NCBI RefSeq assembly: GCF_008704995.1
Contig: NZ_CP023747.1
Coordinates: forward strand, 1,576,501 to 1,640,500
Length of the DNA stretch: 64,000 nucleotides
Source: Streptomyces nodosus
GTDB lineage: Bacteria > Actinomycetota > Actinomycetes > Streptomycetales > Streptomycetaceae
Reading direction: 5' to 3'
Shown here one piece after another: positions 1 to 64,000 of the stretch (positions within the stretch are counted from its first letter, which is position 1; each line of letters starts with the position of its first letter). Made by a program: the position numbers and the translations under genes. The notes under the pieces are model-generated. The model searched no databases. It was not told the DNA's origin and saw nothing but the letters and a program-made list of their open reading frames with translations.

Positions 1-49
1 CTCCGGGCTCGCCCTCAGGCCGTGAGACGGCCCATGACAGGAGAAACGT

Positions 50-87
50 ATGAGGCGGGCGTCGGATTCCTCCGATGCCCGCCTCAT
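50..87 (-). terminator. Hairpin terminator after apt
   Basis: An 11-bp stem (ATGAGGCGGGC with its complement) continues through a wobble into a further 5 bp around a TTCC loop. It lies about 65 nt past the apt stop. Read on the minus strand it is followed by a short T-containing stretch, so it probably ends the yajC-secD-secF-apt transcript. Confidence 0.7.
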
Positions 88-151
88 GGTGTCCCGCGGT
101 CGTCCGCGGCCTCACATCACCGGCGTGCGCGTGACTCGCCCCGCGCGGATG

Positions 152-691
152 TCACATCCGGAGCAGCGCCTCCAGCGGTGCTCCCGCCAGGGCCGGCGCC
201 AGCCGGGCCCGGCCGCCCAGGAAGCCCAGTTCCATGAGCACGGAGACGCCGACGACCTCGGCGCCCGCCCGGCGGATCAGCCTGAGGGAGGCCTCCGCGG
301 TGCCGCCGGTGGCGAGGACGTCGTCGACGACCATCACCCGGTCCCCGGCGGACAGGTCCTCGGCGTGCACCTCGATCTCGGCCGAGCCGTACTCCAGGTC
401 GTAGGCCTGCCGCAGGGTGGCTCCGGGGAGCTTGCCCGCCTTGCGCACCGGGACGAAGCCGACGCCCGCCCGGACCGCGACCGGGGCGCCGAGGATGAAG
501 CCCCGCGCCTCCAGACCGACGATCTTCGTCGCGCCGTGGCGCACGGTCAGCTCCGCCAGAGCCTCGGTGAGCGCCCCGAACGCCGCCGGATCCGCGAGCA
601 GCGGGGTGATGTCCTTGAACATCACCCCGGGCTCCGGGTGGTCGGGCACATCACGGATGCGGCTGAGCAGCAGGGCCTGTATGTCGGTCAT
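152..691 (-). CDS. apt: Adenine phosphoribosyltransferase
   Basis: Salvages adenine: adenine plus PRPP gives AMP and pyrophosphate, in the cytoplasm. The 179-residue product has the usual family length. The PRPP-binding motif VMVVDDVLATGG lies at residues 119-130, the flexible-loop segment RKAGKLPG at 83-90, and the EARGF element at 61-65. The ATG was chosen because it overlaps the secF stop as ATGA, the usual sign of translational coupling; the same frame stays open further upstream but only as secF shadow. Linkage of secDF-apt (with relA expected just beyond the left edge) is typical of actinobacteria. Confidence 0.97.
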   Translation of the reverse strand: MTDIQALLLSRIRDVPDHPEPGVMFKDITPLLADPAAFGALTEALAELTVRHGATKIVGLEARGFILGAPVAVRAGVGFVPVRKAGKLPGATLRQAYDLEYGSAEIEVHAEDLSAGDRVMVVDDVLATGGTAEASLRLIRRAGAEVVGVSVLMELGFLGGRARLAPALAGAPLEALLRM

Positions 692-1794
692 CGACGCTTT
701 CCGGAGGGTCGGCCACGGCCGCGGTTGCGGGACGCGGACTGGTTGCGCGGGCCGACGACCGCGGCCGCGGCCTCGTCCTGGTCGTCGGCGCCCGAGCCGA
801 CCCCGGCACCGACCAGTTGCTCCTCGGCGGCCTGGGCACGCTTGGCGAGGACGCGCTTCTTGAGGGCCTTCATCTGCGGCTCGCGCTCCTTGAAGTCGGC
901 GACGAGCGGCGTGGCGATGAAGATCGACGAGTAGGCACCGGCGGCGAGGCCGACGAACAGCGACAGCGAGATGTCGTTGAGGGTGCCCGCGCCCAGGACG
1001 CCGCCACCGATGAACAGCAGACCGGCCACCGGCATCAGCGCCACCGCGGTGGTGTTGATGGAGCGGATCAGGGTGCCGTTGATCGAGCGGTTGGCGACCT
1101 CCGCGTAGGTCCAGCGGGTCTGCTTGGTGATGTCCTTCGTCGATTCCTTGAGGCTGTCGAAGACCACGACCGTGTCGTAGAGCGAGTAACCGAGGATCGT
1201 CAGCAGACCGATGACCGTGCCGGGCGTCACCTCGAAGCCGACGAGCGCATAGACGCCGACCGTGATGGTGATGTCGTGGATCAGCGCGATCAGGGCCGCG
1301 ACGGCCATCCGCCACTCGAAGGCGATCGCCAGATAGATCACCACGAGCACCATGAAGATCCCCAGGCCCTGCCAGGCCTTGTTGGCGATCTGCTCGCCCC
1401 AGCTGGGGCCGACCAGCTCGGCGTTGATCTTCTCGGAGTCGACCTGCAGGTCCTTGGAGAGTTCCTGCTTGATGTGGTCCGACTTGCTGGTGTCGATACC
1501 GGCGATCTGGATGCGCAGCCCGCCCGTGCCGAGCTTCTGCACGACGGCCTCGTGTCCGGAGGACTCCTCGGCGTCGTGCTGGGCCTGGTCCACGGAGACG
1601 CTGGTCTTCGGGGTGGTGAAGACGGCACCGCCCTGGAACTCGATGCCCATGTTCAGACCGCGCACCGCCAGGCCCAGGATGGCCGCGATGGTGATCAGGA
1701 TCGAGACGCCGTACCAGATCCTGCGGTTGCGGATGAAGTCGTAACCGACCTCTCCGTGGTGGAGCCTGGCGCCGAGGTTGCCGAGCTTCGACAT
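688..1794 (-). CDS. secF: Protein translocase subunit SecF
   Basis: Membrane subunit of the SecDF complex, which uses the proton gradient to help pull preproteins out of the SecYEG channel. The 368-residue protein has TM1 at about 27-46, a periplasmic-type domain, then five membrane segments between about 150 and 320. The GYSLYDTVVVFD and NRSING-TLIRSINTT segments typical of SecF are present. The cytoplasmic tail is unusually long and ends in a basic RNRGRGRPSGKRR stretch. The start MSKLGN lies one nucleotide after the secD stop; a longer frame upstream lacks conservation. It ends in an ATGA overlap with apt. Confidence 0.96.
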   Translation of the reverse strand: MSKLGNLGARLHHGEVGYDFIRNRRIWYGVSILITIAAILGLAVRGLNMGIEFQGGAVFTTPKTSVSVDQAQHDAEESSGHEAVVQKLGTGGLRIQIAGIDTSKSDHIKQELSKDLQVDSEKINAELVGPSWGEQIANKAWQGLGIFMVLVVIYLAIAFEWRMAVAALIALIHDITITVGVYALVGFEVTPGTVIGLLTILGYSLYDTVVVFDSLKESTKDITKQTRWTYAEVANRSINGTLIRSINTTAVALMPVAGLLFIGGGVLGAGTLNDISLSLFVGLAAGAYSSIFIATPLVADFKEREPQMKALKKRVLAKRAQAAEEQLVGAGVGSGADDQDEAAAAVVGPRNQSASRNRGRGRPSGKRR

Positions 1795-1795
1795 C

Positions 1796-3559
1796 TCACG
1801 CCTCCTTCGGGTCGACGGGGGCGGAGACACGACGGGCGCGTCGCAGAGGCGGCTTGGCACCGAGGCGCTTGGGGTCGAGACCGGACCAGCTGTGGCCGTC
1901 CGCGAAGAACTTCCGGCGGGCGAGGATCGTCATCAGCGGCTTGGTGAACAGGAAGACCACGACGACGTCGAAGACCGTGGTCAGACCCAGGGTGAACGCG
2001 AAGCCCTGCACCTTGCCGACGGTGACGACGAACAGCACCGCGGCGGCCAGGAACGACACGAAGTCGGAGACCAGGATGGTGCGTCGCGCACGCGGCCAGG
2101 CCCGCTCGACGGAGGGGCGCAGCGAGCGGCCCTCGCGGATCTCGTCCCGGATGCGTTCGAAGAACACGATGAACGAGTCCGCGGTGATGCCGATCGCCAC
2201 GATGGCACCGCAGACCGCCGGCAGGTTCAGCGCGAATCCGATGGTCGGGCCGAGCAGCGACATCACGACATAGGTCAGGATCGCGGAGACCAGCAGCGAG
2301 GCGATCGCGATCAGCGACAGGCCCCGGTAGTAGACCACCAGGTAGAGCACGACCAGGGCGAGGCCGATCGCGCCGGCGATCAGGCCGGCGTGCAGCTGCT
2401 CACCGCCGAGGGCGGCGGTCACGGTGGTGACGCTCTGCTCCTCGAAGGAGAGCGGGAGCGCACCGTAGGACAGGACGTTCGCCAGGTTCTTGGCCTCGGT
2501 CTGGTCGAAGCTGCCGCTGATCTCGGCGTTGCCGCCGGTCAGTGCCTGCTGGACGTACGGGTCGGAGACGACCTCACCGTCGAGGACGATGGCGAACTGG
2601 TTCTGCGGGGACTGGTTCTGCGCCAGCTTGCCGGTGATGTCCGCGAACTTCTTGGACCCCGCGGACGTGAAGTTCATGGTGACCTTCCAGCCACCGGCGC
2701 CCTGGGTGTCGTAGACCGCCTGGGCCTTCTTCACATCCGTGCCGGCGACCTCGGCCGCACCGAGGATGTACTTCTGCCACTGGCCGCGCGAGTCCTTGCC
2801 GCAGGCCAGGGTGGGCTCGGTGGGCTTGGCGCGGTCACCGGTCCTGGCCCGTACGGCCTTGTCGGCGCAGTTCAGCGTGGCGTACTGGGCCTGGAGCTTG
2901 CCGGCCGCGTCGGAGCCGTCGTTCGCCGAGGACGAGGCGCTGGGCGAGGCACTCTCGCCGGCCGAGGCGGAGGCGGAGTCCGTCGGGGAGGGGGAGTCCT
3001 TCAGCGCGTCGGTGACGGCGCGGCCCTGTGAGGTGGCGCTCGACGACGGGGTCGAGGAGCCGGAGGGGGTCGCGGAGCTGGACGGGGTCGCCGTGCCGGA
3101 GCCTTTCGAGGGGCTGGCGGAGTCCGACGGGGAGGGGTCCGCCGTGGCGGGCGAGCCGGTGACCTCCGTGGCGAGGACCGGGCGGAAGTACAGCTTGGCC
3201 GTGGTGCCGACCTGCTCCCGGGCCTGCTGGGAGTTGGTGCCCTTGGGGATGTTGACGATGATGTTGCGATCGCCCTGCGTCTGGACCTCCGCCTCGGAGA
3301 CGCCCAGGCCGTTGACGCGGCGCTCCATGATGTCGACCGCGGTGTCCAGGTTCGTCTTGTTGATCGCGGATTCCTGGCCGCTCTTCGCCTTGAGCGTGAT
3401 GCTCGTGCCACCGGCGAGGTCGATGCCGAGACGCGGGGCGGTGTGCCCGGAGGCGAACATTCCTCCGGTGAGCGCCACGATGGCGATCAGGATGAGCGCC
3501 AGCGAGCGCCATGGCTTGCTCTGGGCGCTCCCACTCCGGCCCTTCTTCGGTGCTGCCAC
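1796..3559 (-). CDS. secD: Protein translocase subunit SecD
   Basis: Partner of SecF in late-stage protein export. The 587-residue protein has an N-terminal membrane segment (about 20-38), the conserved LGIDLAGGTSITL strand, a large extracytoplasmic P1 domain, and five C-terminal membrane segments from about 375 onward, including LPAVCGAIVAIGITADSFIVFFERIRDE. The first extracytoplasmic region carries a Ser/Pro/Thr/Ala-rich low-complexity insert at roughly residues 135-215, not expected in E. coli SecD. Start MAAPKKGRSG. secF follows after one base, so the two are co-translated. Confidence 0.96.
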   Translation of the reverse strand: MAAPKKGRSGSAQSKPWRSLALILIAIVALTGGMFASGHTAPRLGIDLAGGTSITLKAKSGQESAINKTNLDTAVDIMERRVNGLGVSEAEVQTQGDRNIIVNIPKGTNSQQAREQVGTTAKLYFRPVLATEVTGSPATADPSPSDSASPSKGSGTATPSSSATPSGSSTPSSSATSQGRAVTDALKDSPSPTDSASASAGESASPSASSSANDGSDAAGKLQAQYATLNCADKAVRARTGDRAKPTEPTLACGKDSRGQWQKYILGAAEVAGTDVKKAQAVYDTQGAGGWKVTMNFTSAGSKKFADITGKLAQNQSPQNQFAIVLDGEVVSDPYVQQALTGGNAEISGSFDQTEAKNLANVLSYGALPLSFEEQSVTTVTAALGGEQLHAGLIAGAIGLALVVLYLVVYYRGLSLIAIASLLVSAILTYVVMSLLGPTIGFALNLPAVCGAIVAIGITADSFIVFFERIRDEIREGRSLRPSVERAWPRARRTILVSDFVSFLAAAVLFVVTVGKVQGFAFTLGLTTVFDVVVVFLFTKPLMTILARRKFFADGHSWSGLDPKRLGAKPPLRRARRVSAPVDPKEA

Positions 3560-3650
3560 CTTCTCGTACTCCCTCTCGGGCCGCCGCGCGCGGGGTCAGC
3601 GTGCGGACAGCCATGACAGTGTGTCGGGATTCCGCGCGAAAACCACACAA

Positions 3651-3692
3651 CCCGGGCGCCGTGGCGCGTGTCCACGCTCACGAACGCCCGGG
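3651..3692 (-). other. Possible hairpin in the yajC-secD gap
   Basis: CCCGGGCG (3651-3658) can pair with CGCCCGGG (3685-3692), with a smaller GTGG/CCAC stem inside the loop. It lies just after the yajC stop in the 139-nt gap before secD. It has no T tract, so it may be an attenuator or an mRNA processing site rather than a full terminator. Confidence 0.3.
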
Positions 3693-3698
3693 GTGCGG

Positions 3699-4244
3699 TT
3701 ACTTCGCGTCGGCGCCGCCGTCGGTCTTCTTCGACTCTGCTTCGTCCGTCTTCGCCTCGTCCGACTTCGTCTCGTCCGACTTCGTCTCGTCCGTCTTGGC
3801 CTCGGCCGGCTCGTCGGCGGGCTCGGCCGCCTCCTTCTTGCCGAGGTCCACGGGCTTGTCGTCGGAGGCGTCGGAAGCGGCGTCGGCGGCGGGCTCGTCG
3901 GTCTCGGTGAGGGAGGAGGCGTCGTCCGGGACGACGACACCGTCGGCCTTCAGGTCGTGCTCGACGCCGTGGACGATGCGGTTGTACTCGTCGTCGGAGA
4001 GAACGGCACCGATCGCGTTCTTGGCGAAGAGCAGGTCCACGCCCGGGCCCGCGTCCAGCAGGACCGTGTCCTCGGAGACCTCCTTCACCGTCGCGTACAT
4101 GCCCCCGATGGTGCGGACGCCGCTGCCTGGCTGCATCTCGTCACGCATCTGCGCGGCCTGATTCTGCTTCTTCTTGGCCGAGCGGGTCATCAGGAACATG
4201 AACCCGATGAGCACGATGAACGGGAGGAGGGCCATAGTATTCAC
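3699..4244 (-). CDS. yajC: Preprotein translocase subunit YajC
   Basis: Small single-span membrane protein that associates with SecDF. 181 residues. After the start comes one hydrophobic segment (ALLPFIVLIGFMFLM, about residues 5-19), then the family core with RTIGGMYATVKEV and LLDAGPGVDLLFAKNAIGAV. The last 70 residues or so are a highly charged Asp/Glu/Lys tail with repeated TDE-TKSDE units, longer than in enterobacterial YajC. The GTG at 4244 was chosen because AAGGAA lies 11 nt upstream; an in-frame ATG nine bases later is the alternative. It is the first gene of the yajC-secD-secF-apt run. Confidence 0.93.
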   Translation of the reverse strand: MNTMALLPFIVLIGFMFLMTRSAKKKQNQAAQMRDEMQPGSGVRTIGGMYATVKEVSEDTVLLDAGPGVDLLFAKNAIGAVLSDDEYNRIVHGVEHDLKADGVVVPDDASSLTETDEPAADAASDASDDKPVDLGKKEAAEPADEPAEAKTDETKSDETKSDEAKTDEAESKKTDGGADAK

Positions 4245-4330
4245 GGGGGTGGAATTTCCTTCGCACGACCGCCCAACGGCGGCCTGGTGGATGGGGTGGG
4301 TGGCGCCGCCCGCAAAGACGGCGTCGGCGG

Positions 4331-4360
4331 AGTCTAAGCGAGTCCGCACGCGTGGAACAA
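4331..4360 (-). promoter_or_regulatory. Candidate vegetative promoter for yajC-secDF
   Basis: On the minus strand TTGTTC (4355-4360) and TAGACT (4331-4336) are separated by 18 bp. This fits a housekeeping-type -35/-10 pair and would start transcription about 80 nt before yajC. Confidence 0.5.
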
Positions 4361-4407
4361 CGCTCAGCATGGCATCGAGGTTCCTGACGGGGCAGAGTCC
4401 CGCGCCG

Positions 4408-5478
4408 TCACGCCCCGAACAGGTCCTGTTGTCCCTTTCCCCCGTCGGCCCCGGCCGGCGCGGTCAGACCGAGGTGCGCCCAGGCGGCCGGAGTGGCCAC
4501 GCGTCCGCGCGGGGTACGGGCGAGCAGGCCCTCTCTGACCAGGAAGGGCTCGGCGACCTCCTCCACTGTCTCACGCTCCTCCCCCACCGCGACGGCGAGT
4601 GTGGACAGTCCGACCGGACCGCCAGCGAACAGCTTGAGCAGCGCCTGGAGGACGGCACGGTCCAGCCGGTCCAGACCCCGGGCGTCGACCTCGTACACGG
4701 AGAGCGCGGCGCCCGCGACCTCGCGGGTGATCACACCGTCGGCCTTGACCTGCGCATAGTCCCGGACGCGGCGCAGCAGACGGTTGGCGATACGGGGCGT
4801 GCCGCGGGACCGTCCGGCGATCTCGGCGGCGCCGTCGGGGTCGATCGCCACATCGAGCAGGTGTGCGGAGCGGTGGACGACGCGCTGGAGTTCGCCGGGC
4901 CCGTAGAACTCCATGTGCGCGGTGAAGCCGAACCGGTCGCGCAGCGGGGGCGGCAGCAGACCCGCCCGGGTGGTGGCGCCGACCAGGGTGAACGGCGGCA
5001 GTTCGAGGGGGATGGCGGTGGCGCCGGGTCCCTTGCCGACGATCACGTCGACCCGGAAGTCCTCCATCGCCATGTAGAGCATCTCCTCGGCGGGCCGGGA
5101 CATGCGGTGGATCTCGTCGAGGAAGAGGACCTCGCCCTCCTGGAGGGAGGACAGGATCGCGGCGAGGTCGCCGGCGTGCTGGATGGCGGGGCCGCTGGTG
5201 ATGCGGAGCGGGGCGCCCATCTCGGCCGCGATGATCATGGAGAGGGTGGTCTTGCCGAGACCGGGAGCGCCGGACAGCAGCACATGGTCGGCGGTGGCGC
5301 CCCGGGCGCGTGCCGCGCGCAGCACCAGATCGAGCTGTTCACGGACCTTCTCCTGGCCGATGAACTCGTCCAGGTCCTTGGGGCGCAGGGCGGCCTCGAC
5401 GGCCTGGTCCTCGCGGTCGGCTGACGCGCCGACGAGCCGCTCGGGGGCAGTGGCGTCGGTCGTGTCGTCCCAGTTCAT
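4408..5478 (-). CDS. ruvB: Holliday junction helicase RuvB
   Basis: AAA+ motor that drives branch migration of Holliday junctions together with RuvA. 356 residues. Walker [10 protein letters not shown], Walker B LFLDEIHR, the sensor region [18 protein letters not shown] and the C-terminal winged-helix DNA-binding domain ([13 protein letters not shown]) are all present. The start MNWDD has GAGG 8 nt upstream; a longer frame from 5508 lacks a good ribosome site. It is the last gene of ruvC-ruvA-ruvB, separated from ruvA by a 109-nt gap that contains a perfect 22-bp palindrome. Confidence 0.97.
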
Positions 5479-5560
5479 CGGTGATGCCTCGCGGTCTCGT
5501 GGTGGCACGGTGGTTCGCGGCGGGCGCCCCTGCGCGGGCCCCGCCCGCGGGCTCCGGTCG

Positions 5561-5582
5561 GCACGCTCCGATCGGAGCGTGC
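5561..5582. repeat. Perfect 22-bp palindrome between ruvA and ruvB
   Basis: GCACGCTCC, the tetranucleotide GATC, then the exact complement of the first nine bases. As RNA it gives a 9-bp stem with a 4-nt loop directly after the ruvA stop. It lacks a T tract. It could be an mRNA-stabilising or processing hairpin, or a DNA-binding site. Confidence 0.55.
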
Positions 5583-5587
5583 GCCGG

Positions 5588-6193
5588 TCAGCGGGCCCGG
5601 TTCAGTGTCTGCAGGGCCGCCTTGAGGAGGGCTCCCACCTGGGGTGTTCCCCCGGCGGCCGCGGCCTGCGGGGCGACCGCGGCGACGGCCTCCTCGGCCT
5701 CGCGGCCGGCGTACCCGAGACCGATCAGGGCGGAGTGCAGCTGGTCGCGCCAGCCGGCGGCGGCCGGGGCGGCGGCCGCGGGGGCGCCCACCGGCTCGCC
5801 CAGCCGGTCCTTCAGTTCGAGCAGCAGCTTCTGGGCGCCCTTCTTGCCGATGCCGGGGACGGCGGTGAGCGCCTTCTCGTCACCGGTCGCCATGGCGCGG
5901 CGCAGAGCGTCCGGGCTGTGCACCGCCAGCATGGCCTGGGCCAGGCGCGGGCCGACGCCGCTCGCGGTCTGGAGCAGCTCGAAGACCTGGCGCTCGTCGT
6001 CGTCCGCGAAGCCGTACAGGGTCAGCGAGTCCTCGCGGACCACCAGGGAGGTGGCGAGCCGGGCCTGCTCGCCGGTGCGCAGCCCGGAAAGTGTGCCCGG
6101 GGTGCACTGGACGGCGATGCCGAGGCCGCCCACCTCGATCACCGCGGCGTCCGGGGCGAGGGCGGCGACCGGGCCGCTCACGAAGGCGATCAT
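5588..6193 (-). CDS. ruvA: Holliday junction DNA-binding protein RuvA
   Basis: Binds four-way junctions as a tetramer and loads RuvB. 201 residues, as expected. The N-terminal OB fold ([12 protein letters not shown]) is followed by the helix-hairpin-helix region with [14 protein letters not shown] and [24 protein letters not shown] (about residues 70-130), then an Ala/Pro-rich linker and the C-terminal RuvB-contact domain [16 protein letters not shown]. The start overlaps the ruvC stop as ATGA, which decides it among in-frame alternatives. Confidence 0.97.
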
Positions 6194-6720
6194 GCGGTGC
6201 GGCCTTTCGTCGTGTGCAGGGCGACGGCCTGCTGGAGGCGGTTCTTGGCGGGGGCGCGCCAGATGTGACAGATGGCGAGGGCGAGGGCGTCCGCGGCGTC
6301 CGCCGGCTTCGGGGGCGCGTCGAGCCGGAGCAGCCGGGTGACCATGGCTCCGACCTGGGCCTTGTCGGCTCGTCCTGTGCCGGTGACGGCGGCCTTGACC
6401 TCGCTCGGGGTGTGCAGGGCGACGGGGATGCCGCGGCGGGCGGCGCAGAGCATCGCGACGGCGCTGGCCTGGGCGGTGCCCATCACCGTGCGCACATTGT
6501 GCTGGCTGAAGACCCGCTCCACGGCCACGAACTCGGGTCGGTGCTCGTCGAGCCAGCGCTCTATGCCCCGCTCGACGGCGACCAGACGGTCGCCGAGTTC
6601 GTCGTCGGGGGGCGTACGGACGACTCCGACGCCGAGCATGGTCAGCGGCCGGCCCGGCACTCCCTCGACGACGCCGACGCCGCACCGCGTCAGCCCCGGG
6701 TCCACCCCCAGTACGCGCAC
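6190..6720 (-). CDS. ruvC: Crossover junction endodeoxyribonuclease RuvC
   Basis: Resolves Holliday junctions by paired nicking. 176 residues, RNase-H-like fold. Acidic catalytic residues are visible in [11 protein letters not shown] (about residue 7), in the VERVFSQHN segment, and in the C-terminal [10 protein letters not shown]. The GTG at 6720 was chosen because the mature family start (VRVLGVDPG) follows it directly and GGGAGGGG sits just upstream; the longer frame to 6789 would run through the promoter. It is the first gene of ruvCAB, behind a DNA-damage-type promoter. Confidence 0.97.
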
Positions 6721-6751
6721 GCGCCCCTCCCTGTCCCTCGCTGATTCGTGC

Positions 6752-6774
6752 AGGCTATCGGGTGCCACCGACAA
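6752..6774 (-). promoter_or_regulatory. RecA-independent (PafBC-type) DNA-damage promoter of ruvCAB
   Basis: On the minus strand TTGTCGGTG (6766-6774), 8 bp, then TAGCCT (6752-6757). This matches the actinobacterial RecA-NDp motif TTGTCRGTG-N8-TANNNT at every defined position; in mycobacteria that motif is recognised with the WYL-domain activator PafBC. The start point would be near 6745, leaving a short leader that carries the ruvC ribosome site. No LexA box was seen here. Confidence 0.75.
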
Positions 6775-6788
6775 CGGCCCGCACAGCA

Positions 6789-6821
6789 ACGGGCCGACGG
6801 GGTGTTCTCCCGTCGGCCCGT
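6789..6821. terminator. Terminator between YebC gene and ruvC
   Basis: A perfect 13-bp stem (ACGGGCCGACGGG with its complement) and a 7-nt loop, 18 nt past the stop of the YebC-family gene. It separates that transcript from the ruvC promoter immediately downstream. Confidence 0.8.
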
Positions 6822-6838
6822 CGGATTCCGAGGTGGCG

Positions 6839-7591
6839 CTATGCCCCCACCTTCTCCATGATCTCGTCGCTCACATCGAAGTTGGCGAAGACGTTCTGCA
6901 CGTCGTCGCTGTCCTCCAGGGCGTCGATCAGCTTGAAGATCTTCTTGGCGCCCTCTTCGTCCAGATCGACCTGCATGGTCGGGACAAAGTTGGCCTCGGC
7001 GGAGTCGTAGTCGATCCCGGCCTCCTGGAGGGCGCTGCGGACCGCGACCAGGTCGGTGGCCTCGCTGAGCACCTCGAAGGACTCGCCGAGGTCGTTGACC
7101 TCCTCGGCGCCCGCGTCCAGCACGGCGCCCAGCACGTCGTCCTCGGTCAGCTCGCCCTTGGGGACGATCACCACGCCCTTGCGGTTGAACATGTACGAGA
7201 CGGAGCCGGGGTCGGCCATGGAGCCGCCGTTGCGGGTCATGGCGACACGGACGTCGGAGGCGGCGCGGTTGCGGTTGTCGGTGAGGCACTCGATGAGCAC
7301 CGCGACCCCGTTCGGGCCGTAGCCCTCGTACATGATCGTCTCGTAGTCGGCGCCACCGGCCTCCAGGCCCGCGCCGCGCTTGATCGCCGAGTCGATGTTC
7401 TTGTTCGGGACCGACTGCTTCTTGGCCTTCTGGACGGCGTCGTAGAGGGTCGGGTTGCCCTCCACGTCGGCACCGCCCATGCGGGCCGCGACCTCGACGT
7501 TCTTGATCAGCTTCGCGAAGAGCTTGCCGCGCTTGGCGTCGATGACGGCCTTCTTGTGCTTCGTCGTGGCCCATTTAGAGTGGCCGGACAT
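6839..7591 (-). CDS. YebC/PmpR family regulatory protein
   Basis: Full-length (250 residues) member of the YebC family, opening with the hallmark [25 protein letters not shown]. The three-domain fold is supported by [22 protein letters not shown] near residue 46 and [15 protein letters not shown] near residue 87. Family members are described as DNA-binding regulators and, more recently, as ribosome-associated factors for polyproline stretches; which applies here cannot be read from sequence. It sits between pdxST and ruvCAB, its usual actinobacterial position, and ends in a strong hairpin. Confidence 0.95.
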
Positions 7592-7641
7592 CTGCCTGTC
7601 TCCTTCGCGTAACCCATCTCCGTAAACGAACGTCAGAGATC

Positions 7642-8250
7642 CTACAAGGACTCCGCCGCCCGGTCGGCGCGGACGATGTCCACGAACAGGGCGTGCACAC
7701 GGTGGTCCCCGGTCAGCTCCGGGTGGAACGACGTGGCCAGCGCGTTGCCCTGGCGTACGGCGACGATGTGCCCGTCGTGCTCGGCGAGCACCTCGGCCCC
7801 GGCACCGACGGACTCGACCCAGGGGGCGCGGATGAAGACGCCCTCTACAGGATCGCCCCCGATCCCGGCGACGTCGACCGCCGCCTCGAAGGACTCGTTC
7901 TGACGTCCGAAGGCATTGCGGCGGACGATCATGTCGATCCCGCCGACGGTCTCCTGGCCCGAGCGCGGGTCGAGGATCTTGTCGGCGAGCATGATCATGC
8001 CCGCGCAGGTGCCGTAGACGGGCATGCCGTCCCGCACCCGCGCGCGCAGGGGCTCCATCACTCCGAAGAGGTGGGCCAGCTTGGAGATGGTGGTGGACTC
8101 GCCGCCGGGGAGGACGAGGCCGTCGACCTCGGCGAGCTCTTCGGGGCGCCGCACCGGCCTGGCCACGGCGTCCGCCGCGGCCAGGGCGATGAGGTGCTCC
8201 CGTACGTCGCCCTGGAGAGCCAGGACGCCAACGACGGGTGCGCCGGTCAT
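7642..8250 (-). CDS. pdxT: Pyridoxal 5'-phosphate synthase glutaminase subunit PdxT
   Basis: Releases ammonia from glutamine and channels it to PdxS for vitamin B6 synthesis. 202 residues. The oxyanion and nucleophile region [12 protein letters not shown] and [12 protein letters not shown] (catalytic Cys) and the C-terminal [13 protein letters not shown] (catalytic His and Glu) are all present. The start [15 protein letters not shown] has AGAGGA about 10 nt upstream. It lies 37 nt downstream of pdxS, so the two subunits are co-transcribed. Confidence 0.97.
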
Positions 8251-8287
8251 GTAGGGGGTGTCCTCTGCGGTGTCGTACCGGTCCGCG

Positions 8288-9199
8288 TCACCAACCGCGG
8301 TTGGCGTAGCGCTCGTTCTCGGGGAGGGTGTCGCAGTTGATGCCCACCATGGCCTCGCCGAGGTTGCGGGACGCCTCCGCGATGATCTTGGGGTCGTCGT
8401 AGAAGGTGGTCGCCTTGACGATGGCGGCGGCGCGCTTGGCCGGGTCACCGGACTTGAAGATGCCGGAGCCGACGAAGACGCCCTCGGCGCCCAGCTGGCG
8501 CATCAGCGCGGCGTCGGCAGGGGTGGCCACGCCGCCGGCGGAGAACAGCACGACCGGGAGCTTGCCCAGCTCGGCGACCTCCTTGACCAGCTCGTACGGG
8601 GCGCGCAGCTCCTTGGCGGCGGCGTACAGCTCGTGGCTGTCGTAGCCGCGCAGCCGGGCGATCTCGTTCTTGATCTGGCGCAGATGGCGGACCGCCTCGA
8701 CGACGTTGCCGGTGCCGGCCTCGCCCTTGGAGCGGATCATGGCCGCGCCCTCGGCGATACGGCGCAGGGCCTCGCCCAGGTTGGTGGCACCGCAGACGAA
8801 CGGCGTGGTGAAGCCCCACTTGTCGGAGTGGTTGACCTCGTCGGCCGGGGTCAGCACCTCGGACTCGTCGATGTAGTCCACGCCGAGGGACTGCAGGACC
8901 TGGGCCTCCACGAAGTGGCCGATCCGCGACTTGGCCATGACCGGGATGGAGACGGCCTCGATGATGCCTTCGATCATGTCCGGGTCGGACATGCGTGCCA
9001 CCCCGCCGTCCTTGCGGATGTCGGCCGGGACCCGCTCCAGGGCCATGACGGCGACGGCGCCCGCGTCCTCGGCGATCTTCGCCTGTTCCGGAGTGACGAC
9101 ATCCATGATCACGCCGCCCTTGAGCTGCTCGGCCATACCACGCTTGACGCGGGCGGTTCCGGTCTCGGGCGTCTGGGGGGTGGAGAGCGTGCTGGACAC
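8288..9199 (-). CDS. pdxS: Pyridoxal 5'-phosphate synthase subunit PdxS
   Basis: Builds PLP from ribose 5-phosphate, glyceraldehyde 3-phosphate and ammonia. 303 residues, (beta/alpha)8 barrel. The two catalytic lysines sit in VMAKSRIGH and [12 protein letters not shown]; the phosphate-binding [14 protein letters not shown] and [11 protein letters not shown] segments are intact. The GTG at 9199 (VSSTLSTPQ) is preceded by GAGG at 8 nt; longer upstream frames lack similarity to the family. It is divergent from the 181-residue gene that starts at 9415. Confidence 0.97.
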
Positions 9200-9414
9200 G
9201 GGTGGGACCTCACTTGAAGACGAGGGAATCTGCTCGAAAGAGGAAACGGGAGGAGAACAGTCCGCTACAAGGGCCAATGAGGAGGTGGTGGATCGTTTTA
9301 CCGCTTTGCCGGAAACCGGAGGGTCCACGGACACCGCGGCGGGACGGGCGGCGAGGCCCTCGGTGTGCCCGATTCCCCCGGGTCCGCGGCGGTCGCCCGG
9401 TAGCCTTGCCGCCC

Positions 9415-9960
9415 GTGACCGCAACCCTGATCTGGATCCTTGTCGCCCTGGTCGCGATCGGCCTCTATCTGAGCTGGACCGCGGGGCGCCTCGACCGGCT
9501 GCACTCCCGTATCGACGCGGCCCGCGCGGCGCTCGACGCACAGCTGCTGCGGCGGGCCTCGGTGGCGCAGGAGCTGGCGACCTCAGGAGTGCTCGACCCG
9601 GCCGCCTCGATCGTCCTGTACGAGGCCGCGCACGCGGCCCGGCAGGCGGAGGAGGAGCAGCGGGAGGTCGCCGAGAGCGAGCTCAGTCAGGCGCTGCGGG
9701 CCGTCTTCTCCGAGGCCCAGCAGGTGGAGGCCGTACGGGAGGCACCCGGCGGGGAGGCGGCGGCCGGGGAACTCACCGAGGCGGTACGGCGGGTGCCGAT
9801 GGCCCGGCGGTTCCACAACGACGCGGTACGGGCGGCCCGGGCACTGCGCCGCCACCGCAAGGTGCGCTGGTTCCGCCTGGCCGGCCACGCGCCGTTCCCC
9901 CTCGCCTTCGAAATGGACGACGAACCCCCGACCCCCCTCCTGGACCGCACCCCGGTCTGA
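9415..9960 (+). CDS. Conserved single-span membrane protein, LemA-like topology
   Basis: 181 residues. Begins with one hydrophobic helix ([17 protein letters not shown], residues 4-20), then a long charged alpha-helical stretch ([30 protein letters not shown]) with heptad-like spacing. The N-terminal helix followed by long helices resembles LemA proteins, but I cannot confirm the family. GTG 9415 was chosen because it opens directly into the membrane helix; an upstream frame to 9202 overlaps the pdxS promoter. Function unknown. It is convergent with pimA. Confidence 0.75.
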
Positions 9961-10002
9961 GAAGCGCCCCCGCCAGGGACACTCCGGGCACAGGTCACCG
10001 TG

Positions 10003-10028
10003 CCGCCAGGGGCGCGGGGAACTGCGCG
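10003..10028. repeat. Dispersed 26-bp repeat core
   Basis: CCGCCAGGGGCGCGGGGAAC continues with TGCGCG. The same 26 bases recur in reverse orientation in the tandem array near 52.8 kb (for example 52776-52801). It lies in the gap between two convergent genes. This GGGGCGCGGGGAACTGCGCG core is, to my recollection, widely scattered in Streptomyces intergenic regions. Confidence 0.75.
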
Positions 10029-10109
10029 ACCAGCCACAACGCACCCGCACCGACCCACCAAGCGCACCCACCCACGACCGCACGCCCGACCGAACCCCGG
10101 GCAAAGAGC

Positions 10110-11270
10110 TCAGTCGCGGACCAGCCCCAGCCGGGCCCTCAGCCCCGTGCGCTCGTCCGTCGCCACCGCCGCCGCGCCGTCCGTCACCGTCTCGTAGACG
10201 GACAGAATGTCCGCCCCCACCGTCGACCAGTCGAAGCGCCGCACATGCGCACTGCCCCGCGCGCACAGCTCCGCACGCCGCGCCGGGTCCTCCAACAGCC
10301 GCACGGCCGCCTCGGCGAGCGCGTCGGCGTCCTCGTTGGCGAAGAGTTCCCCGGCCGCGCCCCGGTCCAGGACCTGGGCGAAGGCGTCGAGGTCGGAGGC
10401 GAGCACCGGCGCCCCCGCGGACATCGCCTCCACCAGGATGATCCCGAAGCTCTCACCCCCGGTGTTGGGCGCCACATACAGGTCGACGCTGCGCAGCAGC
10501 CGCGCCTTGTCCTCGTCGCTGACCATCCCGAGGAACTCCACCCGCGGGCGCAGCTCGGCGGGGAGCGTCGCCACCGCCTCCTCCTCGTCGCCACGCCCGG
10601 CCACCAGCAGCCGGGCCCCGGGCCGGGCGGCCAGGATCTTCGGCAGGGCCTTCATCAGGACCGGCAGCCCCTTGCGCGGTTCGTCGATCCGCCCGATGAA
10701 GCCGATGGTGTCGCCCTGCCACTCGGCCCTGGGCTCGGCCTTCGCGAAGAAGTCGACGTCCACCCCGTTCGGGATCACCACCGCGTCGCCGCCCAGGTGC
10801 TCGACCAGGGTGCGCCGCGCGTACTCGCTCACCGCGATCCGTGCGCTGATCTTCTCCAGGGCCGCCTGGAGGATCGCATAGGCGGCGATCATCGCCCGGG
10901 ACCGCGGGTTGGAGGTGTGGAAGGTCGCCACGATCGGGCCCTGCGCCGCCCAGCAGGCCAGCAGGCCCAGCGACGGCGAGGCCGGCTCATGGATGTGGAT
11001 CACGTCGAAGGCGCCGTCGTGCAGCCAGCGCCGCACCCGGGCGGCGCTGAGGAAGCCGAAGTTCAGCCGGGCCACCGAGCCGTTGTACGGCACCGGGACG
11101 GCACGGCCGGCCGAGACCACGTACGGCGGGAGCGGGGTGTCGTCGTCCGCGGGGGCGAGCACCGAGACCTCGTGCCCGAGCCGGATGAAATACTCCGCCA
11201 GGTCGCGGATGTGGAACTGGACGCCGCCCGGCACGTCCCAGGAGTACGGGCAGACGATGCCGATCCTCAC
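10110..11270 (-). CDS. pimA: Phosphatidyl-myo-inositol mannosyltransferase PimA
   Basis: GT-B fold, family-4 glycosyltransferase that would transfer mannose from GDP-mannose to phosphatidylinositol on the inner leaflet. 386 residues. The acceptor-side glycine-rich PYSWDVPGGVQFHI is at the N terminus, FHTSNPRS and NGVDVDFF lie in the middle, and the donor-site E-x7-E element appears in GESFGIILVEAMSAG. The GTG at 11270 overlaps the stop of the upstream acyltransferase as GTGA and has AAGGGGA upstream. The order pgsA-acyltransferase-pimA matches the mycobacterial PIM cluster, which supports the specific name. Confidence 0.88.
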   Translation of the reverse strand: MRIGIVCPYSWDVPGGVQFHIRDLAEYFIRLGHEVSVLAPADDDTPLPPYVVSAGRAVPVPYNGSVARLNFGFLSAARVRRWLHDGAFDVIHIHEPASPSLGLLACWAAQGPIVATFHTSNPRSRAMIAAYAILQAALEKISARIAVSEYARRTLVEHLGGDAVVIPNGVDVDFFAKAEPRAEWQGDTIGFIGRIDEPRKGLPVLMKALPKILAARPGARLLVAGRGDEEEAVATLPAELRPRVEFLGMVSDEDKARLLRSVDLYVAPNTGGESFGIILVEAMSAGAPVLASDLDAFAQVLDRGAAGELFANEDADALAEAAVRLLEDPARRAELCARGSAHVRRFDWSTVGADILSVYETVTDGAAAVATDERTGLRARLGLVRD

Positions 11271-12199
11271 GCCGTCCCCTTCCCGGACTCCGGGGGCGCC
11301 TTCGCGGGATCCAGGTCGTCGAGCCACAGGCGTTGCAGCATGTGCCAGTCCTCCGGGTGCTCGGCGATCCCCTGGGCGAAGGCGTCGGCCAGCGCCTGTG
11401 TCATGAGGGACGTCTGCTCGGCCCGGGTACCTGACTGCGGTACCTCGACCGGGGGATGGACGCGCCCCCGCATGACGGGAGAGTCGTCGTACCAGAGGGT
11501 CACCGGCAGCAGCAGTGCCCCGGTCTGCTGGGCGAGCAGCGCGGGTCCCGCGGGCATCCGGGCCGTCTCGCCGAAGAAGGAGACCTCGACCCCGGAGGAG
11601 GACAGATCGCGGTCGGCCACCAGACAGACCAGGCCGCCGTCGCGCAGCCGCCGGGCCAGGGTGCCGAACGCGGAGCCGCCGGTGTGCGGCAGCACCTCCA
11701 TGCCCAGGCCCTCGCGGTAGGCGACGAAACGGTCGTAGAGCGACTCGGGCCTGAGCCGCTCGGCGACCGTGGTGAACGGGGTCTCCAGCGCGGTGGTGAC
11801 CCAGGCCCCCGCCAGGTCCCAGTTGGCCAGGTGCGGCAGCGCGAGCACCACGCCCCGGCCCGAGGCGAGGCCGTCGGTGAGGTGATGTATGTCCTTGGCC
11901 TCGAAGCCGTTCCTGACCCGGTCGGCGCTCCAGGCCGGCAGCCGGAAGGACTCCATCCAGTAGCGCAGATACGAGCGCATGCCCGCCCGGCTCAGCTCGG
12001 CGAGCCGCGCGGGGCTCGCGTCCGGCACCACCCGTGCGTAGTTGCTCTCGAGCCGTAGTACGCCCTTGCCGCGCCGCTTCCAGGCGAGGTCCGCGACGGT
12101 CCGGCCCAGCCGGGTGGCGACGGGTTCCGGCAGCGTCTTCACCGCGCTCCAGCCGAGGCCGTAGAGCCCGTCCGTCAGCCGTTCCTTGAGGCTGGTCAC
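11267..12199 (-). CDS. Phosphatidylinositol mannoside acyltransferase (PatA-like)
   Basis: Lauroyl/lysophospholipid-type acyltransferase. 310 residues. The catalytic His-x4-Asp appears in LPHLANWDLAG, with LVADRDLSSSGVEVSFFG and MPAGPALLAQQTGALLLP typical of the LpxL/HtrB superfamily. In the PIM pathway it would acylate a mannose of PIM; the function comes mainly from its place between pgsA and pimA. The start VTSLKERL (GTG 12199) lies 37 nt after pgsA but has only a weak GAGCGGGGCGG ribosome site. It ends in a GTGA overlap with pimA. Confidence 0.85.
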   Translation of the reverse strand: MTSLKERLTDGLYGLGWSAVKTLPEPVATRLGRTVADLAWKRRGKGVLRLESNYARVVPDASPARLAELSRAGMRSYLRYWMESFRLPAWSADRVRNGFEAKDIHHLTDGLASGRGVVLALPHLANWDLAGAWVTTALETPFTTVAERLRPESLYDRFVAYREGLGMEVLPHTGGSAFGTLARRLRDGGLVCLVADRDLSSSGVEVSFFGETARMPAGPALLAQQTGALLLPVTLWYDDSPVMRGRVHPPVEVPQSGTRAEQTSLMTQALADAFAQGIAEHPEDWHMLQRLWLDDLDPAKAPPESGKGTA

Positions 12200-12236
12200 G
12201 TCGCCGCCCCGCTCGCCCGTCGGTCCTGCCCGGTGT

Positions 12237-12935
12237 TCACTGCGCGGCCCCGCTCCCGTGCGAGGTCCCCTGTGAGGCATTCTCGCCCTTCTGCAGGGCC
12301 GCCGCGGCATCCGCCTCGGCCGCTTCCCTGCGCACCGTGACCACCCGCTGGACCAGGGTGACCAGGCTGCCGACGGCGACGATCCACAGCGCGATCGGCA
12401 GCAGCACCTGGATGCCGGGCACACCGAACGCGTGCAGCCCCGCGAAACCGGCCGCGACCAGCGAGATCACCAGCCGCTCCGCGCGCTCCACCAGCCCGTT
12501 GACCGCGACGGGCAGTCCGATCGACTCGCCGCGGGCCTTGGTGTAGGACACCACCTGGCCGCTGGCCAGACAGAAGATCGAGACCGCGCACAGCATGACG
12601 TTGTTCCCGGTGCCCGCGTACCACAGGGCGAAGCCGCCGAAGATCGCTCCGTCGGCGACCCGGTCGAGCGTGGAGTCCAGGAAGGCGCCCCAGCGGCTGG
12701 AGCGGCCCAGCTGGCGTGCCATGTTGCCGTCGACGAGGTCCGAGAACACGAACAGGGTGATGACGACCGTGCCCCAGAAGAACTCGCCCCGGGGATAGAA
12801 GACCAGTGCGCCCGCGACCACTCCGGCGGTACCGATCAGCGTGACCGTGTCGGGACTGACGCCCCTGCGGATCAGAAACGCGGCGAACGGTGTGAGGACA
12901 CGCGTGAAGAATGCACGCGCGTACTTGTTCAGCAT
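12237..12935 (-). CDS. pgsA: Phosphatidylinositol phosphate synthase (CDP-alcohol phosphatidyltransferase)
   Basis: Condenses CDP-diacylglycerol with inositol 1-phosphate to make the phosphatidylinositol precursor. 232 residues with about six membrane helices. The full CDP-alcohol motif D-x2-DG-x2-AR-x8-G-x3-D-x3-D is visible: D66, D69-G70, A73-R74, G83, D87, D91. MLNKYARAFF is the family start; the in-frame codons upstream run through a Gly/Pro-rich leader and are doubtful. First gene of pgsA-acyltransferase-pimA. Confidence 0.92.
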   Translation of the reverse strand: MLNKYARAFFTRVLTPFAAFLIRRGVSPDTVTLIGTAGVVAGALVFYPRGEFFWGTVVITLFVFSDLVDGNMARQLGRSSRWGAFLDSTLDRVADGAIFGGFALWYAGTGNNVMLCAVSIFCLASGQVVSYTKARGESIGLPVAVNGLVERAERLVISLVAAGFAGLHAFGVPGIQVLLPIALWIVAVGSLVTLVQRVVTVRREAAEADAAAALQKGENASQGTSHGSGAAQ

Positions 12936-13235
12936 GGCCTTCCCGGAGGGTCGTGGGCCGCGCGTCCCCTGCTGGCCGCCGGCTGGCCCATGGTAGCCAC
13001 GCATACCCATACGTGACGGGCGGGCACCCACACTCCGTGTCACGTCATGATCGCGCCCGGGTCACGGCCCGATCGCGGCCGACGGCCACCGGGGGGCGAC
13101 GGGATCGCGTCATTCGTATGGACGCACCATGTCGCGAGTGCGAAGCTCGAAGACACCGCGGGCGTCGTCGGAGCCGCCGTCGCGGATCGGATGTCCGCGC
13201 CCACAGTGACCTCACCGTGCACGGGAGGCAAGGCC
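12936..13235. other. Intergenic region between divergent pgsA and EF-G-like gene
   Basis: 300 nt separating two divergent genes. Both flanking frames remain open into it, but without family similarity. I see no confident -10/-35 pair, hairpin or repeat; it presumably holds both promoters. Confidence 0.5.
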
Positions 13236-15434
13236 ATGGGCGACAAGGCGAACACACACACCGGAGCCGCCGGCAGGGCTCCGGCGGCCGACCACCCCGC
13301 GTCCGTACGGAACGTGGTACTGGTCGGCCACAGCGGAGCGGGCAAGACGACCCTGGTGGAGGCGCTCGCGCTGACCGCGGGAGCGGTGAACCGGGCGGGC
13401 CGCGTGGAGGACGGCGGCACCGTCTCGGACTACGACGAGATCGAGCACCGGCAGCAGCGCTCGGTGCAGCTCTCCCTGGTCCCCGTCGACTGGGACGGGG
13501 TCAAGATCAATGTGCTGGACACCCCCGGGTACGCCGACTTCGTCGGTGAGCTGCGGGCCGGTCTGCGCGCCGCGGACGCGGCCCTCTTCGTGGTCTCGGC
13601 CTCCGACGGCGTGGACGGCTCGACCCGGATGGTGTGGGAGGAGTGCGCGGCCGTCGGCATGCCGCGGGCCATCGTGATCACGCATCTGGAGACCGCGCGC
13701 GCCGACTTCGAGGAGATGACCCGGATCTGCGCCCAGGTCTTCGGCCGGGACGACCCCGACGCCGTGCTGCCGCTGTATCTGCCGCTGCGGGACGGCCCGG
13801 GACCGGACGGACACGCGCCCGTGACCGGGCTGATCGGTCTGCTGACCCGGCAGTTGTTCGACTACTCCTCCGGCGAGCGCAAGGAGTCCGAGCCGGGTCC
13901 CGACCAACTGCCGCTGATCGAGGAGGCCCGCAACCGGCTGATCGAGGGGATCATCGCGGAGAGCGAGGACGAGACCCTCATGGACCGCTATCTGGGCGGT
14001 GCGGACATCGACCTCGACACCCTGGTCCAGGACCTTGAGCGGGCCGTCGCACGCGGAAGCTTCTTCCCGGTGCTGGCCGCCGCCCCCGCCGCCGAGGGCG
14101 CCCGCAAGGGCCTCGGCACCGTCGAACTCCTCGAGCTGATCCGGCGCGGCTTCCCCACCCCGCTGGAGCGGGACGGGCTCACGGTCTCCACCCCGGACGG
14201 CAAACAGCGCGACCTCACGCTGTGCGACCCGGACGGGCCGCTGGTGGCGGAGGTCGTCAAGACCTCGTCCGACCCGTATGTGGGCCGGGTCTCGCTGGTC
14301 CGGGTGTTCTCGGGCACCCTGCGTCCCGACGAGACGGTGCATGTGTCCGGGCACGGGCTGACCGACCGCGGCCATGAGGACCACGACGTCGACGAACGCG
14401 TCGGCGCCCTGTCCGCGCCCTTCGGCAAACAGCAGCGCCCCCTGACCCACTGTGTCGCGGGCGACCTGGCGTGCGTGGCGAAACTCAGCCGGGCCGAGAC
14501 CGGGGACACCCTCTCGGCCACGGACGACCCGCTGCTCATGGCGCCCTGGGAGATGCCGGACCCGCTGCTGCCGATCGCCATCAGGGCGCACAGCAAGCCG
14601 GACGAGGACAAGCTCAGCCAGGGACTGGCCCGACTGGTCGCCGAGGACCCGACCATGCGCCTCGAGCAGAACCAGGACACCCACCAGGTGGTGCTGTGGT
14701 GTCTGGGCGAGGCGCACGCGGACGTCGCCCTGGAACGGCTGCGCACCCGGTACGGCGTCCAGGTCGACGTGGTCCCGTACCGGGTCTCCCTGCGGGAGAC
14801 GTTCGCGGGCCGCTCCGCCGGGCGCGGCCGGCACGTCAAGCAGTCCGGCGGGCACGGCCAGTACGCGATCTGCGCCATCGAGGTCGAACCGCTGCCCGGC
14901 GGCTCCGGCATCGAGTTCGTGGACAAGGTGGTCGGCGGGGCCGTACCGCGGCAGTTCATCCCGTCCGTCGAGAAGGGCGTCCGCGCCCAGGCCGCCAGGG
15001 GTGTGGCGGCCGGATACCCGCTCGTCGACGTCCGGGTGACGCTCCTGGACGGCAAGGCCCACTCCGTGGACTCCTCGGACGCCGCCTTCCAGACCGCGGG
15101 TGCGCTCGCCCTGCGGGAGGCCGCGGGCGACGCCACGATCCATCTGCTGGAACCGGTCGCCGAGGTGACGGTGCTGGTCGGGGACGACTATGTCGGCGCC
15201 GTGATGAGCGACCTGTCCGGGCGGCGCGGCCGGGTGGTGGGCACCGAACAGACAAGCGGCGGGCGCACCTTGATACGGGCCGAGGTGCCGGAGATCGAGA
15301 TCGGCCGGTACTTGGTCGATCTGCGCTCCCTCTCGCACGGCACCGCACGCTTCAGCCGCTCCTACGCACGGCATGAACCGATGCCGCCGCAGCTCGCGGC
15401 GAAGGTCAGGGAACAGGCGCAGGATGCCCCGTAG
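13236..15434 (+). CDS. Elongation factor G-like GTPase (EF-G2 family)
   Basis: 732-residue, five-domain EF-G paralogue. G1 GHSGAGKT (31-38) and G3 DTPG (95-98) are canonical. The switch I RGITI element is replaced by RSVQL (75-79), and the guanine-specificity motif NKxD by THLE (149-152). Later domains carry the EF-G-like SGGHGQYAICAIEVEP and GGAVPRQFIPSVEKG. Mycobacterial EF-G2 is described as binding guanine nucleotide but lacking ribosome-stimulated GTPase activity, so this is probably not the working translocase. The start MGDKAN is preceded by GGGAGG at 7 nt. It stands alone on the plus strand between pgsA and the HIT gene. Confidence 0.9.
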   Translation: MGDKANTHTGAAGRAPAADHPASVRNVVLVGHSGAGKTTLVEALALTAGAVNRAGRVEDGGTVSDYDEIEHRQQRSVQLSLVPVDWDGVKINVLDTPGYADFVGELRAGLRAADAALFVVSASDGVDGSTRMVWEECAAVGMPRAIVITHLETARADFEEMTRICAQVFGRDDPDAVLPLYLPLRDGPGPDGHAPVTGLIGLLTRQLFDYSSGERKESEPGPDQLPLIEEARNRLIEGIIAESEDETLMDRYLGGADIDLDTLVQDLERAVARGSFFPVLAAAPAAEGARKGLGTVELLELIRRGFPTPLERDGLTVSTPDGKQRDLTLCDPDGPLVAEVVKTSSDPYVGRVSLVRVFSGTLRPDETVHVSGHGLTDRGHEDHDVDERVGALSAPFGKQQRPLTHCVAGDLACVAKLSRAETGDTLSATDDPLLMAPWEMPDPLLPIAIRAHSKPDEDKLSQGLARLVAEDPTMRLEQNQDTHQVVLWCLGEAHADVALERLRTRYGVQVDVVPYRVSLRETFAGRSAGRGRHVKQSGGHGQYAICAIEVEPLPGGSGIEFVDKVVGGAVPRQFIPSVEKGVRAQAARGVAAGYPLVDVRVTLLDGKAHSVDSSDAAFQTAGALALREAAGDATIHLLEPVAEVTVLVGDDYVGAVMSDLSGRRGRVVGTEQTSGGRTLIRAEVPEIEIGRYLVDLRSLSHGTARFSRSYARHEPMPPQLAAKVREQAQDAP

Positions 15435-15654
15435 GTGAACCGGTGTTCGTCTCCGCTCCCCCTCGGCGGACGGCTTCGGCCGTCCGCCGACGAACAGCGC
15501 GGTCCCCGGATACGCTGATCACCTGATCGGGTCGAGCGTCGGCCGTCGAGCGCCGAGTTGAGACAAGATCAGCGGACGGCCTGTTCAACAGGTGTGCGGA
15601 GCAAGGAAGTCGGGAAAGCCGCAGAAGCGGGATCGGCGGCGATGGGGGCGGGCA

Positions 15655-17313
15655 GTGACGGACGGATTCGATTTCAGCCCCGGGGCACAGGTGCCCCTCT
15701 CGGGCTCCGCGGGCCAGACGGCGGCGACCTACGCCCTGGCCTCGGCGGCCTATCGGGACGACGACGAGGTCTCGAAGATCCTCGAAGCCGACAACGAGTG
15801 GCACCAGTCGACGGTCAAGGAGCCCCGTTCCTGGGCGAAGATCTTCCGCCCGAAACTCGGCGAGGCCTACTCCCGCGCGGTGATCGACCGCATGCTGGGC
15901 GCCGGCCGCAAGCCCCTCATCCAGTCCTTCGGCCTCGAACCGCAGGTGATCGTCGAACACTGCCTGGCGGCCCACCGCATCCGCCGCGACCGCGACAACT
16001 GGCTCTCGGCGGTGACGGTCCTGTGCGGGGTGCTCTTCCTGCCGGGATTCCTGCTGTGGCTGCTGGTGTTCCAGATCCGGACCACCCTCGGCAAGCGGGC
16101 GGACAAACGCGCCGGCGCCCTGGCCACGGCCCTCCTGGTCGGCGTCGGCATCTTCGCCGTGATCTTCCTGATCCGGATGCCTTTCACGGGTTTCTGGGCG
16201 TGGTACGGGCGTGCGGCGGTCGTCATGCCGGTCGTCGGCTGGTTCTGGGCCAAGCGGATCTGTGAACGCACGGCGGCGGACCTGCGCGAGCGCTGGAGCA
16301 GCCTGCTGGCCGGCGGCGGCCTGGGCGCCAAGATCCCCGAGGCGGTGCCCGGCAACCCCGGCGACGCGGCCGAGCAGCTGCGCAAGGAGCTCGCCCGGCT
16401 GAGCGCCGAACAGCGCTCCAACTCCGTCTTCTACGCAGGTCCCAAGGGCATCCTCGGCATGGGCACCCGCTGGGGCAGCTGGCAGCTGGCCGAGGACCTG
16501 GTCTCGGCCGTACCGGGGAAGGAGTTCCACCCCTTCCGCAGCTGGGACGTCATCACCGCGATCCAAGGTGATCTGGCGATGCTGGAGCGGACCTCCATCA
16601 ACACCGGCGGCTTCCCGAAGCCCTCCATAACGCACTGGATCGTCACCCCGGTCGGTGAGAACGCCAAGGCCGTGTCACGGCCGAGCGGTGCCGACATGGA
16701 CGCGTACACGATCAAGACGCACGCGATACAGGACATCTGCAACAAGCAGCAGTTCGGCAGCGGCAACCGGCACTATCTCGGCGTCCAGTGGACGCTGTGG
16801 GACGGGCAGTTGGTCATCACCATGCTCATCACGGTGACCGTGCTGCACGACACCCTGCGCATCGAGGTCACCGGGCACGCCCTGGGCCCCGTCAACGGTC
16901 TGTTCGCCTCCAAGCCCGCGGCCAAGGAGAAGGAGGTGCAGAAGGCGGTCAAGTTCTGGGAGACCCGGAAGGTGAAACTTCCACTGGTCGACACCGACGA
17001 GGTCGTACGGCTCGCCGCACGCGCCCCGCTCACCTGGTATCCGCCGCTCCTCAACTGGCTCGGCGGCTCGCTGGGCCTCCCCGAGCCGTTCGGACTGCGT
17101 CACGCCTGGGCCGACCAGCCCTGGCGGCACCGCTTCATGGCGGACGACGCCCTGCGCGCGGCCGCTCCGGTGCTGCGCGTGGTGCACTCGGCGGCGATCC
17201 GGGTCCTCAGGGACAACGGGGTGGACGTGGAGAAGTTCGGCAACCGGTCCTCGTTCCTCAGCGGCGCGGTGCAGGACCCGTCGCCGGGCAAGGCCGACCT
17301 GTACAACGCGTAG
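15655..17313 (+). CDS. Unknown membrane protein with N-terminal membrane cluster
   Basis: 552 residues, not recognised. Residues 1-115 look soluble (FDFSPGAQVPLSGSAG, then charged helices). Three membrane helices follow at about 116-140, 154-174 and 184-198. After a charged helical segment comes a long cytosolic-type region with LAEDLVSAVPGKEFHPFRSWDVI, SITHWIVTPVGE and WTLWDGQLVITMLITVTVLHDTLRIEV, the last possibly amphipathic rather than spanning. GTG 15655 follows a G-rich GGGGGCGGG stretch; the frame is open to 15592. No enzymatic motif seen. It is convergent with the HIT gene. Confidence 0.75.
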   Translation: MTDGFDFSPGAQVPLSGSAGQTAATYALASAAYRDDDEVSKILEADNEWHQSTVKEPRSWAKIFRPKLGEAYSRAVIDRMLGAGRKPLIQSFGLEPQVIVEHCLAAHRIRRDRDNWLSAVTVLCGVLFLPGFLLWLLVFQIRTTLGKRADKRAGALATALLVGVGIFAVIFLIRMPFTGFWAWYGRAAVVMPVVGWFWAKRICERTAADLRERWSSLLAGGGLGAKIPEAVPGNPGDAAEQLRKELARLSAEQRSNSVFYAGPKGILGMGTRWGSWQLAEDLVSAVPGKEFHPFRSWDVITAIQGDLAMLERTSINTGGFPKPSITHWIVTPVGENAKAVSRPSGADMDAYTIKTHAIQDICNKQQFGSGNRHYLGVQWTLWDGQLVITMLITVTVLHDTLRIEVTGHALGPVNGLFASKPAAKEKEVQKAVKFWETRKVKLPLVDTDEVVRLAARAPLTWYPPLLNWLGGSLGLPEPFGLRHAWADQPWRHRFMADDALRAAAPVLRVVHSAAIRVLRDNGVDVEKFGNRSSFLSGAVQDPSPGKADLYNA

Positions 17314-17361
17314 CGCTCCCCGCGGCCGGACGGTCCCCGCGCCCCGCGCGGGTGGGCCGTC

Positions 17362-17384
17362 CCCGGGGGCTGCCGGCCCCCGGG
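17362..17384. terminator. Bidirectional terminator
   Basis: A 9-bp stem (CCCGGGGGC with its complement) and a 5-nt loop, between the convergent 552-residue gene and the HIT gene. Confidence 0.6.
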
Positions 17385-17412
17385 CGTGCGCTCCGGCCGC
17401 GGCGTGCCCGCC

Positions 17413-17979
17413 TCAGGCGCCGGACGGTCCGGCTTCCGTGGGCCAGGCCTCCGCGAGCATCTTCCTGGTGTCGGCCAGCAGCTGCGGCAGCACCTTGGTG
17501 TGACCCACCACCGGCATGAAATTGGTGTCCCCGCCCCAGCGGGGAACGATGTGCTGGTGCAGATGGGCCGCGATGCCCGCGCCGGCGACCGTGCCCTGGT
17601 TCATGCCGATGTTGAAGCCATGGGCGCCGGAGGCGGTGCGCAGGGCGGTCATCGCCTGCTTGGTCAGCTCGGCGAGCTCCGCGGTCTCCGGCTCCGTCAG
17701 ATCGGTGTAGTCGGCGACATGGCGGTAGGGCACCACCATCAGATGGCCGCCGTTGTACGGGTAGAGATTGAGCACCGCGTACACCTGTTCGCCGCGCCGG
17801 ACGATCAGGCCGTCCTCGTCTGACTTGGCCGGGATCGAGCAGAACGGGCAGCCGTCGCCGGCACCCGGACCGGTCGGCTTGTTCTCCCCCTGGATGTAGG
17901 CCATCCGGTGGGGCGTCCACAGGCGCTGGAACGCGTCCTGCGTCCCCACTCCGATCTGCTGCTCCGGCTCACTCGTCAT
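17413..17979 (-). CDS. HIT-family nucleotide hydrolase/phosphorylase
   Basis: 188 residues. The histidine triad HLHQH is at 139-143, preceded by the nucleotide-binding strands VYAVLNLYPYNGGHLMVVPYRH. An N-terminal CPFC (44-47) suggests a zinc site. The mycobacterial homologue next to thrS and pgsA is an Ap4A phosphorylase, so diadenosine polyphosphate breakdown (a by-product of aminoacyl-tRNA synthetases) is the likeliest role. The start MTSEPEQQ was chosen over an ATG four codons earlier. It lies downstream of thrS in the same direction. Confidence 0.9.
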   Translation of the reverse strand: MTSEPEQQIGVGTQDAFQRLWTPHRMAYIQGENKPTGPGAGDGCPFCSIPAKSDEDGLIVRRGEQVYAVLNLYPYNGGHLMVVPYRHVADYTDLTEPETAELAELTKQAMTALRTASGAHGFNIGMNQGTVAGAGIAAHLHQHIVPRWGGDTNFMPVVGHTKVLPQLLADTRKMLAEAWPTEAGPSGA

Positions 17980-18061
17980 GCAGTGCAGCATATGGCGTCG
18001 CCCGTTCGCGGCGTGTCGGCGGGGCTCCGCGACCGGCGACCGGTGCGGGCCCGGAACCGAC

Positions 18062-18100
18062 GACGGAGGGCCCCGGGGAATGCGCCCGGGGCCCTCCGTC
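18062..18100. terminator. thrS terminator
   Basis: A perfect 16-bp stem (GACGGAGGGCCCCGGG with its complement) and a 7-nt loop, 14 nt past the thrS stop. It implies that the HIT gene downstream has its own promoter in the roughly 80 nt that follow. Confidence 0.8.
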
Positions 18101-18114
18101 AGGTGCGGGTCAGG

Positions 18115-20091
18115 TCAGACCTGGGCCCGCTCCTCGACGACCGTCAGGATCTTGGCGATGGCCTCGTCGAACGGGATGCCGTTCTCCTGCGACCCGTCCC
18201 GGAAGCGGAAGGAGACCGATCCGTTGGACATGTCCTCGTCGCCCGCGATGACCATGAAGGGCACCTTCTGCTTCTGGGCGTTGCGGATCTTCTTCTGCAT
18301 ACGGTCCGAGGAGGAGTCCACCTCGACGCGCAGGCCCTTGGCGCGGGCCGCCGCGGTGAACTTCTCCAGATACTCCACATGCGCGTCGCCGATCGGGATA
18401 CCGACCGCCTGCACCGGCGCCAGCCACGCCGGGAACGCGCCCGCGTAGTGCTCCAGGAGCACCGCGAAGAAGCGCTCGATGGAACCGAACAGGGCCCGGT
18501 GGATCATGACCGGGCGCTGCTTGGAGCCGTCCGGGCCCGTGTAGGCGAGGTCGAAGCGCTCCGGCAGGTTGAAGTCCAGCTGGACCGTCGACATCTGCCA
18601 GGTGCGGCCGATCGCGTCCTTGGCCTGGACGGAGATCTTCGGGCCGTAGAAGGCCGCGCCGCCCGGGTCCGGGACCAGCGGCAGGCCCTGCTTCTCCGCG
18701 ACCTGGCGCAGGGTCTCGGTGGCCTCCTCCCAGGCCTCGTCGGAGCCCACGAACTTCTCCGGGTCCTTGGTGGACAGCTCCAGATAGAAGTCGGTGAGGC
18801 CGTAGTCGCGCAGCAGGTTCAGCACGAAGGTGAGCGTCCGGTCGAGCTCGTCGGCCATCTGCTCGCGCGTGCAGTAGATGTGCGCGTCGTCCTGGGTGAA
18901 GCCGCGGGCCCGGGTCAGTCCGTGCACCACGCCCGACTTCTCGTAGCGGTACACCGTCCCGAACTCGAAGAGGCGCAGCGGCAGTTCGCGGTAGGAGCGG
19001 CCGCGCGCGTCGAAGATCAGGTTGTGCATCGGGCAGTTCATGGGCTTGAGGTAGTAGTCCACGCCCTCGTCGAGCTGCATGGGCGGGTACATGCCGTCGG
19101 CGTACCAGTCCAGGTGGCCCGAGGTCTCGAAGAGCTTCCCCTTGGTGGCGTGCGGGGTGTAGACGAACTCGTAGCCCTCCTCCTCGTGGCGGCGCCGCGA
19201 GTAGTCCTCCATCACCCGGCGGACGATGCCGCCCCGGGGGTGGAAGACGGCGAGGCCGGAGCCGATCTGCTCCGGGACGGAGAACAGGTCGAGCTCGGCG
19301 CCGAGCTTGCGGTGGTCGCGCTTCTCGGCCTCGGCGAGGAAGTCCAGGTGCGCCTTCAGCTCGTCCTTGGAGGGCCAGGCGGTGCCGTAGATGCGCTGGA
19401 GCATGGGGTTCTTCTCGCTGCCGCGCCAGTAGGCGGCCGCGTTGCGCATCAGCTTGAAGGCCGGGATGTTCCGGGTGGTGGGCAGGTGGGGACCGCGGCA
19501 GAGGTCCTTCCAGCACAGCTCGCCGGTCTTGGCATCGAGGTTGTCGTAGATGGTCAGCTCGCCGGCGCCGACCTCGACGTCCGCGCCGTCGTCGCTGGAG
19601 GCGGAGCCCTTGAGGCCGATCAGCTCCAGCTTGTACGGCTCGTCGGCGAGCTCCTCGCGGGCGGCGTCGTCGGTGACCACGCGCCGCGAGAAGCGCTGGC
19701 CGCGCTTCTGGATCTCCTGCATCTTCTTCTCGATGGCCTTGAGATCCTCGGGGGTGAACGGCTTCTCGACGTCGAAGTCGTAGTAGAAGCCGTCCCTGAC
19801 CGGCGGGCCGATGCCCAGCTTGGCCTCGGGGAAGATCTCCTGCACGGCCTGGGCCATCACATGTGCCGTCGAGTGGCGCAGGATGTTCAGACCGTCCTCG
19901 GAGGAGATCTCCACGGCCTCGACGGTCTCGCCGTCCCGCACCTGGTGGGCGAGGTCCTTGAGCTCTCCGCCCACGCGGGCGGCGATGATCGAGCGCTCGC
20001 CGGCGAAGAGCTCGGCGGCCGTGGTGCCCGTCGTCACCGTGCGCTCTTCCCGCTCGGAATCGCGTTGGATGATCACACGGACGTCTGACAC
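18115..20091 (-). CDS. thrS: Threonyl-tRNA synthetase
   Basis: Charges tRNA-Thr. 658 residues with the usual domain order: TGS (1-62), editing domain with [12 protein letters not shown] (near residue 114), class II catalytic core with motif 2 [15 protein letters not shown] and motif 3 [15 protein letters not shown], then the C-terminal anticodon-binding domain ([16 protein letters not shown]). The GTG at 20091 is supported by AGGAGAG at 5 nt. No T-box elements were seen in the 136-nt upstream gap. Ends at a strong hairpin. Confidence 0.98.
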
Positions 20092-20227
20092 CGGTCTCTC
20101 CTGACTGCTGGTGGATGCGGCGCCGTACCTGGAGCGCGCGCGATACGTGGATCGTACCGAGCCGGGGCCGTGCCCCGCGAAAGGGTTCTCGCCGGCTCCC
20201 GCCGCGACCCCGCTCCCCGCCGCGTCC

Positions 20228-21454
20228 TCAGTCCCCTCCGCACACCTCCTCGAAGAAGGTGGTGATCTCCGCGGTCTCCTGGAGCGACTTCATCAGCCGG
20301 TCCCGCTCGGCCTCGTCGACCTGCACCGGGGCCACCCCGGACACCGCGACCAGGCGCCGGAAACCGCCGCGGCTCTCCAGCCGCCCGTCGACCCGTACCG
20401 GCAGCCCGACGAGATGGGCGTGGCCGGCGATCCGGTAGGACTCCTCGTCCAGGGTCATCCGGACATGGGGGACCTCGGCCCCGGCGATGACCTTCAGCCG
20501 TACGGTGCCCTCGCCGCGCGGCCCCGACCTGCGCAGCCGGACCACGGCCCCGGTGATCCGCACCGGCACGGAGGGCTCCTGGCGCAGATAGCGGGCCCCG
20601 GCCTCACGCAGGGCGGGCAGGTCGCCCGGGGAGAACTCGACCGGTTCCATCCGGGTCGCACAGCCTTCCGGGACACCCGTCGAGGGCGCCCACTCCAGCG
20701 CGATCCGGGCGCCCTCGGAACCGCGTACGAGGGCGACCAGGGCCTCGGTCAGTTCATGGCTCACGCCCGCCTCGACCGCGGTGTCGAAGGCGTCCATGCC
20801 GCCGGTGGCCCGCCGGTAGTCGACGGCCTCCCGGGCCGCGTACAGCGCCTGGTGCAGACGCACCGAGAGCGGCCGGCCGGTGGCGACGGGCACCAGGGCG
20901 GTGAGCCGCCGGCCGCCGGGGGCGCCGCCGATCAGGACGTCGTCCAGGGACGCGGCGGCGGGACCGCGGTGCCGGGCGCCGTGGTAGCCGGCCCGCGCGC
21001 GGACGGCGAGCGCACCGGCCAGCAGCATCTGGCGGGCGGCGGTCCGCAGCCGGTCCTCGACGGTCCAGGGCGCCGTGTCCACGGGTCCGGAGGGCACATC
21101 CCGCCACCAGTGGATCTCGTCGCTGGGCACGGCGAGGCCGATCAGCACGTCCCGGGCGGAGGGCGAACCGCTGCGGGACAGGGCGTCGAGGGCCTCGCCG
21201 ATCAGGTCGTCGCTGTCGGGGAAGTCCCGGCTCTCCGGCACCAGCAGGCTGGTGCGTCCGCCGTGGGGGCCCGGCGGCGTCCACCGTCCGTAGCGTCCGG
21301 CGGCTCCGCCGCGGCGCTGCCAGCCGTGCCGCTGCAGCAGGGCGCCGAGCACGGCCGGATCCACCTGCTCGGGCACCGGCGTGCCGCGCCACGCCGGTTC
21401 GGCCGGATGGGGGCGGCCGGTGCGGGCGGCCTCGTCGAGGGGGCGGTGCGTCAT
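20228..21454 (-). CDS. Unknown 408-residue protein coupled to a DUF4365 gene
   Basis: Not recognised. Soluble, no signal peptide. The N-terminal part (to about residue 90) includes [20 protein letters not shown] and [23 protein letters not shown]. The middle is helical and Arg-rich ([24 protein letters not shown]), and the C-terminal 130 residues alternate strands ([33 protein letters not shown]) ending in [15 protein letters not shown]. The start MTHRPLDEA has GGGAGG upstream and overlaps the preceding DUF4365 stop as ATGA, so both are probably made together. A partner role to that protein is inference. Confidence 0.8.
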
Positions 21455-22074
21455 GGTCTGCCTCCCGTTCCGACCCGGGTCATGATCTCGCAGAGGGCTC
21501 GGTCGTCGAAGATGCGCGAGGTGGGGATGCGCACCGTGGTGCGGTGCCGGCCCGTGATCGGATGTCCGGCGAGATTGATCCAGTAGCAGCAGTGCCGCAG
21601 GTCGAGGCGGTCGTGTCCGGCCCGCAGCCATTGGTCCTGCGACCGGGGGACGATCATCACCACGAGGATCTTGTGCACGGAGACCGGGGTGCGGGCGAGC
21701 TTCGCCAGGTGGTCGTTGTCGAGCGTGAAGGAGAAGAAGGCACCCGTCCGGCGGGACGGGTGCGCGGCGCTCTCCGGCCCGGACGGTGCCGGAAGCCGGG
21801 CGGGCTGGTGCGGCGGGATCTGATAGGTGCACTTGAGCTGCACCTTGATGGTGACCTCGTCGTCGACGGTGTGCCCCGGGGCGCTGTGACTGACGTGCCA
21901 GTCGATGCCGTTGTCCGGGAAGGGCTGGGACAGCGAGCAGCCGGCCGCCGCGGCGACCGCGTGCAGATAGCCCACCTGCAGGGTCTCCATGCAGGCGGTG
22001 ACGGCGAGTGAGCCGCGATGGGGTGCCCTCCGCTCGGGCAGCAGCCCGCCCCGCTCGGGCTGCGCTATCGCCAT
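21451..22074 (-). CDS. DUF4365 domain protein, nuclease-like fold
   Basis: 207 residues. DUF4365 proteins belong to the PD-(D/E)xK nuclease-like group. Here NGIDWHV (Asp58) followed by VTIKVQLKC (Gln79-x-Lys81) fits the D...(E/Q)xK active-site pattern, and Glu30 may supply the early acidic residue. The rest has core strands (HKILVVMIVP, CYWINLAG). The start MAIAQPERGG at 22074 has GGGGGG about 9 nt upstream; the frame is open further but without plausible sequence. First gene of a two-gene operon, divergent from a DEDDh exonuclease. A defence or repair role is possible but unproven. Confidence 0.75.
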   Translation of the reverse strand: MAIAQPERGGLLPERRAPHRGSLAVTACMETLQVGYLHAVAAAAGCSLSQPFPDNGIDWHVSHSAPGHTVDDEVTIKVQLKCTYQIPPHQPARLPAPSGPESAAHPSRRTGAFFSFTLDNDHLAKLARTPVSVHKILVVMIVPRSQDQWLRAGHDRLDLRHCCYWINLAGHPITGRHRTTVRIPTSRIFDDRALCEIMTRVGTGGRP

Positions 22075-22242
22075 GGCCAACAGCCCCCCGTACCAGATGA
22101 GTTCCTCGTGCGGGTCGCTGAACTGCAAAGACCCGTACTCGTGTTGTCTCCTTCCGGCGTACTGCGCAAACAGCCCGGGTATCACCGAAACGGTGGAAGA
22201 CGGCGCGTCAGCCACCCAGGGTGAACGAGGAGTTGTGTACAC

Positions 22243-22968
22243 ATGACGTGCTGGTACGAGGGGCCTCTGGCCGCCTTCGACACAGAGACCACGGGCGTGG
22301 ACGTGGAGACCGACCGGATCGTGTCGGCCGCCGTCGTGGTCCAGGACGCCCCGGGCACCCGGCCGCGGGTGAGCCGGTGGCTGGTGAACCCGGGAGTGCC
22401 GGTGCCCGCCGGGGCGACGGCGGTGCACGGGCTGACGGACGAACATCTGCAGCGCACCGGCCGCTGGCCGTCGCCCGTGATGGAGGAGATAGCCCGGGCT
22501 CTGGGCGAACAGGCCGTACGGGGCGTGCCGTTGGTGGTGATGAACGCGCCGTTCGATCTGACGCTCCTGGACCGGGAGTTGCGCCGGCATCGCGACGGTC
22601 CGCTGGAGCGCTGGTTGGGCTCGGCGCCGCTGCGGGTGCTGGACCCCCGGGTGCTGGACAAACAGCTGGACCGCTACCGCAAGGGCCGCCGCACGCTCAC
22701 CGATCTGTGTGCGCACTATGCGGTCGTGCTGGACGAGGCGCATGACGCGGGGGCGGACGCACTGGCCGCGTTGGAGGTGGTACGGGCGGTGGGGCGCCGC
22801 TTCGCGAGCCGTCTGGAGCGGCTGACACCGGCCGAGTTGCACGCTCTGCAGACGCAGTGGCATGCGGCGCAGGCACGCGGGCTGCAGGCGTGGTTCGCCC
22901 GCAGCGGCACCCCGGAGGAGGTGGACCCTTCATGGCCGCTGCGTCCGGAGCTTCCGGCGGCCGCCTGA
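22243..22968 (+). CDS. DEDDh 3'-5' exonuclease (DnaQ-like)
   Basis: 241 residues. All five catalytic positions of the DEDDh family are visible: D13 and E15 in AFDTETTG, D105 in NAPFDL, H167 and D172 in AHDAGADA. The AVHGLTDEHL segment is typical of DNA polymerase III epsilon-type exonucleases. With no polymerase domain attached it is probably a stand-alone proofreading or repair nuclease. GAGGAG lies 10 nt before the ATG, and the start is preceded by GTGTACAC. Ends near the tRNA-Val terminator. Confidence 0.9.
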   Translation: MTCWYEGPLAAFDTETTGVDVETDRIVSAAVVVQDAPGTRPRVSRWLVNPGVPVPAGATAVHGLTDEHLQRTGRWPSPVMEEIARALGEQAVRGVPLVVMNAPFDLTLLDRELRRHRDGPLERWLGSAPLRVLDPRVLDKQLDRYRKGRRTLTDLCAHYAVVLDEAHDAGADALAALEVVRAVGRRFASRLERLTPAELHALQTQWHAAQARGLQAWFARSGTPEEVDPSWPLRPELPAAA

Positions 22969-23011
22969 CCATGGCCCCGCGGCTCACACAACGTCGGGAG
23001 GCAGACGAAAA

Positions 23012-23036
23012 ACCGGTCCGTCGGCGACGGACCGGT
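23012..23036 (-). terminator. Terminator of tRNA-Val(CAC)
   Basis: An 11-bp perfect stem (ACCGGTCCGTC with its complement) and a 3-nt loop. On the minus strand it is followed by TTTTTC, a canonical intrinsic terminator 10 nt past the tRNA 3' end. It may also end the exonuclease transcript from the other side. Confidence 0.85.
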
Positions 23037-23046
23037 CTTCTCCGGG

Positions 23047-23118
23047 TGGGCGATACTGGGTTCGAACCAGTGACCTCTTCGGTGTGAACGAAGCGCTCTC
23101 CCACTGAGCTAATCGCCC
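23047..23118 (-). tRNA. tRNA-Val (anticodon CAC)
   Basis: 72 nt including discriminator A; CCA is not encoded. The acceptor GGGCGAT pairs with ATCGCCC, the anticodon stem CTTCG/CGAAG encloses the loop TTCACAC, and the T arm CTGG/CCAG holds TTCGAAC. It reads the GUG codon, the preferred valine codon class in high-G+C genomes. Confidence 0.97.
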
Positions 23119-23157
23119 GGGAACGCACTGAACAATACAGGCCCCGACGGGTTTCCT

Positions 23158-23604
23158 TCAAACCGCTTCGAGATACGCCACCAGCCCCCGCCGCCCGCCC
23201 CGCATCATCAGCCGGTGGTTGGCACGGAAGAGCGGCCGTCCGGGCACGGCGAACCGCCTGAGCAGCGGCTTGTTCACCTCGACCGCCTGGTCGTAGCGGG
23301 CGAGGGTGCCGGACCCGGCCGGGGTCACCGTCCAGCGGGCCCAGCCGTCCAGGTCCCCGGTGAGCGCGACCTCCAGCACACCGGCGCCGGGCTCGTTCCG
23401 GGTCTCCCGCGCCATGAGCGTCATCTCGTACGGCAGCAGGGAGCGGACGGTGAGCACGGCGGTGGTGTCGCCGGTCCACCGCACGGCGCGGACCTGCGGC
23501 CACCAGCGCGGGTAGTCCTCGGCCCGCGCCAGCACGGCGTAGGCGCGGGCGGGCGGGACGGGCAGCGCCCATGTGCTGCGGAAGCGGTGGTGGTTCCGGT
23601 CCAT
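23158..23604 (-). CDS. SRPBCC-fold (START/Bet v1-like) polyketide-cyclase-type protein
   Basis: 148 residues. The N-terminal FRSTWALPVPPARAYAVLARAEDYPRWWP is the typical first strand and helix of the SRPBCC fold, followed by alternating strands (AVLTVRSLLPYEMTLM, GVLEVALTGDLDGWARWTV) and the long C-terminal helix (RHRLMM-like) found in ligand-binding members. It probably binds a hydrophobic ligand; no catalytic residues can be named. Divergent from the 790-residue membrane gene. Confidence 0.85.
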   Translation of the reverse strand: MDRNHHRFRSTWALPVPPARAYAVLARAEDYPRWWPQVRAVRWTGDTTAVLTVRSLLPYEMTLMARETRNEPGAGVLEVALTGDLDGWARWTVTPAGSGTLARYDQAVEVNKPLLRRFAVPGRPLFRANHRLMMRGGRRGLVAYLEAV

Positions 23605-23707
23605 GTGCCGAGTCTGCCGCGCGGAGGCCGCCCCGGGGCGGGATCTGAGTACGGCGTGAGTACACGGACTCATGCCGGGCCGCACGGCCCACCGCACACT
23701 CGGGGGC

Positions 23708-26080
23708 ATGACCCATCCACCGTCCCCCGCCGAGGAATTGCGGTTCCTCGACCATGAGCTGCGGCAACTCGACGCCCGTCGGACCCATCTGCTGGCGCGG
23801 CGGACCCAGCTGCTCGCGCTCCTCCAGCCCGTCCTCCCGGCCGCACCCCGGGCCGCGTCACCGGCGGCGCCGCCGGCCGCCCGGCGGCCCGAGACCACCG
23901 CGCCCCGGGTGCAGAACGTGCTGCTCGTCCTCGGCGGTGTGCTGCTGGCCGTCGCCGCGATCGCGTTCACGCTGGTCAGCTGGGGGCATCTGGGGATCGC
24001 CGGGCGGTCGCTGGTGCTGGGCGCGGTGACCCTGGCGGCGCTGAGCGCGCCGGCCGCGCTCCGACGGCACGGGCTCGGCTCGACCGCGGAGGCGGTGGCG
24101 GGTGTCGGTCTGGCGCTGACGGTGCTGGACGCATACGCGCTGCACGAGGTGGCGATGGCGAGGACCGACGGCACGGGGTACACGGCCGTGGCGGCGGCGG
24201 TCCTGGCCGGGTTGTGGTCGGGGTACGGCAGGGCGCTCGGCTCCCTGCGCGTCTCCCGTCCCGCCGCGCTGGCCGCCGCCCAACTCCCCCTGCCGCTGGG
24301 GGCGGTGGCGTCCGGAGCGGGCCCGCATGCGATCGCGGCCGCGCTGCTGCTGACGGCCGCGTGCGACTCGGTGGTCGCGCTCCGGACCCCGCTGAGGTCC
24401 CTGCGTCTGCCGGCCTCCGTGGGCGCGTACGGCCTGGGCGGCTGGGGTGTTCTGGCGGCCGGTGTCTTCTCCCTGACCGCCACCGGCCCGGGCGACGCCA
24501 CCCGTGCGTCGGCACTGCTGCTTCTCGCCGCGGCGATCGCGCTGGGGGTCGCCCGGCGGGCCCCGGGGCGGGACCTCTCGACCGGTACGGCGGTGGCCGG
24601 CGGGGTGCTGCTGGTCGCCGCGCTCGGCGGGGTCCCGCGCGTCCTGCTGCCCGGGGTCTGGACGGTACCGGTCCATCTGGCCTGCGCGATCGCCCTGGCG
24701 GCGGTCGTGCGCGGCCGGCTCCCGGAGCCCGTGCGGCGCGGCTTCGCCCTGGCCTCGGCCGGAGTGCAGGGTGCGGCGGTGCTGTGGGCGCTGCCGCCGG
24801 TCGTCCTCGCGCTGCTGGGACCGCTCGGCTGGACGGTACGGAGCTGGTCCGGAGCCCCGTCGGACCTGCGCGACGCCCTCACGCTCGGGGCGCCCTGGCC
24901 GCCCTACGCGTCGACCGCGCCGCTGGTGCTCGTGCTGGTCGCGGCGGTCCTGGTGGCGGTGGCCCGCACCGTCCCGGCCCGGCGCAGCCAGGCCACGACG
25001 GGCGCCACGACGCTGGGCTGGGCCGCCCTGCTCATCCTTCCGGCGACGCTGCGACTCCCCTATGCGGTGGGGCTGTTCATGCTGGGAGCGACGGTGGCCG
25101 GTGGGCTCGTGGTGGCGGCCCGCACACGCCGGACGCCGATGTCCATGACTGCTTTTCCGCTGTCGCTGCTCACCGCGGCGGATCTCGCGCTGCTCTCCCT
25201 CGCCTCGCGGACCGCCACCCTGGCCGTGCTCGCCGCGCTGACCGCGCTCTTCGCGGTCGCCGCCGCGCACCGGCGCCCGGCCCCCGGCCGCGCGAGCGCG
25301 TCGCTGGCCACCGCGACGGGGCTGGCCTGTGCGGTGGGTGCCGCCGCGGGCGCCCCGGCCGCGCACACGGCGCTGCTGGTGCTGGTCGTCCCGGTCGTCG
25401 CGGCGCTGCTGGCCGCCCGGATGGCACGCCCGGCGGTCCCGGTCGAGGTCACGGGGGCGGGCGCCGGCCTGGTGGCCGTCGGCCTCGCGGTCACCGACGG
25501 ACCGGTGCTGGCGCTGGTGCTCGCCCTGTGCGGGGTGATCGCCGCGGGCACCGCCGTACGTGAGGACCGTCGTCCGGCCGGATACGCGGCGGCGGTGCTG
25601 TTCCTGCTGGCCACCTGGGTACAGCTCGGCACCTGGCACATCGGCACCCCGGAGGCGTACACCCTGCCGGTGACCGTCCCGGCGCTGGTCGTCGGGTTCG
25701 TCCGGCAGCGCAGGGATCCCCTGGCCTCGTCCTGGACGGCGTACGGTCCGGGGCTCTCGGTGACGCTGCTGCCGAGCCTGCTCTTGGCATGGGGCGACGC
25801 CGACTGGCCGCGACCGCTGCTGCTCGGCACGGCGGCACTCGCCCTGACCCTGCTGGGCGCCCACCACCGGATGCAGGCGCCGCTGGTCCTCGGCGGAGGC
25901 GTGCTCGTGCTGGACGTCCTGCACGAACTCGCTCCCCATCTGGTGCAGTTGGCACACGCGCTGCCCCGCTGGCTGCCGCCCGCCCTCGCCGGCCTGCTGC
26001 TCCTCGCCCTCGGCGCGACCTATGAGCAGCGCCTCCGGGACGCGCGCCGGGTGCGGGAGGCACTGGGGCGGATGCGCTGA
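23708..26080 (+). CDS. Large Ala/Leu-rich multispanning membrane protein
   Basis: 790 residues. A short helical N terminus (AEELRFLDHELRQLDARRTHLLARRTQLL, coiled-coil-like) and a Pro/Ala linker are followed by about 20 hydrophobic segments from residue 75 to the end (first NVLLVLGGVLLAVAAIAFTLVSW). It resembles Streptomyces proteins annotated with a SCO7613 C-terminal domain. No transporter signature or catalytic motif was found; function unknown. ATG 23708 was chosen over ATG 23672 because the helical N terminus starts there. It ends with a charged cytoplasmic tail. Confidence 0.85.
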   Translation: MTHPPSPAEELRFLDHELRQLDARRTHLLARRTQLLALLQPVLPAAPRAASPAAPPAARRPETTAPRVQNVLLVLGGVLLAVAAIAFTLVSWGHLGIAGRSLVLGAVTLAALSAPAALRRHGLGSTAEAVAGVGLALTVLDAYALHEVAMARTDGTGYTAVAAAVLAGLWSGYGRALGSLRVSRPAALAAAQLPLPLGAVASGAGPHAIAAALLLTAACDSVVALRTPLRSLRLPASVGAYGLGGWGVLAAGVFSLTATGPGDATRASALLLLAAAIALGVARRAPGRDLSTGTAVAGGVLLVAALGGVPRVLLPGVWTVPVHLACAIALAAVVRGRLPEPVRRGFALASAGVQGAAVLWALPPVVLALLGPLGWTVRSWSGAPSDLRDALTLGAPWPPYASTAPLVLVLVAAVLVAVARTVPARRSQATTGATTLGWAALLILPATLRLPYAVGLFMLGATVAGGLVVAARTRRTPMSMTAFPLSLLTAADLALLSLASRTATLAVLAALTALFAVAAAHRRPAPGRASASLATATGLACAVGAAAGAPAAHTALLVLVVPVVAALLAARMARPAVPVEVTGAGAGLVAVGLAVTDGPVLALVLALCGVIAAGTAVREDRRPAGYAAAVLFLLATWVQLGTWHIGTPEAYTLPVTVPALVVGFVRQRRDPLASSWTAYGPGLSVTLLPSLLLAWGDADWPRPLLLGTAALALTLLGAHHRMQAPLVLGGGVLVLDVLHELAPHLVQLAHALPRWLPPALAGLLLLALGATYEQRLRDARRVREALGRMR

Positions 26081-26638
26081 GGGGCAGGCACGGTCCCGTT
26101 CGCCTCACCTCGGTCCGAGCCGAACAAATAGGGATCGTCATTCATGAAATTCGGCCCGGCGGCCGAGGCCGGCCGATCTCCGGGCTCCGGAATTCCCTCA
26201 TGAAGAAGGTGAGATATTCACGGAGCACATACCCGGAGAGATGATCCGTTCTGTCGGCGGAGATGTCCACGCGCCTTCTGACCGCCACCCGGCGGCCAGG
26301 AGAGCTTCATGGACGGGAAGATTCCGTCCACAGTCGGGTGACGGCGATTCAGGAACCGCCGAAAAGTCCCTTCTTGGGCCGGCTACGCCCTCCACAAAGG
26401 CCCGACGGCGTCGCCATGCTCCTCGACGCCGGCGGGCCGCATCGCCGGAACATCCCGCCCGGACTGATCGAACGGCACGAGGCCCCTCCCTCCGACGTCC
26501 CAGCAAACGCTTGCCCCACCAGCGGCGGACGGACCGCTCGGCTGGATCGGATCACACGTAAGAGTGAAGTTGTACGGCTTCGACAGGCCGGAGGATCTTG
26601 ACAGAGGGCGGAGCGGCAACGGGCTACGGGAACGCGAC
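26081..26638. other. Gene-poor interval before tRNA-Val
   Basis: 558 nt. Short overlapping frames exist on both strands but none has a ribosome site, family similarity or sustained third-position G+C. It lies on the 3' side of a tRNA gene, a usual integration position, but no duplicated tRNA end or integrase was found. Confidence 0.5.
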
Positions 26639-26681
26639 GAGGGCGGCGCGACCCACGGTGTCCGTGTGTCACGCCGCCCTC
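26639..26681 (-). terminator. Hairpin after second tRNA-Val(CAC)
   Basis: A 10-bp stem (GAGGGCGGCG with its complement) encloses a smaller CACGG-TGT-CCGTG hairpin. It begins 8 nt past the tRNA 3' end. There is no T tract, as is common for Streptomyces terminators. Confidence 0.65.
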
Positions 26682-26688
26682 GAAACTG

Positions 26689-26760
26689 TGGGCGATACTG
26701 GGATCGAACCAGTGACCTCTTCGGTGTGAACGAAGCGCTCTCCCGCTGAGCTAATCGCCC
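26689..26760 (-). tRNA. tRNA-Val (anticodon CAC), second copy
   Basis: 72 nt, same anticodon loop TTCACAC and acceptor GGGCGAT as the copy at 23.1 kb. It differs at two visible positions: C for T in the D loop region (CAGCGGG), and T-loop TTCGATC instead of TTCGAAC. Confidence 0.97.
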
Positions 26761-26855
26761 GGGCGCAGGAAGAAGATTACCCCATGTCAGGGGTGCCTCC
26801 GACCAGGGATGCCGAGGGCGGCGGCCCCAGCGGCCCGGGCCGTTCGTGTGCTGAC

Positions 26856-26882
26856 GATTTCAAACAGCCGAGAACCGGGTAC
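26856..26882 (+). promoter_or_regulatory. Candidate SigB/SigH-type promoter for ssgB
   Basis: GATTTC (26856-26861), 15 bp, GGGTAC (26877-26882). This resembles the stress/sporulation sigma consensus GTTT-N13-16-GGGTAY. In S. coelicolor ssgB is reported to depend on SigH, which fits. The -35 match is partial and the leader to the start codon would be long (about 250 nt). Confidence 0.4.
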
Positions 26883-27140
26883 CCGCCCCGAACTGCGATT
26901 GCCTCGCAGATACAACGATCTCGCCCCACCAGTCACTCCCCGTATTCATATGACCAAACCTAACCGGCAAGAATCCGGTCACCGGAATGGCCGTACCGGA
27001 CGAACAACATCTCGGCCGGATGAGCTACGTAAAGCAAGGCAAAACCCTCAGAGGGGTTTACAACGGCACCGTAGGTGGCATGTCGATTTCGCCGACGTGC
27101 GAATCCCCGAGCGCACACTGAGCGAAAGGCCCTGGCGCTT

Positions 27141-27554
27141 ATGAACACCACGGTCAGCTGCGAGCTGCACCTGCGCCTCGTTGTGTCGAGCGAGTCCTCA
27201 CTGCCTGTTCCCGCGGGACTGCGGTATGACACGGCCGATCCCTATGCCGTGCACGCCACCTTTCACACCGGAGCCGAGGAGACCGTCGAGTGGGTGTTCG
27301 CCCGCGACCTCCTCGCGGAGGGCCTGCACCGGCCCACCGGCACCGGCGACGTCCGTGTCTGGCCGTCCCGGAGCCACGGACAGGGCGTCGTTTGCATCGC
27401 CCTGAGTTCTCCGGAGGGCGAGGCCCTGCTCGAGGCCCCGGCGCGGGCCCTGGAGTCGTTCCTGAAGCGTACCGACGCTGCCGTGCCACCCGGTACGGAG
27501 CACCGCCATTTCGATCTCGACACGGAGCTTTCCCACATCCTGGCCGAGAGCTAG
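27141..27554 (+). CDS. ssgB: Sporulation-specific cell division protein SsgB
   Basis: 137 residues, exactly the SsgB length, opening MNTTVSCELHLRLVVSSESS and containing the SsgA-like-protein core (YDTADPYAVHATFHTGAEE, WVFARDLLAEGL) and C-terminal HRHFDLDTELSHIL. SsgB positions FtsZ during the multiple septation of aerial hyphae, recruited by SsgA. It is among the most conserved sporulation proteins of morphologically complex actinomycetes, so its presence argues for a sporulating relative of S. coelicolor. GAAAGG lies upstream of the ATG. A perfect 24-bp hairpin ends the transcript, so the gene is monocistronic. Confidence 0.98.
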   Translation: MNTTVSCELHLRLVVSSESSLPVPAGLRYDTADPYAVHATFHTGAEETVEWVFARDLLAEGLHRPTGTGDVRVWPSRSHGQGVVCIALSSPEGEALLEAPARALESFLKRTDAAVPPGTEHRHFDLDTELSHILAES

Positions 27555-27622
27555 CGCACCCCTCAGAATCGCCCGGCGCCGTCCACTCGGGGAGACGGCT
27601 CGGGCCAGGACAACCGCAAACG

Positions 27623-27675
27623 GCACACCCGGGCGCCGCCGCCGCGTATCTCGCGGCGGCGGCGCCCGGGTGTGC
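27623..27675. terminator. 24-bp perfect-stem terminator after ssgB
   Basis: The left arm 27623-27646 (GCACACCCGGGCGCC...) is complementary over all 24 bases to 27652-27675, with a 5-nt loop TATCT. It isolates ssgB from the CGNR gene. Confidence 0.9.
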
Positions 27676-27854
27676 GCGGTGGGTGACGGTGACGCTCCGC
27701 AGTGTGTCGCCGCGGTCGACGTGGTGTCTCCGGACCGTTCCCGGCGATCGCGGAGGGCCCCGGCTCGACCGGCGGCGCTCCAGCGCGGCCCTGAGCCGCT
27801 AGGCTCGGCCAGCATCGGCGGGCGCCCGCCCGACCCCAGGCCAGGGAGCGACAC

Positions 27855-28412
27855 GTGCTGATCACTCACGACACCCGGTGCGCGCTCGACCTCGTGGTGG
27901 ATCTGGTGAACACCGCACCCGAGGACGACGAGACGGAAGGCCTCCCGGATGTCGCCGCCCTCGACGACTTCGCACGCAACCACGACCTGAGCGATGTCGG
28001 CGTCCTCTCGGAACTCGACCTCTCCGCGGTGCACAGGATCCGGGGGCGGTTCGCCGCGATCTTCGCCGCCGAGGACGCCCGGACCGCGGCCGGGCTGATC
28101 AACGAGCTGGTCGCGGCGGCGGGAACGACTCCCCGGCTCACGGACCACGACGGCTACGACTGGCATGTCCACTACTTCGCGCCCGGCGCCTCCGTCGCCG
28201 ATCACATCGCCGCGGACTGCGGGATGGCTCTGGCGTTCTTCGTGGTGGCCGGGGAGGAGGAGCGGCTGCGCCGCTGTGAGGCGCCCGACTGCCGGCGCGC
28301 CTTCGTCGATCTCTCCCGCAACCGCTCCCGCCGCTACTGCGACAGCCGAACCTGCGGGAACCGTCTCCATGTGGCCGCGTACCGCGCACGCCGCAAGGAG
28401 GCGGCGGGCTGA
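27855..28412 (+). CDS. CGNR zinc-finger transcriptional regulator (ABATE domain)
   Basis: 185 residues. The N-terminal ABATE-type domain (LITHDTRCALDLVVDLVNT, then helices) precedes the C-terminal treble-clef zinc finger: C141-x4-C146 and C162-x4-C167 followed by the defining CGNR tetrad and a basic AAYRARRK tail. CGNR proteins are presumed stress-linked DNA-binding regulators; the ligand of the ABATE domain is unknown. The start is GTG with AGGGAG at 7 nt. It stands alone downstream of the ssgB terminator. Confidence 0.9.
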   Translation: MLITHDTRCALDLVVDLVNTAPEDDETEGLPDVAALDDFARNHDLSDVGVLSELDLSAVHRIRGRFAAIFAAEDARTAAGLINELVAAAGTTPRLTDHDGYDWHVHYFAPGASVADHIAADCGMALAFFVVAGEEERLRRCEAPDCRRAFVDLSRNRSRRYCDSRTCGNRLHVAAYRARRKEAAG

Positions 28413-28857
28413 GCGGCGAACGGGGGCGGCGCACCGTGGCGCACGGCCGGAGCGGCGGGGCTGACGGAGCCCTCGGCGGGTGACGCCAGGGGCTCCGCAT
28501 ACGGCTCAGAGCATCAGCAGATCGTGCAGTGATGCCATGAGCAGCAGGCAGCCGACAACCGCAAGGAAGATCATCAGCGGTGGCTGGGAAAGCGCGAAGA
28601 GACAACCCCGGCGCTCCTCGGGAGGAGCGCCGGCGTCACTCTGGGTTCTGTCCAGCATCTCGCGGCGATCATGACTCAGCCGACGCCCGCCACGCGATCA
28701 ACACGCTCGGAATGACGAGTAGTTCTCCGATATCCGTGATCTACGGAACGAAGCTGATCTCGATGTGTGCGACCGTGATCATCCGTCGGTGCCGTGCGAC
28801 CGCTGTGCCGTTTCCGCCTTCATATGCCGGCCTGATGTGACGTGCTCATATGCCCGC
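28413..28857. other. Intergenic region with terminator hairpin and possible micro-ORF
   Basis: 445 nt between convergent genes. It holds an 11-bp hairpin at 28608-28633 (CCGGCGCTCCT with its complement, loop CGGG) and, on the minus strand, a 22-codon hydrophobic frame at 28506-28574 (MIFLAVVGCLLLMASLHD then LLML) without a clear ribosome site. Confidence 0.55.
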
Positions 28858-29307
28858 TCATATGCCGTGCTTCTTCAGGATGGCCTCGATGTCGCTGAAG
28901 TCGTCCGCGGAGTCGCTCGACGACCTCGGCGCGGCGGATGCCGGCCGGGCGGCCGGGCTCTTCGCGCCGCCCAGGGCCGGGGTCGAGGACGACGGGGCCA
29001 CCGCCTCCCGCTGAGCGGCCCGGGCCGCCTTGCGCTCCTTGCGGCTGCCGCCGCCTCTGCGTTCCACGGCCCGGGTGCTCGCGAACAGCACCCAGGCCAC
29101 ACCGAGCACCCCGAAACCCGCCCATGCGGTGGGGCTGAAGGCCGTGTGGGCCAGCCAGCCCACGGCTCCCGTCATCACCAGGCCCACGGGAACGAGCGCG
29201 TACGCGGCGATCCGGGCGGCCGCGAGGAAGCGCTTGCGATAGGCGGTGACCACGGCCACGCCCAGGCCGGCCGCAGAGACGGCGGAACATACTGTCTCGG
29301 CGATCAT
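28858..29307 (-). CDS. Small two-helix membrane protein with charged tail
   Basis: 149 residues, not recognised. A hydrophobic segment near the N terminus (VCSAVSAAGLGVAVVTAY) is followed by two more (IAAYALVPVGLVMTGAVGWL and WAGFGVLGVAWVLFA), then a basic stretch (RRGGGSRKERKAARAAQRE), a Ser/Ala/Pro linker, and a conserved-looking end, DDFSDIEAILKKHGI, a short acidic-amphipathic motif that could bind a partner. The ATG at 29307 has GGGAGG 5 nt upstream. Divergent from the DsbA-like gene. Confidence 0.8.
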   Translation of the reverse strand: MIAETVCSAVSAAGLGVAVVTAYRKRFLAAARIAAYALVPVGLVMTGAVGWLAHTAFSPTAWAGFGVLGVAWVLFASTRAVERRGGGSRKERKAARAAQREAVAPSSSTPALGGAKSPAARPASAAPRSSSDSADDFSDIEAILKKHGI

Positions 29308-29527
29308 CCGGTCCTCCCACACAGAAATCGGTCGGGCTGAGCTGGTTCGGCCCCTTCCATCCTGCACCTCCCGGTGCTCCGTGGGCCACGGTCCGGACGG
29401 ACCTCAGGGAGATCTCCGGGTCGGCTCCTCCTCAGGGTGCGGCCCCGTCTCCACCTGTGCCGTCCCTGCGTGCCGGGCACGGAGGTCCCGTTCGGGGATC
29501 ACGGGGCGTACTGGAAGACTGGTGACC

Positions 29528-30052
29528 ATGAGTGAGTCCTCCCCCGCAGCTGCCGCCGCCCCCGTCCTGGACGTGTGGTGCGAGCTCCAGTGCCCCGACT
29601 GCCGCACCGCCCTCGACGATCTGCGCGCCCTGCGTGCCCGCTACGGCGACCGGCTGGAGCTGCGGCTGCGGCACTTCCCGCTGGAGAAGCACCGGCACTC
29701 CTTCGCCGCCGCGCAGGCCGCCGAGGAGGCGCTGGAACAGGAGCAGGGCTGGGCCTATGTGGAGGCCGTGCTCGGCCGGGTCGAGGAGCTGGACCGCCGG
29801 GGAGAGCCGTTCCTCATCGAGGTGGCCCGCGAACTCGGCCTGGACGCCGAGGAGTTCGACACCGCGCTGATCGACGGCCGGCACATCCTGATCGTGGACG
29901 CCGACCACGCCGAGGGCAAGGCGATCGGGGTGACCGGCACCCCGACATATGTGATCGGCGGCGAGCGCCTCGACGGGGGCAAGAGCCAGGAGGGCCTGCG
30001 CGAGCGCATCGAGGAGATCGCGGACCGGCTGCTGGCGGCACGAGAGGACTGA
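29528..30052 (+). CDS. DsbA-family thioredoxin-like oxidoreductase
   Basis: 174 residues with no signal peptide, so probably cytoplasmic. The thioredoxin fold has the active-site CPDC at 22-25 (within WCELQCPDC), a helical insertion typical of DsbA/FrnE-type proteins, and the cis-proline loop VTGTPTYVIGGERL. The substrate is unknown; FrnE-like proteins act on disulfides or in polyketide maturation. ATG 29528 was chosen; a GTG two codons upstream is possible. Divergent from the small membrane protein. Confidence 0.9.
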   Translation: MSESSPAAAAAPVLDVWCELQCPDCRTALDDLRALRARYGDRLELRLRHFPLEKHRHSFAAAQAAEEALEQEQGWAYVEAVLGRVEELDRRGEPFLIEVARELGLDAEEFDTALIDGRHILIVDADHAEGKAIGVTGTPTYVIGGERLDGGKSQEGLRERIEEIADRLLAARED

Positions 30053-30147
30053 ACCCCGGGCGGCCGGTGGGAGCCGAGTCCCTCGCCCCCACCGGCCGCG
30101 CCGGCGACAGCCGAGAGCAACAGCGGGAACAACGGTTGGGGCAACGG

Positions 30148-30972
30148 CTAGAGCAACGGCTTGAAGAAGGAGGAGCGCACCGTCCGGTATCCGAGGGACT
30201 CGTAGAGCCGCTCCGCCGGGGTGTTGCCCGCGAACACATTGAGGCCGAGGAGGCCCCTTCCGGCGCCGATCGCCTGCGCCTCCGCCAGCCGCATCAGCGC
30301 CCGGCCGTGTCCCCGGCCGCGGTGGGCGTCGTCGACCTCGACGTTGTAGACGAACGCCCCGTCCTCCCGCAGCGCCAGCCACAGGGTGCCCGCCCGCGTC
30401 CCCTCCTGTTCCAGGACGCTGAAGAGCATGTTCTCGGTGGCCGAACCCTGTGGCAGCAGCCGCTCGTAGTCGCGCCGCGCCTTGGTACGGGCCTCGGCCT
30501 CCGGGACGCCCCTGTCGATCCAGGAATGCGCGTAGTGCTCCGCCTGGTCGGCCTGCCACGCCCCGAACTCCGTCTCGGTCATGGGCCGGGCCAGGCTCCC
30601 GGCGGGCAGTGCGGGCGGGGTGTCGCCGAGCGGCTTCTCCATACCGCGGTTGCGCAGCACATAGCCGAGCGCCTCGGCGAGCCGCAACGCCGCCCCGGCC
30701 TCGGCGGGGACGGTGGCCTCGATCCGGACACAGCCCCAGCCGCGCACCACCTCCTCGGCGGCGAGCGCCGCCACCGTGGCCCGGCCGCGCCCGCGGTCCG
30801 GCTCCTCGATGCGCAGGTCCAGTATCTCGGCCACCGTGTCGCCGAAGGCGGAAGAGGTGGCGAGACGTATCGCGCCCACGGGACGGCTGTTCACACACAC
30901 CTGATAGCGGCGTGAACGCGTCCCGTCGGCCGCGTGCTGAAGCGGCTCGACCGGCCGCAGGGTCGTGGTCAT
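30148..30972 (-). CDS. GNAT acetyltransferase with two GNAT-like domains
   Basis: 274 residues. The N-terminal half (to about 110) contains a degenerate GNAT unit (EILDLRIEEPDRGRGRATVAALAAEEVVR). The C-terminal half has a complete one with the acetyl-CoA motif VDDAHRGRGHGRALMRLAEAQA and the GLNVFAGNTPAERLYESLGYRTV strand-helix pair. Tandem GNATs of this type include mycothiol synthase, but the similarity is not enough to name the substrate. The start MTTTLRPVEP lacks an obvious strong ribosome site. Confidence 0.88.
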   Translation of the reverse strand: MTTTLRPVEPLQHAADGTRSRRYQVCVNSRPVGAIRLATSSAFGDTVAEILDLRIEEPDRGRGRATVAALAAEEVVRGWGCVRIEATVPAEAGAALRLAEALGYVLRNRGMEKPLGDTPPALPAGSLARPMTETEFGAWQADQAEHYAHSWIDRGVPEAEARTKARRDYERLLPQGSATENMLFSVLEQEGTRAGTLWLALREDGAFVYNVEVDDAHRGRGHGRALMRLAEAQAIGAGRGLLGLNVFAGNTPAERLYESLGYRTVRSSFFKPLL

Positions 30973-31080
30973 CAGGGACGTTCTACCCCTCGGGAAGGAT
31001 CGGGCCCACCGAATTTCCGGGGCGAACCGGGCCGGACCTCAGCACGGCCGGGCCCCGGCTCCGCGCGTCCGGGCCGGACC

Positions 31081-31902
31081 TCACGGATCGAGGTCGTCCG
31101 CGGCGCGCTCGGCGAAGATCCGCATGGCCTTGGCGGTCACCGGTCCGGGCGCCCCCGGCAGCTCACGGCCGTCGACCCGGTGCACGGCCTGGACGTCCCG
31201 CAGTGTGGAGGTGAGGAAGACCTCGTCCGCGTGCTCCAGGACGTCCAGCGGCAGATCGGTCTCCCGGGCTCCGGTCCACTGGACGGTGAGCGCGCGGGTG
31301 ATGCCCGCGAGACACCCCGAGGCCAGGGGCGGGGTGTGGATCTCGCCGTCGAGCACCACAAAGACATTCGATCCCGTGCCCTCGCAGAGCCGTCCCACCG
31401 TGTTGGCGAACAGCGCCTCGCTGGCGCCCTGCTGGGAGGCGCGGGCGAGAGCGACCACGTTCTCGGCGTACGACGTGGTCTTGAGGCCGGTCAGCGCGCC
31501 GCGCTCGTTGCGGGTCCAGGGCACGGTGATCACGGCGGTGGAGTCGGGCCGCCGGCCGGTGGCGCCGAGGGCGACCACCAGGGTCGGGCCCTGGTCACCG
31601 CGGTCCGAACCGAGCGGGCCGTGGCCCCCGGTGTAGGTGACGCGCAGGCGCCCGAGCGGCATCGGGTCGGCCTCCAGCACGGCGGCACAGGCATGGCGGA
31701 CCTCGTCGAGGTCCGGGTCCTCGAGACCCAGGCCGCGCGCCGAGCGGGTGAGCCGGTCGAGGTGGCGGGTCAGTGCGAACGGCCGTCCCTCGACGGCCTT
31801 GACGGTCTCGAAGATGCCGTCGCCGACGGTCAGTCCGTGGTCGAACACGGAGACGCGGGCGGACTCGGTGTCCCGCAGCGCGCCGTCGAGCCAGATCTTC
31901 AC
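31081..31902 (-). CDS. Aminodeoxychorismate lyase-type class IV PLP enzyme
   Basis: 273 residues with the branched-chain aminotransferase/4-amino-4-deoxychorismate lyase fold: WLDGALRDTESARVSVFDHGLTVGDGIFET at the N terminus, the PLP-lysine segment GLKTTSYAENV, and the phosphate-binding GTGSNVFVVLDGEIHTPPLASGCLAGITR. It would release pyruvate from aminodeoxychorismate to give p-aminobenzoate for folate. The role rests on coupling: the GTG start overlaps the stop of the chorismate-binding gene as GTGA. Confidence 0.88.
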   Translation of the reverse strand: MKIWLDGALRDTESARVSVFDHGLTVGDGIFETVKAVEGRPFALTRHLDRLTRSARGLGLEDPDLDEVRHACAAVLEADPMPLGRLRVTYTGGHGPLGSDRGDQGPTLVVALGATGRRPDSTAVITVPWTRNERGALTGLKTTSYAENVVALARASQQGASEALFANTVGRLCEGTGSNVFVVLDGEIHTPPLASGCLAGITRALTVQWTGARETDLPLDVLEHADEVFLTSTLRDVQAVHRVDGRELPGAPGPVTAKAMRIFAERAADDLDP

Positions 31903-32942
31903 GTAAGGGTCCCTCCGCTTTCCTCGTACGCCCCAGACGCTACCGCGAGCAGCCGGGCCGCCTTGAGCTCGGTCTCCCGCCACTCCCGGTCCGGGTCGGA
32001 TCCCCAGGTGATCCCCGCGCCGGCGCCGAAGCGCAGGACGCCTTCGGCCCGGTCGATCCAGAAGGTGCGGATGCCGACCGCCAGCTCCCCCACGCCCCGG
32101 TCCGCGTCGACCCAGCCGATACCGCCGCAGTAGGGGCCGCGGGGCGCGGTCTCCAGGGCGTCGATGATCCTGAGGGCGCTGGACTTGGGGGCGCCGGTGA
32201 TCGAGCCGGCCGGGAAGGCTGCGGCCAGCAGCTGTGGCCAGCCCGCATCCGGGAGCAGCTCGCCGCGGACCATGGAGACAAGATGGACCAGACCGGGGTG
32301 CTTCTCGACCACGCACAGGTCGGGGACGGTCACGCTGCCGGTGGTGCAGACGCGTCCCAGGTCGTTGCGGACCAGGTCCACGATCATCACGTTCTCGGCG
32401 TGGTCCTTCTCCAGCAGGTCCGCCTCGGTGCGCCCGGTGCCCTTGATCGGGCCGGACTCCACGACGCGGCCCGCGCGGCGCAGAAAGAGCTCGGGGGACG
32501 CGGTGGCGATCTCCACGCCGTGCCCCGGAAGACGAATCGTTCCTGCGTACGGCGCCGGGTTGCCGCGGGCCAGCACGGCGGTCAGGGCGTCCACATCGAC
32601 GCCGGGCGCGACGGGCGCGGAGAGCACCCGGCAGAGGTTCACCTGGTAGACCTCGCCGGTCGCGATGCGCTCACGGATCCGGCGCACCCCCGCCGTGTAC
32701 GCGGCGCGGTCGAGCGATGACGTCCAGTCGGCGGCCGCCGGTCCGCGCCACCCGCCCGGCACCGGGGCGGGCACCGGTTCTTCCCGTACGTCATCGAAGC
32801 GGGCGCAGGTCAGACGTCCTTCGTAATCCGCACAGACCGCCCAGAAACCGGTGGAATCAAGGGCCGCGGGATCACTGGTGACATCGATGAGACCGGTGGC
32901 GACACGGTCGCCGAAACGAGCGAGAGGAGGCAGGTCGTGCAC
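31899..32942 (-). CDS. pabB: Aminodeoxychorismate synthase component I (chorismate-binding)
   Basis: 347 residues of the anthranilate synthase/ADC synthase component I fold. Diagnostic elements are ATGEVYQVNLCRVLS, the PIKGTGRTEADLL segment, DLVRNDLGRVC and FPAGSITGAPKSSALRII. The PIKGT form favours aminodeoxychorismate synthase over anthranilate synthase, in line with the lyase gene downstream. It is shorter than fused forms and lacks a glutaminase domain. GTG 32942 has no ribosome site, but TAGACT lies 7 nt upstream, so the mRNA may be leaderless. Confidence 0.88.
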   Translation of the reverse strand: MHDLPPLARFGDRVATGLIDVTSDPAALDSTGFWAVCADYEGRLTCARFDDVREEPVPAPVPGGWRGPAAADWTSSLDRAAYTAGVRRIRERIATGEVYQVNLCRVLSAPVAPGVDVDALTAVLARGNPAPYAGTIRLPGHGVEIATASPELFLRRAGRVVESGPIKGTGRTEADLLEKDHAENVMIVDLVRNDLGRVCTTGSVTVPDLCVVEKHPGLVHLVSMVRGELLPDAGWPQLLAAAFPAGSITGAPKSSALRIIDALETAPRGPYCGGIGWVDADRGVGELAVGIRTFWIDRAEGVLRFGAGAGITWGSDPDREWRETELKAARLLAVASGAYEESGGTLT

Positions 32943-33121
32943 GTGATCGAGTCTAGGGCGGGTGTCCTCCGGGTGACCCCGATGTGTCCCCCTCGGACAC
33001 CCCGGCCGTGTCGCCGACCGGACGCAGCGCAGCACGCTGCACAAACGCGTTTTTGTACTGGCACCGGAATCCGCTAGAGTTCAACACGTCGCCGGGACGC
33101 GCAAGCGATCCGAAACGACAG

Positions 33122-33194
33122 GCGGACGTAGCTCAGTTGGTAGAGCGCAACCTTGCCAAGGTTGAGGTCGCGAGTTCGAGCCTCGTCGTCCGCT
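33122..33194 (+). tRNA. tRNA-Gly (anticodon GCC)
   Basis: 73 nt. Acceptor GCGGACG/CGTCCGC, discriminator T, anticodon stem CAACC/GGTTG with loop TTGCCAA, T loop TTCGAGC. First of five clustered tRNA genes. Confidence 0.97.
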
Positions 33195-33232
33195 CGTAGG
33201 AACCAGGGATCCTCCAGGGCCCCTGCACTCCC

Positions 33233-33303
33233 GGTGGAGTGGCCGAGAGGCGAGGCAACGGCCTGCAAAGCCGTCTACACGGGTTCAAATCCCGTCTCCA
33301 CCT
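33233..33303 (+). tRNA. tRNA-Cys (anticodon GCA)
   Basis: 71 nt. Acceptor GGTGGAG/CTCCACC, discriminator T (usual for tRNA-Cys), anticodon stem ACGGC/GCCGT with loop CTGCAAA, T loop TTCAAAT. 38 nt after tRNA-Gly. Confidence 0.97.
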
Positions 33304-33307
33304 CCAA

Positions 33308-33379
33308 GGACGATTAGCTCAGCGGGAGAGCGCTTCCCTGACACGGAAGAGGTCACTGGTTCAATCCCAGTATCGTCCA
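33308..33379 (+). tRNA. tRNA-Val (anticodon GAC), copy 1
   Basis: 72 nt. Acceptor GGACGAT/ATCGTCC, anticodon stem CTTCC/GGAAG with loop CTGACAC, T loop TTCAATC, discriminator A. It starts 4 nt after tRNA-Cys, so both must be cut from one precursor. Confidence 0.97.
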
Positions 33380-33433
33380 CTGGTCCGCGAGGACCACGGT
33401 CCGCCGGGGTCGGTATGATCCCCGAGGATCCCC

Positions 33434-33505
33434 GCGCGATTAGCTCAGCGGGAGAGCGCTTCCCTGACACGGAAGAGGTCACTGGTTCAATCCCAGTATC
33501 GCGCA
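33434..33505 (+). tRNA. tRNA-Val (anticodon GAC), copy 2 with altered acceptor stem
   Basis: 72 nt. Identical to the neighbouring copies except the acceptor stem, GCGCGAT/ATCGCGC in place of GGACGAT/ATCGTCC. Both changed pairs are compensated on the 3' side. Confidence 0.97.
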
Positions 33506-33547
33506 CGCGTCACCCAGGCCGTCTCCACGGAGCGGCCCTGGCCCCGA

Positions 33548-33619
33548 GGACGATTAGCTCAGCGGGAGAGCGCTTCCCTGACACGGAAGAGGTCACTGGT
33601 TCAATCCCAGTATCGTCCA
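33548..33619 (+). tRNA. tRNA-Val (anticodon GAC), copy 3
   Basis: 72 nt, same sequence as copy 1 from acceptor to discriminator. Last gene of the tRNA cluster; a strong hairpin follows 6 nt later. Confidence 0.97.
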
Positions 33620-33625
33620 CATCCC

Positions 33626-33654
33626 GAAGCCCCCGGTCCCTGACCGGGGGCTTC
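33626..33654 (+). terminator. Terminator of the tRNA cluster
   Basis: A perfect 12-bp stem (GAAGCCCCCGGT with its complement) and a 5-nt loop CCCTG, starting 6 nt past the last tRNA. Confidence 0.85.
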
Positions 33655-33729
33655 GTCGTGGCTCAACTCCTCGCCCTGCGGTGGTGCTTCGCCGGGCGGG
33701 AAGGCGTCGACTCCGGCGGGACAAAGACA

Positions 33730-33761
33730 ACGCCCGCGCAGCTCCCCAGCTGCGCGGGCGT
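33730..33761 (-). terminator. Terminator facing the tRNA cluster
   Basis: A perfect 14-bp stem (ACGCCCGCGCAGCT with its complement) and a CCCC loop, about 90 nt downstream of the 69-residue minus-strand gene. It probably ends that transcript. Confidence 0.75.
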
Positions 33762-33850
33762 CTGTGCCGTCCGCCGCACCCCCGTCCCCACGGGGTTTCA
33801 TATGGGTGGATGTCCCCGCCCGGACCGCTCTTCCGGGCCTGGGGCGCCGC

Positions 33851-34060
33851 TCAGCGCCCCAGCATCACTCCCACGGACGACGCTTGTGCGACCACTGCGT
33901 CCCAGCCGCCGAAGGCGTAGGCGAGCAGGGCCGCCAGAGGAAGGACCATCGCGATCGCCACCAGCGGGTGGCGGCGGTCCGGGCGACCCGTGCCGAACGC
34001 GGCGGAGTACGCCCTGCGTCCCTGCGTGCGGATCGCTGTCCGCGGTGCCGTCCGGGTCAT
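33851..34060 (-). CDS. Small membrane protein, 69 residues
   Basis: Not recognised. The N terminus is Arg/Thr-rich and basic (MTRTAPRTAIRTQGRR). One strong membrane helix follows (HPLVAIAMVLPLAALLAYAFGG) and a short tail ends in QASSVGVMLGR. The start is supported by GGAGAGGG 4 nt upstream, and the gene is followed by a terminator, so it looks real despite its size. Function unknown. Confidence 0.7.
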   Translation of the reverse strand: MTRTAPRTAIRTQGRRAYSAAFGTGRPDRRHPLVAIAMVLPLAALLAYAFGGWDAVVAQASSVGVMLGR

Positions 34061-34767
34061 GGTCCCTCTCCTGACCGTTGAGTCGTAGTACTTCGTGTCC
34101 TTGACAAGCGGCGGGCGACCGACCTCGGGGGACGAGTGCTGCACCCGCCGCTCGACATCAAATCTAGGCAGCGGGGCGTCCGGGGTCGTCATGCCCGCGT
34201 ACCTATTGCCGGGCCTCCAGGAGGATGAGTGGCGTCCCACGGTGTACTCCCCTGGGTGGAGGCCGGGTCCCCGGTCTCAGGGTCTTCCCCGAGGAAACGC
34301 CCGAGGCTTCGCGGAAGGGCCCGGTGGGGTGGCCGGAGGGCCCCGGTGCCTCCCCGGAAAGTGCCCGGTCCCGAGGAGGGGGTGCCCGGTGTACCCCTTC
34401 CGTTCCGAACCGTCCCGGGTGCCCCCACCGGGTGACATCACTCACGTCCCCGGCACCCCCGTGCAGGGCCGTCCCCGCCCTGCGGACCGCCCCGTGGACC
34501 GCAGGCCCGTCCCCCGGGGGCCGGGTCCCCACCGTCCGCGCCCCTCCCCGCACGGCACCCGTCGTCGATCCAACCCCCCTGTCCCATCGGACGGTTGGGA
34601 TCACAGGTGACGCACAGCAAACCCGTCCGGCCCGGTGCTGACCGCCTGTCAAGTCTCCTGTGCGGCACCGACAATCGATCCGGGCGAGAGGGCGCGGCCT
34701 CTCTGCGCACCCGGCCGTGGAAACGTAAGCTGTGGCTCGTCAGACGGACCGGGCAGCGGGGATGGAC
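34061..34767. other. Long non-coding interval upstream of the Ser/Thr kinase
   Basis: About 700 nt. Very G/C-homopolymeric between 34250 and 34560 with many short inverted repeats. Frames on both strands are Pro/Arg/Gly-rich and lack ribosome sites or family resemblance. TTGTCGGTG occurs on the minus strand near 34670 but without a correct -10. No confident promoter for the kinase was identified. Confidence 0.5.
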
Positions 34768-36033
34768 ATGGCGATGATGCGCCTGAGGCGTGAGGACCCG
34801 CGTGTCATCGGATCGTTCAGACTTCACCGGCGGCTCGGCGCCGGCGGGATGGGCGTCGTCTACCTGGGCTCCGACAAGCGGGGCCAGCGGGTCGCGCTCA
34901 AGGTGATCCGCCCGGACCTGGCCGAGGACCAGGAGTTCCGGTCGCGGTTCGCACGGGAGGTCTCGGCGGCACGGCGGATCCGCGGCGGCTGCACGGCGCG
35001 GCTGGTGGCCGCCGATCTGGAGGCGGACCGCCCGTGGTTCGCCACCCAGTACGTGCCCGGTCCCTCCCTGCACGACAAGGTCGCCGAGGACGGCGCCCTC
35101 ACCGCCGCGGAGGTGGCCGCGGTGGGTGCCGCCCTGTCCGAGGGGCTGGTGGCGGTGCACGAGGCCGGGGTGGTCCACCGTGATCTGAAGCCGTCCAACA
35201 TTCTGCTGTCCCCCAAGGGGCCGCGGATCATCGACTTCGGCATCGCCTGGGCGACGGGGGCCTCCACGCTCACCCATGTCGGCACGGCCGTCGGATCGCC
35301 CGGCTTCCTCGCCCCCGAGCAGGTGCGAGGGGCCGCCGTCACCCCGGCCACGGACGTGTTCGCGCTGGGCGCCACCCTGGCCTATGCGGCGACGGGTGAC
35401 TCCCCCTTCGGGCACGGCAGTTCCGAGGTGATGCTCTACCGGGTGGTACACGAGGAGCCCCAGCTGCACGGCGTCCCCGACGCGCTGGCCCCGCTGGTCC
35501 ACGCCTGTCTGGCGAAGGACCCCGAGGAACGCCCCAGCACGCTCCAACTCTCGCTCCGGCTCAAGGAGATCGCGACCCGGGAGGCCCAGGGGCTCGCCGA
35601 TGTACGGCCGCCCGCCCAGCGCGGCGAGCCGGACCGGCCCTCGGGACGGCTGGCGGAGCAGTACGCCGAGCAGCGCACCCTGCGGCGGCCCCAGGGATCG
35701 GGCACCACCCCGTCCCGCGGCGGCGGCTCCCGCTCGGGGGCGCGTCCGACGCCGGCCCAGCGCCACTCCACCCGCCCCGGCAAGCGCCCCGCCCCGCGCA
35801 GCGGCACCGGACGACCGGCGCCCCGCACCACCGGGACCAGGCTGCGCCCGGCCAACCCCCGGCTGCTGCGTCAGCGGCTGTTCGTCTTCGTGGTGGTGAC
35901 CCTGCTGGTGGCCCTGGGCATCGCGGCGGCCCAGGGCTGCCAGGGACCGGCACGCGGGCTCGGTGACGGGGGCACGCGGGAGAACGCACGGCAGGAGCAG
36001 CCGTTCACTCCCCCGTCCCACGACTGGCCGTGA
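34768..36033 (+). CDS. Membrane Ser/Thr protein kinase (PknB type)
   Basis: 421 residues from this start. Kinase motifs in order: glycine loop GAGGMG (24-29), ATP-anchoring K45 in VALKVI, catalytic HRDLKPSN (137-144), DFG (156-158), APE (182-184). The domain ends near 270. A Pro/Arg/Ser-rich basic linker (280-368), one membrane helix (371-389) and a short external tail of about 30 residues follow; there are no PASTA repeats, so ligand sensing outside is limited. Several in-frame ATGs (34762, 34768, 34774) and a GTG at 34732 compete; 34768 has GGGG at 6 nt. Confidence 0.92.
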   Translation: MAMMRLRREDPRVIGSFRLHRRLGAGGMGVVYLGSDKRGQRVALKVIRPDLAEDQEFRSRFAREVSAARRIRGGCTARLVAADLEADRPWFATQYVPGPSLHDKVAEDGALTAAEVAAVGAALSEGLVAVHEAGVVHRDLKPSNILLSPKGPRIIDFGIAWATGASTLTHVGTAVGSPGFLAPEQVRGAAVTPATDVFALGATLAYAATGDSPFGHGSSEVMLYRVVHEEPQLHGVPDALAPLVHACLAKDPEERPSTLQLSLRLKEIATREAQGLADVRPPAQRGEPDRPSGRLAEQYAEQRTLRRPQGSGTTPSRGGGSRSGARPTPAQRHSTRPGKRPAPRSGTGRPAPRTTGTRLRPANPRLLRQRLFVFVVVTLLVALGIAAAQGCQGPARGLGDGGTRENARQEQPFTPPSHDWP

Positions 36034-36136
36034 CGGGTGACTTCGTCACCGAGCAGGACCCACGCGTCGGCGGCCGGCTGCCACAGACGGGCGAGGACGG
36101 CCGGCCGCCGTGTGCCCGGATGGATGCGCGGGGGTC

Positions 36137-36955
36137 TCAGGAGCCAGGCCGGCCGGTGGTCACCGCGTAGAAGGCGACGGCCGCTGCCGCGCCCACGTTC
36201 AGGGAGTCCACTCCATGGGCCATGGGGATGCGGACCCGTTCGTCCGCGGCGGCCAGCGCCCGGCGGGACAGTCCGTCGCCCTCCGCGCCGAGCATCAGTG
36301 CGACACGCTCCATGGTGTGCGGTGCCGTCTCGTCGAGGATCTTCGCCTTCTCGTCGGGGGTGAGTGCCAGCAGGGTGAAGCCCGCCTCGCGCACCGCCTC
36401 CAGGCCCTTGGGCCAGGTGTCGAGGCGCGCGTACGGCACCGAGAAGACGGCGCCCATGGAGACCTTCACGCTGCGGCGGTACAGCGGATCGGCGCAGTCG
36501 GGCGACAGCAGGACAGCGTCCATGCCGAGGGCCGCGGCCGAGCGGAATATGGCGCCGATGTTGGTGTGGTCGTTCACCGATTCCATGATCACCACCCGGC
36601 GGGCGCCGGCCAGGATGTCGTCCGCGGGCGGCAGGGGCTTGCGCTGCATGGAGGCGAGGGCGCCGCGGTGCACGTGATAGCCGGTGACGCGCTCGGCGAG
36701 TTCCGGGCTGACCGTGTAGACCGGGGCCCGGAGCTCGTCGATGACGTCCCGCATGACGTCGGCCCACTTGGCGGTCAGCAGCATGGAGCGCATCTCGTAA
36801 CCGGCGTCCGCGGCCCGTCTGATGACCTTCTCGCCCTCGGCGATGAACAGGCCCTCGGCGGGTTCGCGCCTGCGGCGCAGTTCGACGTCGGTCAGGCCCG
36901 TGTAGTCGCGCAGGCGCGGGTCGTCGGGGTCGTCGACGGTGATGAGATCGGCCAC
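36137..36955 (-). CDS. SpoU/TrmH-family RNA 2'-O-methyltransferase
   Basis: 272 residues. The three SPOUT motifs are clear: motif 1 NIGAIFRSAAALGMDAVLL, motif 2 ALMLGAEGDGLS, motif 3 VRIPMAHGVDSLNVGAAAAVAFY, which form the knotted SAM site. The N-terminal part (LTDVELRRRREPAEGLFIAEGEKVI) is the L30e-like RNA-binding domain of rRNA/tRNA 2'-O-ribose methyltransferases. The target nucleotide cannot be assigned. GTG 36955 (VADLITVDD) was chosen; the longer frame to 37051 overlaps the corrin gene. Confidence 0.92.
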   Translation of the reverse strand: MADLITVDDPDDPRLRDYTGLTDVELRRRREPAEGLFIAEGEKVIRRAADAGYEMRSMLLTAKWADVMRDVIDELRAPVYTVSPELAERVTGYHVHRGALASMQRKPLPPADDILAGARRVVIMESVNDHTNIGAIFRSAAALGMDAVLLSPDCADPLYRRSVKVSMGAVFSVPYARLDTWPKGLEAVREAGFTLLALTPDEKAKILDETAPHTMERVALMLGAEGDGLSRRALAAADERVRIPMAHGVDSLNVGAAAAVAFYAVTTGRPGS

Positions 36956-37007
36956 GAGGTGATACTGCCTTGTCCTGGGAGGGGTGCCAACGGAGGGAAG
37001 GGGTCGC

Positions 37008-38246
37008 TCAGCGTTGCTCGGGCGGGTGCGGGCCCACGCGTACCACCTCACCGATGACGATCACCGCGGGCGGCCTCACCTCCTCGGCCGCCACGGTCGC
37101 GGCGACCGTCGCGAGGGTGGCGTCGACGCGGCGCTGGGCGGCAGTCGTGCCCTCCTGGACCAGGGCGACGGGGGTGTCGGGCGCCTTCCCGTGGGCGACG
37201 AGCGTCTCGGCGATCTTCCCTATCTTGTCGACGCCCATCAGGATCACCAGGGTGCCCGTGAGCTTCGCCAGCGACGGCCAGTCGACGAGGGAGCGCTCGT
37301 CGTCGGGGGCGACATGACCGCTCACCACCGTGAACTCATGGGCGACACCCCGATGGGTGACCGGGATACCGGCCGCGCCCGGCACCGAGACCGAGCTGGA
37401 GATGCCCGGCACCACCGTGCACGGGATGCCCGCCTCGGTGAGCGCCTGGACCTCCTCCATGCCGCGGCCGAAGACATACGGGTCGCCGCCCTTGAGCCGC
37501 ACCACCGACTTGCCCTGCCGGGCGTGCTGGATCAGGGCGTCGTTGATGGCCTCCTGGGCCATGAAACGGCCGTACGGGATCTTCGCCGCGTCGATCACCT
37601 CGACCCCCGGCGGGAGTTCGGCCAGGAGGTCGCGGGGTCCGAGACGGTCCGCGATGACGACGTCCGCCTCGGCGAGCAGCCGCCGGCCCCGCACGGTGAT
37701 CAGGTCGGGGTCGCCGGGGCCGCCACCGACCAGCGCGACGCCGGGGGTGCGGGTGCGATGGTGGGGGGCGACCAGTGTGCCGTCGCGCAGGCCCTCGACG
37801 ACGGCGTCCCGGACGGCGGCGGTGTGACGGGGGTCGCGGCCCTTCGCCTCGGTGGTCAGGACGGCGACCGTGACGCCCTCGCTGTGACCGGTCGCGGGGG
37901 TCCAGGCGGTGGCCGCGTCGGCGTCGTCGGAGCGGACGCACCACACGCGGTCGGCCTCGGCCTCCGCCGACGCCCGGGAGTTGGCGTCGGAGTCGCTGGT
38001 GGCGATGAGCGCGTACCAGGCGCCCTCCAGGTCCCCGGGCTCGTACGGACGCTTCAGCCAGGTGATCCGGCCCGTGTCCGCCAGGGCCTCCACCGAGGGC
38101 GTGGCCTCGGGAGACACCAGAAGGACGTCCGCACCGGCCGCGATCAGCGCGGGAAGCCGGCGCTGGGCGACCTGGCCACCGCCGAGGACGACGACACGGC
38201 GGCCGAGGAGCCGGAGCCCCACGGGGTAGGGCGGGTGTTCGGCCAT
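37008..38246 (-). CDS. cysG: Bifunctional uroporphyrinogen-III C-methyltransferase / precorrin-2 dehydrogenase
   Basis: 412 residues, CysG-like fusion. The N-terminal third carries the NAD-dependent dehydrogenase/chelatase module (VVVLGGGQVAQRRLPALIAAGADVLLVSPEA). The C-terminal part (from about 165) is the SUMT methyltransferase: VALVGGGPGDPDLITVRGRRLL, VIADRLG, VVRLKGGDPYVFGRG, VVPGISSSVSVPGAAGIPVTHR. It makes precorrin-2 and feeds siroheme and cobalamin. Most members of the fused family are near 410-460 residues. It lies downstream of the BluB-CobT gene with a terminator between, so it has its own promoter. Confidence 0.93.
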   Translation of the reverse strand: MAEHPPYPVGLRLLGRRVVVLGGGQVAQRRLPALIAAGADVLLVSPEATPSVEALADTGRITWLKRPYEPGDLEGAWYALIATSDSDANSRASAEAEADRVWCVRSDDADAATAWTPATGHSEGVTVAVLTTEAKGRDPRHTAAVRDAVVEGLRDGTLVAPHHRTRTPGVALVGGGPGDPDLITVRGRRLLAEADVVIADRLGPRDLLAELPPGVEVIDAAKIPYGRFMAQEAINDALIQHARQGKSVVRLKGGDPYVFGRGMEEVQALTEAGIPCTVVPGISSSVSVPGAAGIPVTHRGVAHEFTVVSGHVAPDDERSLVDWPSLAKLTGTLVILMGVDKIGKIAETLVAHGKAPDTPVALVQEGTTAAQRRVDATLATVAATVAAEEVRPPAVIVIGEVVRVGPHPPEQR

Positions 38247-38366
38247 GGCGTGCGGCTCCTCGTCCAGGCGGTGCGGAAGGGGCCTCTACGGCTCTGGAGC
38301 GGCCCTGAGGTGGGGATTTTACGTCCGGAGCGGCGACGGCCTGTGGTCAGGTACGGGTTCGACGGA

Positions 38367-38415
38367 GAGGCGGGGCGGAATCCCGGGCACCTGGCCCGGG
38401 GTTCCGCCCCGCCTC
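38367..38415 (-). terminator. Terminator after the BluB-CobT gene
   Basis: A 14-bp outer stem (GAGGCGGGGCGGAA with its complement at 38402-38415) encloses a second CCCGGGC/GCCCGGG stem. It is 66 nt past the cobT stop. Confidence 0.75.
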
Positions 38416-38480
38416 CGGGGCCTCTCGGTCACCGCGACCGAGTCACCTCTCCGTCACCGCTGCGGGGTCGCTGACGCGGA

Positions 38481-41400
38481 TCACTTCTCGGTGACGCCCG
38501 CCGAGTCGAACGTCGCCACCTCGTGCATCGCCCGGGCCGCGCTCTGCACCAGCGGCAGCGCGAGCAGGGCGCCGGTGCCCTCGCCCAGGCGCAGGTCCAG
38601 GTCGACCAGGGGACGCAGGCCCAGCTTGTTGAGGGCGGCGACATGGCCGGGCTCCGCGCTGCGGTGGCCGGCGATGCAGGCCGCGAGGACCTCGGGGGCG
38701 ATGGCGCGGGCCACCAGGGCGGCGGCACCCGCGCTGACGCCGTCCAGGATCACCGGTGTCCGCAGCGAGGCTCCGCCGAGCAGCAGGCCCACCATCGCCG
38801 CGTGCTCCAGGCCACCGAACGCGGCCAGGACGCCGATCGGGTCGGCCGGGTCCGGCCGGTGCACTTCGATGGCGCGGCGGACGACCTCGGTCTTGCGGGC
38901 CAGCGTCTCGTCGTTGATGCCCGTCCCGCGGCCGGTCACCTCGGACGGGTCGGTGTCCGTGAAGACGGAGATCAGAGCGGCCGAGGCCGTGGTGTTCGCG
39001 ATGCCCATCTCGCCGGTCAGCAGCGCCTTGTTGCCGGCCGCCACCAGGTCGCGGGCCGTCTCGATGCCGACCTCGATGGCCAGCTTGACCTCCTCGCGGG
39101 TGAGCGCGGGGCCGGTCGTCATGTCCGCCGTGCCCGCGCGGACCTTGCGCGGCAGCAGGCCCGGGGTGGCGGGGAGCTCGGCGGCCACGCCCACGTCGAC
39201 GACGCAGACCTCGGCGCCCACCTGGTTGGCGAAGGCGTTGCAGACCGCGCCGCCACCGAGGAAGTTGGCGACCATCTGGCCGGTCACCTCCTGGGGCCAG
39301 GGGGTGACGCCCTGGGCGTGCACACCGTGGTCCCCCGCGAAGATCGCGACGGCCGCGGGCTCCGGGATCGGCGGCGGGCACTGCCGGGACAGACCGGACA
39401 GCTGCGCGGAGATGATCTCCAGCATGCCCAGCGCGCCCGCGGGCTTGGTCATGCGCTTCTGCCGCTCCCAGGCCTCGCCCAGGGCCTTGGCGTCCAGCGG
39501 ACGGATGCCGGCCACGGTCTCGGCGAGCAGGTCGTGCGGCTCCTCGCCGGGCAGCGCGCGCCGCCCGTAGGTCTCCTCGTGCACCACCCAGGACAGCGGG
39601 CGACGCTTGGACCAGCCCGTCTGCATCAGCTCGGGCTCCTCGGGGAACTCGTCGACATACCCCACGCAGAGGTAGGCCACGATCTCCAGGTGCTCGGGAA
39701 GGCCGAGGGTACGGACCATCTCACGCTCGTCGAAGAAGCTGACCCAGCCGACGCCGAGGCCCTCGGCGCGGGCCGCGAGCCAGAGGTTCTCCACGGCGAG
39801 CGCGGAGGAATAGGGGGCCATCTGCGGCTGGGTGTGCCGGCCGAGGGTGTGCCGGCCGCCGCGGGTGGGGTCGGCGGTGACCACGATGTTCACGGGCGTG
39901 TCGAGGATGGCCTCGACCTTCAGCTCCTTGAACTGCTTGGCCCGGCCCTTGGGCAGCGACTTGGCGTACGCCTCGCGCTGGCGCTGGGCCAGTTCGTGCA
40001 TGGTGCGGCGGGTCTCGGTCGAGCGGATCACCACGAAGTCCCACGGCTGGGAGTGGCCCACGGAGGGCGCCGTGTGGGCGGCCTCCAGCACCCGCAGCAG
40101 TACGTCGTGCGGGATCGGGTCGCTGCGGAAGCCGTTGCGGATGTCACGGCGCTCGCGCATCACCCGCAGCACCGCCTCACGCTCGGCCTCGTCGTAGCCG
40201 GGCGCCGCCGGGCCGCTGAGCTCTCGTGGGTCTTCCGCCACAGCGGTGCCCTCTTCCTGGTCGGCGGCCCTGGTGTCCAGGTCCTCCGCCTGCTGTGCGA
40301 CGACGGGCTCCGGGTCACCGCGCTCCGGAGCGGCGGCCTCGCCCTCGCGAGGGGCAGGGACATGGGCCATGGGCCCCTCCGCCGCCGGGGCGTCCGCCGT
40401 CGGCTCCGGCGGCTCGGCGGCTGCCGGGGCGGGTTCCTCCGCGGCCTGCGGCTCCTGGGGCGTCCGCTGTTCCTGGGCGGGCACCGGCGGCACGCTCGGC
40501 GCGTGGGGCGGGGTCGGGGCCAGGTGCGGGGTGGTGGGCACGGTGCCCTCGACCGGCACGAACCGGCCGAGCGTGGCGTCCTCGGGGAACTCCGGGGCGG
40601 CAGCGGGCGCCCCGGCCGGCTCGTCGCCCGCGGGTACTCCGCCCCGGGTCTGCTCGTGGCTCGCCTGCGCAGCGGGGACCTCCGCCGGGGCCTGGTCCTG
40701 AGGCGCGAGGGCCTCGGACGCCGGGGCCTGGGCGGCATCGTCCGCCGGCACGGCCTGAACCGGCTCGGCGGCCATGGGCCCCGTCTCCTCGACGGCACCC
40801 CCGGGTACGGGCTCGGCGGGCTGCGCCACCGTGTCCGGGGTCACGGTCGCGGCGACCACGACCGGCGCGGCGGGGGCCTGCGGCTCGGGCGTCTGCTGGT
40901 CCGCCACGGGAGCCGGAGCCGGTTCCTGGGCGAACTCGACGGGAGCGGGCGCTTCGGGTTCGGGGGCCGCCGCGGGGGCGGCCTGCACGGCGGGCGCCGG
41001 GGCGTCGGCGGGCGCGGCCTGCGCATCGCCGGGAACAGCGGCGTCCACGGGCTGCGCGGCGGCGTCCGGCACGGGGACGAAGGGCGCCGTGTCCGGGGCG
41101 GGCGCCTGGGCGGGCGCCGCGTCCGGCAGTACGTCGGCCGCCGGTACGGGCTCCGGGGCCTGCGCGGCGTCCGGCACCGGTGCGTCGGCCGGCACACCCT
41201 CGGGGACGCCGGGGGCGGCCGGGAGCGGCGTGCCCTCGGGGGTCAGCACGGCCTCGGCGGCGGGCACGGCCTCGGGGGCCGCCGCGGCCTGCGCCATGTC
41301 CGGTGCCTGCGGCGGGATCTCCTGGCCCAGCGGTGCGCCGGGCGCCTCCTGTGCCACGACCGGCGGCTGCGGCGACTCGACCCCGGTCGGCGCTCCGGGC

Positions 41401-42113
41401 GCGTGCGATGTCTCGGGGCCCGGTACGGCCTGCTGCCCGGGCACCTCGGGCCCTTCAAACGCCGCAGGCACGGCCTCGGGCGCCACCGGCACGGCCTCGG
41501 CCGCGACCGGTGCGGGCTCCGCGAGGACCGTCGGCGCGGCGGGGGCCGTCGCCGCGGCGGTCGGCTCGGTGTGCACCGACGGCACGGTCCCCGTCTGCGG
41601 CGTGGCACCCCACGGCACCGCGCCCTGTGCGGAGGTCTCCGCGGCCTGCGGCACATCGAGGTACTCGGGGCCGGTGGTCGGCGGCCCGGAGGGACGCATC
41701 GGGGCCTGCGCCGGACCGCGGTCGGCGAGCGAACGCACCAGGGTGGTGGAGTTGTCCGGGGTGGGCGGGCCGAGGTGCAGCGGGCGGCGCGGCGGCGTCG
41801 GCTGAGGCGCGGGCGCCGCAGGCGGCGTACGGAACGCGCCGACGTCGAGCGAACCGCTGTCCCGGCCGGCCGTCTCGTGCGGGCCCGGCTCGGGGGCGAG
41901 CGGCGCCGCGGCCGGGGCGGGCTGGGGCAGTTCGTTGCCCCATGCGCCCTGCTGGCCCGGCAGCAGAAGCAGATCGTCGTCGTCGGCGGTGGCAGTGGTG
42001 GTCCCGGAGTGGTCGAGGTAGGTGTACGCGTCCGGCGCGAGGACGCCCGGCTGCTCCACCGTGCCTGCGTTCTCCGGCAGTCCCTCGCCCGGGACCTGGC
42101 CGGTGTCGGTCAT
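38481..42113 (-). CDS. cobT: BluB-CobT fusion with long disordered N terminus
   Basis: 1210 residues. Residues 1 to about 638 are low-complexity, Pro/Ala/Glu-rich, with short conserved-looking islands (YTYLDHSGTTTATADDDD near 30; TTLVRSLADRG near 125). Residues about 639-864 are a flavin-nitroreductase-type BluB domain (RRDIRNGFRSDPIP, EAAHTAPSVGHSQPWDFVVI, HTLGRHTQPQMAPYSSALAVENLWLAARAEGLGVGWVSFF) that makes 5,6-dimethylbenzimidazole. Residues about 865-1210 are CobT (FAGDHGVHAQGVTPWPQEVT, GEMGIANTTASAAL), which activates it with nicotinate mononucleotide. Both steps build the lower ligand of cobalamin. GAGGGG lies 6 nt before the ATG. Confidence 0.92.
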   Translation of the reverse strand: MTDTGQVPGEGLPENAGTVEQPGVLAPDAYTYLDHSGTTTATADDDDLLLLPGQQGAWGNELPQPAPAAAPLAPEPGPHETAGRDSGSLDVGAFRTPPAAPAPQPTPPRRPLHLGPPTPDNSTTLVRSLADRGPAQAPMRPSGPPTTGPEYLDVPQAAETSAQGAVPWGATPQTGTVPSVHTEPTAAATAPAAPTVLAEPAPVAAEAVPVAPEAVPAAFEGPEVPGQQAVPGPETSHAPGAPTGVESPQPPVVAQEAPGAPLGQEIPPQAPDMAQAAAAPEAVPAAEAVLTPEGTPLPAAPGVPEGVPADAPVPDAAQAPEPVPAADVLPDAAPAQAPAPDTAPFVPVPDAAAQPVDAAVPGDAQAAPADAPAPAVQAAPAAAPEPEAPAPVEFAQEPAPAPVADQQTPEPQAPAAPVVVAATVTPDTVAQPAEPVPGGAVEETGPMAAEPVQAVPADDAAQAPASEALAPQDQAPAEVPAAQASHEQTRGGVPAGDEPAGAPAAAPEFPEDATLGRFVPVEGTVPTTPHLAPTPPHAPSVPPVPAQEQRTPQEPQAAEEPAPAAAEPPEPTADAPAAEGPMAHVPAPREGEAAAPERGDPEPVVAQQAEDLDTRAADQEEGTAVAEDPRELSGPAAPGYDEAEREAVLRVMRERRDIRNGFRSDPIPHDVLLRVLEAAHTAPSVGHSQPWDFVVIRSTETRRTMHELAQRQREAYAKSLPKGRAKQFKELKVEAILDTPVNIVVTADPTRGGRHTLGRHTQPQMAPYSSALAVENLWLAARAEGLGVGWVSFFDEREMVRTLGLPEHLEIVAYLCVGYVDEFPEEPELMQTGWSKRRPLSWVVHEETYGRRALPGEEPHDLLAETVAGIRPLDAKALGEAWERQKRMTKPAGALGMLEIISAQLSGLSRQCPPPIPEPAAVAIFAGDHGVHAQGVTPWPQEVTGQMVANFLGGGAVCNAFANQVGAEVCVVDVGVAAELPATPGLLPRKVRAGTADMTTGPALTREEVKLAIEVGIETARDLVAAGNKALLTGEMGIANTTASAALISVFTDTDPSEVTGRGTGINDETLARKTEVVRRAIEVHRPDPADPIGVLAAFGGLEHAAMVGLLLGGASLRTPVILDGVSAGAAALVARAIAPEVLAACIAGHRSAEPGHVAALNKLGLRPLVDLDLRLGEGTGALLALPLVQSAARAMHEVATFDSAGVTEK

Positions 42114-42457
42114 GCGTACCCCTCGCCCATCGGTTAGTGCTTCTACGACCAGCTCGCCCGGAACTGCGCGCCGACCGCCCGCAGTGAAGAACGAGCGTGC
42201 GTGCCCAGCGGCACGAACGACCCGCCAACAATGACGACGAAACCGTCGAACGGTATTGTCCCGGCCGCTCTGCCCTCGCGGCGCCTTGTTCCGCGACGGT
42301 CCACTGTGGACTGCGCCACGTTGCGCGCGCTCCGGCTCTGCCGTACCACACTCGCACCAAAAGATGCGCGCTTTCCGGACATTGGCCGACGAAGCCCTGG
42401 ATCACCCAAGTGCGGTACAACGGTCGGTCAGCCTATCGCGCCGGTAGGACAACCTGA
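42114..42457. other. Intergenic region upstream of BluB-CobT gene
   Basis: 344 nt. A TAGGCT hexamer near 42433 on the minus strand could be a -10. I looked for a cobalamin riboswitch and did not find the B12 box. No gene. Confidence 0.5.
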
Positions 42458-43666
42458 TCACGGGGAGCGTTCCGGCAATCGGCCGCTGAGCAGGAACGCG
42501 ACGCTCCGTTCCTTCTCCGTCCAGGCCCGTGTGTCGAGTTCCACGGACTGCAGCAGCGCGCACTCGACGGCGTAGCCGTGCTCGGTCAGATCCCTGCCGA
42601 GGAGCTCGGCCTCGTCGCGGGTGGCGGCGTGCGCGACGATGCACTGCGGGCGGCGGTCGGCGACGGCCGAGACGACCGCGGGCCCGCCGCCCCCGACGCG
42701 CACCACATCGGGTTCGGGCAGGTCCTCCAGGATGTGCGGGGCGGCGCCGAACACGATCTGGAGCGGGACCCCGAAGCGACGGGCGGCGGCGTCCGTGCGG
42801 GCGCAGGCGCCCGGGTCGCGGTCGACGGCGATGACGGCGGCCCCGCAGCGGGCGGCCTCCACGGCGAACGCACCGCTGCCGCTGCCGATGTCCCACACGA
42901 GGTCACCCACCCGAGGTCCCAGGCGGGCCAGTTGAGCGGCGCGCAGCAGCTGCGCCTCCCCTTCGCCGAGTCCGCCGCCGTAGGCCCCGGCGGGCAGTGC
43001 CCAGCCGCGCGGTCCGGCGCCCGGGTCGCGGCCGGCGATCCAGCCGCCCTCGGCGGCGCCCGCGGGTCCGCCGATGACGATGACCACATTGGGGTTGCGC
43101 CAGGTGTGGTCGGCGGCCCGGTCGGAGGTGACGACGGTGACCCGTTCCCGGTCGGTGCCGAGTTCCTCGCAGATGACGAAGGTGCGGTGCACCCCCTCCA
43201 GCAGCAGGCCGAGTTCGGCGGGCCCGGCGCCCGGCGAGGTGAGCACGGCGACCTTGGTGTGGGCGCGGCACACGTTCACCGCGCGTCGCAGGGTGCGAGG
43301 GTGTGCGACGACCACCTGGGCGTCGTCCCAGGGCATTCCCGCGCGTGCAAAGGCCGCGGCCACCGAGGAGACGGCCGGCACGACCTCGACCTCAAGGCCG
43401 AACTGGGGGTCGTGCAGGGTGCGTACGACGCCGAAGAAGCCCGGGTCGCCGTCGGCCAGGACGACGGCGCTGCCGCGGTGGGCGGCGATACGGCGGGCGG
43501 CGAGGGCGACACTGCCGAGCCGGATGCGCTCGGCCGCGGCCGGCACCTCGGGAAGCGCCAGGTGGTGGGCCGCTCCGGCGACCAGGGTGGCGGCCCCGAG
43601 GGCGGAACGCGCGGCGGCGGTCAGCGGCGAGCCGTCCCAGCCGATCACCGTGACGCGGTCGGCCAT
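42458..43666 (-). CDS. cobL: Precorrin-6Y C5,15-methyltransferase (decarboxylating), CbiE-CbiT fusion
   Basis: 402 residues. The N-terminal half is the CbiE tetrapyrrole methylase (TVIGWDGSPL, LADGDPGFFGVVRTL, VEVVPAVSSVAAAFARAGMPWDDAQVV). The C-terminal half is the class I SAM methyltransferase CbiT (VWDIGSGSGAFAVEAARCGAAVIAVDRDP, VRVGGGGPAVVS). It adds two methyl groups and removes the acetate carboxylate in corrin-ring synthesis. It shares direction with BluB-CobT and cysG but is separated by 344 nt, so it is probably a separate transcript. Confidence 0.95.
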   Translation of the reverse strand: MADRVTVIGWDGSPLTAAARSALGAATLVAGAAHHLALPEVPAAAERIRLGSVALAARRIAAHRGSAVVLADGDPGFFGVVRTLHDPQFGLEVEVVPAVSSVAAAFARAGMPWDDAQVVVAHPRTLRRAVNVCRAHTKVAVLTSPGAGPAELGLLLEGVHRTFVICEELGTDRERVTVVTSDRAADHTWRNPNVVIVIGGPAGAAEGGWIAGRDPGAGPRGWALPAGAYGGGLGEGEAQLLRAAQLARLGPRVGDLVWDIGSGSGAFAVEAARCGAAVIAVDRDPGACARTDAAARRFGVPLQIVFGAAPHILEDLPEPDVVRVGGGGPAVVSAVADRRPQCIVAHAATRDEAELLGRDLTEHGYAVECALLQSVELDTRAWTEKERSVAFLLSGRLPERSP

Positions 43667-43791
43667 CGTCGTCAGTCTCCAGGAGGTCTTCGCAGGTCTC
43701 GGGGCTGCCCGGCACGGCAGGTCTCGTGAGACTACCTGGTCGGGCGGGGTGAGACCGTCCCGGACCCGGCCGTGAAAGCGGTCCCTCCGGA

Positions 43792-44430
43792 TCAGTTCCA
43801 GTTCGAGAACGACGTGAAACCACCGAGGTCGGCCAGTTCCTCACCGACCCCGTCGAGATCCTCCGGCAGCAGGCTCCATACGATGAAATCGGTCCGCACA
43901 TCGGTCCAGTGGCCGTCCTCGGTACGGACGTGCGCTATGCAGGCGTTGCGCAGTACGCCCTCGCTGATGCAGCCGATCTTCTGGGCGACCCGTTGGGAGG
44001 CGGTGTTGTCGGCCGCCGTGCGCAGTTCGATCCGCTCGAACTTCTGTTCCCCGAAGAGCCATTGGGCGGTGGCGAGCGCCGCCTCGGCCGCGTAGCCCTC
44101 CCCGCGCGCCCAGGGGGCGACGATATAGGAGAGCTCCGCGGAGCGGACGTGCCAGTCGGTTCTGCCGAGTTGGACGACGCCCACCAGCCGCTGGGTGAGG
44201 AACTCGGCGACGGCGAGGTCGATCCCGCGCCCGGCGGCGCGTTCGGTGGGGGCGTACTCGGTGATCCAGGTGCGGGCGTCGTCCTCGGTGAACGGCTGGG
44301 GCACATCGGTCCAGGCGCCGGTCAGCTCGTCGTTCAGCATCTCGGCCAGCGCCGGGATGTCGTCCCCCTCCAGAGGGCGCAGTACCAAACGCTCCGTGGT
44401 GATGGAGACGTTGGGGAAGGTGCTCGTCAT
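43792..44430 (-). CDS. GNAT N-acetyltransferase, RimJ/RimL type
   Basis: 212 residues. Opens with the RimJ/L-type strand ITTERLVLRPLEGDDIPALAEML; the acetyl-CoA binding region is APWARGEGYAAEAALATAQWLF, followed by ELRTAADNTASQRVAQKIGCISEGVLRN, characteristic of protein N-alpha-acetylating GNATs. The substrate is unknown. GGAG lies 9 nt before the ATG at 44430. A 25-bp inverted repeat sits about 35-55 bp upstream. Confidence 0.92.
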   Translation of the reverse strand: MTSTFPNVSITTERLVLRPLEGDDIPALAEMLNDELTGAWTDVPQPFTEDDARTWITEYAPTERAAGRGIDLAVAEFLTQRLVGVVQLGRTDWHVRSAELSYIVAPWARGEGYAAEAALATAQWLFGEQKFERIELRTAADNTASQRVAQKIGCISEGVLRNACIAHVRTEDGHWTDVRTDFIVWSLLPEDLDGVGEELADLGGFTSFSNWN

Positions 44431-44462
44431 TGCGCCGCTCCGTAACCGTCGGAAACCGTCAG

Positions 44463-44487
44463 TGCATGCTGAACTGTCCAGCATGCA
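44463..44487. promoter_or_regulatory. Inverted repeat upstream of GNAT gene, possible operator
   Basis: TGCATGCTG, 7 nt, CAGCATGCA: a perfect 9-bp dyad 33-57 bp before the GNAT start. The TGGACA inside it (minus strand) could act as a -35. It could also be a weak terminator. Confidence 0.4.
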
Positions 44488-44515
44488 GCATCGGAACACC
44501 GCATCACACCACCGG

Positions 44516-44550
44516 GTCCTCCCCCGCCGCCCGCAGGCGTGGGGGAGGAC
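44516..44550. terminator. metNIQ terminator
   Basis: A 10-bp stem GTCCTCCCCC/GGGGGAGGAC, extendable by GCC/GGC inside, 84 nt past the metQ stop. Confidence 0.6.
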
Positions 44551-44633
44551 TTCCGTCCGCTGAGGGAGCGGACCGGGTGGGTGCGCGGGGAGGAGGCCCC
44601 GGCGCAGGACGCCCGGGAGCCGGCCCCGAGGGA

Positions 44634-45467
44634 TCAGAAGGAGGGGATGACCGAGCCCTGGTACTTGTCCTCGATGAACTTCTTCACCTCGGGCGAGGTG
44701 AGCAGCTTCGCGAGCTTCTTGACGCGCGGGTCGTTCTCGTTGCCCTTCTTCACGGCGAGGAAGTTGCCGTAGGGGCTGTTGTCCGCGGACTCCAGGACGA
44801 GGGCGTCCTCGGCGGGCTTGAGACCCGAGGAGATGGCGTAGTTGCCGTTGATCACCGCGGCGTCCACGTCGTCGAGGGCGCGGGGCGTCTGGGCCGCCTC
44901 CAGCTCCTTGAACGTGAGGTCCTTGGGGTTCTTGACGATGTCCTTGGGGGTCGCCTCGGTCCCGACGCCGTCCTTGAGGGTGATCAGCCCGTTGGCGGCG
45001 AGCAGCTTGAGGGCGCGCGCCTCGTTGACGGTGTCGTTGGGGACGGCCACGGTCGCCCCCTTCTTCAGCTCGTCGACCTTCTTGACCTTGTGGGAGTAGA
45101 GGCCGAGCGGCTCCAGGTGCACCGTGACGACGGGCACGATGTGGGTGCCGTTCTTCTTGTTGAAGTCGTCGAGGTACGGCTGGTTCTGGAAGTAGTTGGC
45201 ACCGACGGACCCGTCCTCGGTCGCCGTGTTCGGCGTGACGTAGTCGGTGAACTCCTTGACCTCCAGGTCCAGCCCGGCCTTCTTCGCCAGGTTGTCCCTG
45301 ACGAAGTTGAGGATCTCGGCGTGCGGGGTGGGGCTCGCGGCGACGACCAGCGGTCCCTTGGAGTCGGAGGAGGCGGAGGAGTCCTTGCCGGAGCCGCAGG
45401 CGGTCAGGGCGAGTGTGAGGGCTCCGGTGACGAGGGCGGCAGTGGTGATCTTGGCGGTGTTACGCAC
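44634..45467 (-). CDS. metQ: Methionine ABC transporter substrate-binding lipoprotein MetQ
   Basis: 277 residues. A lipoprotein signal with lipobox LTAC (Cys24) anchors it outside the membrane. The NLPA/MetQ fold is clear: LVVAASPTPHAEILNFV, YFQNQPYLDDFNKKNGTHIVPV, VHLEPLGLYSHKVKKVDELKKGATVAVPNDTVNEARAL and INGNYAISSGLKPAEDAL. It captures D- or L-methionine for MetNI. GTG 45467 (VRNTAKITT) is preceded by GGAAAGG. It follows metI after 119 nt. Confidence 0.95.
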   Translation of the reverse strand: MRNTAKITTAALVTGALTLALTACGSGKDSSASSDSKGPLVVAASPTPHAEILNFVRDNLAKKAGLDLEVKEFTDYVTPNTATEDGSVGANYFQNQPYLDDFNKKNGTHIVPVVTVHLEPLGLYSHKVKKVDELKKGATVAVPNDTVNEARALKLLAANGLITLKDGVGTEATPKDIVKNPKDLTFKELEAAQTPRALDDVDAAVINGNYAISSGLKPAEDALVLESADNSPYGNFLAVKKGNENDPRVKKLAKLLTSPEVKKFIEDKYQGSVIPSF

Positions 45468-45586
45468 GAAAAGTGCCTTTCCTTTTGGGTGGTGCGACCC
45501 CGTCGTCGGTGCGAAGCGGGGAGATCGGGGGCCCGGGACCCGGGAGATCGCGGTGGAGGTGCGGGGGCCGGGGTCCGGGCGGCGCG

Positions 45587-46351
45587 CTAGGCGGTCTCGC
45601 CCGCGTCGGCCGTGGCGGGCTCGGCGGTGGGGGCCGCTCCGCCGGGCGTCTTGTCCTTCAGCAGCCGGAGCCGGGGGGCGGATCCGGAGCGGCCGCCGCG
45701 GCGGTGCAGGGTGCGGGCCGCGTAGTCGCCGGCGAACTGGATCAGCGAGATGACGACGGCGAGGATCGCCACGGTGATCCACATCATCTGGGTCTCGAAG
45801 CGCTGGTAGCCGTAGCGGATGGCGATGTCGCCCAGGCCTCCGGCGCCGACGGTGCCGGCCATCGCGGAGTAGCCGATGAGGGCGACGATCGTGGTGGTGG
45901 CCGAGGAGATCAGCGAGGGCAGGGACTCCGGCACCAGGACCTTGCGCACGATGGTCCAGGTGTTGCCGCCCATCGCCTGCACCGCCTCGACGAGCCCGTC
46001 GTCCACCTCGCGTACGGCCGTCTCCACCAGGCGGGCGAAGAACGGGATCGCGCCGATGGCCAGCGGCACGATGGCGGCCTCACGGCCGATGGTGGTGCCC
46101 GTGATCCAGCGGGTGAAGCTCATCAGCGCGACCATCAGGATGATGAACGGCATCGACCGGGCGATGTTCACCACCTGTCCGATGACCTTGTTGGCGACGA
46201 GGTTCTGCAGCAGCCCCCCGCGGTCGGTCAGCACCAGGAGGATGCCGAGCGGCAGGCCGCCGACGATCGCTATCACGGTGGACCAGCCGACCATGTAGAG
46301 CGTGTCCCAACACGCCTGGGACAGCAGGGGCTGCATCTCGGACCAGGTCAC
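45587..46351 (-). CDS. metI: Methionine ABC transporter permease MetI
   Basis: 254 residues with five or six membrane helices and the permease EAA-type loop VEAVQAMGGNTWTIVRKVLVPESLPSLI, where MetN docks. Other family segments are WDTLYMVGWSTVIAIVGGLPLGILLVL and the ARSMPFIILMVALMSFTRWITGTTIG helix. The C-terminal 35 residues or so (RRGGRSGSAPRLRLLKDKTPGG...) extend beyond the E. coli protein. The GTG start overlaps the metN stop as GTGA. Confidence 0.95.
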   Translation of the reverse strand: MTWSEMQPLLSQACWDTLYMVGWSTVIAIVGGLPLGILLVLTDRGGLLQNLVANKVIGQVVNIARSMPFIILMVALMSFTRWITGTTIGREAAIVPLAIGAIPFFARLVETAVREVDDGLVEAVQAMGGNTWTIVRKVLVPESLPSLISSATTTIVALIGYSAMAGTVGAGGLGDIAIRYGYQRFETQMMWITVAILAVVISLIQFAGDYAARTLHRRGGRSGSAPRLRLLKDKTPGGAAPTAEPATADAGETA

Positions 46352-47382
46352 TTGGCACCTTCCTTCACGGGCGCGGGCCGCTGGCCCAGGACGTCGATCT
46401 GAAGGCCCTGCTCACGCAGGAAGCCGATGGGCACCACGTTCTCCTCGTAGCGGCCGGGCAGTTCGATGCGCATCCGGCCCACCTGCCGGCCGCCGACGGT
46501 GTCCATGGCGGCACCGAGGATCGAGATGTCGATGTTGTAGGTGCGCGCGAGCTGCGAGATGACGGGCTGGGTGGCGGCGTCCCCGTGGAAGGTGACGTCG
46601 ACGACGGTGCGGTCGTCGCCGGTCGCCTCGCCGCTGACCGGAAAGAGCGCGGCGGCCAGTTCGGAGCCGGGGGTGGCGAGCAGTTCGCCGACCGTGCCGG
46701 ACTCGACGATGCGGCCCTTGTCCATCAGTGCGGCCGAGTCACAGACGGTCTTGACCACGTCCATCTCATGGGTGATGAGCAGCACGGTCAGGCCCAGTTG
46801 ACGGTTGAGGTCGCGCAGCAGCTGGAGGATGGAGCGGGTGGTCTCCGGGTCGAGGGCGCTGGTCGCCTCGTCGGAGAGCAGCACCTTGGGGTCGCCGGCC
46901 AGGGCGCGGGCGATGCCGACGCGCTGCTTCTGGCCGCCGGAGAGCTGTGCCGGGTAGGCCTTGGCCTTGTCCGCCAGGCCGACGAGGTCGAGCAGTTCCA
47001 GGGCCTTGCCGGAACGTTCCTTCCCGGACCGGCCGAGGATCTCCAGCGGCAGCTCGACATTGTCCTGGACGGTGCGCGAGGACAGCAGGTTGAAGTGCTG
47101 GAAGACCATGCCGATCCGGCTGCGCGCCTGCCGCAGCTCCCTTCCGGCGCGGGGTCCGCGTCCGGCGAGCGCGGTGAGGTCCTGGCCGGCCACGGTGACC
47201 GTGCCGGCGGTGGGGCGCTCCAGGAGGTTGACGCAGCGGATGAGCGAGGACTTGCCGGCACCGGACTGGCCGATGACGCCGTACACCTCGCCCTCGCGTA
47301 CATGCAGGTCGACGCCGTCGAGGGCGGTCACCTCGCGGCCGTGCGAGCGATAGACCTTGGTCAGGCCCGATGTGGTGATCAC
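46348..47382 (-). CDS. metN: Methionine ABC transporter ATP-binding protein MetN
   Basis: 344 residues. Walker A GQSGAGKSS (38-46), Q-loop FQHFN, signature LSGGQ (147-151), Walker B VLLSDE (167-172), H-loop ITHEM. The C-terminal 90 residues or so form the NIL domain (VVDVTFHGDAATQPVISQLARTYNIDISILG), the methionine-sensing regulatory unit of MetN that closes the pump when the cytoplasm is replete. The start is GTG with GGAA at 9 nt. First gene of metN-metI-metQ; a 227-nt leader downstream of a Cys-rich reading frame precedes it. Confidence 0.96.
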   Translation of the reverse strand: MITTSGLTKVYRSHGREVTALDGVDLHVREGEVYGVIGQSGAGKSSLIRCVNLLERPTAGTVTVAGQDLTALAGRGPRAGRELRQARSRIGMVFQHFNLLSSRTVQDNVELPLEILGRSGKERSGKALELLDLVGLADKAKAYPAQLSGGQKQRVGIARALAGDPKVLLSDEATSALDPETTRSILQLLRDLNRQLGLTVLLITHEMDVVKTVCDSAALMDKGRIVESGTVGELLATPGSELAAALFPVSGEATGDDRTVVDVTFHGDAATQPVISQLARTYNIDISILGAAMDTVGGRQVGRMRIELPGRYEENVVPIGFLREQGLQIDVLGQRPAPVKEGAK

Positions 47383-47454
47383 TGGGTTTCCGTCACTGTC
47401 GAGTGCAGGCGTGGAGGTACGCCGGACACGGGTGCGTGCGTGGGAGCGCGCACG

Positions 47455-47468
47455 GTTCTCGCGAGAAC
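47455..47468. repeat. 14-bp palindrome in the metN leader
   Basis: GTTCTCGCGAGAAC. A second GTTCTC (minus strand, 47479-47484) upstream could pair with the same GAGAAC, giving two mutually exclusive hairpins ahead of metN. Confidence 0.5.
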
Positions 47469-47609
47469 GGTCGATCCGGAGAACGTGGCGCGGTGGCCCT
47501 CGCCGTTCGGGCAGCGGGGCGGGCTGGGTCTCGTACGCCGCGGGGCGTCACGGACGTGCCGGGCGGTCTCGCTTCGGGGCGCGAGGCTCTGCGGTGGTGC
47601 GGGGGCCCT

Positions 47610-47696
47610 CTAGCAGGCGCACATTCGACACCGACAACGAGCACCGGGCGTCATGGTCGCCTCGGTCGCAGAGATGCGGCAGCTCGTCGTGGTCAT
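47610..47696 (-). CDS. Cys-rich leader peptide upstream of metNIQ
   Basis: 28 codons, ATG 47696 to TAG. The peptide begins MTTTSCRIS and ends RCRCRMCAC, so five of its six cysteines fall in its last eight or nine residues, just before the stop. There is no Shine-Dalgarno sequence. An A/T-rich TTTACTTGAT lies directly upstream, so translation could start on a leaderless message. Cys-rich leaderless short frames act as cysteine-responsive attenuators of sulfur genes in mycobacteria; the position before a methionine importer fits the same logic. The peptide itself is probably not functional. Regulation is inferred, not shown. Confidence 0.65.
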   Translation of the reverse strand: MTTTSCRISATEATMTPGARCRCRMCAC

Positions 47697-47768
47697 GGGA
47701 TCAAGTAAAGCAGACACCCCACCGGAGCCGGGCCCGGCTGTCCGAATGGCGGACAGCCGGGGGTGTGT

Positions 47769-48419
47769 TCAGTCGCGTACGGAGATCTCCACCCCGCGGT
47801 CGGTGACCAGTACGGACAAGGCGGACAGGTCCTTCACCACCAGATCGGCGTCCAGTTCCCGGGCCTGGTGGGTTGTGGCCAACGCCACGGTCGTCATGCC
47901 GGCGGCCCGGCCGGCCGCCAGGCCCGCCGGGGCGTCCTCGAACACGACGCAGCGGGACGGGTCGACGCCCAGTGCGCGGGCGCCCAGCAGATAGGGCTCG
48001 GGATCGGGCTTGCCGCGGGTGACGTCGTTCGCGGTGATCAGGGTCTTGGGGCGGATGCCGACGGCCTCCAGCCGGGCCTCGGCGAGGCCGAGCGTGGCGG
48101 AGGTGACGACGGCCCAGCGGTCGGCCGGCAGCGCGTCCAGGAACTCCCTGGTGCCCGGGAGCAGATGGACGCCGCCGTTCGGCACGTCCTCGACCTCCAG
48201 CCGCTCGATGCGCGCCACGGCCTCCGGGACGATCTCGGCGGGCAGCAGATCGGCGGCGATCTCGGCGGCCGTACGGCCGTGCAGCGCGAAGCGTCCGAAC
48301 TGTTCCGCGGTGACGCCGTACTCCTGGGCCCAGAGCGTCCAGCACCGCCGGACCGATTCAAGGGATGAGACGAGCGTCCCGTCGTTGTCGAAGAGCAGGG
48401 CGTCAGCGTGGATCCTCAT
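47769..48419 (-). CDS. HAD-superfamily hydrolase (phosphatase-like)
   Basis: 216 residues. Motif I DNDGTL with the nucleophile Asp (here LLFDNDGTLVSS, Asn between the two Asp), motif II VVTSATLG, motif III Lys in RGKPDPEPYLLGA, motif IV VFEDAPAGLAAGRAAG. The cap lies between motifs I and II. It resembles sugar-phosphate phosphatases of the GPP/beta-PGM group; substrate unknown. The start MRIHAD has GAGG only 2-3 nt upstream. A roughly 160-bp palindromic element lies 9-17 bp before the start and separates the gene from its original upstream sequence. Confidence 0.88.
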   Translation of the reverse strand: MRIHADALLFDNDGTLVSSLESVRRCWTLWAQEYGVTAEQFGRFALHGRTAAEIAADLLPAEIVPEAVARIERLEVEDVPNGGVHLLPGTREFLDALPADRWAVVTSATLGLAEARLEAVGIRPKTLITANDVTRGKPDPEPYLLGARALGVDPSRCVVFEDAPAGLAAGRAAGMTTVALATTHQARELDADLVVKDLSALSVLVTDRGVEISVRD

Positions 48420-48427
48420 GGCCTCGA

Positions 48428-48599
48428 CCCTAAGAGCTCCGAACAAAAGTGGGGTCCGATCAGCGGGCGGTGTCCGGTGCATGCGATCGCAAGGCGCCGG
48501 AAGGTCCTTGTAGCGGAGCTACCAGGACCTTCCGGCAACGCGGCGAGCGTGCGTGCCGGGCGCCGCCCGCCGGGCCCCACTTTTGTTCGGAGCCCTAAG
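48428..48599. mobile_element. Palindromic MITE-like element 1 with CCTAAG target duplication
   Basis: Core 48436-48592: the two halves are near-complementary over their whole length around GTAGC-GGA-GCTAC (48510-48522). The outermost 19 bases, GCTCCGAACAAAAGTGGGG, are a perfect terminal inverted repeat. CCTAAG flanks both sides (48429-48434 and 48594-48599), as a target duplication would. No coding capacity. It resembles the element at 60.5 kb in its inner arms, where many differences between the arms are compensated. Confidence 0.75.
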
Positions 48600-48727
48600 G
48601 GGAGGCGATTCCCCGGCCTCGGGGGAGGCCCTGCCCCGGCTCCAGGAGATCCGGGAGAGGGCGGGGGCGGTCCGGTGAGACGTGGGCCGAGGACGTCGGG
48701 CCTTTTGGGCCGTAATAGGGTCACGGC

Positions 48728-49087
48728 ATGCTTGATGCCCTGACGCTGGTGACCGGTGTCGCCGCGCTGCTGATCGCCGCCTGGTGCGGCTGGGCGGCAT
48801 ACCGTGATCAGCCCACCAAGGACTGGCACTTCATCGGCATGGCCGTGGTGACGCTGCTGGCCCTGGTCCAACTGGTCGTCGGGGTCGTGCAGCTGGCACG
48901 CGGCGAGAAGCCGGCGCAGGGCACGACGATCTTTGTGGCGTATCTGCTGGGCGCCTTCGCGTGCATCCCGGCGGCGGGCTTCATGTCGTTGGCCGAGCGC
49001 ACCCGGTGGGGTTCGGTGACGGTCGCGGCCGGCGGTGTGGTGCTCGCCGTGCTGGAGGTGCGGCTCTATGACATCTGGGGAGGCTGA
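48728..49087 (+). CDS. Small four-helix membrane protein
   Basis: 119 residues, not recognised. Four hydrophobic segments: TLVTGVAALLIAAWCGWAAY, FIGMAVVTLLALVQLVVGVV, IFVAYLLGAFACIPAAGFM and SVTVAAGGVVLAVLEVRLYDIW. No ribosome site; TAGGGT lies 6 nt before the ATG, so a leaderless transcript is likely. Ends one base before the next gene, which encodes another small membrane protein; the pair probably forms a complex. Confidence 0.85.
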   Translation: MLDALTLVTGVAALLIAAWCGWAAYRDQPTKDWHFIGMAVVTLLALVQLVVGVVQLARGEKPAQGTTIFVAYLLGAFACIPAAGFMSLAERTRWGSVTVAAGGVVLAVLEVRLYDIWGG

Positions 49088-49088
49088 G

Positions 49089-49523
49089 ATGGCGACCACC
49101 GAGGAGAAGCCGGCGAGGGCCCGACTCATCGGCGGGCCCGGCATGCTGCTCGTATGGCTGTACGGCGTGATGGTGGTCGGCGCGGTGTCCCGCTCGGTCG
49201 TCCAGATCTCGACGCAGTTCGGCACGGCCCCGCTGGCGTACTCCCTGTCCGCGGTCGCCGGAGTCGTCTACGGCTTCATCACTTATTCCCTGGTCCGCGG
49301 CGGCGAGACGGCCCGTCGTGCGGCCCTGGTGTGCTGTGCCGCCGAGCTCGTGGGTGTGCTCGCCGTCGGCACCTGGACCCTGGTCGAACCGTCCGCCTTC
49401 CCGGATGCGACCGTGTGGTCGGACTACGGCAGGGGCTATCTCTTCATCCCGGTACTGCTGCCCCTGTCGGCGATGTACTGGCTCCGCAAGGGCCTCGGCG
49501 CCGGGCAGCCGGACGCGGCCTGA
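49089..49523 (+). CDS. Small membrane protein, partner of preceding gene
   Basis: 144 residues, not recognised. After a charged N terminus (ATTEEKPARARLIGG) come four hydrophobic segments (GMLLVWLYGVMVVGAVS, YSLSAVAGVVYGFITYSLV, AALVCCAAELVGVLAVGTW, YLFIPVLLPLSAMYWL). The ATG is preceded by GGGGAGG and sits one base after the stop of the upstream gene, so the two are co-translated. Confidence 0.85.
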   Translation: MATTEEKPARARLIGGPGMLLVWLYGVMVVGAVSRSVVQISTQFGTAPLAYSLSAVAGVVYGFITYSLVRGGETARRAALVCCAAELVGVLAVGTWTLVEPSAFPDATVWSDYGRGYLFIPVLLPLSAMYWLRKGLGAGQPDAA

Positions 49524-49692
49524 ACATCCCCCTCCGGCGGCGGGCGCCCCCGGCGCGTGGTGTCCGGCGGGCGTGCGCACCGTACGGGGCCCGGGTGCGG
49601 GGATCCCGGGGAAGGACGGTGGGCCGGTCGTGGACGGACGACCGGCCCCGGCCGCCAGTGCCGAGCCCCGGGCGGGCGGGGCGTGAGAGGTC

Positions 49693-50196
49693 CTAGGCGG
49701 TCGTCGCGTACGAGCCCGCCGGGAGCTGCTTCTCCAGAACGATCAGCGGAACGCCGTCCTCGCCCTGGATGGTGCCCACCGCCTCATAGCCGACCCTGCG
49801 ATACAGACGGAGGTTGTGCTCGCTGCGGTGGCCCGTGCTGAGCCGGAACGTCCTGGCGCCGTGCTCCCCGGCCAGTGCGGTCTCCGCCGCGCTCAGCAGC
49901 CGGGCCCCGATGCCATGGCCCTGGAGCCGCGGGTGCACACAGAGCGTGCCGATGGAGGCCGCGCCGTCCTCGGTCACGCTGCCGCGCACCGAGCCGACCA
50001 CCTCCTCGCCCAGCCGCGCCACGAAGACGCAATCCGAGGCGACTTCCGCACGCACCGAGTCGAGGCTCTGGACGAGTGCGGCAATGCGGTAGTTCCCGTA
50101 CAGCGCGGCCTCGCTCTGGAAGCACAGGTACTGCAGCCTGAAGATCTGCTCGGCATCCCGCTCGGTCGCCCCCGAGATGGTCACGCTCATGCCCAT
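49693..50196 (-). CDS. GNAT N-acetyltransferase
   Basis: 167 residues. VTISGATERDAEQIFRLQYLCFQSEA opens the fold; the acetyl-CoA pyrophosphate loop is GTLCVHPRLQGHGIGARLLSAAETAL, with HRSEHNLRLYRRVGYEAVG toward the end. The substrate is unknown. The ATG at 50196 has GGGAGG 9 nt upstream, preferred over the ATG two codons later. Confidence 0.9.
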   Translation of the reverse strand: MGMSVTISGATERDAEQIFRLQYLCFQSEAALYGNYRIAALVQSLDSVRAEVASDCVFVARLGEEVVGSVRGSVTEDGAASIGTLCVHPRLQGHGIGARLLSAAETALAGEHGARTFRLSTGHRSEHNLRLYRRVGYEAVGTIQGEDGVPLIVLEKQLPAGSYATTA

Positions 50197-50407
50197 GTGC
50201 GCACGCCTCCCGCTCACCTGATCGCCGATAGTTCCCCACTCCTATCCCCGTCACCGAGGGGCCGCAACCTCCGTCGACAGCAATCGACGTAGACATTCGT
50301 GACATTGAGGATGTTCGGGTCCGCGAACACCCTGTGAGATATCCAACTCCCCCGCAATATCCCGGTTCCGGCCCTCGGGCGCCCCGCGGGCGAGGGAGCG
50401 CATGACA

Positions 50408-50441
50408 CGGCCGCCCCGGCGACGGATTGCCGGGGCGGCCG
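50408..50441. terminator. Terminator after GDPD gene
   Basis: A perfect 13-bp stem (CGGCCGCCCCGGC with its complement) and an 8-nt loop, 27 nt past the stop of the phosphodiesterase gene. Confidence 0.8.
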
Positions 50442-50468
50442 AGCGATACGGGTGATGGGCGGGGGAGT

Positions 50469-51665
50469 TCAGCGGCGCAGGAAGTCCTCACGGGCGAGCA
50501 CCCCGGTGTCGGCGTTGTCGGTGAAGACACCGTCGATCCCGGTCGCGAAGTACGCCCGGAAGGCGCCGAAGGCGTCCCCGTACGCCGCCGGGTCCGTGCC
50601 CCGGCGGAAGTCGGCGGGCAGGAAGGTGTTCTCGTTCCGCATCGTGTACGGGTGCAGGATCAGGCCCGCGGCGTGCGCGTCGGCGACGAGCGTGGACGGC
50701 TCGGCCAGGCTGCCGTCGGCCTTCCTGGGGATGACCAGGTCGAGGGTCGGGCCGATGCCCTGGGCGTAGGAGGCGATCCCCTTGAGCCCCTTGGGGGTGA
50801 TGAGGTCGGCGACGGTGCGCGGGTCGCCCGACTCGACGAAGTCCCAGGGGCGGGTGTTCGCGGCGGACAGCAGCACGGCCAGCGGGTTGCCGACGAGCTT
50901 TGCCAGGCGCTGGATGCTGGTGGGCTCGAAGGACTGGATGACGACCGGCGCGTTCTTCTTGTCCTTGCCGTGCTTGCGCAGCACGCTCGCGAGCCGCTCC
51001 TCCAGGCCGAGGCCCAGCTTGCGGAAGTAGGTCGGATGCTTGGTCTCGGGGTAGATCCAGACCTGCTTGCCGCGCTTGCGGGTCTGCTCGTCCTGCCAGC
51101 GGAGCACCTCTTCGAAGGTGGGGATCTCCCAGCGGCCGTCGTAGAGGGTGTTGCGCGAGCGGGTATCGGGGATCCGCTCGACCGCCCGGAGGGTCTTCAG
51201 CTCGGCGAGCGTGAAGTCCTCGGTGAACCAGCCGGTGGTGGACACGCCGTCCAGGATCTTGGTGGTCCTGCGGGCGGCGAACTCGGGGTGGTCGGCGACA
51301 TCGGTGGTCCCGCCGATCTCCGGCTCGTGCCGGCACACCAGATGGCCGTCCCGGGTCGGCACCAGGTCGCCGGCCTCCACGATGTCGGCACCCATGTCCA
51401 GGGCCAGCTGATAGGAGCCGAAGGTGTGTTCGGGCCGGTAGCCGCTGGCTCCGCGGTGCCCGATGATCGTGGGCACCGGCAGGCCCTTCAGTCCGTGTCC
51501 GGGCTTCGAGCCCGCCCCCGGCCCGGGGTCCTTTCCGTGCCGGCCGTCGGCGCTCGCGGCGCCGGGCAGTCCGAGGACCGCCCCTCCCGCGCCGAGCACC
51601 GCGGCCCCGAGCAGCGCCCTCCGTCCCGTTCCTCGGCCTTGCTCGTACGTCTCCCGCGTCCCCAT
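50469..51665 (-). CDS. Secreted glycerophosphodiester phosphodiesterase
   Basis: 398 residues. A Tat-type signal is likely: twin arginines 15-16 in GTGRRALLGAAV, a hydrophobic core, cleavage near GAASA. The catalytic barrel begins at IIGHRGASGYRPEHT (His70, Arg71, Glu79), continues with metal-binding DIVEAGDLVPTRDGHLVCRHEPE, and ends with GIDGVFTDNADTGVL. It hydrolyses glycerophosphodiesters to glycerol 3-phosphate, probably to recover phosphate outside the cell. The start is supported by GGGAGGG upstream. Divergent from the acyltransferase. Confidence 0.93.
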   Translation of the reverse strand: MGTRETYEQGRGTGRRALLGAAVLGAGGAVLGLPGAASADGRHGKDPGPGAGSKPGHGLKGLPVPTIIGHRGASGYRPEHTFGSYQLALDMGADIVEAGDLVPTRDGHLVCRHEPEIGGTTDVADHPEFAARRTTKILDGVSTTGWFTEDFTLAELKTLRAVERIPDTRSRNTLYDGRWEIPTFEEVLRWQDEQTRKRGKQVWIYPETKHPTYFRKLGLGLEERLASVLRKHGKDKKNAPVVIQSFEPTSIQRLAKLVGNPLAVLLSAANTRPWDFVESGDPRTVADLITPKGLKGIASYAQGIGPTLDLVIPRKADGSLAEPSTLVADAHAAGLILHPYTMRNENTFLPADFRRGTDPAAYGDAFGAFRAYFATGIDGVFTDNADTGVLAREDFLRR

Positions 51666-52004
51666 GGGTCCCTCCCGCCAGGTCTGTCCGAAGCGGCTCG
51701 ATGGTAGATGCGCAAAGACGACGACCGGGAGACCTGCACGGGAACTCGGGGCGGACATGCGTCGTCCTGCCGGGTGCGGGGGTGACTCCTTTCGGGGGAG
51801 CCCGGATGACGGACCGTCATCGGCCGTCCGTGAGGTGCGCCACCCGTCCGGCGGATGACGAACAGGCGACGGGACGTGATCTCGGGTAAACAATCGGCAA
51901 CGACGCGTGTTCGGAGCGTGATCCGGTGTGCGATATGCCGGGCACCGCGAGTATCGTCCTCAGCTGCACAGACTCATACCGCATCCTTGACACCGGAGGA
52001 CCTG
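51666..52004. other. Divergent intergenic region
   Basis: 339 nt between the phosphodiesterase and acyltransferase genes. A plus-strand frame stays open through part of it but has no family similarity before TTG 52005. TATCGT near 51951 could be a -10; otherwise nothing definite. Confidence 0.45.
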
Positions 52005-52676
52005 TTGTCCCGCTTCACGCTCATCAAGGCAGTGCTCGGACCGATCATGCGTCTGATGTTCCGCCCACAGGTGGAGGGCGTGGAGAACATTCCCGGCGAC
52101 GGCCCGGTGATTCTGGCCGGCAATCATCTGACCTTCATCGACTCGATGATCCTGCCGCTGGTCTGCGACCGTCAGGTCTGCTTCATCGGCAAGGAGGAGT
52201 ACGTCACCGGGAAGGGCGTCAAGGGCAGGCTGATGGCCTGGTTCTTCACCGGGGTCGGGATGATCCCGGTCGACCGCGACGGCGGCAGGGGCGGGGTCGC
52301 GGCGCTGATGACCGGGCGTCGGATCCTCGAGGAGGGCAGGATCTTCGGCATCTACCCCGAGGGGACGCGCTCGCCCGACGGCCGTCTGTACCGCGGGCGG
52401 ACCGGTATCGCCCGGCTCACCCTGATGACCGGTGCGCCGGTGGTTCCGTTCGCCATGATCGGCACCGACAAGATCCAGCCGACCGGGTCGGGGCTGCCGC
52501 GGCCCAGCAAGGTGACGGTGCGGTTCGGGGAGGCGCTGGAGTTCTCCCGCTATGAGGGGATGGACCGGGACCGGTATGTGCTGCGGGCCGTCACCGACTC
52601 GGTGATGTCGGAGGTCATGCGGTTGTCGGGGCAGGAGTATGTGGACATGTACGCGACCAAGGCCAAGGCGGCGTAG
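52005..52676 (+). CDS. 1-acyl-sn-glycerol-3-phosphate acyltransferase family protein
   Basis: 223 residues. The catalytic NHLTFID (His41-x4-Asp46) and the substrate-binding YPEGTRS (118-123) of the PlsC family are both present, with VPFAMIGTDKIQPTG downstream. It would add the second acyl chain to lysophosphatidate at the inner membrane face, though family members also act on other acceptors. The start is TTG, chosen because CCGGAGG lies 5 nt upstream; the longer frame from 51855 has no matching N terminus. Confidence 0.9.
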   Translation: MSRFTLIKAVLGPIMRLMFRPQVEGVENIPGDGPVILAGNHLTFIDSMILPLVCDRQVCFIGKEEYVTGKGVKGRLMAWFFTGVGMIPVDRDGGRGGVAALMTGRRILEEGRIFGIYPEGTRSPDGRLYRGRTGIARLTLMTGAPVVPFAMIGTDKIQPTGSGLPRPSKVTVRFGEALEFSRYEGMDRDRYVLRAVTDSVMSEVMRLSGQEYVDMYATKAKAA

Positions 52677-52740
52677 GCCTCCGGCGGTTGGCGGGGTGTT
52701 CGGGTGCCCGGGGTTGACGGCCCTGCGGTCGTAGGGGTTG

Positions 52741-53047
52741 CGCGCCGTGGGGCGTGCCGGTGCGTCTGGGTTGAGCGCGCAGTTCCCCGCGCCCCTGGCG
52801 GGGTTTAGCGCGCCCGCTCGGTGCGCCGGGGCCGGGAGCTTCGCGGGCCGTGGGGGTGCGCGTCGTGGGGGGCGTGCGGGTGCGTCTGGGTTGAGTGCGC
52901 AGTTCCCCGCGCCCCTGGCGGGGTTTGCCGCGCCCGCTCGGTGCGCCGGGGCCGGGAGCTTCGCCGGCCGTGGGGGTGCGCGTCGTGGGGGCGTGCCGGT
53001 GCGTCTGAGTTGAGCGCGCGGTTCCCCGCGCCCCTGGCGGGGCGCGG
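52741..53047. repeat. Tandem repeat, 120-bp period, about 2.5 copies
   Basis: TGCGTCTGGG recurs at 52761, 52881 and (as TGCGTCTGAG) 53000. Each unit contains CGCGCAGTTCCCCGCGCCCC followed by TGGCGG, then CGCTCGGTGCGCCGGGGCCG. The units differ by a few bases. It fills the gap between convergent acyltransferase and MFS genes. The core recurs at 10.0 kb. Confidence 0.9.
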
Positions 53048-53054
53048 GGGTGGG

Positions 53055-54602
53055 TCAGGTGGTGTGGAGGCGTTGGTCTTTCAGGAGGAACCAGGCGGCC
53101 AGGGCTGCGGCCAGGAGGACTGCGGCGCCTGCTGCCACCGCCAGGGAGAGGCCGTTCACGAAGGCCTCCCGGGCCGACAGCAGCAGGGCCCGGCCCGTGG
53201 CCCTGGGCATGCTTCCCGCGGCCTCGACCGCGCCGCCCAGGGATTCATGTGCCGCGGCGGGGGTGCCCGGTGGGCCCGTGAAGCCGCGGTAGACCCCGGT
53301 CACCACCGAGCCGAGCAGGGCGATACCGAGGGCCGCGCCGAGTTCGTACGCCGTCTCCGAGACCGCCGAGGCGGCGCCCGCCTGGTGCTTGGGCACGCTG
53401 GAGAGGATCACATCCGCGGTGACCGTGAAGGAGAGGCCCGCGCCGACGCCCACGACCAGCAGCGCGACCCCGATCAGCGGATAACCGGTGGTCCGGTCGA
53501 GCACGGCGAGGGCGGCGAGCGCCACGCCCACCGCGGCGAGCCCGCCCGAGACCACGCCCCGCACCGAGAAGCGCCGGGCCGCCGCGCCCGCCATCAGACC
53601 CGCCACGACCGCTCCGACGGCGGCCGGGAGTTCGGCCAGGCCCGCCTCGAACGGCCGCCTTCCCTGCACCAGTTGCAGGAACTGGGAGAGGAAGAAGACC
53701 AGCCCGGACATCCCTAGCACGGTCAGCAGATCGGCGAGCACCGCACCGCTGAAGCCGCGACGGCGGAACAGCCGCATGTCCAGCAGCGGCACCGGAAGCG
53801 TCAACTGGCGACGGACGAAGCCGTACAGCGCGGCGACGCCGACCAGTCCGACCACGGTGGCGGGCCAGGTGAACCCGTGGGAGGCCCCCTCCTTGACGGC
53901 GTACACCACGCCGACCATGCCGACGAGCGACAGCAGCACACTGGGGGTGTCCCAGGGGCCGGGGTCGGGGTTGCGGAACTCGGGCAGCGTGCGCAACCCG
54001 ATGACCACGAGAAGCACCATCACCGGCAGGTTGATGAGGAAGACCGAGCCCCACCAGAAGTGTTCGAGCAGCAGGCCGCCGACGATCGGGCCGACCGCCG
54101 TACCGGCCGAGGCCATCGCGCCCCAGACGCCGACGGCGAGGCTGCGCTCGCGCGGATCCTGGAAGATGTTGCGGATCAGGGCGAGGGTGGCGGGCATCAG
54201 GGTCGCCCCCGCGACACCGAGCAACGCCCGCGCCAGGATCATGGTGGCCGGCGTCGACGCATAGGCGTTGAGGACCGATATCAGCCCGAAGGCCGTGGCG
54301 CCGACGAGCAGGATCCGCTTGCGGCCGATGCGGTCGCCCAGGCTGCCCATGGACACCAGCAGACCGGCGATGACGAACGAGTAGATGTCGCCGATCCACA
54401 GCAACTGGGTGCCCGAGGGTCTCAGGTCCTCGCTGATGTAGGGGGTGGCGAGGCCGAGGACGGTCGCGTCCACGGCCACCAGCAGCACGGCGAGCACCAG
54501 CACGCCGAGTGCGAGCCAACGGCCCGGGCGCCTCTCGGCCCGTGGCACGGTCTCCAGCGAGCTCATGGCTCCTCCCCCACTCTCCTGCAGGGAGCTGGTC
54601 AT
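53055..54602 (-). CDS. MFS drug-efflux transporter, 14-helix (DHA2/EmrB type)
   Basis: 515 residues with about 14 membrane segments. Motif C-like and loop motifs include GSLGDRIGRKRILLVG (motif A) and LARALLGVAGATLMPATLALI. The first helix carries VAVDATVLGLATPYI, as in DHA2 exporters. The tail (WFLLKDQRLHTT) is short. The start at 54602 overlaps the tetR stop as ATGA; a second ATG at 54566 has a stronger GGGGAGGAG and is the alternative. Export of a toxic compound, with release by the TetR regulator upstream, is the likely role. Confidence 0.93.
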   Translation of the reverse strand: MTSSLQESGGGAMSSLETVPRAERRPGRWLALGVLVLAVLLVAVDATVLGLATPYISEDLRPSGTQLLWIGDIYSFVIAGLLVSMGSLGDRIGRKRILLVGATAFGLISVLNAYASTPATMILARALLGVAGATLMPATLALIRNIFQDPRERSLAVGVWGAMASAGTAVGPIVGGLLLEHFWWGSVFLINLPVMVLLVVIGLRTLPEFRNPDPGPWDTPSVLLSLVGMVGVVYAVKEGASHGFTWPATVVGLVGVAALYGFVRRQLTLPVPLLDMRLFRRRGFSGAVLADLLTVLGMSGLVFFLSQFLQLVQGRRPFEAGLAELPAAVGAVVAGLMAGAAARRFSVRGVVSGGLAAVGVALAALAVLDRTTGYPLIGVALLVVGVGAGLSFTVTADVILSSVPKHQAGAASAVSETAYELGAALGIALLGSVVTGVYRGFTGPPGTPAAAHESLGGAVEAAGSMPRATGRALLLSAREAFVNGLSLAVAAGAAVLLAAALAAWFLLKDQRLHTT

Positions 54603-55150
54603 GGTTGTTCTCTCCGTAGTACGCCGCCGAGCAGCAGCTCGACGATCATGTAGGTGAAGTCCTTGGGGGCGAGTCGCCCCTCCAGTACGGCCCAGGCACC
54701 GGAGGCCAGCAGTCCGTACAGGGCCTCGGTGAGCCAGGTCGGGGAGAGGTCGATCCGGAGCTCGCCGCTCTCCTGGCCACGCCGGAACAGCGCGGCGGCC
54801 CGGGCGTCGATCCGGGTCCAGCCCTCGTTCTGCTGCTCGCCCTCGAAGAGCTGGTTCTCGCTGTAGAGGAAGGCGAGCAGCCCGGCCGCGGGCTCGATCT
54901 CGGCCACGAAGCGCTGCAGGGCCTCCCGGACGGGACCCTCGTCGAGCCGGGCGGCGTCCAGCGCCGCCTCGCACTCCTCGATACCGAGCGCCTCCAGCGC
55001 CCGTACGAGGGCATCGCGCCCCGCGAAGTGGCGGTGCAGCGTGGCCCGGCTGATCCCGGCCGCCCTGGCGACCTCGTCCAGGGTGGCGGTGGACTTGCGG
55101 GTGAGCAGGGCGGCTGCGCTGCGCAGCACGAGGTCTCGATCGACGGCCAT
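54599..55150 (-). CDS. TetR-family repressor of the MFS operon
   Basis: 183 residues. The N-terminal helix-turn-helix is TATLDEVARAAGISRATLHRHFAG (about 21-44), followed by the ligand-binding helical domain (PAAGLLAFLYSENQLFEGEQQNEGW, LTEALYGLLASGAW). ATG 55150 was chosen because a -10 (TATAGT) lies 6 nt upstream, so the message is probably leaderless; earlier ATGs fall inside the promoter. First gene of a two-gene operon with the exporter, behind a perfect 18-bp dyad that is probably its own operator. Confidence 0.93.
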   Translation of the reverse strand: MAVDRDLVLRSAAALLTRKSTATLDEVARAAGISRATLHRHFAGRDALVRALEALGIEECEAALDAARLDEGPVREALQRFVAEIEPAAGLLAFLYSENQLFEGEQQNEGWTRIDARAAALFRRGQESGELRIDLSPTWLTEALYGLLASGAWAVLEGRLAPKDFTYMIVELLLGGVLRREQP

Positions 55151-55156
55151 GAGACA

Positions 55157-55187
55157 ACTATAGGGCATGTGAGACATCAATGTCTCA
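55157..55187 (-). promoter_or_regulatory. Autoregulated promoter and operator of tetR-MFS
   Basis: Dyad TGAGACATCAATGTCTCA (55170-55187), 8-2-8 perfect. On the minus strand -10 TATAGT is at 55157-55162 and GAGACA, inside the dyad, sits 18 bp upstream in the -35 position. A further half site GAGACAA (55151-55157) overlaps the -10. TetR binding would block the -35. Confidence 0.75.
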
Positions 55188-55243
55188 TGAGAGGCGTGGG
55201 GGTCTCACCATCGGTTGCTGATATGCGGACGATCCTGCGGAAC

Positions 55244-56215
55244 TCAGTGCCAGGGCAGCCGGCCGCGCCGCTCCCAGTAGGCGCCCGGCTCCTCGGCGAG
55301 GGCCTCCAGACGGGCGAGCTGCTCCGCGTCCAGGTCGACGGCGGCGGCGTGCAGGTTCGAGGCGAGCTGGGTGACGGTGGCGGCGCCGGAGAGGACGACA
55401 CCGGCCCAGGGACGGCACAGGATCACCGCGAGGGCGACCGCGTCACAGCCGTACGACGTCTCCTCGGCCACGGCCTTCAGCGCCTTGGGCGCATCCGGGC
55501 CGGCCAGCCGTCCGTTGGCCACGCCCTCCTTGACGATCACCGTGAGTCCGGCGTCATGGGCCTCCTCCAGCGCGGGGGCGGCGGAGGTCTCCAGCAGGTT
55601 GTAGGTGGACTGGACGGTACGGAAGAGGGGCTCGCCGTCGACCGTCACGGCGAGGGCGGCGCGGATCGCGTCGGCCTGCGCGGGGCCGCTGGTGGAGAAG
55701 CCGACCGTGACGCCCTCCGCGGCCGCCTCGGCCAGCCTGGCGTGCAGCTTCCGGTCGGTGAGGGCCGGGCTGTCGGGGGTCACCGAGTGGATCTGGTGGA
55801 GGTCGAGCCGGTCGCCGAGCAGGGCGGCGGTCTCGGCCCGCTGCCGCTCATAGGTGGCGAGGCCGTGGTCCTTGACCTCGTGCCGCTCCGCGTCGGTGGT
55901 CCAGTCGGCGGTGTAGGTGTAGCCCCACTTGCTGCCGACCACCAGGTCCGCGGCGTCGGGGCGCGCGGCCAGCCATTCGGCGAGGAACTCCTCGGAGCGG
56001 CCGTAGGAGCGGGCCACGTCGACATAGCGGACGCCCTGCGCATAGGCGGCGTCCAGCAGCTGGTGGGTGCGCTCGCGCAGGGCGTCGACGCTGCGGTCGG
56101 GCGGGAGGTCCCGCTCCCGGCCCAGGTTGATGTAGCCGGGTCGTCCGACGGCCGCGAGGCCCAGGCCGAGGTGGCAGGTGGGAGTCGTGGCTGACGTCAG
56201 GCGTGCGAAGGGCAT
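55244..56215 (-). CDS. Aldo/keto reductase
   Basis: 323 residues, (beta/alpha)8 NADPH enzyme. Family landmarks: LGLGLAAVGRPGYINLG at the start, GVRYVDVARSYGRSEEFLAEWL (with Asp and Tyr of the active site), VVGSKWGYTYTADW (catalytic Lys), LDLHQIHSV (His) and GVTVGFSTSGP. The C-terminal VVLSGAATVTQLASNLHA binds the cofactor phosphate. It resembles L-galactose/D-threo-aldose dehydrogenase-like members; substrate unknown. GGAG precedes the ATG by 6 nt. Confidence 0.92.
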   Translation of the reverse strand: MPFARLTSATTPTCHLGLGLAAVGRPGYINLGRERDLPPDRSVDALRERTHQLLDAAYAQGVRYVDVARSYGRSEEFLAEWLAARPDAADLVVGSKWGYTYTADWTTDAERHEVKDHGLATYERQRAETAALLGDRLDLHQIHSVTPDSPALTDRKLHARLAEAAAEGVTVGFSTSGPAQADAIRAALAVTVDGEPLFRTVQSTYNLLETSAAPALEEAHDAGLTVIVKEGVANGRLAGPDAPKALKAVAEETSYGCDAVALAVILCRPWAGVVLSGAATVTQLASNLHAAAVDLDAEQLARLEALAEEPGAYWERRGRLPWH

Positions 56216-56292
56216 CGCGGGCTCCGTTCGGTCGGCTCCTTGCGGCTGCGACCCAACGTAACCTCCGATGCCCTTCGGCGAACGGACCTCTG

Positions 56293-57825
<1,533 letters not shown>

Positions 57826-59022
57826 CTATGCCTGCAGATCCCGCTGCGCGGCGATCTTCGACGACAGGCTGTAGATGTCGATGAAGCCCTTGGCCGCGGA
57901 CTGGTCGAAGGTGTCGCCCGTGTCGTAGGTGGCCAGGTTGAAGTCGTACAGCGACTGCTCGGACCGCCGGCCGGTGACGACCGCGCGGCCTGCGTGCAGG
58001 GTCATCCGGATGTCGCCGGAGACGGGCTGGTTGGCCTCCGCGATGAAGCCGTCCAGGGCGCGCTTGAGCGGGGAGAACCACTGGCCGTCGTAGACCAGTT
58101 CGCCCCAGCGCTGCTCGACCTGCCGCTTGTAGCGGGCGAGTTCGCGCTCGACGGTGACGTTCTCCAGCTCCTGGTGGGCGGTGATCAGGGCGATGGCGCC
58201 CGGAGCCTCGTAGACCTCGCGGGACTTGATGCCCACCAGCCGGTCCTCGACCATGTCGATCCGGCCGATGCCCTGGGCGCCCGCGCGCTCGTTGAGCTGC
58301 TGGATCGCCTGCAGAACGGTGACGGGCTTGCCGTCGACGGCGACCGGGACGCCCTGGTGGAAGGTGATGACCACCTCGTCGGCCTCGCGAGGCTCGGCCG
58401 GGTTGGAGGTGTACTCGTAGATGTCCTCGATCGGGGCGTTCCAGATGTCCTCGAGGAAGCCGGTCTCGACGGCACGGCCGAAGACGTTCTGGTCGATGGA
58501 GTAGGGCGACTTCTTGGTGGTCGCGATCGGGAGGTTCTTCGCCTCGCAGAACGCGATGGCCTTGTCCCGGGTCATCGCGTAGTCACGGACCGGGGCGATG
58601 CACTTGAGGTCGGGGGCGAGGGCGACGATGCCGGCCTCGAAACGGACCTGGTCGTTGCCCTTGCCGGTGCAGCCGTGGGCGACCGTGCCGGCGCCATGCT
58701 TCTGGGCGGCGGCGACGAGGTGCTTGACGATCGTGGGGCGCGAGAGCGCGGAGACCAGCGGGTAGCGGTCCATGTAGAGGGCGTTGGCCTTGATCGCCGG
58801 GAGGCAGTACTCGTCGGCGAACTCGTCCTTGGCGTCGGCGACCTCGGCCTCCACGGCACCGCAGGCGAGCGCGCGCTTGCGGATGACGTCCAGGTCCTCG
58901 CCGCCCTGGCCGACGTCGACCGCAACGGCGATGACCTCGGCGCCCGTCTCCTCGGCGATCCAGCCGATGGCGACGGAGGTGTCCAGACCGCCTGAGTAGG
59001 CGAGTACGACGCGCTCGGTCAC
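57826..59022 (-). CDS. argG: Argininosuccinate synthase
   Basis: Joins citrulline and aspartate with ATP. 398 residues. The ATP pyrophosphatase loop SGGLDTS is at 10-16; [16 protein letters not shown] and [19 protein letters not shown] are further diagnostic blocks. GTG 59022 is supported by GAGGAG 8 nt upstream; an in-frame ATG seven codons earlier lies inside the operator region. The promoter carries candidate ArgR boxes. argG next to argH is one of two known arrangements in Streptomyces. Confidence 0.97.
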
Positions 59023-59040
59023 GGGTTTCTCCTCACAGTG

Positions 59041-59087
59041 CATTCGCTGATATGCATGAGTATGCAGGCGCCTGCATGATTCGTCAA
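59041..59087 (-). promoter_or_regulatory. argG promoter with two candidate ARG boxes
   Basis: On the minus strand -35 TTGACG (59082-59087), 17 bp, -10 CATACT (59059-59064). The spacer and -10 overlap the perfect 16-bp palindrome ATGCAGGCGCCTGCAT (59062-59077). Two bp away, 59041-59058 is a second, weaker dyad containing ATGCAT. Paired 18-bp boxes a few bases apart are the usual ArgR operator layout, and the TGCAT half-sites fit the actinobacterial ARG-box form. Repression by ArgR with arginine is inferred. Confidence 0.65.
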
Positions 59088-59159
59088 TTCAAGAGGTCGG
59101 GGCGGCGTGGCGGGGACGAGCCGGAGCCTCCTCCGTGCCGGAGCGGCCCCGCGATTTCC

Positions 59160-59189
59160 TTAGACAGGCGAAGGAACATGCCGGATAAT
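59160..59189 (+). promoter_or_regulatory. Promoter of flavin-oxidase-fold gene, leaderless
   Basis: -35 TTAGAC (59160-59165), 18 bp, -10 GATAAT (59184-59189). The start ATG at 59198 is 8 nt after the -10 and has no ribosome site, so the mRNA probably begins at the start codon. Confidence 0.6.
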
Positions 59190-59197
59190 CGTCAGAC

Positions 59198-59785
59198 ATG
59201 GGAAAGACCTATGAACGCATCACCGGACGACTGCGGACGTTCATCGAGGAACAGCCCCTCTTCTTCACCGCCACCGCTCCCCTGTCCGGCGACGGCACGG
59301 TCAATCTGTCGCCCAAGGGGCTCAAGGGCTCCTTCGCCGTCCTCGACGACCTCACCGTCGCCTATCTGGACTTCGCCGGGAGCAACGCCGAGACCGTCGC
59401 CCATCTGCGGGAGAACGGCCGGATCACCCTGATGTGGTGCGCCTTCCAGGGCCCGCCGAACATCGTGCGGGTGCACGGCCGCGGTGAGCCGGTCTTCCGC
59501 GACGACCCCCGCTTCCCCGAGCTGCTCGCCCGCTTCCCGGACATCGACCCGGCCCCGCACGGACTGCGCGCGATCATCGTCGTGCGGGCCGAACTCGTCC
59601 GCGACACCTGCGGATACGCGGTGCCCTTCATGACCTACGACCAGGACCGCGATCTGCACGGCAGACGGTTCGCCCGGGAGGACGACACCTCCCTCGATGC
59701 CTACTTCCGGGGGAAGGAGCACATCGGAACCAGCCTGGACGGCCTGCCGGGACTGCCTCTGCCCCTGCCTCCGGCTACGTTCTGA
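59198..59785 (+). CDS. Pyridoxamine 5'-phosphate oxidase-fold flavoprotein
   Basis: 195 residues. Split-barrel FMN-binding fold: YERITGRLRTFIEEQPLFFTATAPLSGDGTVNLSPKGL at the start and TLMWCAFQGPPNIVRVHGRGEPVFRDD in the barrel. Members use FMN or F420 to reduce small substrates; which cofactor cannot be decided by eye. Four nucleotides before its stop region ends, the L,D-transpeptidase gene begins, so the two are co-transcribed from one leaderless promoter. Confidence 0.9.
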   Translation: MGKTYERITGRLRTFIEEQPLFFTATAPLSGDGTVNLSPKGLKGSFAVLDDLTVAYLDFAGSNAETVAHLRENGRITLMWCAFQGPPNIVRVHGRGEPVFRDDPRFPELLARFPDIDPAPHGLRAIIVVRAELVRDTCGYAVPFMTYDQDRDLHGRRFAREDDTSLDAYFRGKEHIGTSLDGLPGLPLPLPPATF

Positions 59786-59788
59786 ACC

Positions 59789-60493
59789 ATGCGCCCCGGT
59801 CCCCTCGCCGCCCTCCTCGCCGTCTCCCTCCTGGTGCTCGGCGCCGCGCCGGGTGCCGCCGAGGAGAAGCCGCTGCCCGAGCGGATGGCGGACACCGGGG
59901 GCGGCACCCAGCTGATCACGGCGCGGGCGTCCACGACCGGCGCGACCTCGGGCACGGTCGACTGGTGGGACCGCCGGGACGGGCGGTGGGTGAGGGCCGG
60001 TTCGGCGCCCGCGCGCTTCGGTGCGCACGGGCTCGTCGAGGGCGCCGCACGGCGGCAGGGCACCGGCACCACACCGACCGGCCTCTACGCCCTCCCCCAC
60101 GCCTTCGGCATCAGGACCGCACCCCCGGGCACCAAGGTGCCGTACCGCCCGGTGCACCAGGACTCCTGGTGGTGCCAGGACAACGCGTCCGCCTCCTACA
60201 ACCGCTGGACGGAACCCCTCCCGGCCGACTGCCGTGCCTCGGAGTCGGAGCATCTGATCGCCCACGACCCCCAGTACGCCTACGCCCTGGTCATCGGCTT
60301 CAACTACACCGAGCCCGTACGGGAGCGGGGCGCGGGCATCTTCCTGCATGTCGACGGCAGGGCGGCGACGGAGGGGTGCGTATCGGTGCCGATGGACGCG
60401 ATGCGGCGGATCCTGGGGTGGGCGGATCCGTCGCGGGGACCGCACATCGCGATCGGAACCGTGAGCGGCACGACGGCGCTCACCCGGTACTAG
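59789..60493 (+). CDS. Secreted L,D-transpeptidase-like (YkuD) protein
   Basis: 234 residues. Sec signal peptide (PLAALLAVSLLVLGAAPGAA, cleavage near 24). The catalytic YkuD motif HVDGRAATEGCVSV places His187, Gly190 and Cys197 as in peptidoglycan L,D-transpeptidases. It probably cross-links or trims the cell wall; the short length and lack of a LysM or Ig-like domain suggest a soluble enzyme. It starts 3 nt after the upstream stop. Its own TAG stop is the left copy of the CTAG that flanks a palindromic element. Confidence 0.9.
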   Translation: MRPGPLAALLAVSLLVLGAAPGAAEEKPLPERMADTGGGTQLITARASTTGATSGTVDWWDRRDGRWVRAGSAPARFGAHGLVEGAARRQGTGTTPTGLYALPHAFGIRTAPPGTKVPYRPVHQDSWWCQDNASASYNRWTEPLPADCRASESEHLIAHDPQYAYALVIGFNYTEPVRERGAGIFLHVDGRAATEGCVSVPMDAMRRILGWADPSRGPHIAIGTVSGTTALTRY

Positions 60494-60658
60494 TGCCCCG
60501 ACAGGCAACGTTCGCCCCGTCGCGACGCCCGGCACGCACTCTCGCCCCACCGGCCGCAAGCCCAAGTACGTCCAGTACGAGGACTTCCGGCCGGCACACC
60601 GAGAGCACGCACCGGACGCCGCTCCTTCACGGGCAAACGTTGCCTGCCGCGGCACTAG
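60490..60658. mobile_element. Palindromic MITE-like element 2 with CTAG target duplication
   Basis: Element 60494-60654 between two CTAG copies (60490-60493 and 60655-60658). Ends: TGCCCCGACAGGCAACGTT on the left, inverted TGCCGCGGCAGGCAACGTT on the right, two mismatches. The inner arms are complementary for most of their length, with compensated differences. No coding capacity. It lies exactly between two convergent genes and supplies the last eight codons and stop of the sensor kinase. Confidence 0.8.
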
Positions 60659-62264
60659 TGCCGCGGCGGGCGGCACCGGCCGGGGCCGCGTCCGGGCCCG
60701 TTTCCGGGGCCCTTTCCGGGGCCGCGTCCGGGCCCGTGTCCGGGGCGCTTTCCGGGGCCGGGTCCGCGGGCAGCCGGACCGTGAAGGTGGTCCCGCCGGG
60801 GCGGGAGTCGAGGCGGACGCCTCCGCCGTGCGCCTGAGTCACCGCCGCCACGATCGACAGGCCCAGTCCGGCGCCGCCGCCCTGGTCGCCGGGGCGGCGA
60901 CGGTGCTCGGCCCGGGTGAAGCGTTCGAAGACGCCGGGGCGGATGTCCTCGGGGATGCCCGGGCCGTCGTCATGGACCCGGAGGACGGCCGCCGGGCCGT
61001 CGGTCTCCAGCGAGACCGCCACCCGCGTGCCCTCGGGGGTGTGCAGACGGGCGTTGGCCAGCAGATTGCCCAGCACCTGCTGGAGCCGGTGCTCGTCACC
61101 GGTCACGGTCACCGGTTCCTCCGACAGCTCCAGAGTCCAGCGGTGCCCGGGGCCGGCCGCGCGGGCGTCGGTCACCGCGTCCAGGACCAGGCGGGTGAGG
61201 TCGACGGGGCGCCGCTCCAGGGGGCGGCCCGCGTCCAGGCGGGCCAGCAGCAGAAGATCGTCCACCATCACACCCATCCGCGCCGACTCGGCGGCGATCC
61301 GTTCCAGGGCGCGGGTCACCTCCGCCGGGACGGGACCGGGGTGCAGCAGCGCCAGCTCGGCATGGCCGCGGACCGAGGCGACCGGGGTGCGCAGCTCATG
61401 GCTGGCGTCGGCGGCGAAGCTGCGCAGCCGTTCCTCCACGGCGTGCCGCTTGGTCAGCGCGTCCTCGACATGGCCGAGCATCCGGTTGAAGGCGGTGGCG
61501 ACCCGGCCCACCTCGCTGCGCGGGTCGTTCTCGGGAACGCGCGCCGGCAGCGCGACCTCCCCGCTGGCCAGCGGGAGCTCGCTGACGCGGGCCGCGGTCG
61601 CGGCGACCCTGCTCATCGGCCGCAGGGACCAGCGCACCCAGACGGCGCCCGCGACGCCGGTCACCGCGAGGGCCGCGCCGAAGACGACGGCCGCCACGCT
61701 CTCCAGCCGGTGCACCGCCGCCTCCACCGGCTCCAGCGGAAGCCCGGTGATCAGGGTGTCGCCGTCCATGCCCGGCGTCGCCATCAGCCGGTATCCGCCG
61801 AGGGAGGCCAGCCGGACGCTGTGGCCCCGGCCGTCCTCGGGGACGGTCGCGAGGGTGCGCCGGTCCCGCCCGCTCAGGGGGGTGGTGAGGGCGGAGCTGT
61901 CGCTGCCGGGGCGCACCACCGCCGCATGGGTGACCTTCGCTCCGAGCAGCCGGGCGCCGAAGGTGCCGGCGGTCTGCTTGCGGGTGTCGCCGTACTCGTC
62001 ACCGTCGTGGTCCGACGGTCTGACCCCGTGCTCCAGGCTCGCCGGGAAGCGCGGGCCGACCTCGCGCAGCTGCTGGTCAAGCCGGCCGGTGAGAAAGCCG
62101 TTCAGTTCGACCACCGCTGCCACCCCGACCGCGGCGCAGCTGAGCGCGAGCAGCACGACGAGTCCAGCGGTGAGCCGGGCCCGCAGCGTGCGCGGCCGGG
62201 GCAGTCCGCGCACCCTGCGCGCCACCGTGCCCCACCACGGCAGGCCGCGCGGTCCCGCGGTCAT
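60627..62264 (-). CDS. Sensor histidine kinase
   Basis: 545 residues. Two membrane helices (33-53 and 190-212) frame an external sensor domain of about 135 residues. The HAMP domain follows to about 270. The phosphoacceptor box is FAADASHELRTP (His289); the ATPase has N-box NLLANARLHTPEG, G1 VHDDGPGIPEDIRPGVFERF and G2 GAGLGLSIV. The start overlaps the regulator stop as ATGA. The C-terminal Pro/Ala/Asp-repeat tail ends SAAAGNVCP, the last eight residues coming from the inserted palindromic element. Confidence 0.93.
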   Translation of the reverse strand: MTAGPRGLPWWGTVARRVRGLPRPRTLRARLTAGLVVLLALSCAAVGVAAVVELNGFLTGRLDQQLREVGPRFPASLEHGVRPSDHDGDEYGDTRKQTAGTFGARLLGAKVTHAAVVRPGSDSSALTTPLSGRDRRTLATVPEDGRGHSVRLASLGGYRLMATPGMDGDTLITGLPLEPVEAAVHRLESVAAVVFGAALAVTGVAGAVWVRWSLRPMSRVAATAARVSELPLASGEVALPARVPENDPRSEVGRVATAFNRMLGHVEDALTKRHAVEERLRSFAADASHELRTPVASVRGHAELALLHPGPVPAEVTRALERIAAESARMGVMVDDLLLLARLDAGRPLERRPVDLTRLVLDAVTDARAAGPGHRWTLELSEEPVTVTGDEHRLQQVLGNLLANARLHTPEGTRVAVSLETDGPAAVLRVHDDGPGIPEDIRPGVFERFTRAEHRRRPGDQGGGAGLGLSIVAAVTQAHGGGVRLDSRPGGTTFTVRLPADPAPESAPDTGPDAAPERAPETGPDAAPAGAARRGTSAAAGNVCP

Positions 62265-63019
62265 CGGGTCACCGGCTTGAGCACATACCCGACCCCGCGC
62301 ACCGTGTGGATCATGGGGTCGCGGCCCGCGTCCACCTTTTTGCGCAGATAGGAGATGTACAGCTCGACGACATGGGCCTGGCCGCCGAAGTCGTACGACC
62401 ACACCCGGTCCAGGATCTGCGATTTGCTGAGCACCCGCCGTGGATTGCGCATCAGAAAGCGCAGCAGCTCGAACTCGGTGGGGGACAGCTCGATCAGTTC
62501 ACCGGCCCGGGTCACCTCACGGGCCTCCTCGTCCATGGTCAGATCGCCCACGGTCAGCCGGGGGCCGTCCACCAGCTGCCGGGCCATACCGGCCCGGCGC
62601 AGCAGTCCGCGGAGCCGGGCGACGACCTCCTCCAGGCTGAACGGTTTGGTCACATAGTCGTCGCCGCCCGCCGTGATCCCGGCGATACGGTCCTCGACGG
62701 CGTCCCGCGCCGTGAGGAAGAGCACACAGATCTCGGGCCTCGCGGTGCGCAGGGAGCGCAGCACTGCGAAGCCGTCGGTGTCCGGGAGCATCACGTCCAG
62801 CACGACGGCGTCGGGCATCAGCTCACGGGCCCGGGTGACGGCCGTGGCGCCGTCACCGGCCGTGCGCACCTCCCAGCCCTCGTAGCGCAGGGCCCCGCAC
62901 AGCACCTCGGAGAGGTCGGGGTCGTCGTCGACGACCAGGACACGCAGGGGGGTGCCGTCGGGGCGGGCCAGGGCGGGGCGGCCGGAGCGGGGGGTGTGCG
63001 TCGCGCTGGGTGTGTTCAT
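62261..63019 (-). CDS. OmpR-family response regulator
   Basis: 252 residues. Receiver domain 26-140: acidic pocket DDD (31-33), phosphoacceptor Asp75 (VVLDVMLPD), Thr in LFLTARD, and Lys in YVTKPF. The C-terminal winged helix ends RVWSYDFGGQAHVVELYISYLRKK and HTVRGVGYVLKP. An N-terminal extension of about 25 residues precedes the receiver. GGGGAG lies 6 nt before the ATG. Divergent from the ferric-reductase-like gene, with three TCAGAG repeats between. Confidence 0.95.
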   Translation of the reverse strand: MNTPSATHTPRSGRPALARPDGTPLRVLVVDDDPDLSEVLCGALRYEGWEVRTAGDGATAVTRARELMPDAVVLDVMLPDTDGFAVLRSLRTARPEICVLFLTARDAVEDRIAGITAGGDDYVTKPFSLEEVVARLRGLLRRAGMARQLVDGPRLTVGDLTMDEEAREVTRAGELIELSPTEFELLRFLMRNPRRVLSKSQILDRVWSYDFGGQAHVVELYISYLRKKVDAGRDPMIHTVRGVGYVLKPVTR

Positions 63020-63112
63020 CGCGCTCCCCAGGATCCCTCGTTCCGGAGCGAACCGGCGGCAGCGGTCCCTCTGAGTTCCCTGTGAATGCCCTCGGCCCGT
63101 CCGGCCGGACGC

Positions 63113-63138
63113 TCAGAGTCTTCAGAGCCTCCTCAGAG
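63113..63138 (+). promoter_or_regulatory. Three TCAGAG direct repeats, candidate response-regulator site
   Basis: TCAGAG at 63113, 63122 and 63133, spaced 9 and 11 bp, in the intergenic region shared by the regulator and the oxidoreductase. CTCTGAG, its inverse, occurs at about 63069-63076. OmpR-type regulators bind such direct repeats near one helical turn apart. Confidence 0.45.
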
Positions 63139-63185
63139 CTGGTGCCTGCACTGTGGCGTCCTCCGATGCCCGGAAGGAACGGATC

Positions 63186-64000
63186 ATGACCACGGTGTAC
63201 CCGCGGCAGGCGCCGCCCGCGCCGCCGATCGCGAGGCGCTCCCCGGCGGGCCCCGTGCTGGCCCTGCTGTGGGCCGGTGCGGCGGCCGTGGTGGCCCTGT
63301 GGTGGCAGGACACCTCGTCCGTGGTGGGCGCGGCCGGAGTGCTCATCGGGGCCGGGCGGATCACGGGACTGCTGTGCGGATACTCCTGTGCCGTGCTGGT
63401 CGCCCTGATGGCCCGGGTGCCTCTGCTGGAGCGGCGGATCGGCTCGGACCGGGTGGCCCGCTGGCATGCAGCGGCCGGGCGCTGCACGGTGTGTCTGCTG
63501 GTCGGGCATCTGGTGCTGATCCTGACCGGGTACGCCGTCCAGGACCGGACCTCGCTGGTGCGCGAGACGCTCACCGTGGTGCTGCACTACCCGGAGATGC
63601 TGAAGGCGGCCTTCGGCACGCTGGTGCTGTTCGCCGTGGGGATCACCTCGGCGCGCGCCGTCCGCCGCAGGGCCCGCCATGAGTTCTGGTACGGCGTCCA
63701 TCTCCTCACCTATGCCGCGGTCTTCCTCGCCTTCGGTCATCAGCTGGCGCTGGGCGCGGAGTTCACCGGCGCCCCGGTCGCCCGGACGGTCTGGTACGCG
63801 CTGTATCTGGGGGCCGCGGCCCTGGTGCTGTGGTTCCGGGTGCTGACCCCGGTACGGCTCAATGTGCGCCACCGGCTGCGCGTGGAGTCGGTGCACGCGG
63901 AGGCGCGGGGGGTGTGGTCGGTGGTGATACGGGGCCGGCGGCTGGACGAACTGGGCGCCGAGCCGGGGCAGTTCTTCCGCTGGCGGTTCCTCGCGGACGG
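63186..64000 (+). CDS. Ferric-reductase-like transmembrane oxidoreductase, N-terminal part
   Basis: Partial: 271 codons, cut by the window end. Start ATG 63186 with AAGGAA upstream. Membrane segments from residue 23 (GPVLALLWAGAAAVVALWW) onward. Conserved heme-ligand-type histidines appear in RWHAAAGRCTVCLLVGHLVLI and in HEFWYGVHLLTYAAVFLAFGHQL. The reading frame then enters the flavin-binding barrel (VWSVVIRGRRLDELGAEPGQFFRWRFLADG), as in ferredoxin-reductase-type proteins with a ferric reductase head. It probably transfers electrons across the membrane. It lies opposite a two-component system that may control it. Confidence 0.85.
   Translation, partial: MTTVYPRQAPPAPPIARRSPAGPVLALLWAGAAAVVALWWQDTSSVVGAAGVLIGAGRITGLLCGYSCAVLVALMARVPLLERRIGSDRVARWHAAAGRCTVCLLVGHLVLILTGYAVQDRTSLVRETLTVVLHYPEMLKAAFGTLVLFAVGITSARAVRRRARHEFWYGVHLLTYAAVFLAFGHQLALGAEFTGAPVARTVWYALYLGAAALVLWFRVLTPVRLNVRHRLRVESVHAEARGVWSVVIRGRRLDELGAEPGQFFRWRFLAD

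Follow-up and report, generated by a model that had tools for sequence, protein, structure and literature searches.

A conserved leader peptide rich in cysteine and methionine codons precedes metNIQ in Streptomyces and is probably part of a switch reading sulfur amino acid supply

The window analyzed here, i.e. the whole stretch of DNA under study, comprises 64,000 nt of Streptomyces nodosus (assembly GCF_008704995.1, contig NZ_CP023747.1, positions 1,576,501 to 1,640,500), and all coordinates below are those of the window. On its minus strand it carries a short upstream open reading frame (uORF) followed by three genes for a transporter, with these features:

47738..47756, minus strand: inverted repeat CTGTCCG-CCATT-CGGACAG, 5' of the uORF promoter
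47704..47709, minus strand: -10 element TTTACT, at a distance of 7 nt from the uORF ATG that is typical of leaderless starts
47610..47696, minus strand: uORF (leader peptide of the metL type), 28 codons, ATG to TAG
47383..47609, minus strand: untranslated spacer, 45% C and 29% G, a C>G bubble and possible Rho-loading region
47387..47394, minus strand: weak Shine-Dalgarno-like stretch GACGGAAA before the metN GTG, from reading of the sequence
46348..47382, minus strand: metN, ABC transporter ATPase with NIL domain (NCBIfam and Pfam)
45587..46351, minus strand: metI, permease (NCBIfam NF008049, above cutoff)
44634..45467, minus strand: metQ, NlpA/MetQ-family lipoprotein (Pfam Lipoprotein_9, E 3e-100), start codon putative

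Judging from family and domain matches, the genes 3' of the uORF are those of a MetNIQ-type importer. The best NCBIfam model for metN is ABC_MetN TIGR02314 (E 1e-114, 383 bits, below the cutoff of 500), with Pfam ABC_tran and NIL both above cutoff, while the MetQ-type NCBIfam models score below their cutoffs for metQ. The gene upstream of the uORF encodes a HAD-type hydrolase.

A preliminary description of this DNA had placed a 28-codon frame at 47610-47696 of the minus strand, 227 nt before metN, and the frame is present as described, with a 227-nt gap from its stop to the metN GTG at 47382. Translation of positions 47696-47610 gives the peptide MTTTSCRISATEATMTPGARCRCRMCAC, followed by the TAG stop. 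The same description counted six Cys codons, five of them in the last nine, which has to be corrected to five in all (codons 6, 21, 23, 26 and 28) and four within the last eight, and likewise the last nine, codons. Met is found at codons 1, 15 and 25, the tail reads C-R-C-R-M-C-A-C, and there are no adjacent Cys codons in this uORF. The contention that such a density is beyond chance was borne out: in 37 proxy genes of the 64-kb window the share of Cys codons is 0.89%, which gives binomial probabilities of ~4e-6 for 5 Cys in 27 and of ~4e-7 for 4 Cys in the last 8 codons (both for a single frame and uncorrected for the number of frames). A survey of the window in all six reading frames gave 247 frames of 20-60 codons, of which this is the only one with at least four Cys in its last eight codons. 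The possibility of a chance frame was discarded because of its conservation across metN loci, presented below.

The spacing between the -10 element and the ATG in the window is compatible with a leaderless transcript, and the uORF, putatively leaderless by its sequence features, is almost certainly translated. TTTACT or a variant of it is located 6 or 7 nt 5' of the ATG in all 208 frames chosen in the wider comparison described below, with the exact hexamer in 184, although the procedure by which these frames were picked itself rewarded such sites. The inverted repeat 5' of the promoter is largely kept in the Streptomyces alignment and may be a terminator of the upstream gene, or an operator. 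Its role as the operator of a regulon was rejected, the genome containing a single exact site; allowing up to two mismatches, 2 and 7 sites per strand (its own site being included in both) were obtained, versus 3 and 1 for the control.

A leader peptide, metL, with the sequence MSTTSDRTPATEATTTPGARCMCRRMCAF and leaderless transcription has been annotated before metNIQ in the reannotation of S. lividans TK24 (PMC8079986). The portions of that report available to us mention 'several methionines and threonines', list metL as methionine-dependent, and indicate several hairpins downstream, with termination unclear. It occupies the same place as the uORF in the window and its peptide MSTTSDRTPATEATTTPGARCMCRRMCAF is homologous to MTTTSCRISATEATMTPGARCRCRMCAC, with many intermediates between both, and two of the loci compared here (L008 and L014) encode exactly MSTTSDRTPATEATTTPGARCMCRRMCAF. 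On this comparison the uORF in the window is the orthologue of S. lividans metL. The preliminary description had seen in it an extension of the principle of leaderless Cys-rich frames to a methionine importer in Streptomyces; the element is not new to this genus, metL being already in print (PMC8079986, consulted in part). The annotation concerns one species and assigns the peptide to methionine, and the available portions make no mention of cysteines, conservation or pairing. No other report of a metN leader in Streptomyces was found, judging by titles, in a search that left most of the subscription literature outside.

Conservation was analyzed in 150 genomes of the genus, all of which contain some relative of MetN, seven of them with weak hits only. 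The upstream regions of 141 metN loci were read, leaving out G050 and G008 (contig end at or near the locus), the second equal hit in G002, and G001, G022, G044, G079, G110, G112 and G145 (the weak hits, presumed to lack a metN orthologue). In 140 of the 141 loci metN is preceded by a frame that matches the uORF over its first 20 residues and starts with ATG in every case, the single miss having just 152 nt of upstream DNA. Since this set was picked on the first 20 residues alone, its tails are unselected, and at least two Cys are present in the last 11 residues of 136 of the 140 frames. The hexamer CGAATG is found in 138 of them, in frame with the ATG in every case (138/138) and at eight different distances, as expected of translated sequence. 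Among the 111 frames of 28 codons, Cys21 is present in 101, Met22 in 91 (the window has Arg), Cys23 in 104, Arg24 as CGA in 108, Met25 in 108, and Cys26 in 78, with Arg at that position in 31. The preliminary description had made its reading depend on the frame and its Cys codons being conserved across species, and with 140 of 141 loci and Cys-rich tails it survived this check.

A wider set of 212 loci included other genera of the family and four loci from a second family of the order, tentatively Catenulispora or a relative; eight repeated genomes, L131 (short upstream DNA) and the loci from L230 on were left out. The frame was picked in 208 of these loci, with lengths from 26 to 37 codons. 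The four others are L179, where CGAATG is present and the ATG frame differs, L212, with a 50-codon frame over the length limit, L220, whose frame scores below the threshold, and L229, from another order, with a Met-rich frame. Because the picker rewarded Cys, Arg-Met and the -10 site, counts over the 208 frames lean toward these features, and the key counts were repeated on the 140-frame set, whose picker gave them no weight. Altogether, comparison of the loci supports the frame with its stop, its Cys- and Met-rich end, CGA-ATG and, at the level of predicted RNA pairing discussed below, Helix I, a hairpin after the stop and a tendency to form Helix II in Streptomyces.

The composition of the tails is far from that of ordinary coding sequence. 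At least two Cys are found in the last 11 residues of 202 of the 208 frames and a single one in the remaining six, so that none is devoid of Cys; at least one Met is found in 207, the exception being L127 (GARCRCCTCAR). The means over these 11 residues are 2.85 Cys and 1.88 Met, versus expectations of ~0.10 and ~0.17 derived from the proxy genes of the window. They amount to 3.10 Cys and 1.92 Met in the other genera, with tails such as MFTTAHISGTAATATGCRCMCRSCQMCRMCGC and MIANETSRMPAAIMAPRMMRCCVSCRMCSC, and to 2.77 Cys in Streptomyces; frames of the second family end in, for example, RMMRCCVSCRMCSC, and some other genera have adjacent Cys (e.g. L197, CMCCCRMC). The most invariant codon pair of the tails is CGA-ATG (Arg-Met): Arg before the last Met is encoded by CGA in 204 of 207 frames, versus 5 of the 593 remaining Arg codons of these frames and 50 of 1189 Arg codons in the proxy genes. 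Similarly, TGT represents 434 of 667 Cys codons in the frames and 24 of 128 in the proxy genes. Rare codons (TGT, CGA) are preferred in the uORF tails. Some of the inserts that lengthen the tails repeat M-C-R units, adding both residues, and others, such as PL, LL or PVR, add neither. When the whole genome was searched for the sensor block, the metN site was the only match without mismatch, the others being off at two or three positions.

These data fit a leader peptide for sulfur amino acids and, as tail composition goes, would be compatible with either cysteine or methionine, which they do not separate; cysteine is a plausible signal. Of the candidate cysteine-responsive attenuator initially proposed, its conservation, the Cys codons before the stop and the location ahead of metNIQ hold, while the specific assignment to cysteine is weakened by Arg-Met being the most invariant element and by the replacement of Cys26 by Arg in the 31 frames indicated above. 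Furthermore, several conserved Cys codons of Streptomyces belong to RNA that is predicted to be paired, and structural constraints may account for some of their conservation. With respect to CGA-ATG, our guess is that a slow CGA codon has been placed before the sensor codons, and a hitherto unrecognized RNA contact is just as possible; one or the other would have to be part of the mechanism, given that the pair is kept in genera where no pairing accounting for it was found.

The RNA elements predicted in the leader are:

47682..47690, minus strand: 5' arm of Helix I, ACGACGAGC (codons 3-5), forming 9 bp with codons 19-21
47634..47642, minus strand: 3' arm of Helix I, GCTCGTTGT (codons 19-21), pairing with codons 3-5
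47616..47630, minus strand: sensor codons 23-27, TGT CGA ATG TGC GCC, also the 5' arm of Helix II
47568..47585, minus strand: Hairpin III, CTCGC-GCCCCGAA-GCGAG, after the uORF stop
47397..47406, minus strand: 3' arm of Helix II, GCACTCGACA, in the metN initiation region, a conserved block in the Streptomyces alignment

Unconstrained folding of the leader in the window yields Helix I, Hairpin III and the sensor codons paired with GCACTCGACA. Helix I was also the longest helix, with nine pairs, in a column-pair scan of 140 Streptomyces leaders from which the middle of the spacer was excluded, and its mean pair probability is 0.81 in the window leader and 0.83 over 153 Streptomyces leaders. Anchoring was achieved for 175 of the 208 frames (the remaining 33 are all from other genera), and 157 of them present 8 or 9 of the 9 pairs, with a mean of 8.54 pairs versus at most 5.72 when one arm was displaced by 1-3 nt. 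When each of the 36 distinct arm pairs was counted once, the mean was 7.56, compared to 7.28 with shuffled partners, and none of 3000 shuffles reached the observed value; with anchoring broadened to 197 frames and 52 distinct arm pairs, the means were 6.58 versus 6.04 (none of 2000), many frames of other genera pairing at just 2-5 of the 9 positions, and both these shuffles and those of the pairing tests below ignore kinship among loci. Changes on both sides were observed at three pairs, the clearest compensation being AGC/GCT to AAC/GTT, which replaces Ser5 by Asn and, at the same time, Ala19 by Val; three pairs are each broken in 10 of the 36 distinct arm pairs. Helix I is predicted with compensatory changes, but it is not general across the genera. 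The conservation of Thr-Thr-Ser and Gly-Ala-Arg in the peptide can be attributed to the arms of this helix.

Hairpin III has a pair probability of 0.997 in the window leader, and a CCCCGA-type loop is found 3' of the stop in 184 of 208 loci, some of these matches having poor stems. No U tract follows it in the window sequence, so it does not constitute a classical terminator hairpin. A GAGGGCC stretch is present at the uORF stop in 176 of 208 loci. Consensus folding of the whole leader was of no use, the alignment being too gapped.

The pairing of the sensor codons with the metN start (Helix II) was evaluated in the folding ensemble of one in three Streptomyces frames (52 of 155) and one in two frames from other genera (26 of 52), minus L127, which lacks Arg-Met. 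In the 52 Streptomyces loci, pairing between the sensor codons and the 30 nt immediately 5' of metN amounted to 0.331 in the ensemble. The controls gave 0.121 (shuffled start stretch), 0.103 (shuffled sensor codons) and 0.032 (other windows of the spacer), with Wilcoxon p of 4e-5, 5e-6 and 6e-8, respectively, and pairing exceeded that of the shuffled start stretch in 36 of the 52 loci. The 26 loci from other genera gave 0.066, versus 0.082 with the start shuffled and 0.053 and 0.070 for the other two controls, with only 7 of the 26 above the shuffled start. Other approaches were less informative: the energies of long duplexes between the uORF end and the metN start do not discriminate in GC-rich DNA, 38% of spacer windows performing as well, and the best ungapped helix compared to shuffles gave a weak signal, with p <0.1 in 15% of the Streptomyces loci and in 10% of the others. 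Streptomyces was set apart from the control solely by ensemble pairing compared to that of shuffled arms. There is little covariation to count in Helix II because both sides hardly vary in Streptomyces. In the ensemble, the Shine-Dalgarno stretch itself rarely pairs with the uORF, with a mean of 0.063 and a value of 0.39 for the window. Helix II, as modeled, is a statistical tendency in Streptomyces only, and it cannot be the general output of the element, being unsupported outside this genus despite the conserved uORF tail there.

Since the uORF and parts of the RNA fold are kept in related bacteria, they probably form together a switch reading sulfur amino acid supply. Ribosome-mediated attenuation agrees with the position of the sensor codons by the stop, with the use of rare codons, with a start of the leaderless type and with the presence of RNA arms within and 3' of the frame, and we give roughly even chances to the proposal that this is an attenuator of metNIQ whose sensor responds to sulfur amino acids, most likely through charged tRNA-Cys with a contribution of Met. 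According to this model, the uORF would start at or adjoining the mRNA 5' end and be translated. Under good supply the ribosome would reach the stop and depart, and Helix I would then form between codons 3-5 and 19-21. In Streptomyces, Helix II would also form, joining codons 23-27 to the sequence just 5' of the weak Shine-Dalgarno of metN and impeding translation of this gene. A shortage of charged tRNA-Cys (or Met) would make the ribosome wait on codons 21-26 and mask the 5' arm of Helix II, leaving the metN start open, so that the importer would be made. We infer from this arrangement the stalling, the amino acid read, the sign of the response and an output at metN translation over transcription. 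A more specific version, a dual cysteine/methionine sensor in which the same codons would be starvation detector and RNA-switch strand, with the near-invariant CGA-ATG as a built-in slow step, is offered tentatively, and we consider it doubtful in its entirety. Caution comes from the leader of ilvB in S. coelicolor, where altering candidate regulatory codons left regulation unaffected, according to the portion of the literature consulted (PMC1262725); a plausible-looking Streptomyces leader peptide need not act by codon reading.

The same sensor could have a different output. A ribosome held at the Cys/Met codons would shield the C-rich spacer, and its departure would let Rho load and end transcription before metN, an explanation that we regard as a strong alternative for the output, with odds well below even. 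It draws on the spacer being richer in C than in G in 208 of 208 loci (median length in Streptomyces, 213 nt), on that of the window being within the top 1.1% for C minus G among equal-length windows of the 64 kb, and on the sensor codons adjoining the stop even in genera without Helix II. Literature available in part points in the same direction: S. lividans metL is without a typical Rho-independent terminator (PMC8079986), a C>G bubble has been treated as a sign of Rho termination (PMC9426467), and Rho has been proposed for mycobacterial cys leaders (PMC1262725). However, high-GC genomes may yield C-rich untranslated sequence for other reasons, and the C>G figures correspond to metN spacers rather than to other 5' leaders; many loci have a stable hairpin 3' of the stop, and Rho leaves Helix II of Streptomyces without a role. 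The model based on Helix II accounts for the conserved metN start block of Streptomyces, and that based on Rho makes use of features of all the groups read; translational control through Helix II and a Rho output could both be at work. The signal, in turn, might be methionine rather than cysteine, as listed for S. lividans metL in the part of that report available (PMC8079986). The operon encodes a methionine importer, all but one of the 208 frames have Met among their last 11 residues, no pair is as invariant as Arg-Met, and L229, from another order of the class, has the Met-rich frame MTPQGRVMCRGTRMCGTARMCAMGGMPSMR; but Cys is the commoner residue in the tails (2.85 versus 1.88) and exceeds its expectation by more, all 208 frames have Cys among their last 11 residues while one (L127) is without Met, and there are frames in the second family ending in sequences such as RMMRCCVSCRMCSC. 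We regard methionine as the signal in place of cysteine as a doubtful alternative.

Explanations without codon reading are much less probable. An RNA element acting through its structure, as a riboswitch or a protein site, and containing the reading frame only incidentally would be in line with Helix I, the hairpin after the stop and the strongly conserved nucleotides, and Helix I does account for Thr-Thr-Ser and Gly-Ala-Arg. We deem it very unlikely, given that CGAATG, whose distance from the ATG takes eight values, is in frame with it in each of the 138 loci and that Cys and Met are equally enriched in other genera (3.10 and 1.92), where Helix II was not found. A known riboswitch was rejected as a candidate: Rfam gave no match in 46800-47900 with E up to 5, and tRNAs alone across the window at gathering thresholds. 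Least probable of all, and in our opinion hardly to be expected, is a nascent-peptide metal sensor resembling the copper-responsive CruR of Bordetella, which employs a CXXC motif and Rho (PMC9426467, consulted in part). Binding of a soft metal by the C-x-C and M-C motifs is conceivable, but the downstream operon is not related to metals, the peptide in the window has no RAPP motif, and the motif is at the C-terminus of a 28-residue peptide, so that during translation it would be inside the ribosome tunnel. Ribosome-mediated attenuation by sulfur amino acid codons is the reading retained.

Several known systems resemble this one in part, and the comparisons that follow are limited to the portions of the reports available. 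Mycobacterial polycysteine leaderless short ORFs have contiguous Cys codons and are cysteine-responsive attenuators (Canestrari et al., 2020, PMC8764745, via PMC9094748, PMC9031893 and PMC13236596). A uORF with Cys codons ahead of a sulfur-related operon is a shared feature, and a leaderless start is putative in the window, whereas contiguous Cys and a reported cysteine response distinguish them from the uORF in the window, which has no adjacent Cys and mixes Cys with Met. By analogy, the latter may work like the polycysteine attenuators, yet by the contiguity of Cys it is not a member of that class. A genome-wide pattern for polycysteine runs before a stop gave 40 and 40, versus 29 and 41 for the control. 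Candidate leader peptides of cys operons in Mycobacterium and P. acnes are reported to have Cys codons near the stop and no conserved terminator hairpin, Rho having been suggested (PMC1262725); they resemble the uORF studied here in these respects, and the operons differ. The same source reports no conserved upstream RNA structures for actinobacterial methionine operons. In the LEU element before actinobacterial leuA the sensor codons likewise pair with the downstream translation start region, an arrangement supported here in Streptomyces and unsupported in other genera, but that element has Leu codons, a pseudoknot and another gene, and classical attenuation was deemed unlikely there (PMC1262725). 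CruR also has in common its nature as a uORF, the proposal there being that the ribosome on it protects a C>G bubble against Rho, and differs in being a longer protein with CXXC and RAPP motifs that responds to copper (PMC9426467).

What this work adds is the conservation of the element in 140 of 141 Streptomyces loci and in other genera, the composition of the tail, CGA, Helix I and the tendency to form Helix II. A one-species annotation thus becomes a conserved element of nearly all the Streptomycetaceae metN loci read, the four loci of the second family and one of Actinomadura, and a sulfur amino acid leader is placed on a methionine importer instead of a cysteine operon. Regarding its wider distribution, frames of the metL type were found upstream of the metN homologues of two Kitasatospora and of Actinomadura rubrisoli (MTAARSCLAHRSLTQRAGRMCCRRMCDR), and the same scan gave no such frame for Agrococcus, Brevibacterium, Cellulosimicrobium, Cellulomonas, Arthrobacter and one locus labelled Sphaerisporangium. 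Among 23 loci checked of a further 80, 17 have a frame of the metL type and six do not; in several of these six the match begins inside the protein, so their true start and orthology are uncertain. A crude scan of the class-level loci from L230 on, many of which are probably not metN, gave no clear uORF of the metL type. One of these loci, L231, has a frame ending in GGRCRMPHRF.

Three short elements lie within or close to the uORF, the 28-codon Cys/Met-rich leader frame that precedes metN of the metNIQ operon on the minus strand:

47604-47610, GAGGGCC at the uORF stop
47622-47627, CGA-ATG, the final Arg-Met codon pair in the uORF
47738-47756, inverted repeat CTGTCCG-N5-CGGACAG, ahead of the -10 element that serves the uORF

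The CGA-ATG pair was found to be nearly invariant, with CGA used in 204 of the 207 frames in which Arg precedes the last Met, and this constancy extends to genera in which these codons were not found to pair with the metN start. GAGGGCC, which overlaps the stop codon in the window, was present at the uORF stop in 176 of the 208 loci compared. At locus L229, in a genome from another order of the same class, a short Met-rich frame, MTPQGRVMCRGTRMCGTARMCAMGGMPSMR, is located upstream of the metN homologue, and it is possibly a methionine-leaning version of the leader.

The inverted repeat is for the most part conserved across Streptomyces, and the S. nodosus genome contains a single exact site. 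This repeat may be either an operator or a terminator belonging to the HAD-type hydrolase gene that lies upstream.

Further upstream, a palindromic, MITE-like element (48428-48601) has 31-nt arms with 90% complementarity and a 19-nt hairpin inside. Its end sequence, GCTCCGAACAAAAGTGGGG, gave 14 matches per strand when up to two mismatches were allowed (reversed-pattern control: 0), forming 14 facing pairs, eight of them spaced 139 nt apart, as in this copy, and six more closely. The window also harbors a cluster of five tRNA genes (33122-33620), for Gly, Cys and three times Val.
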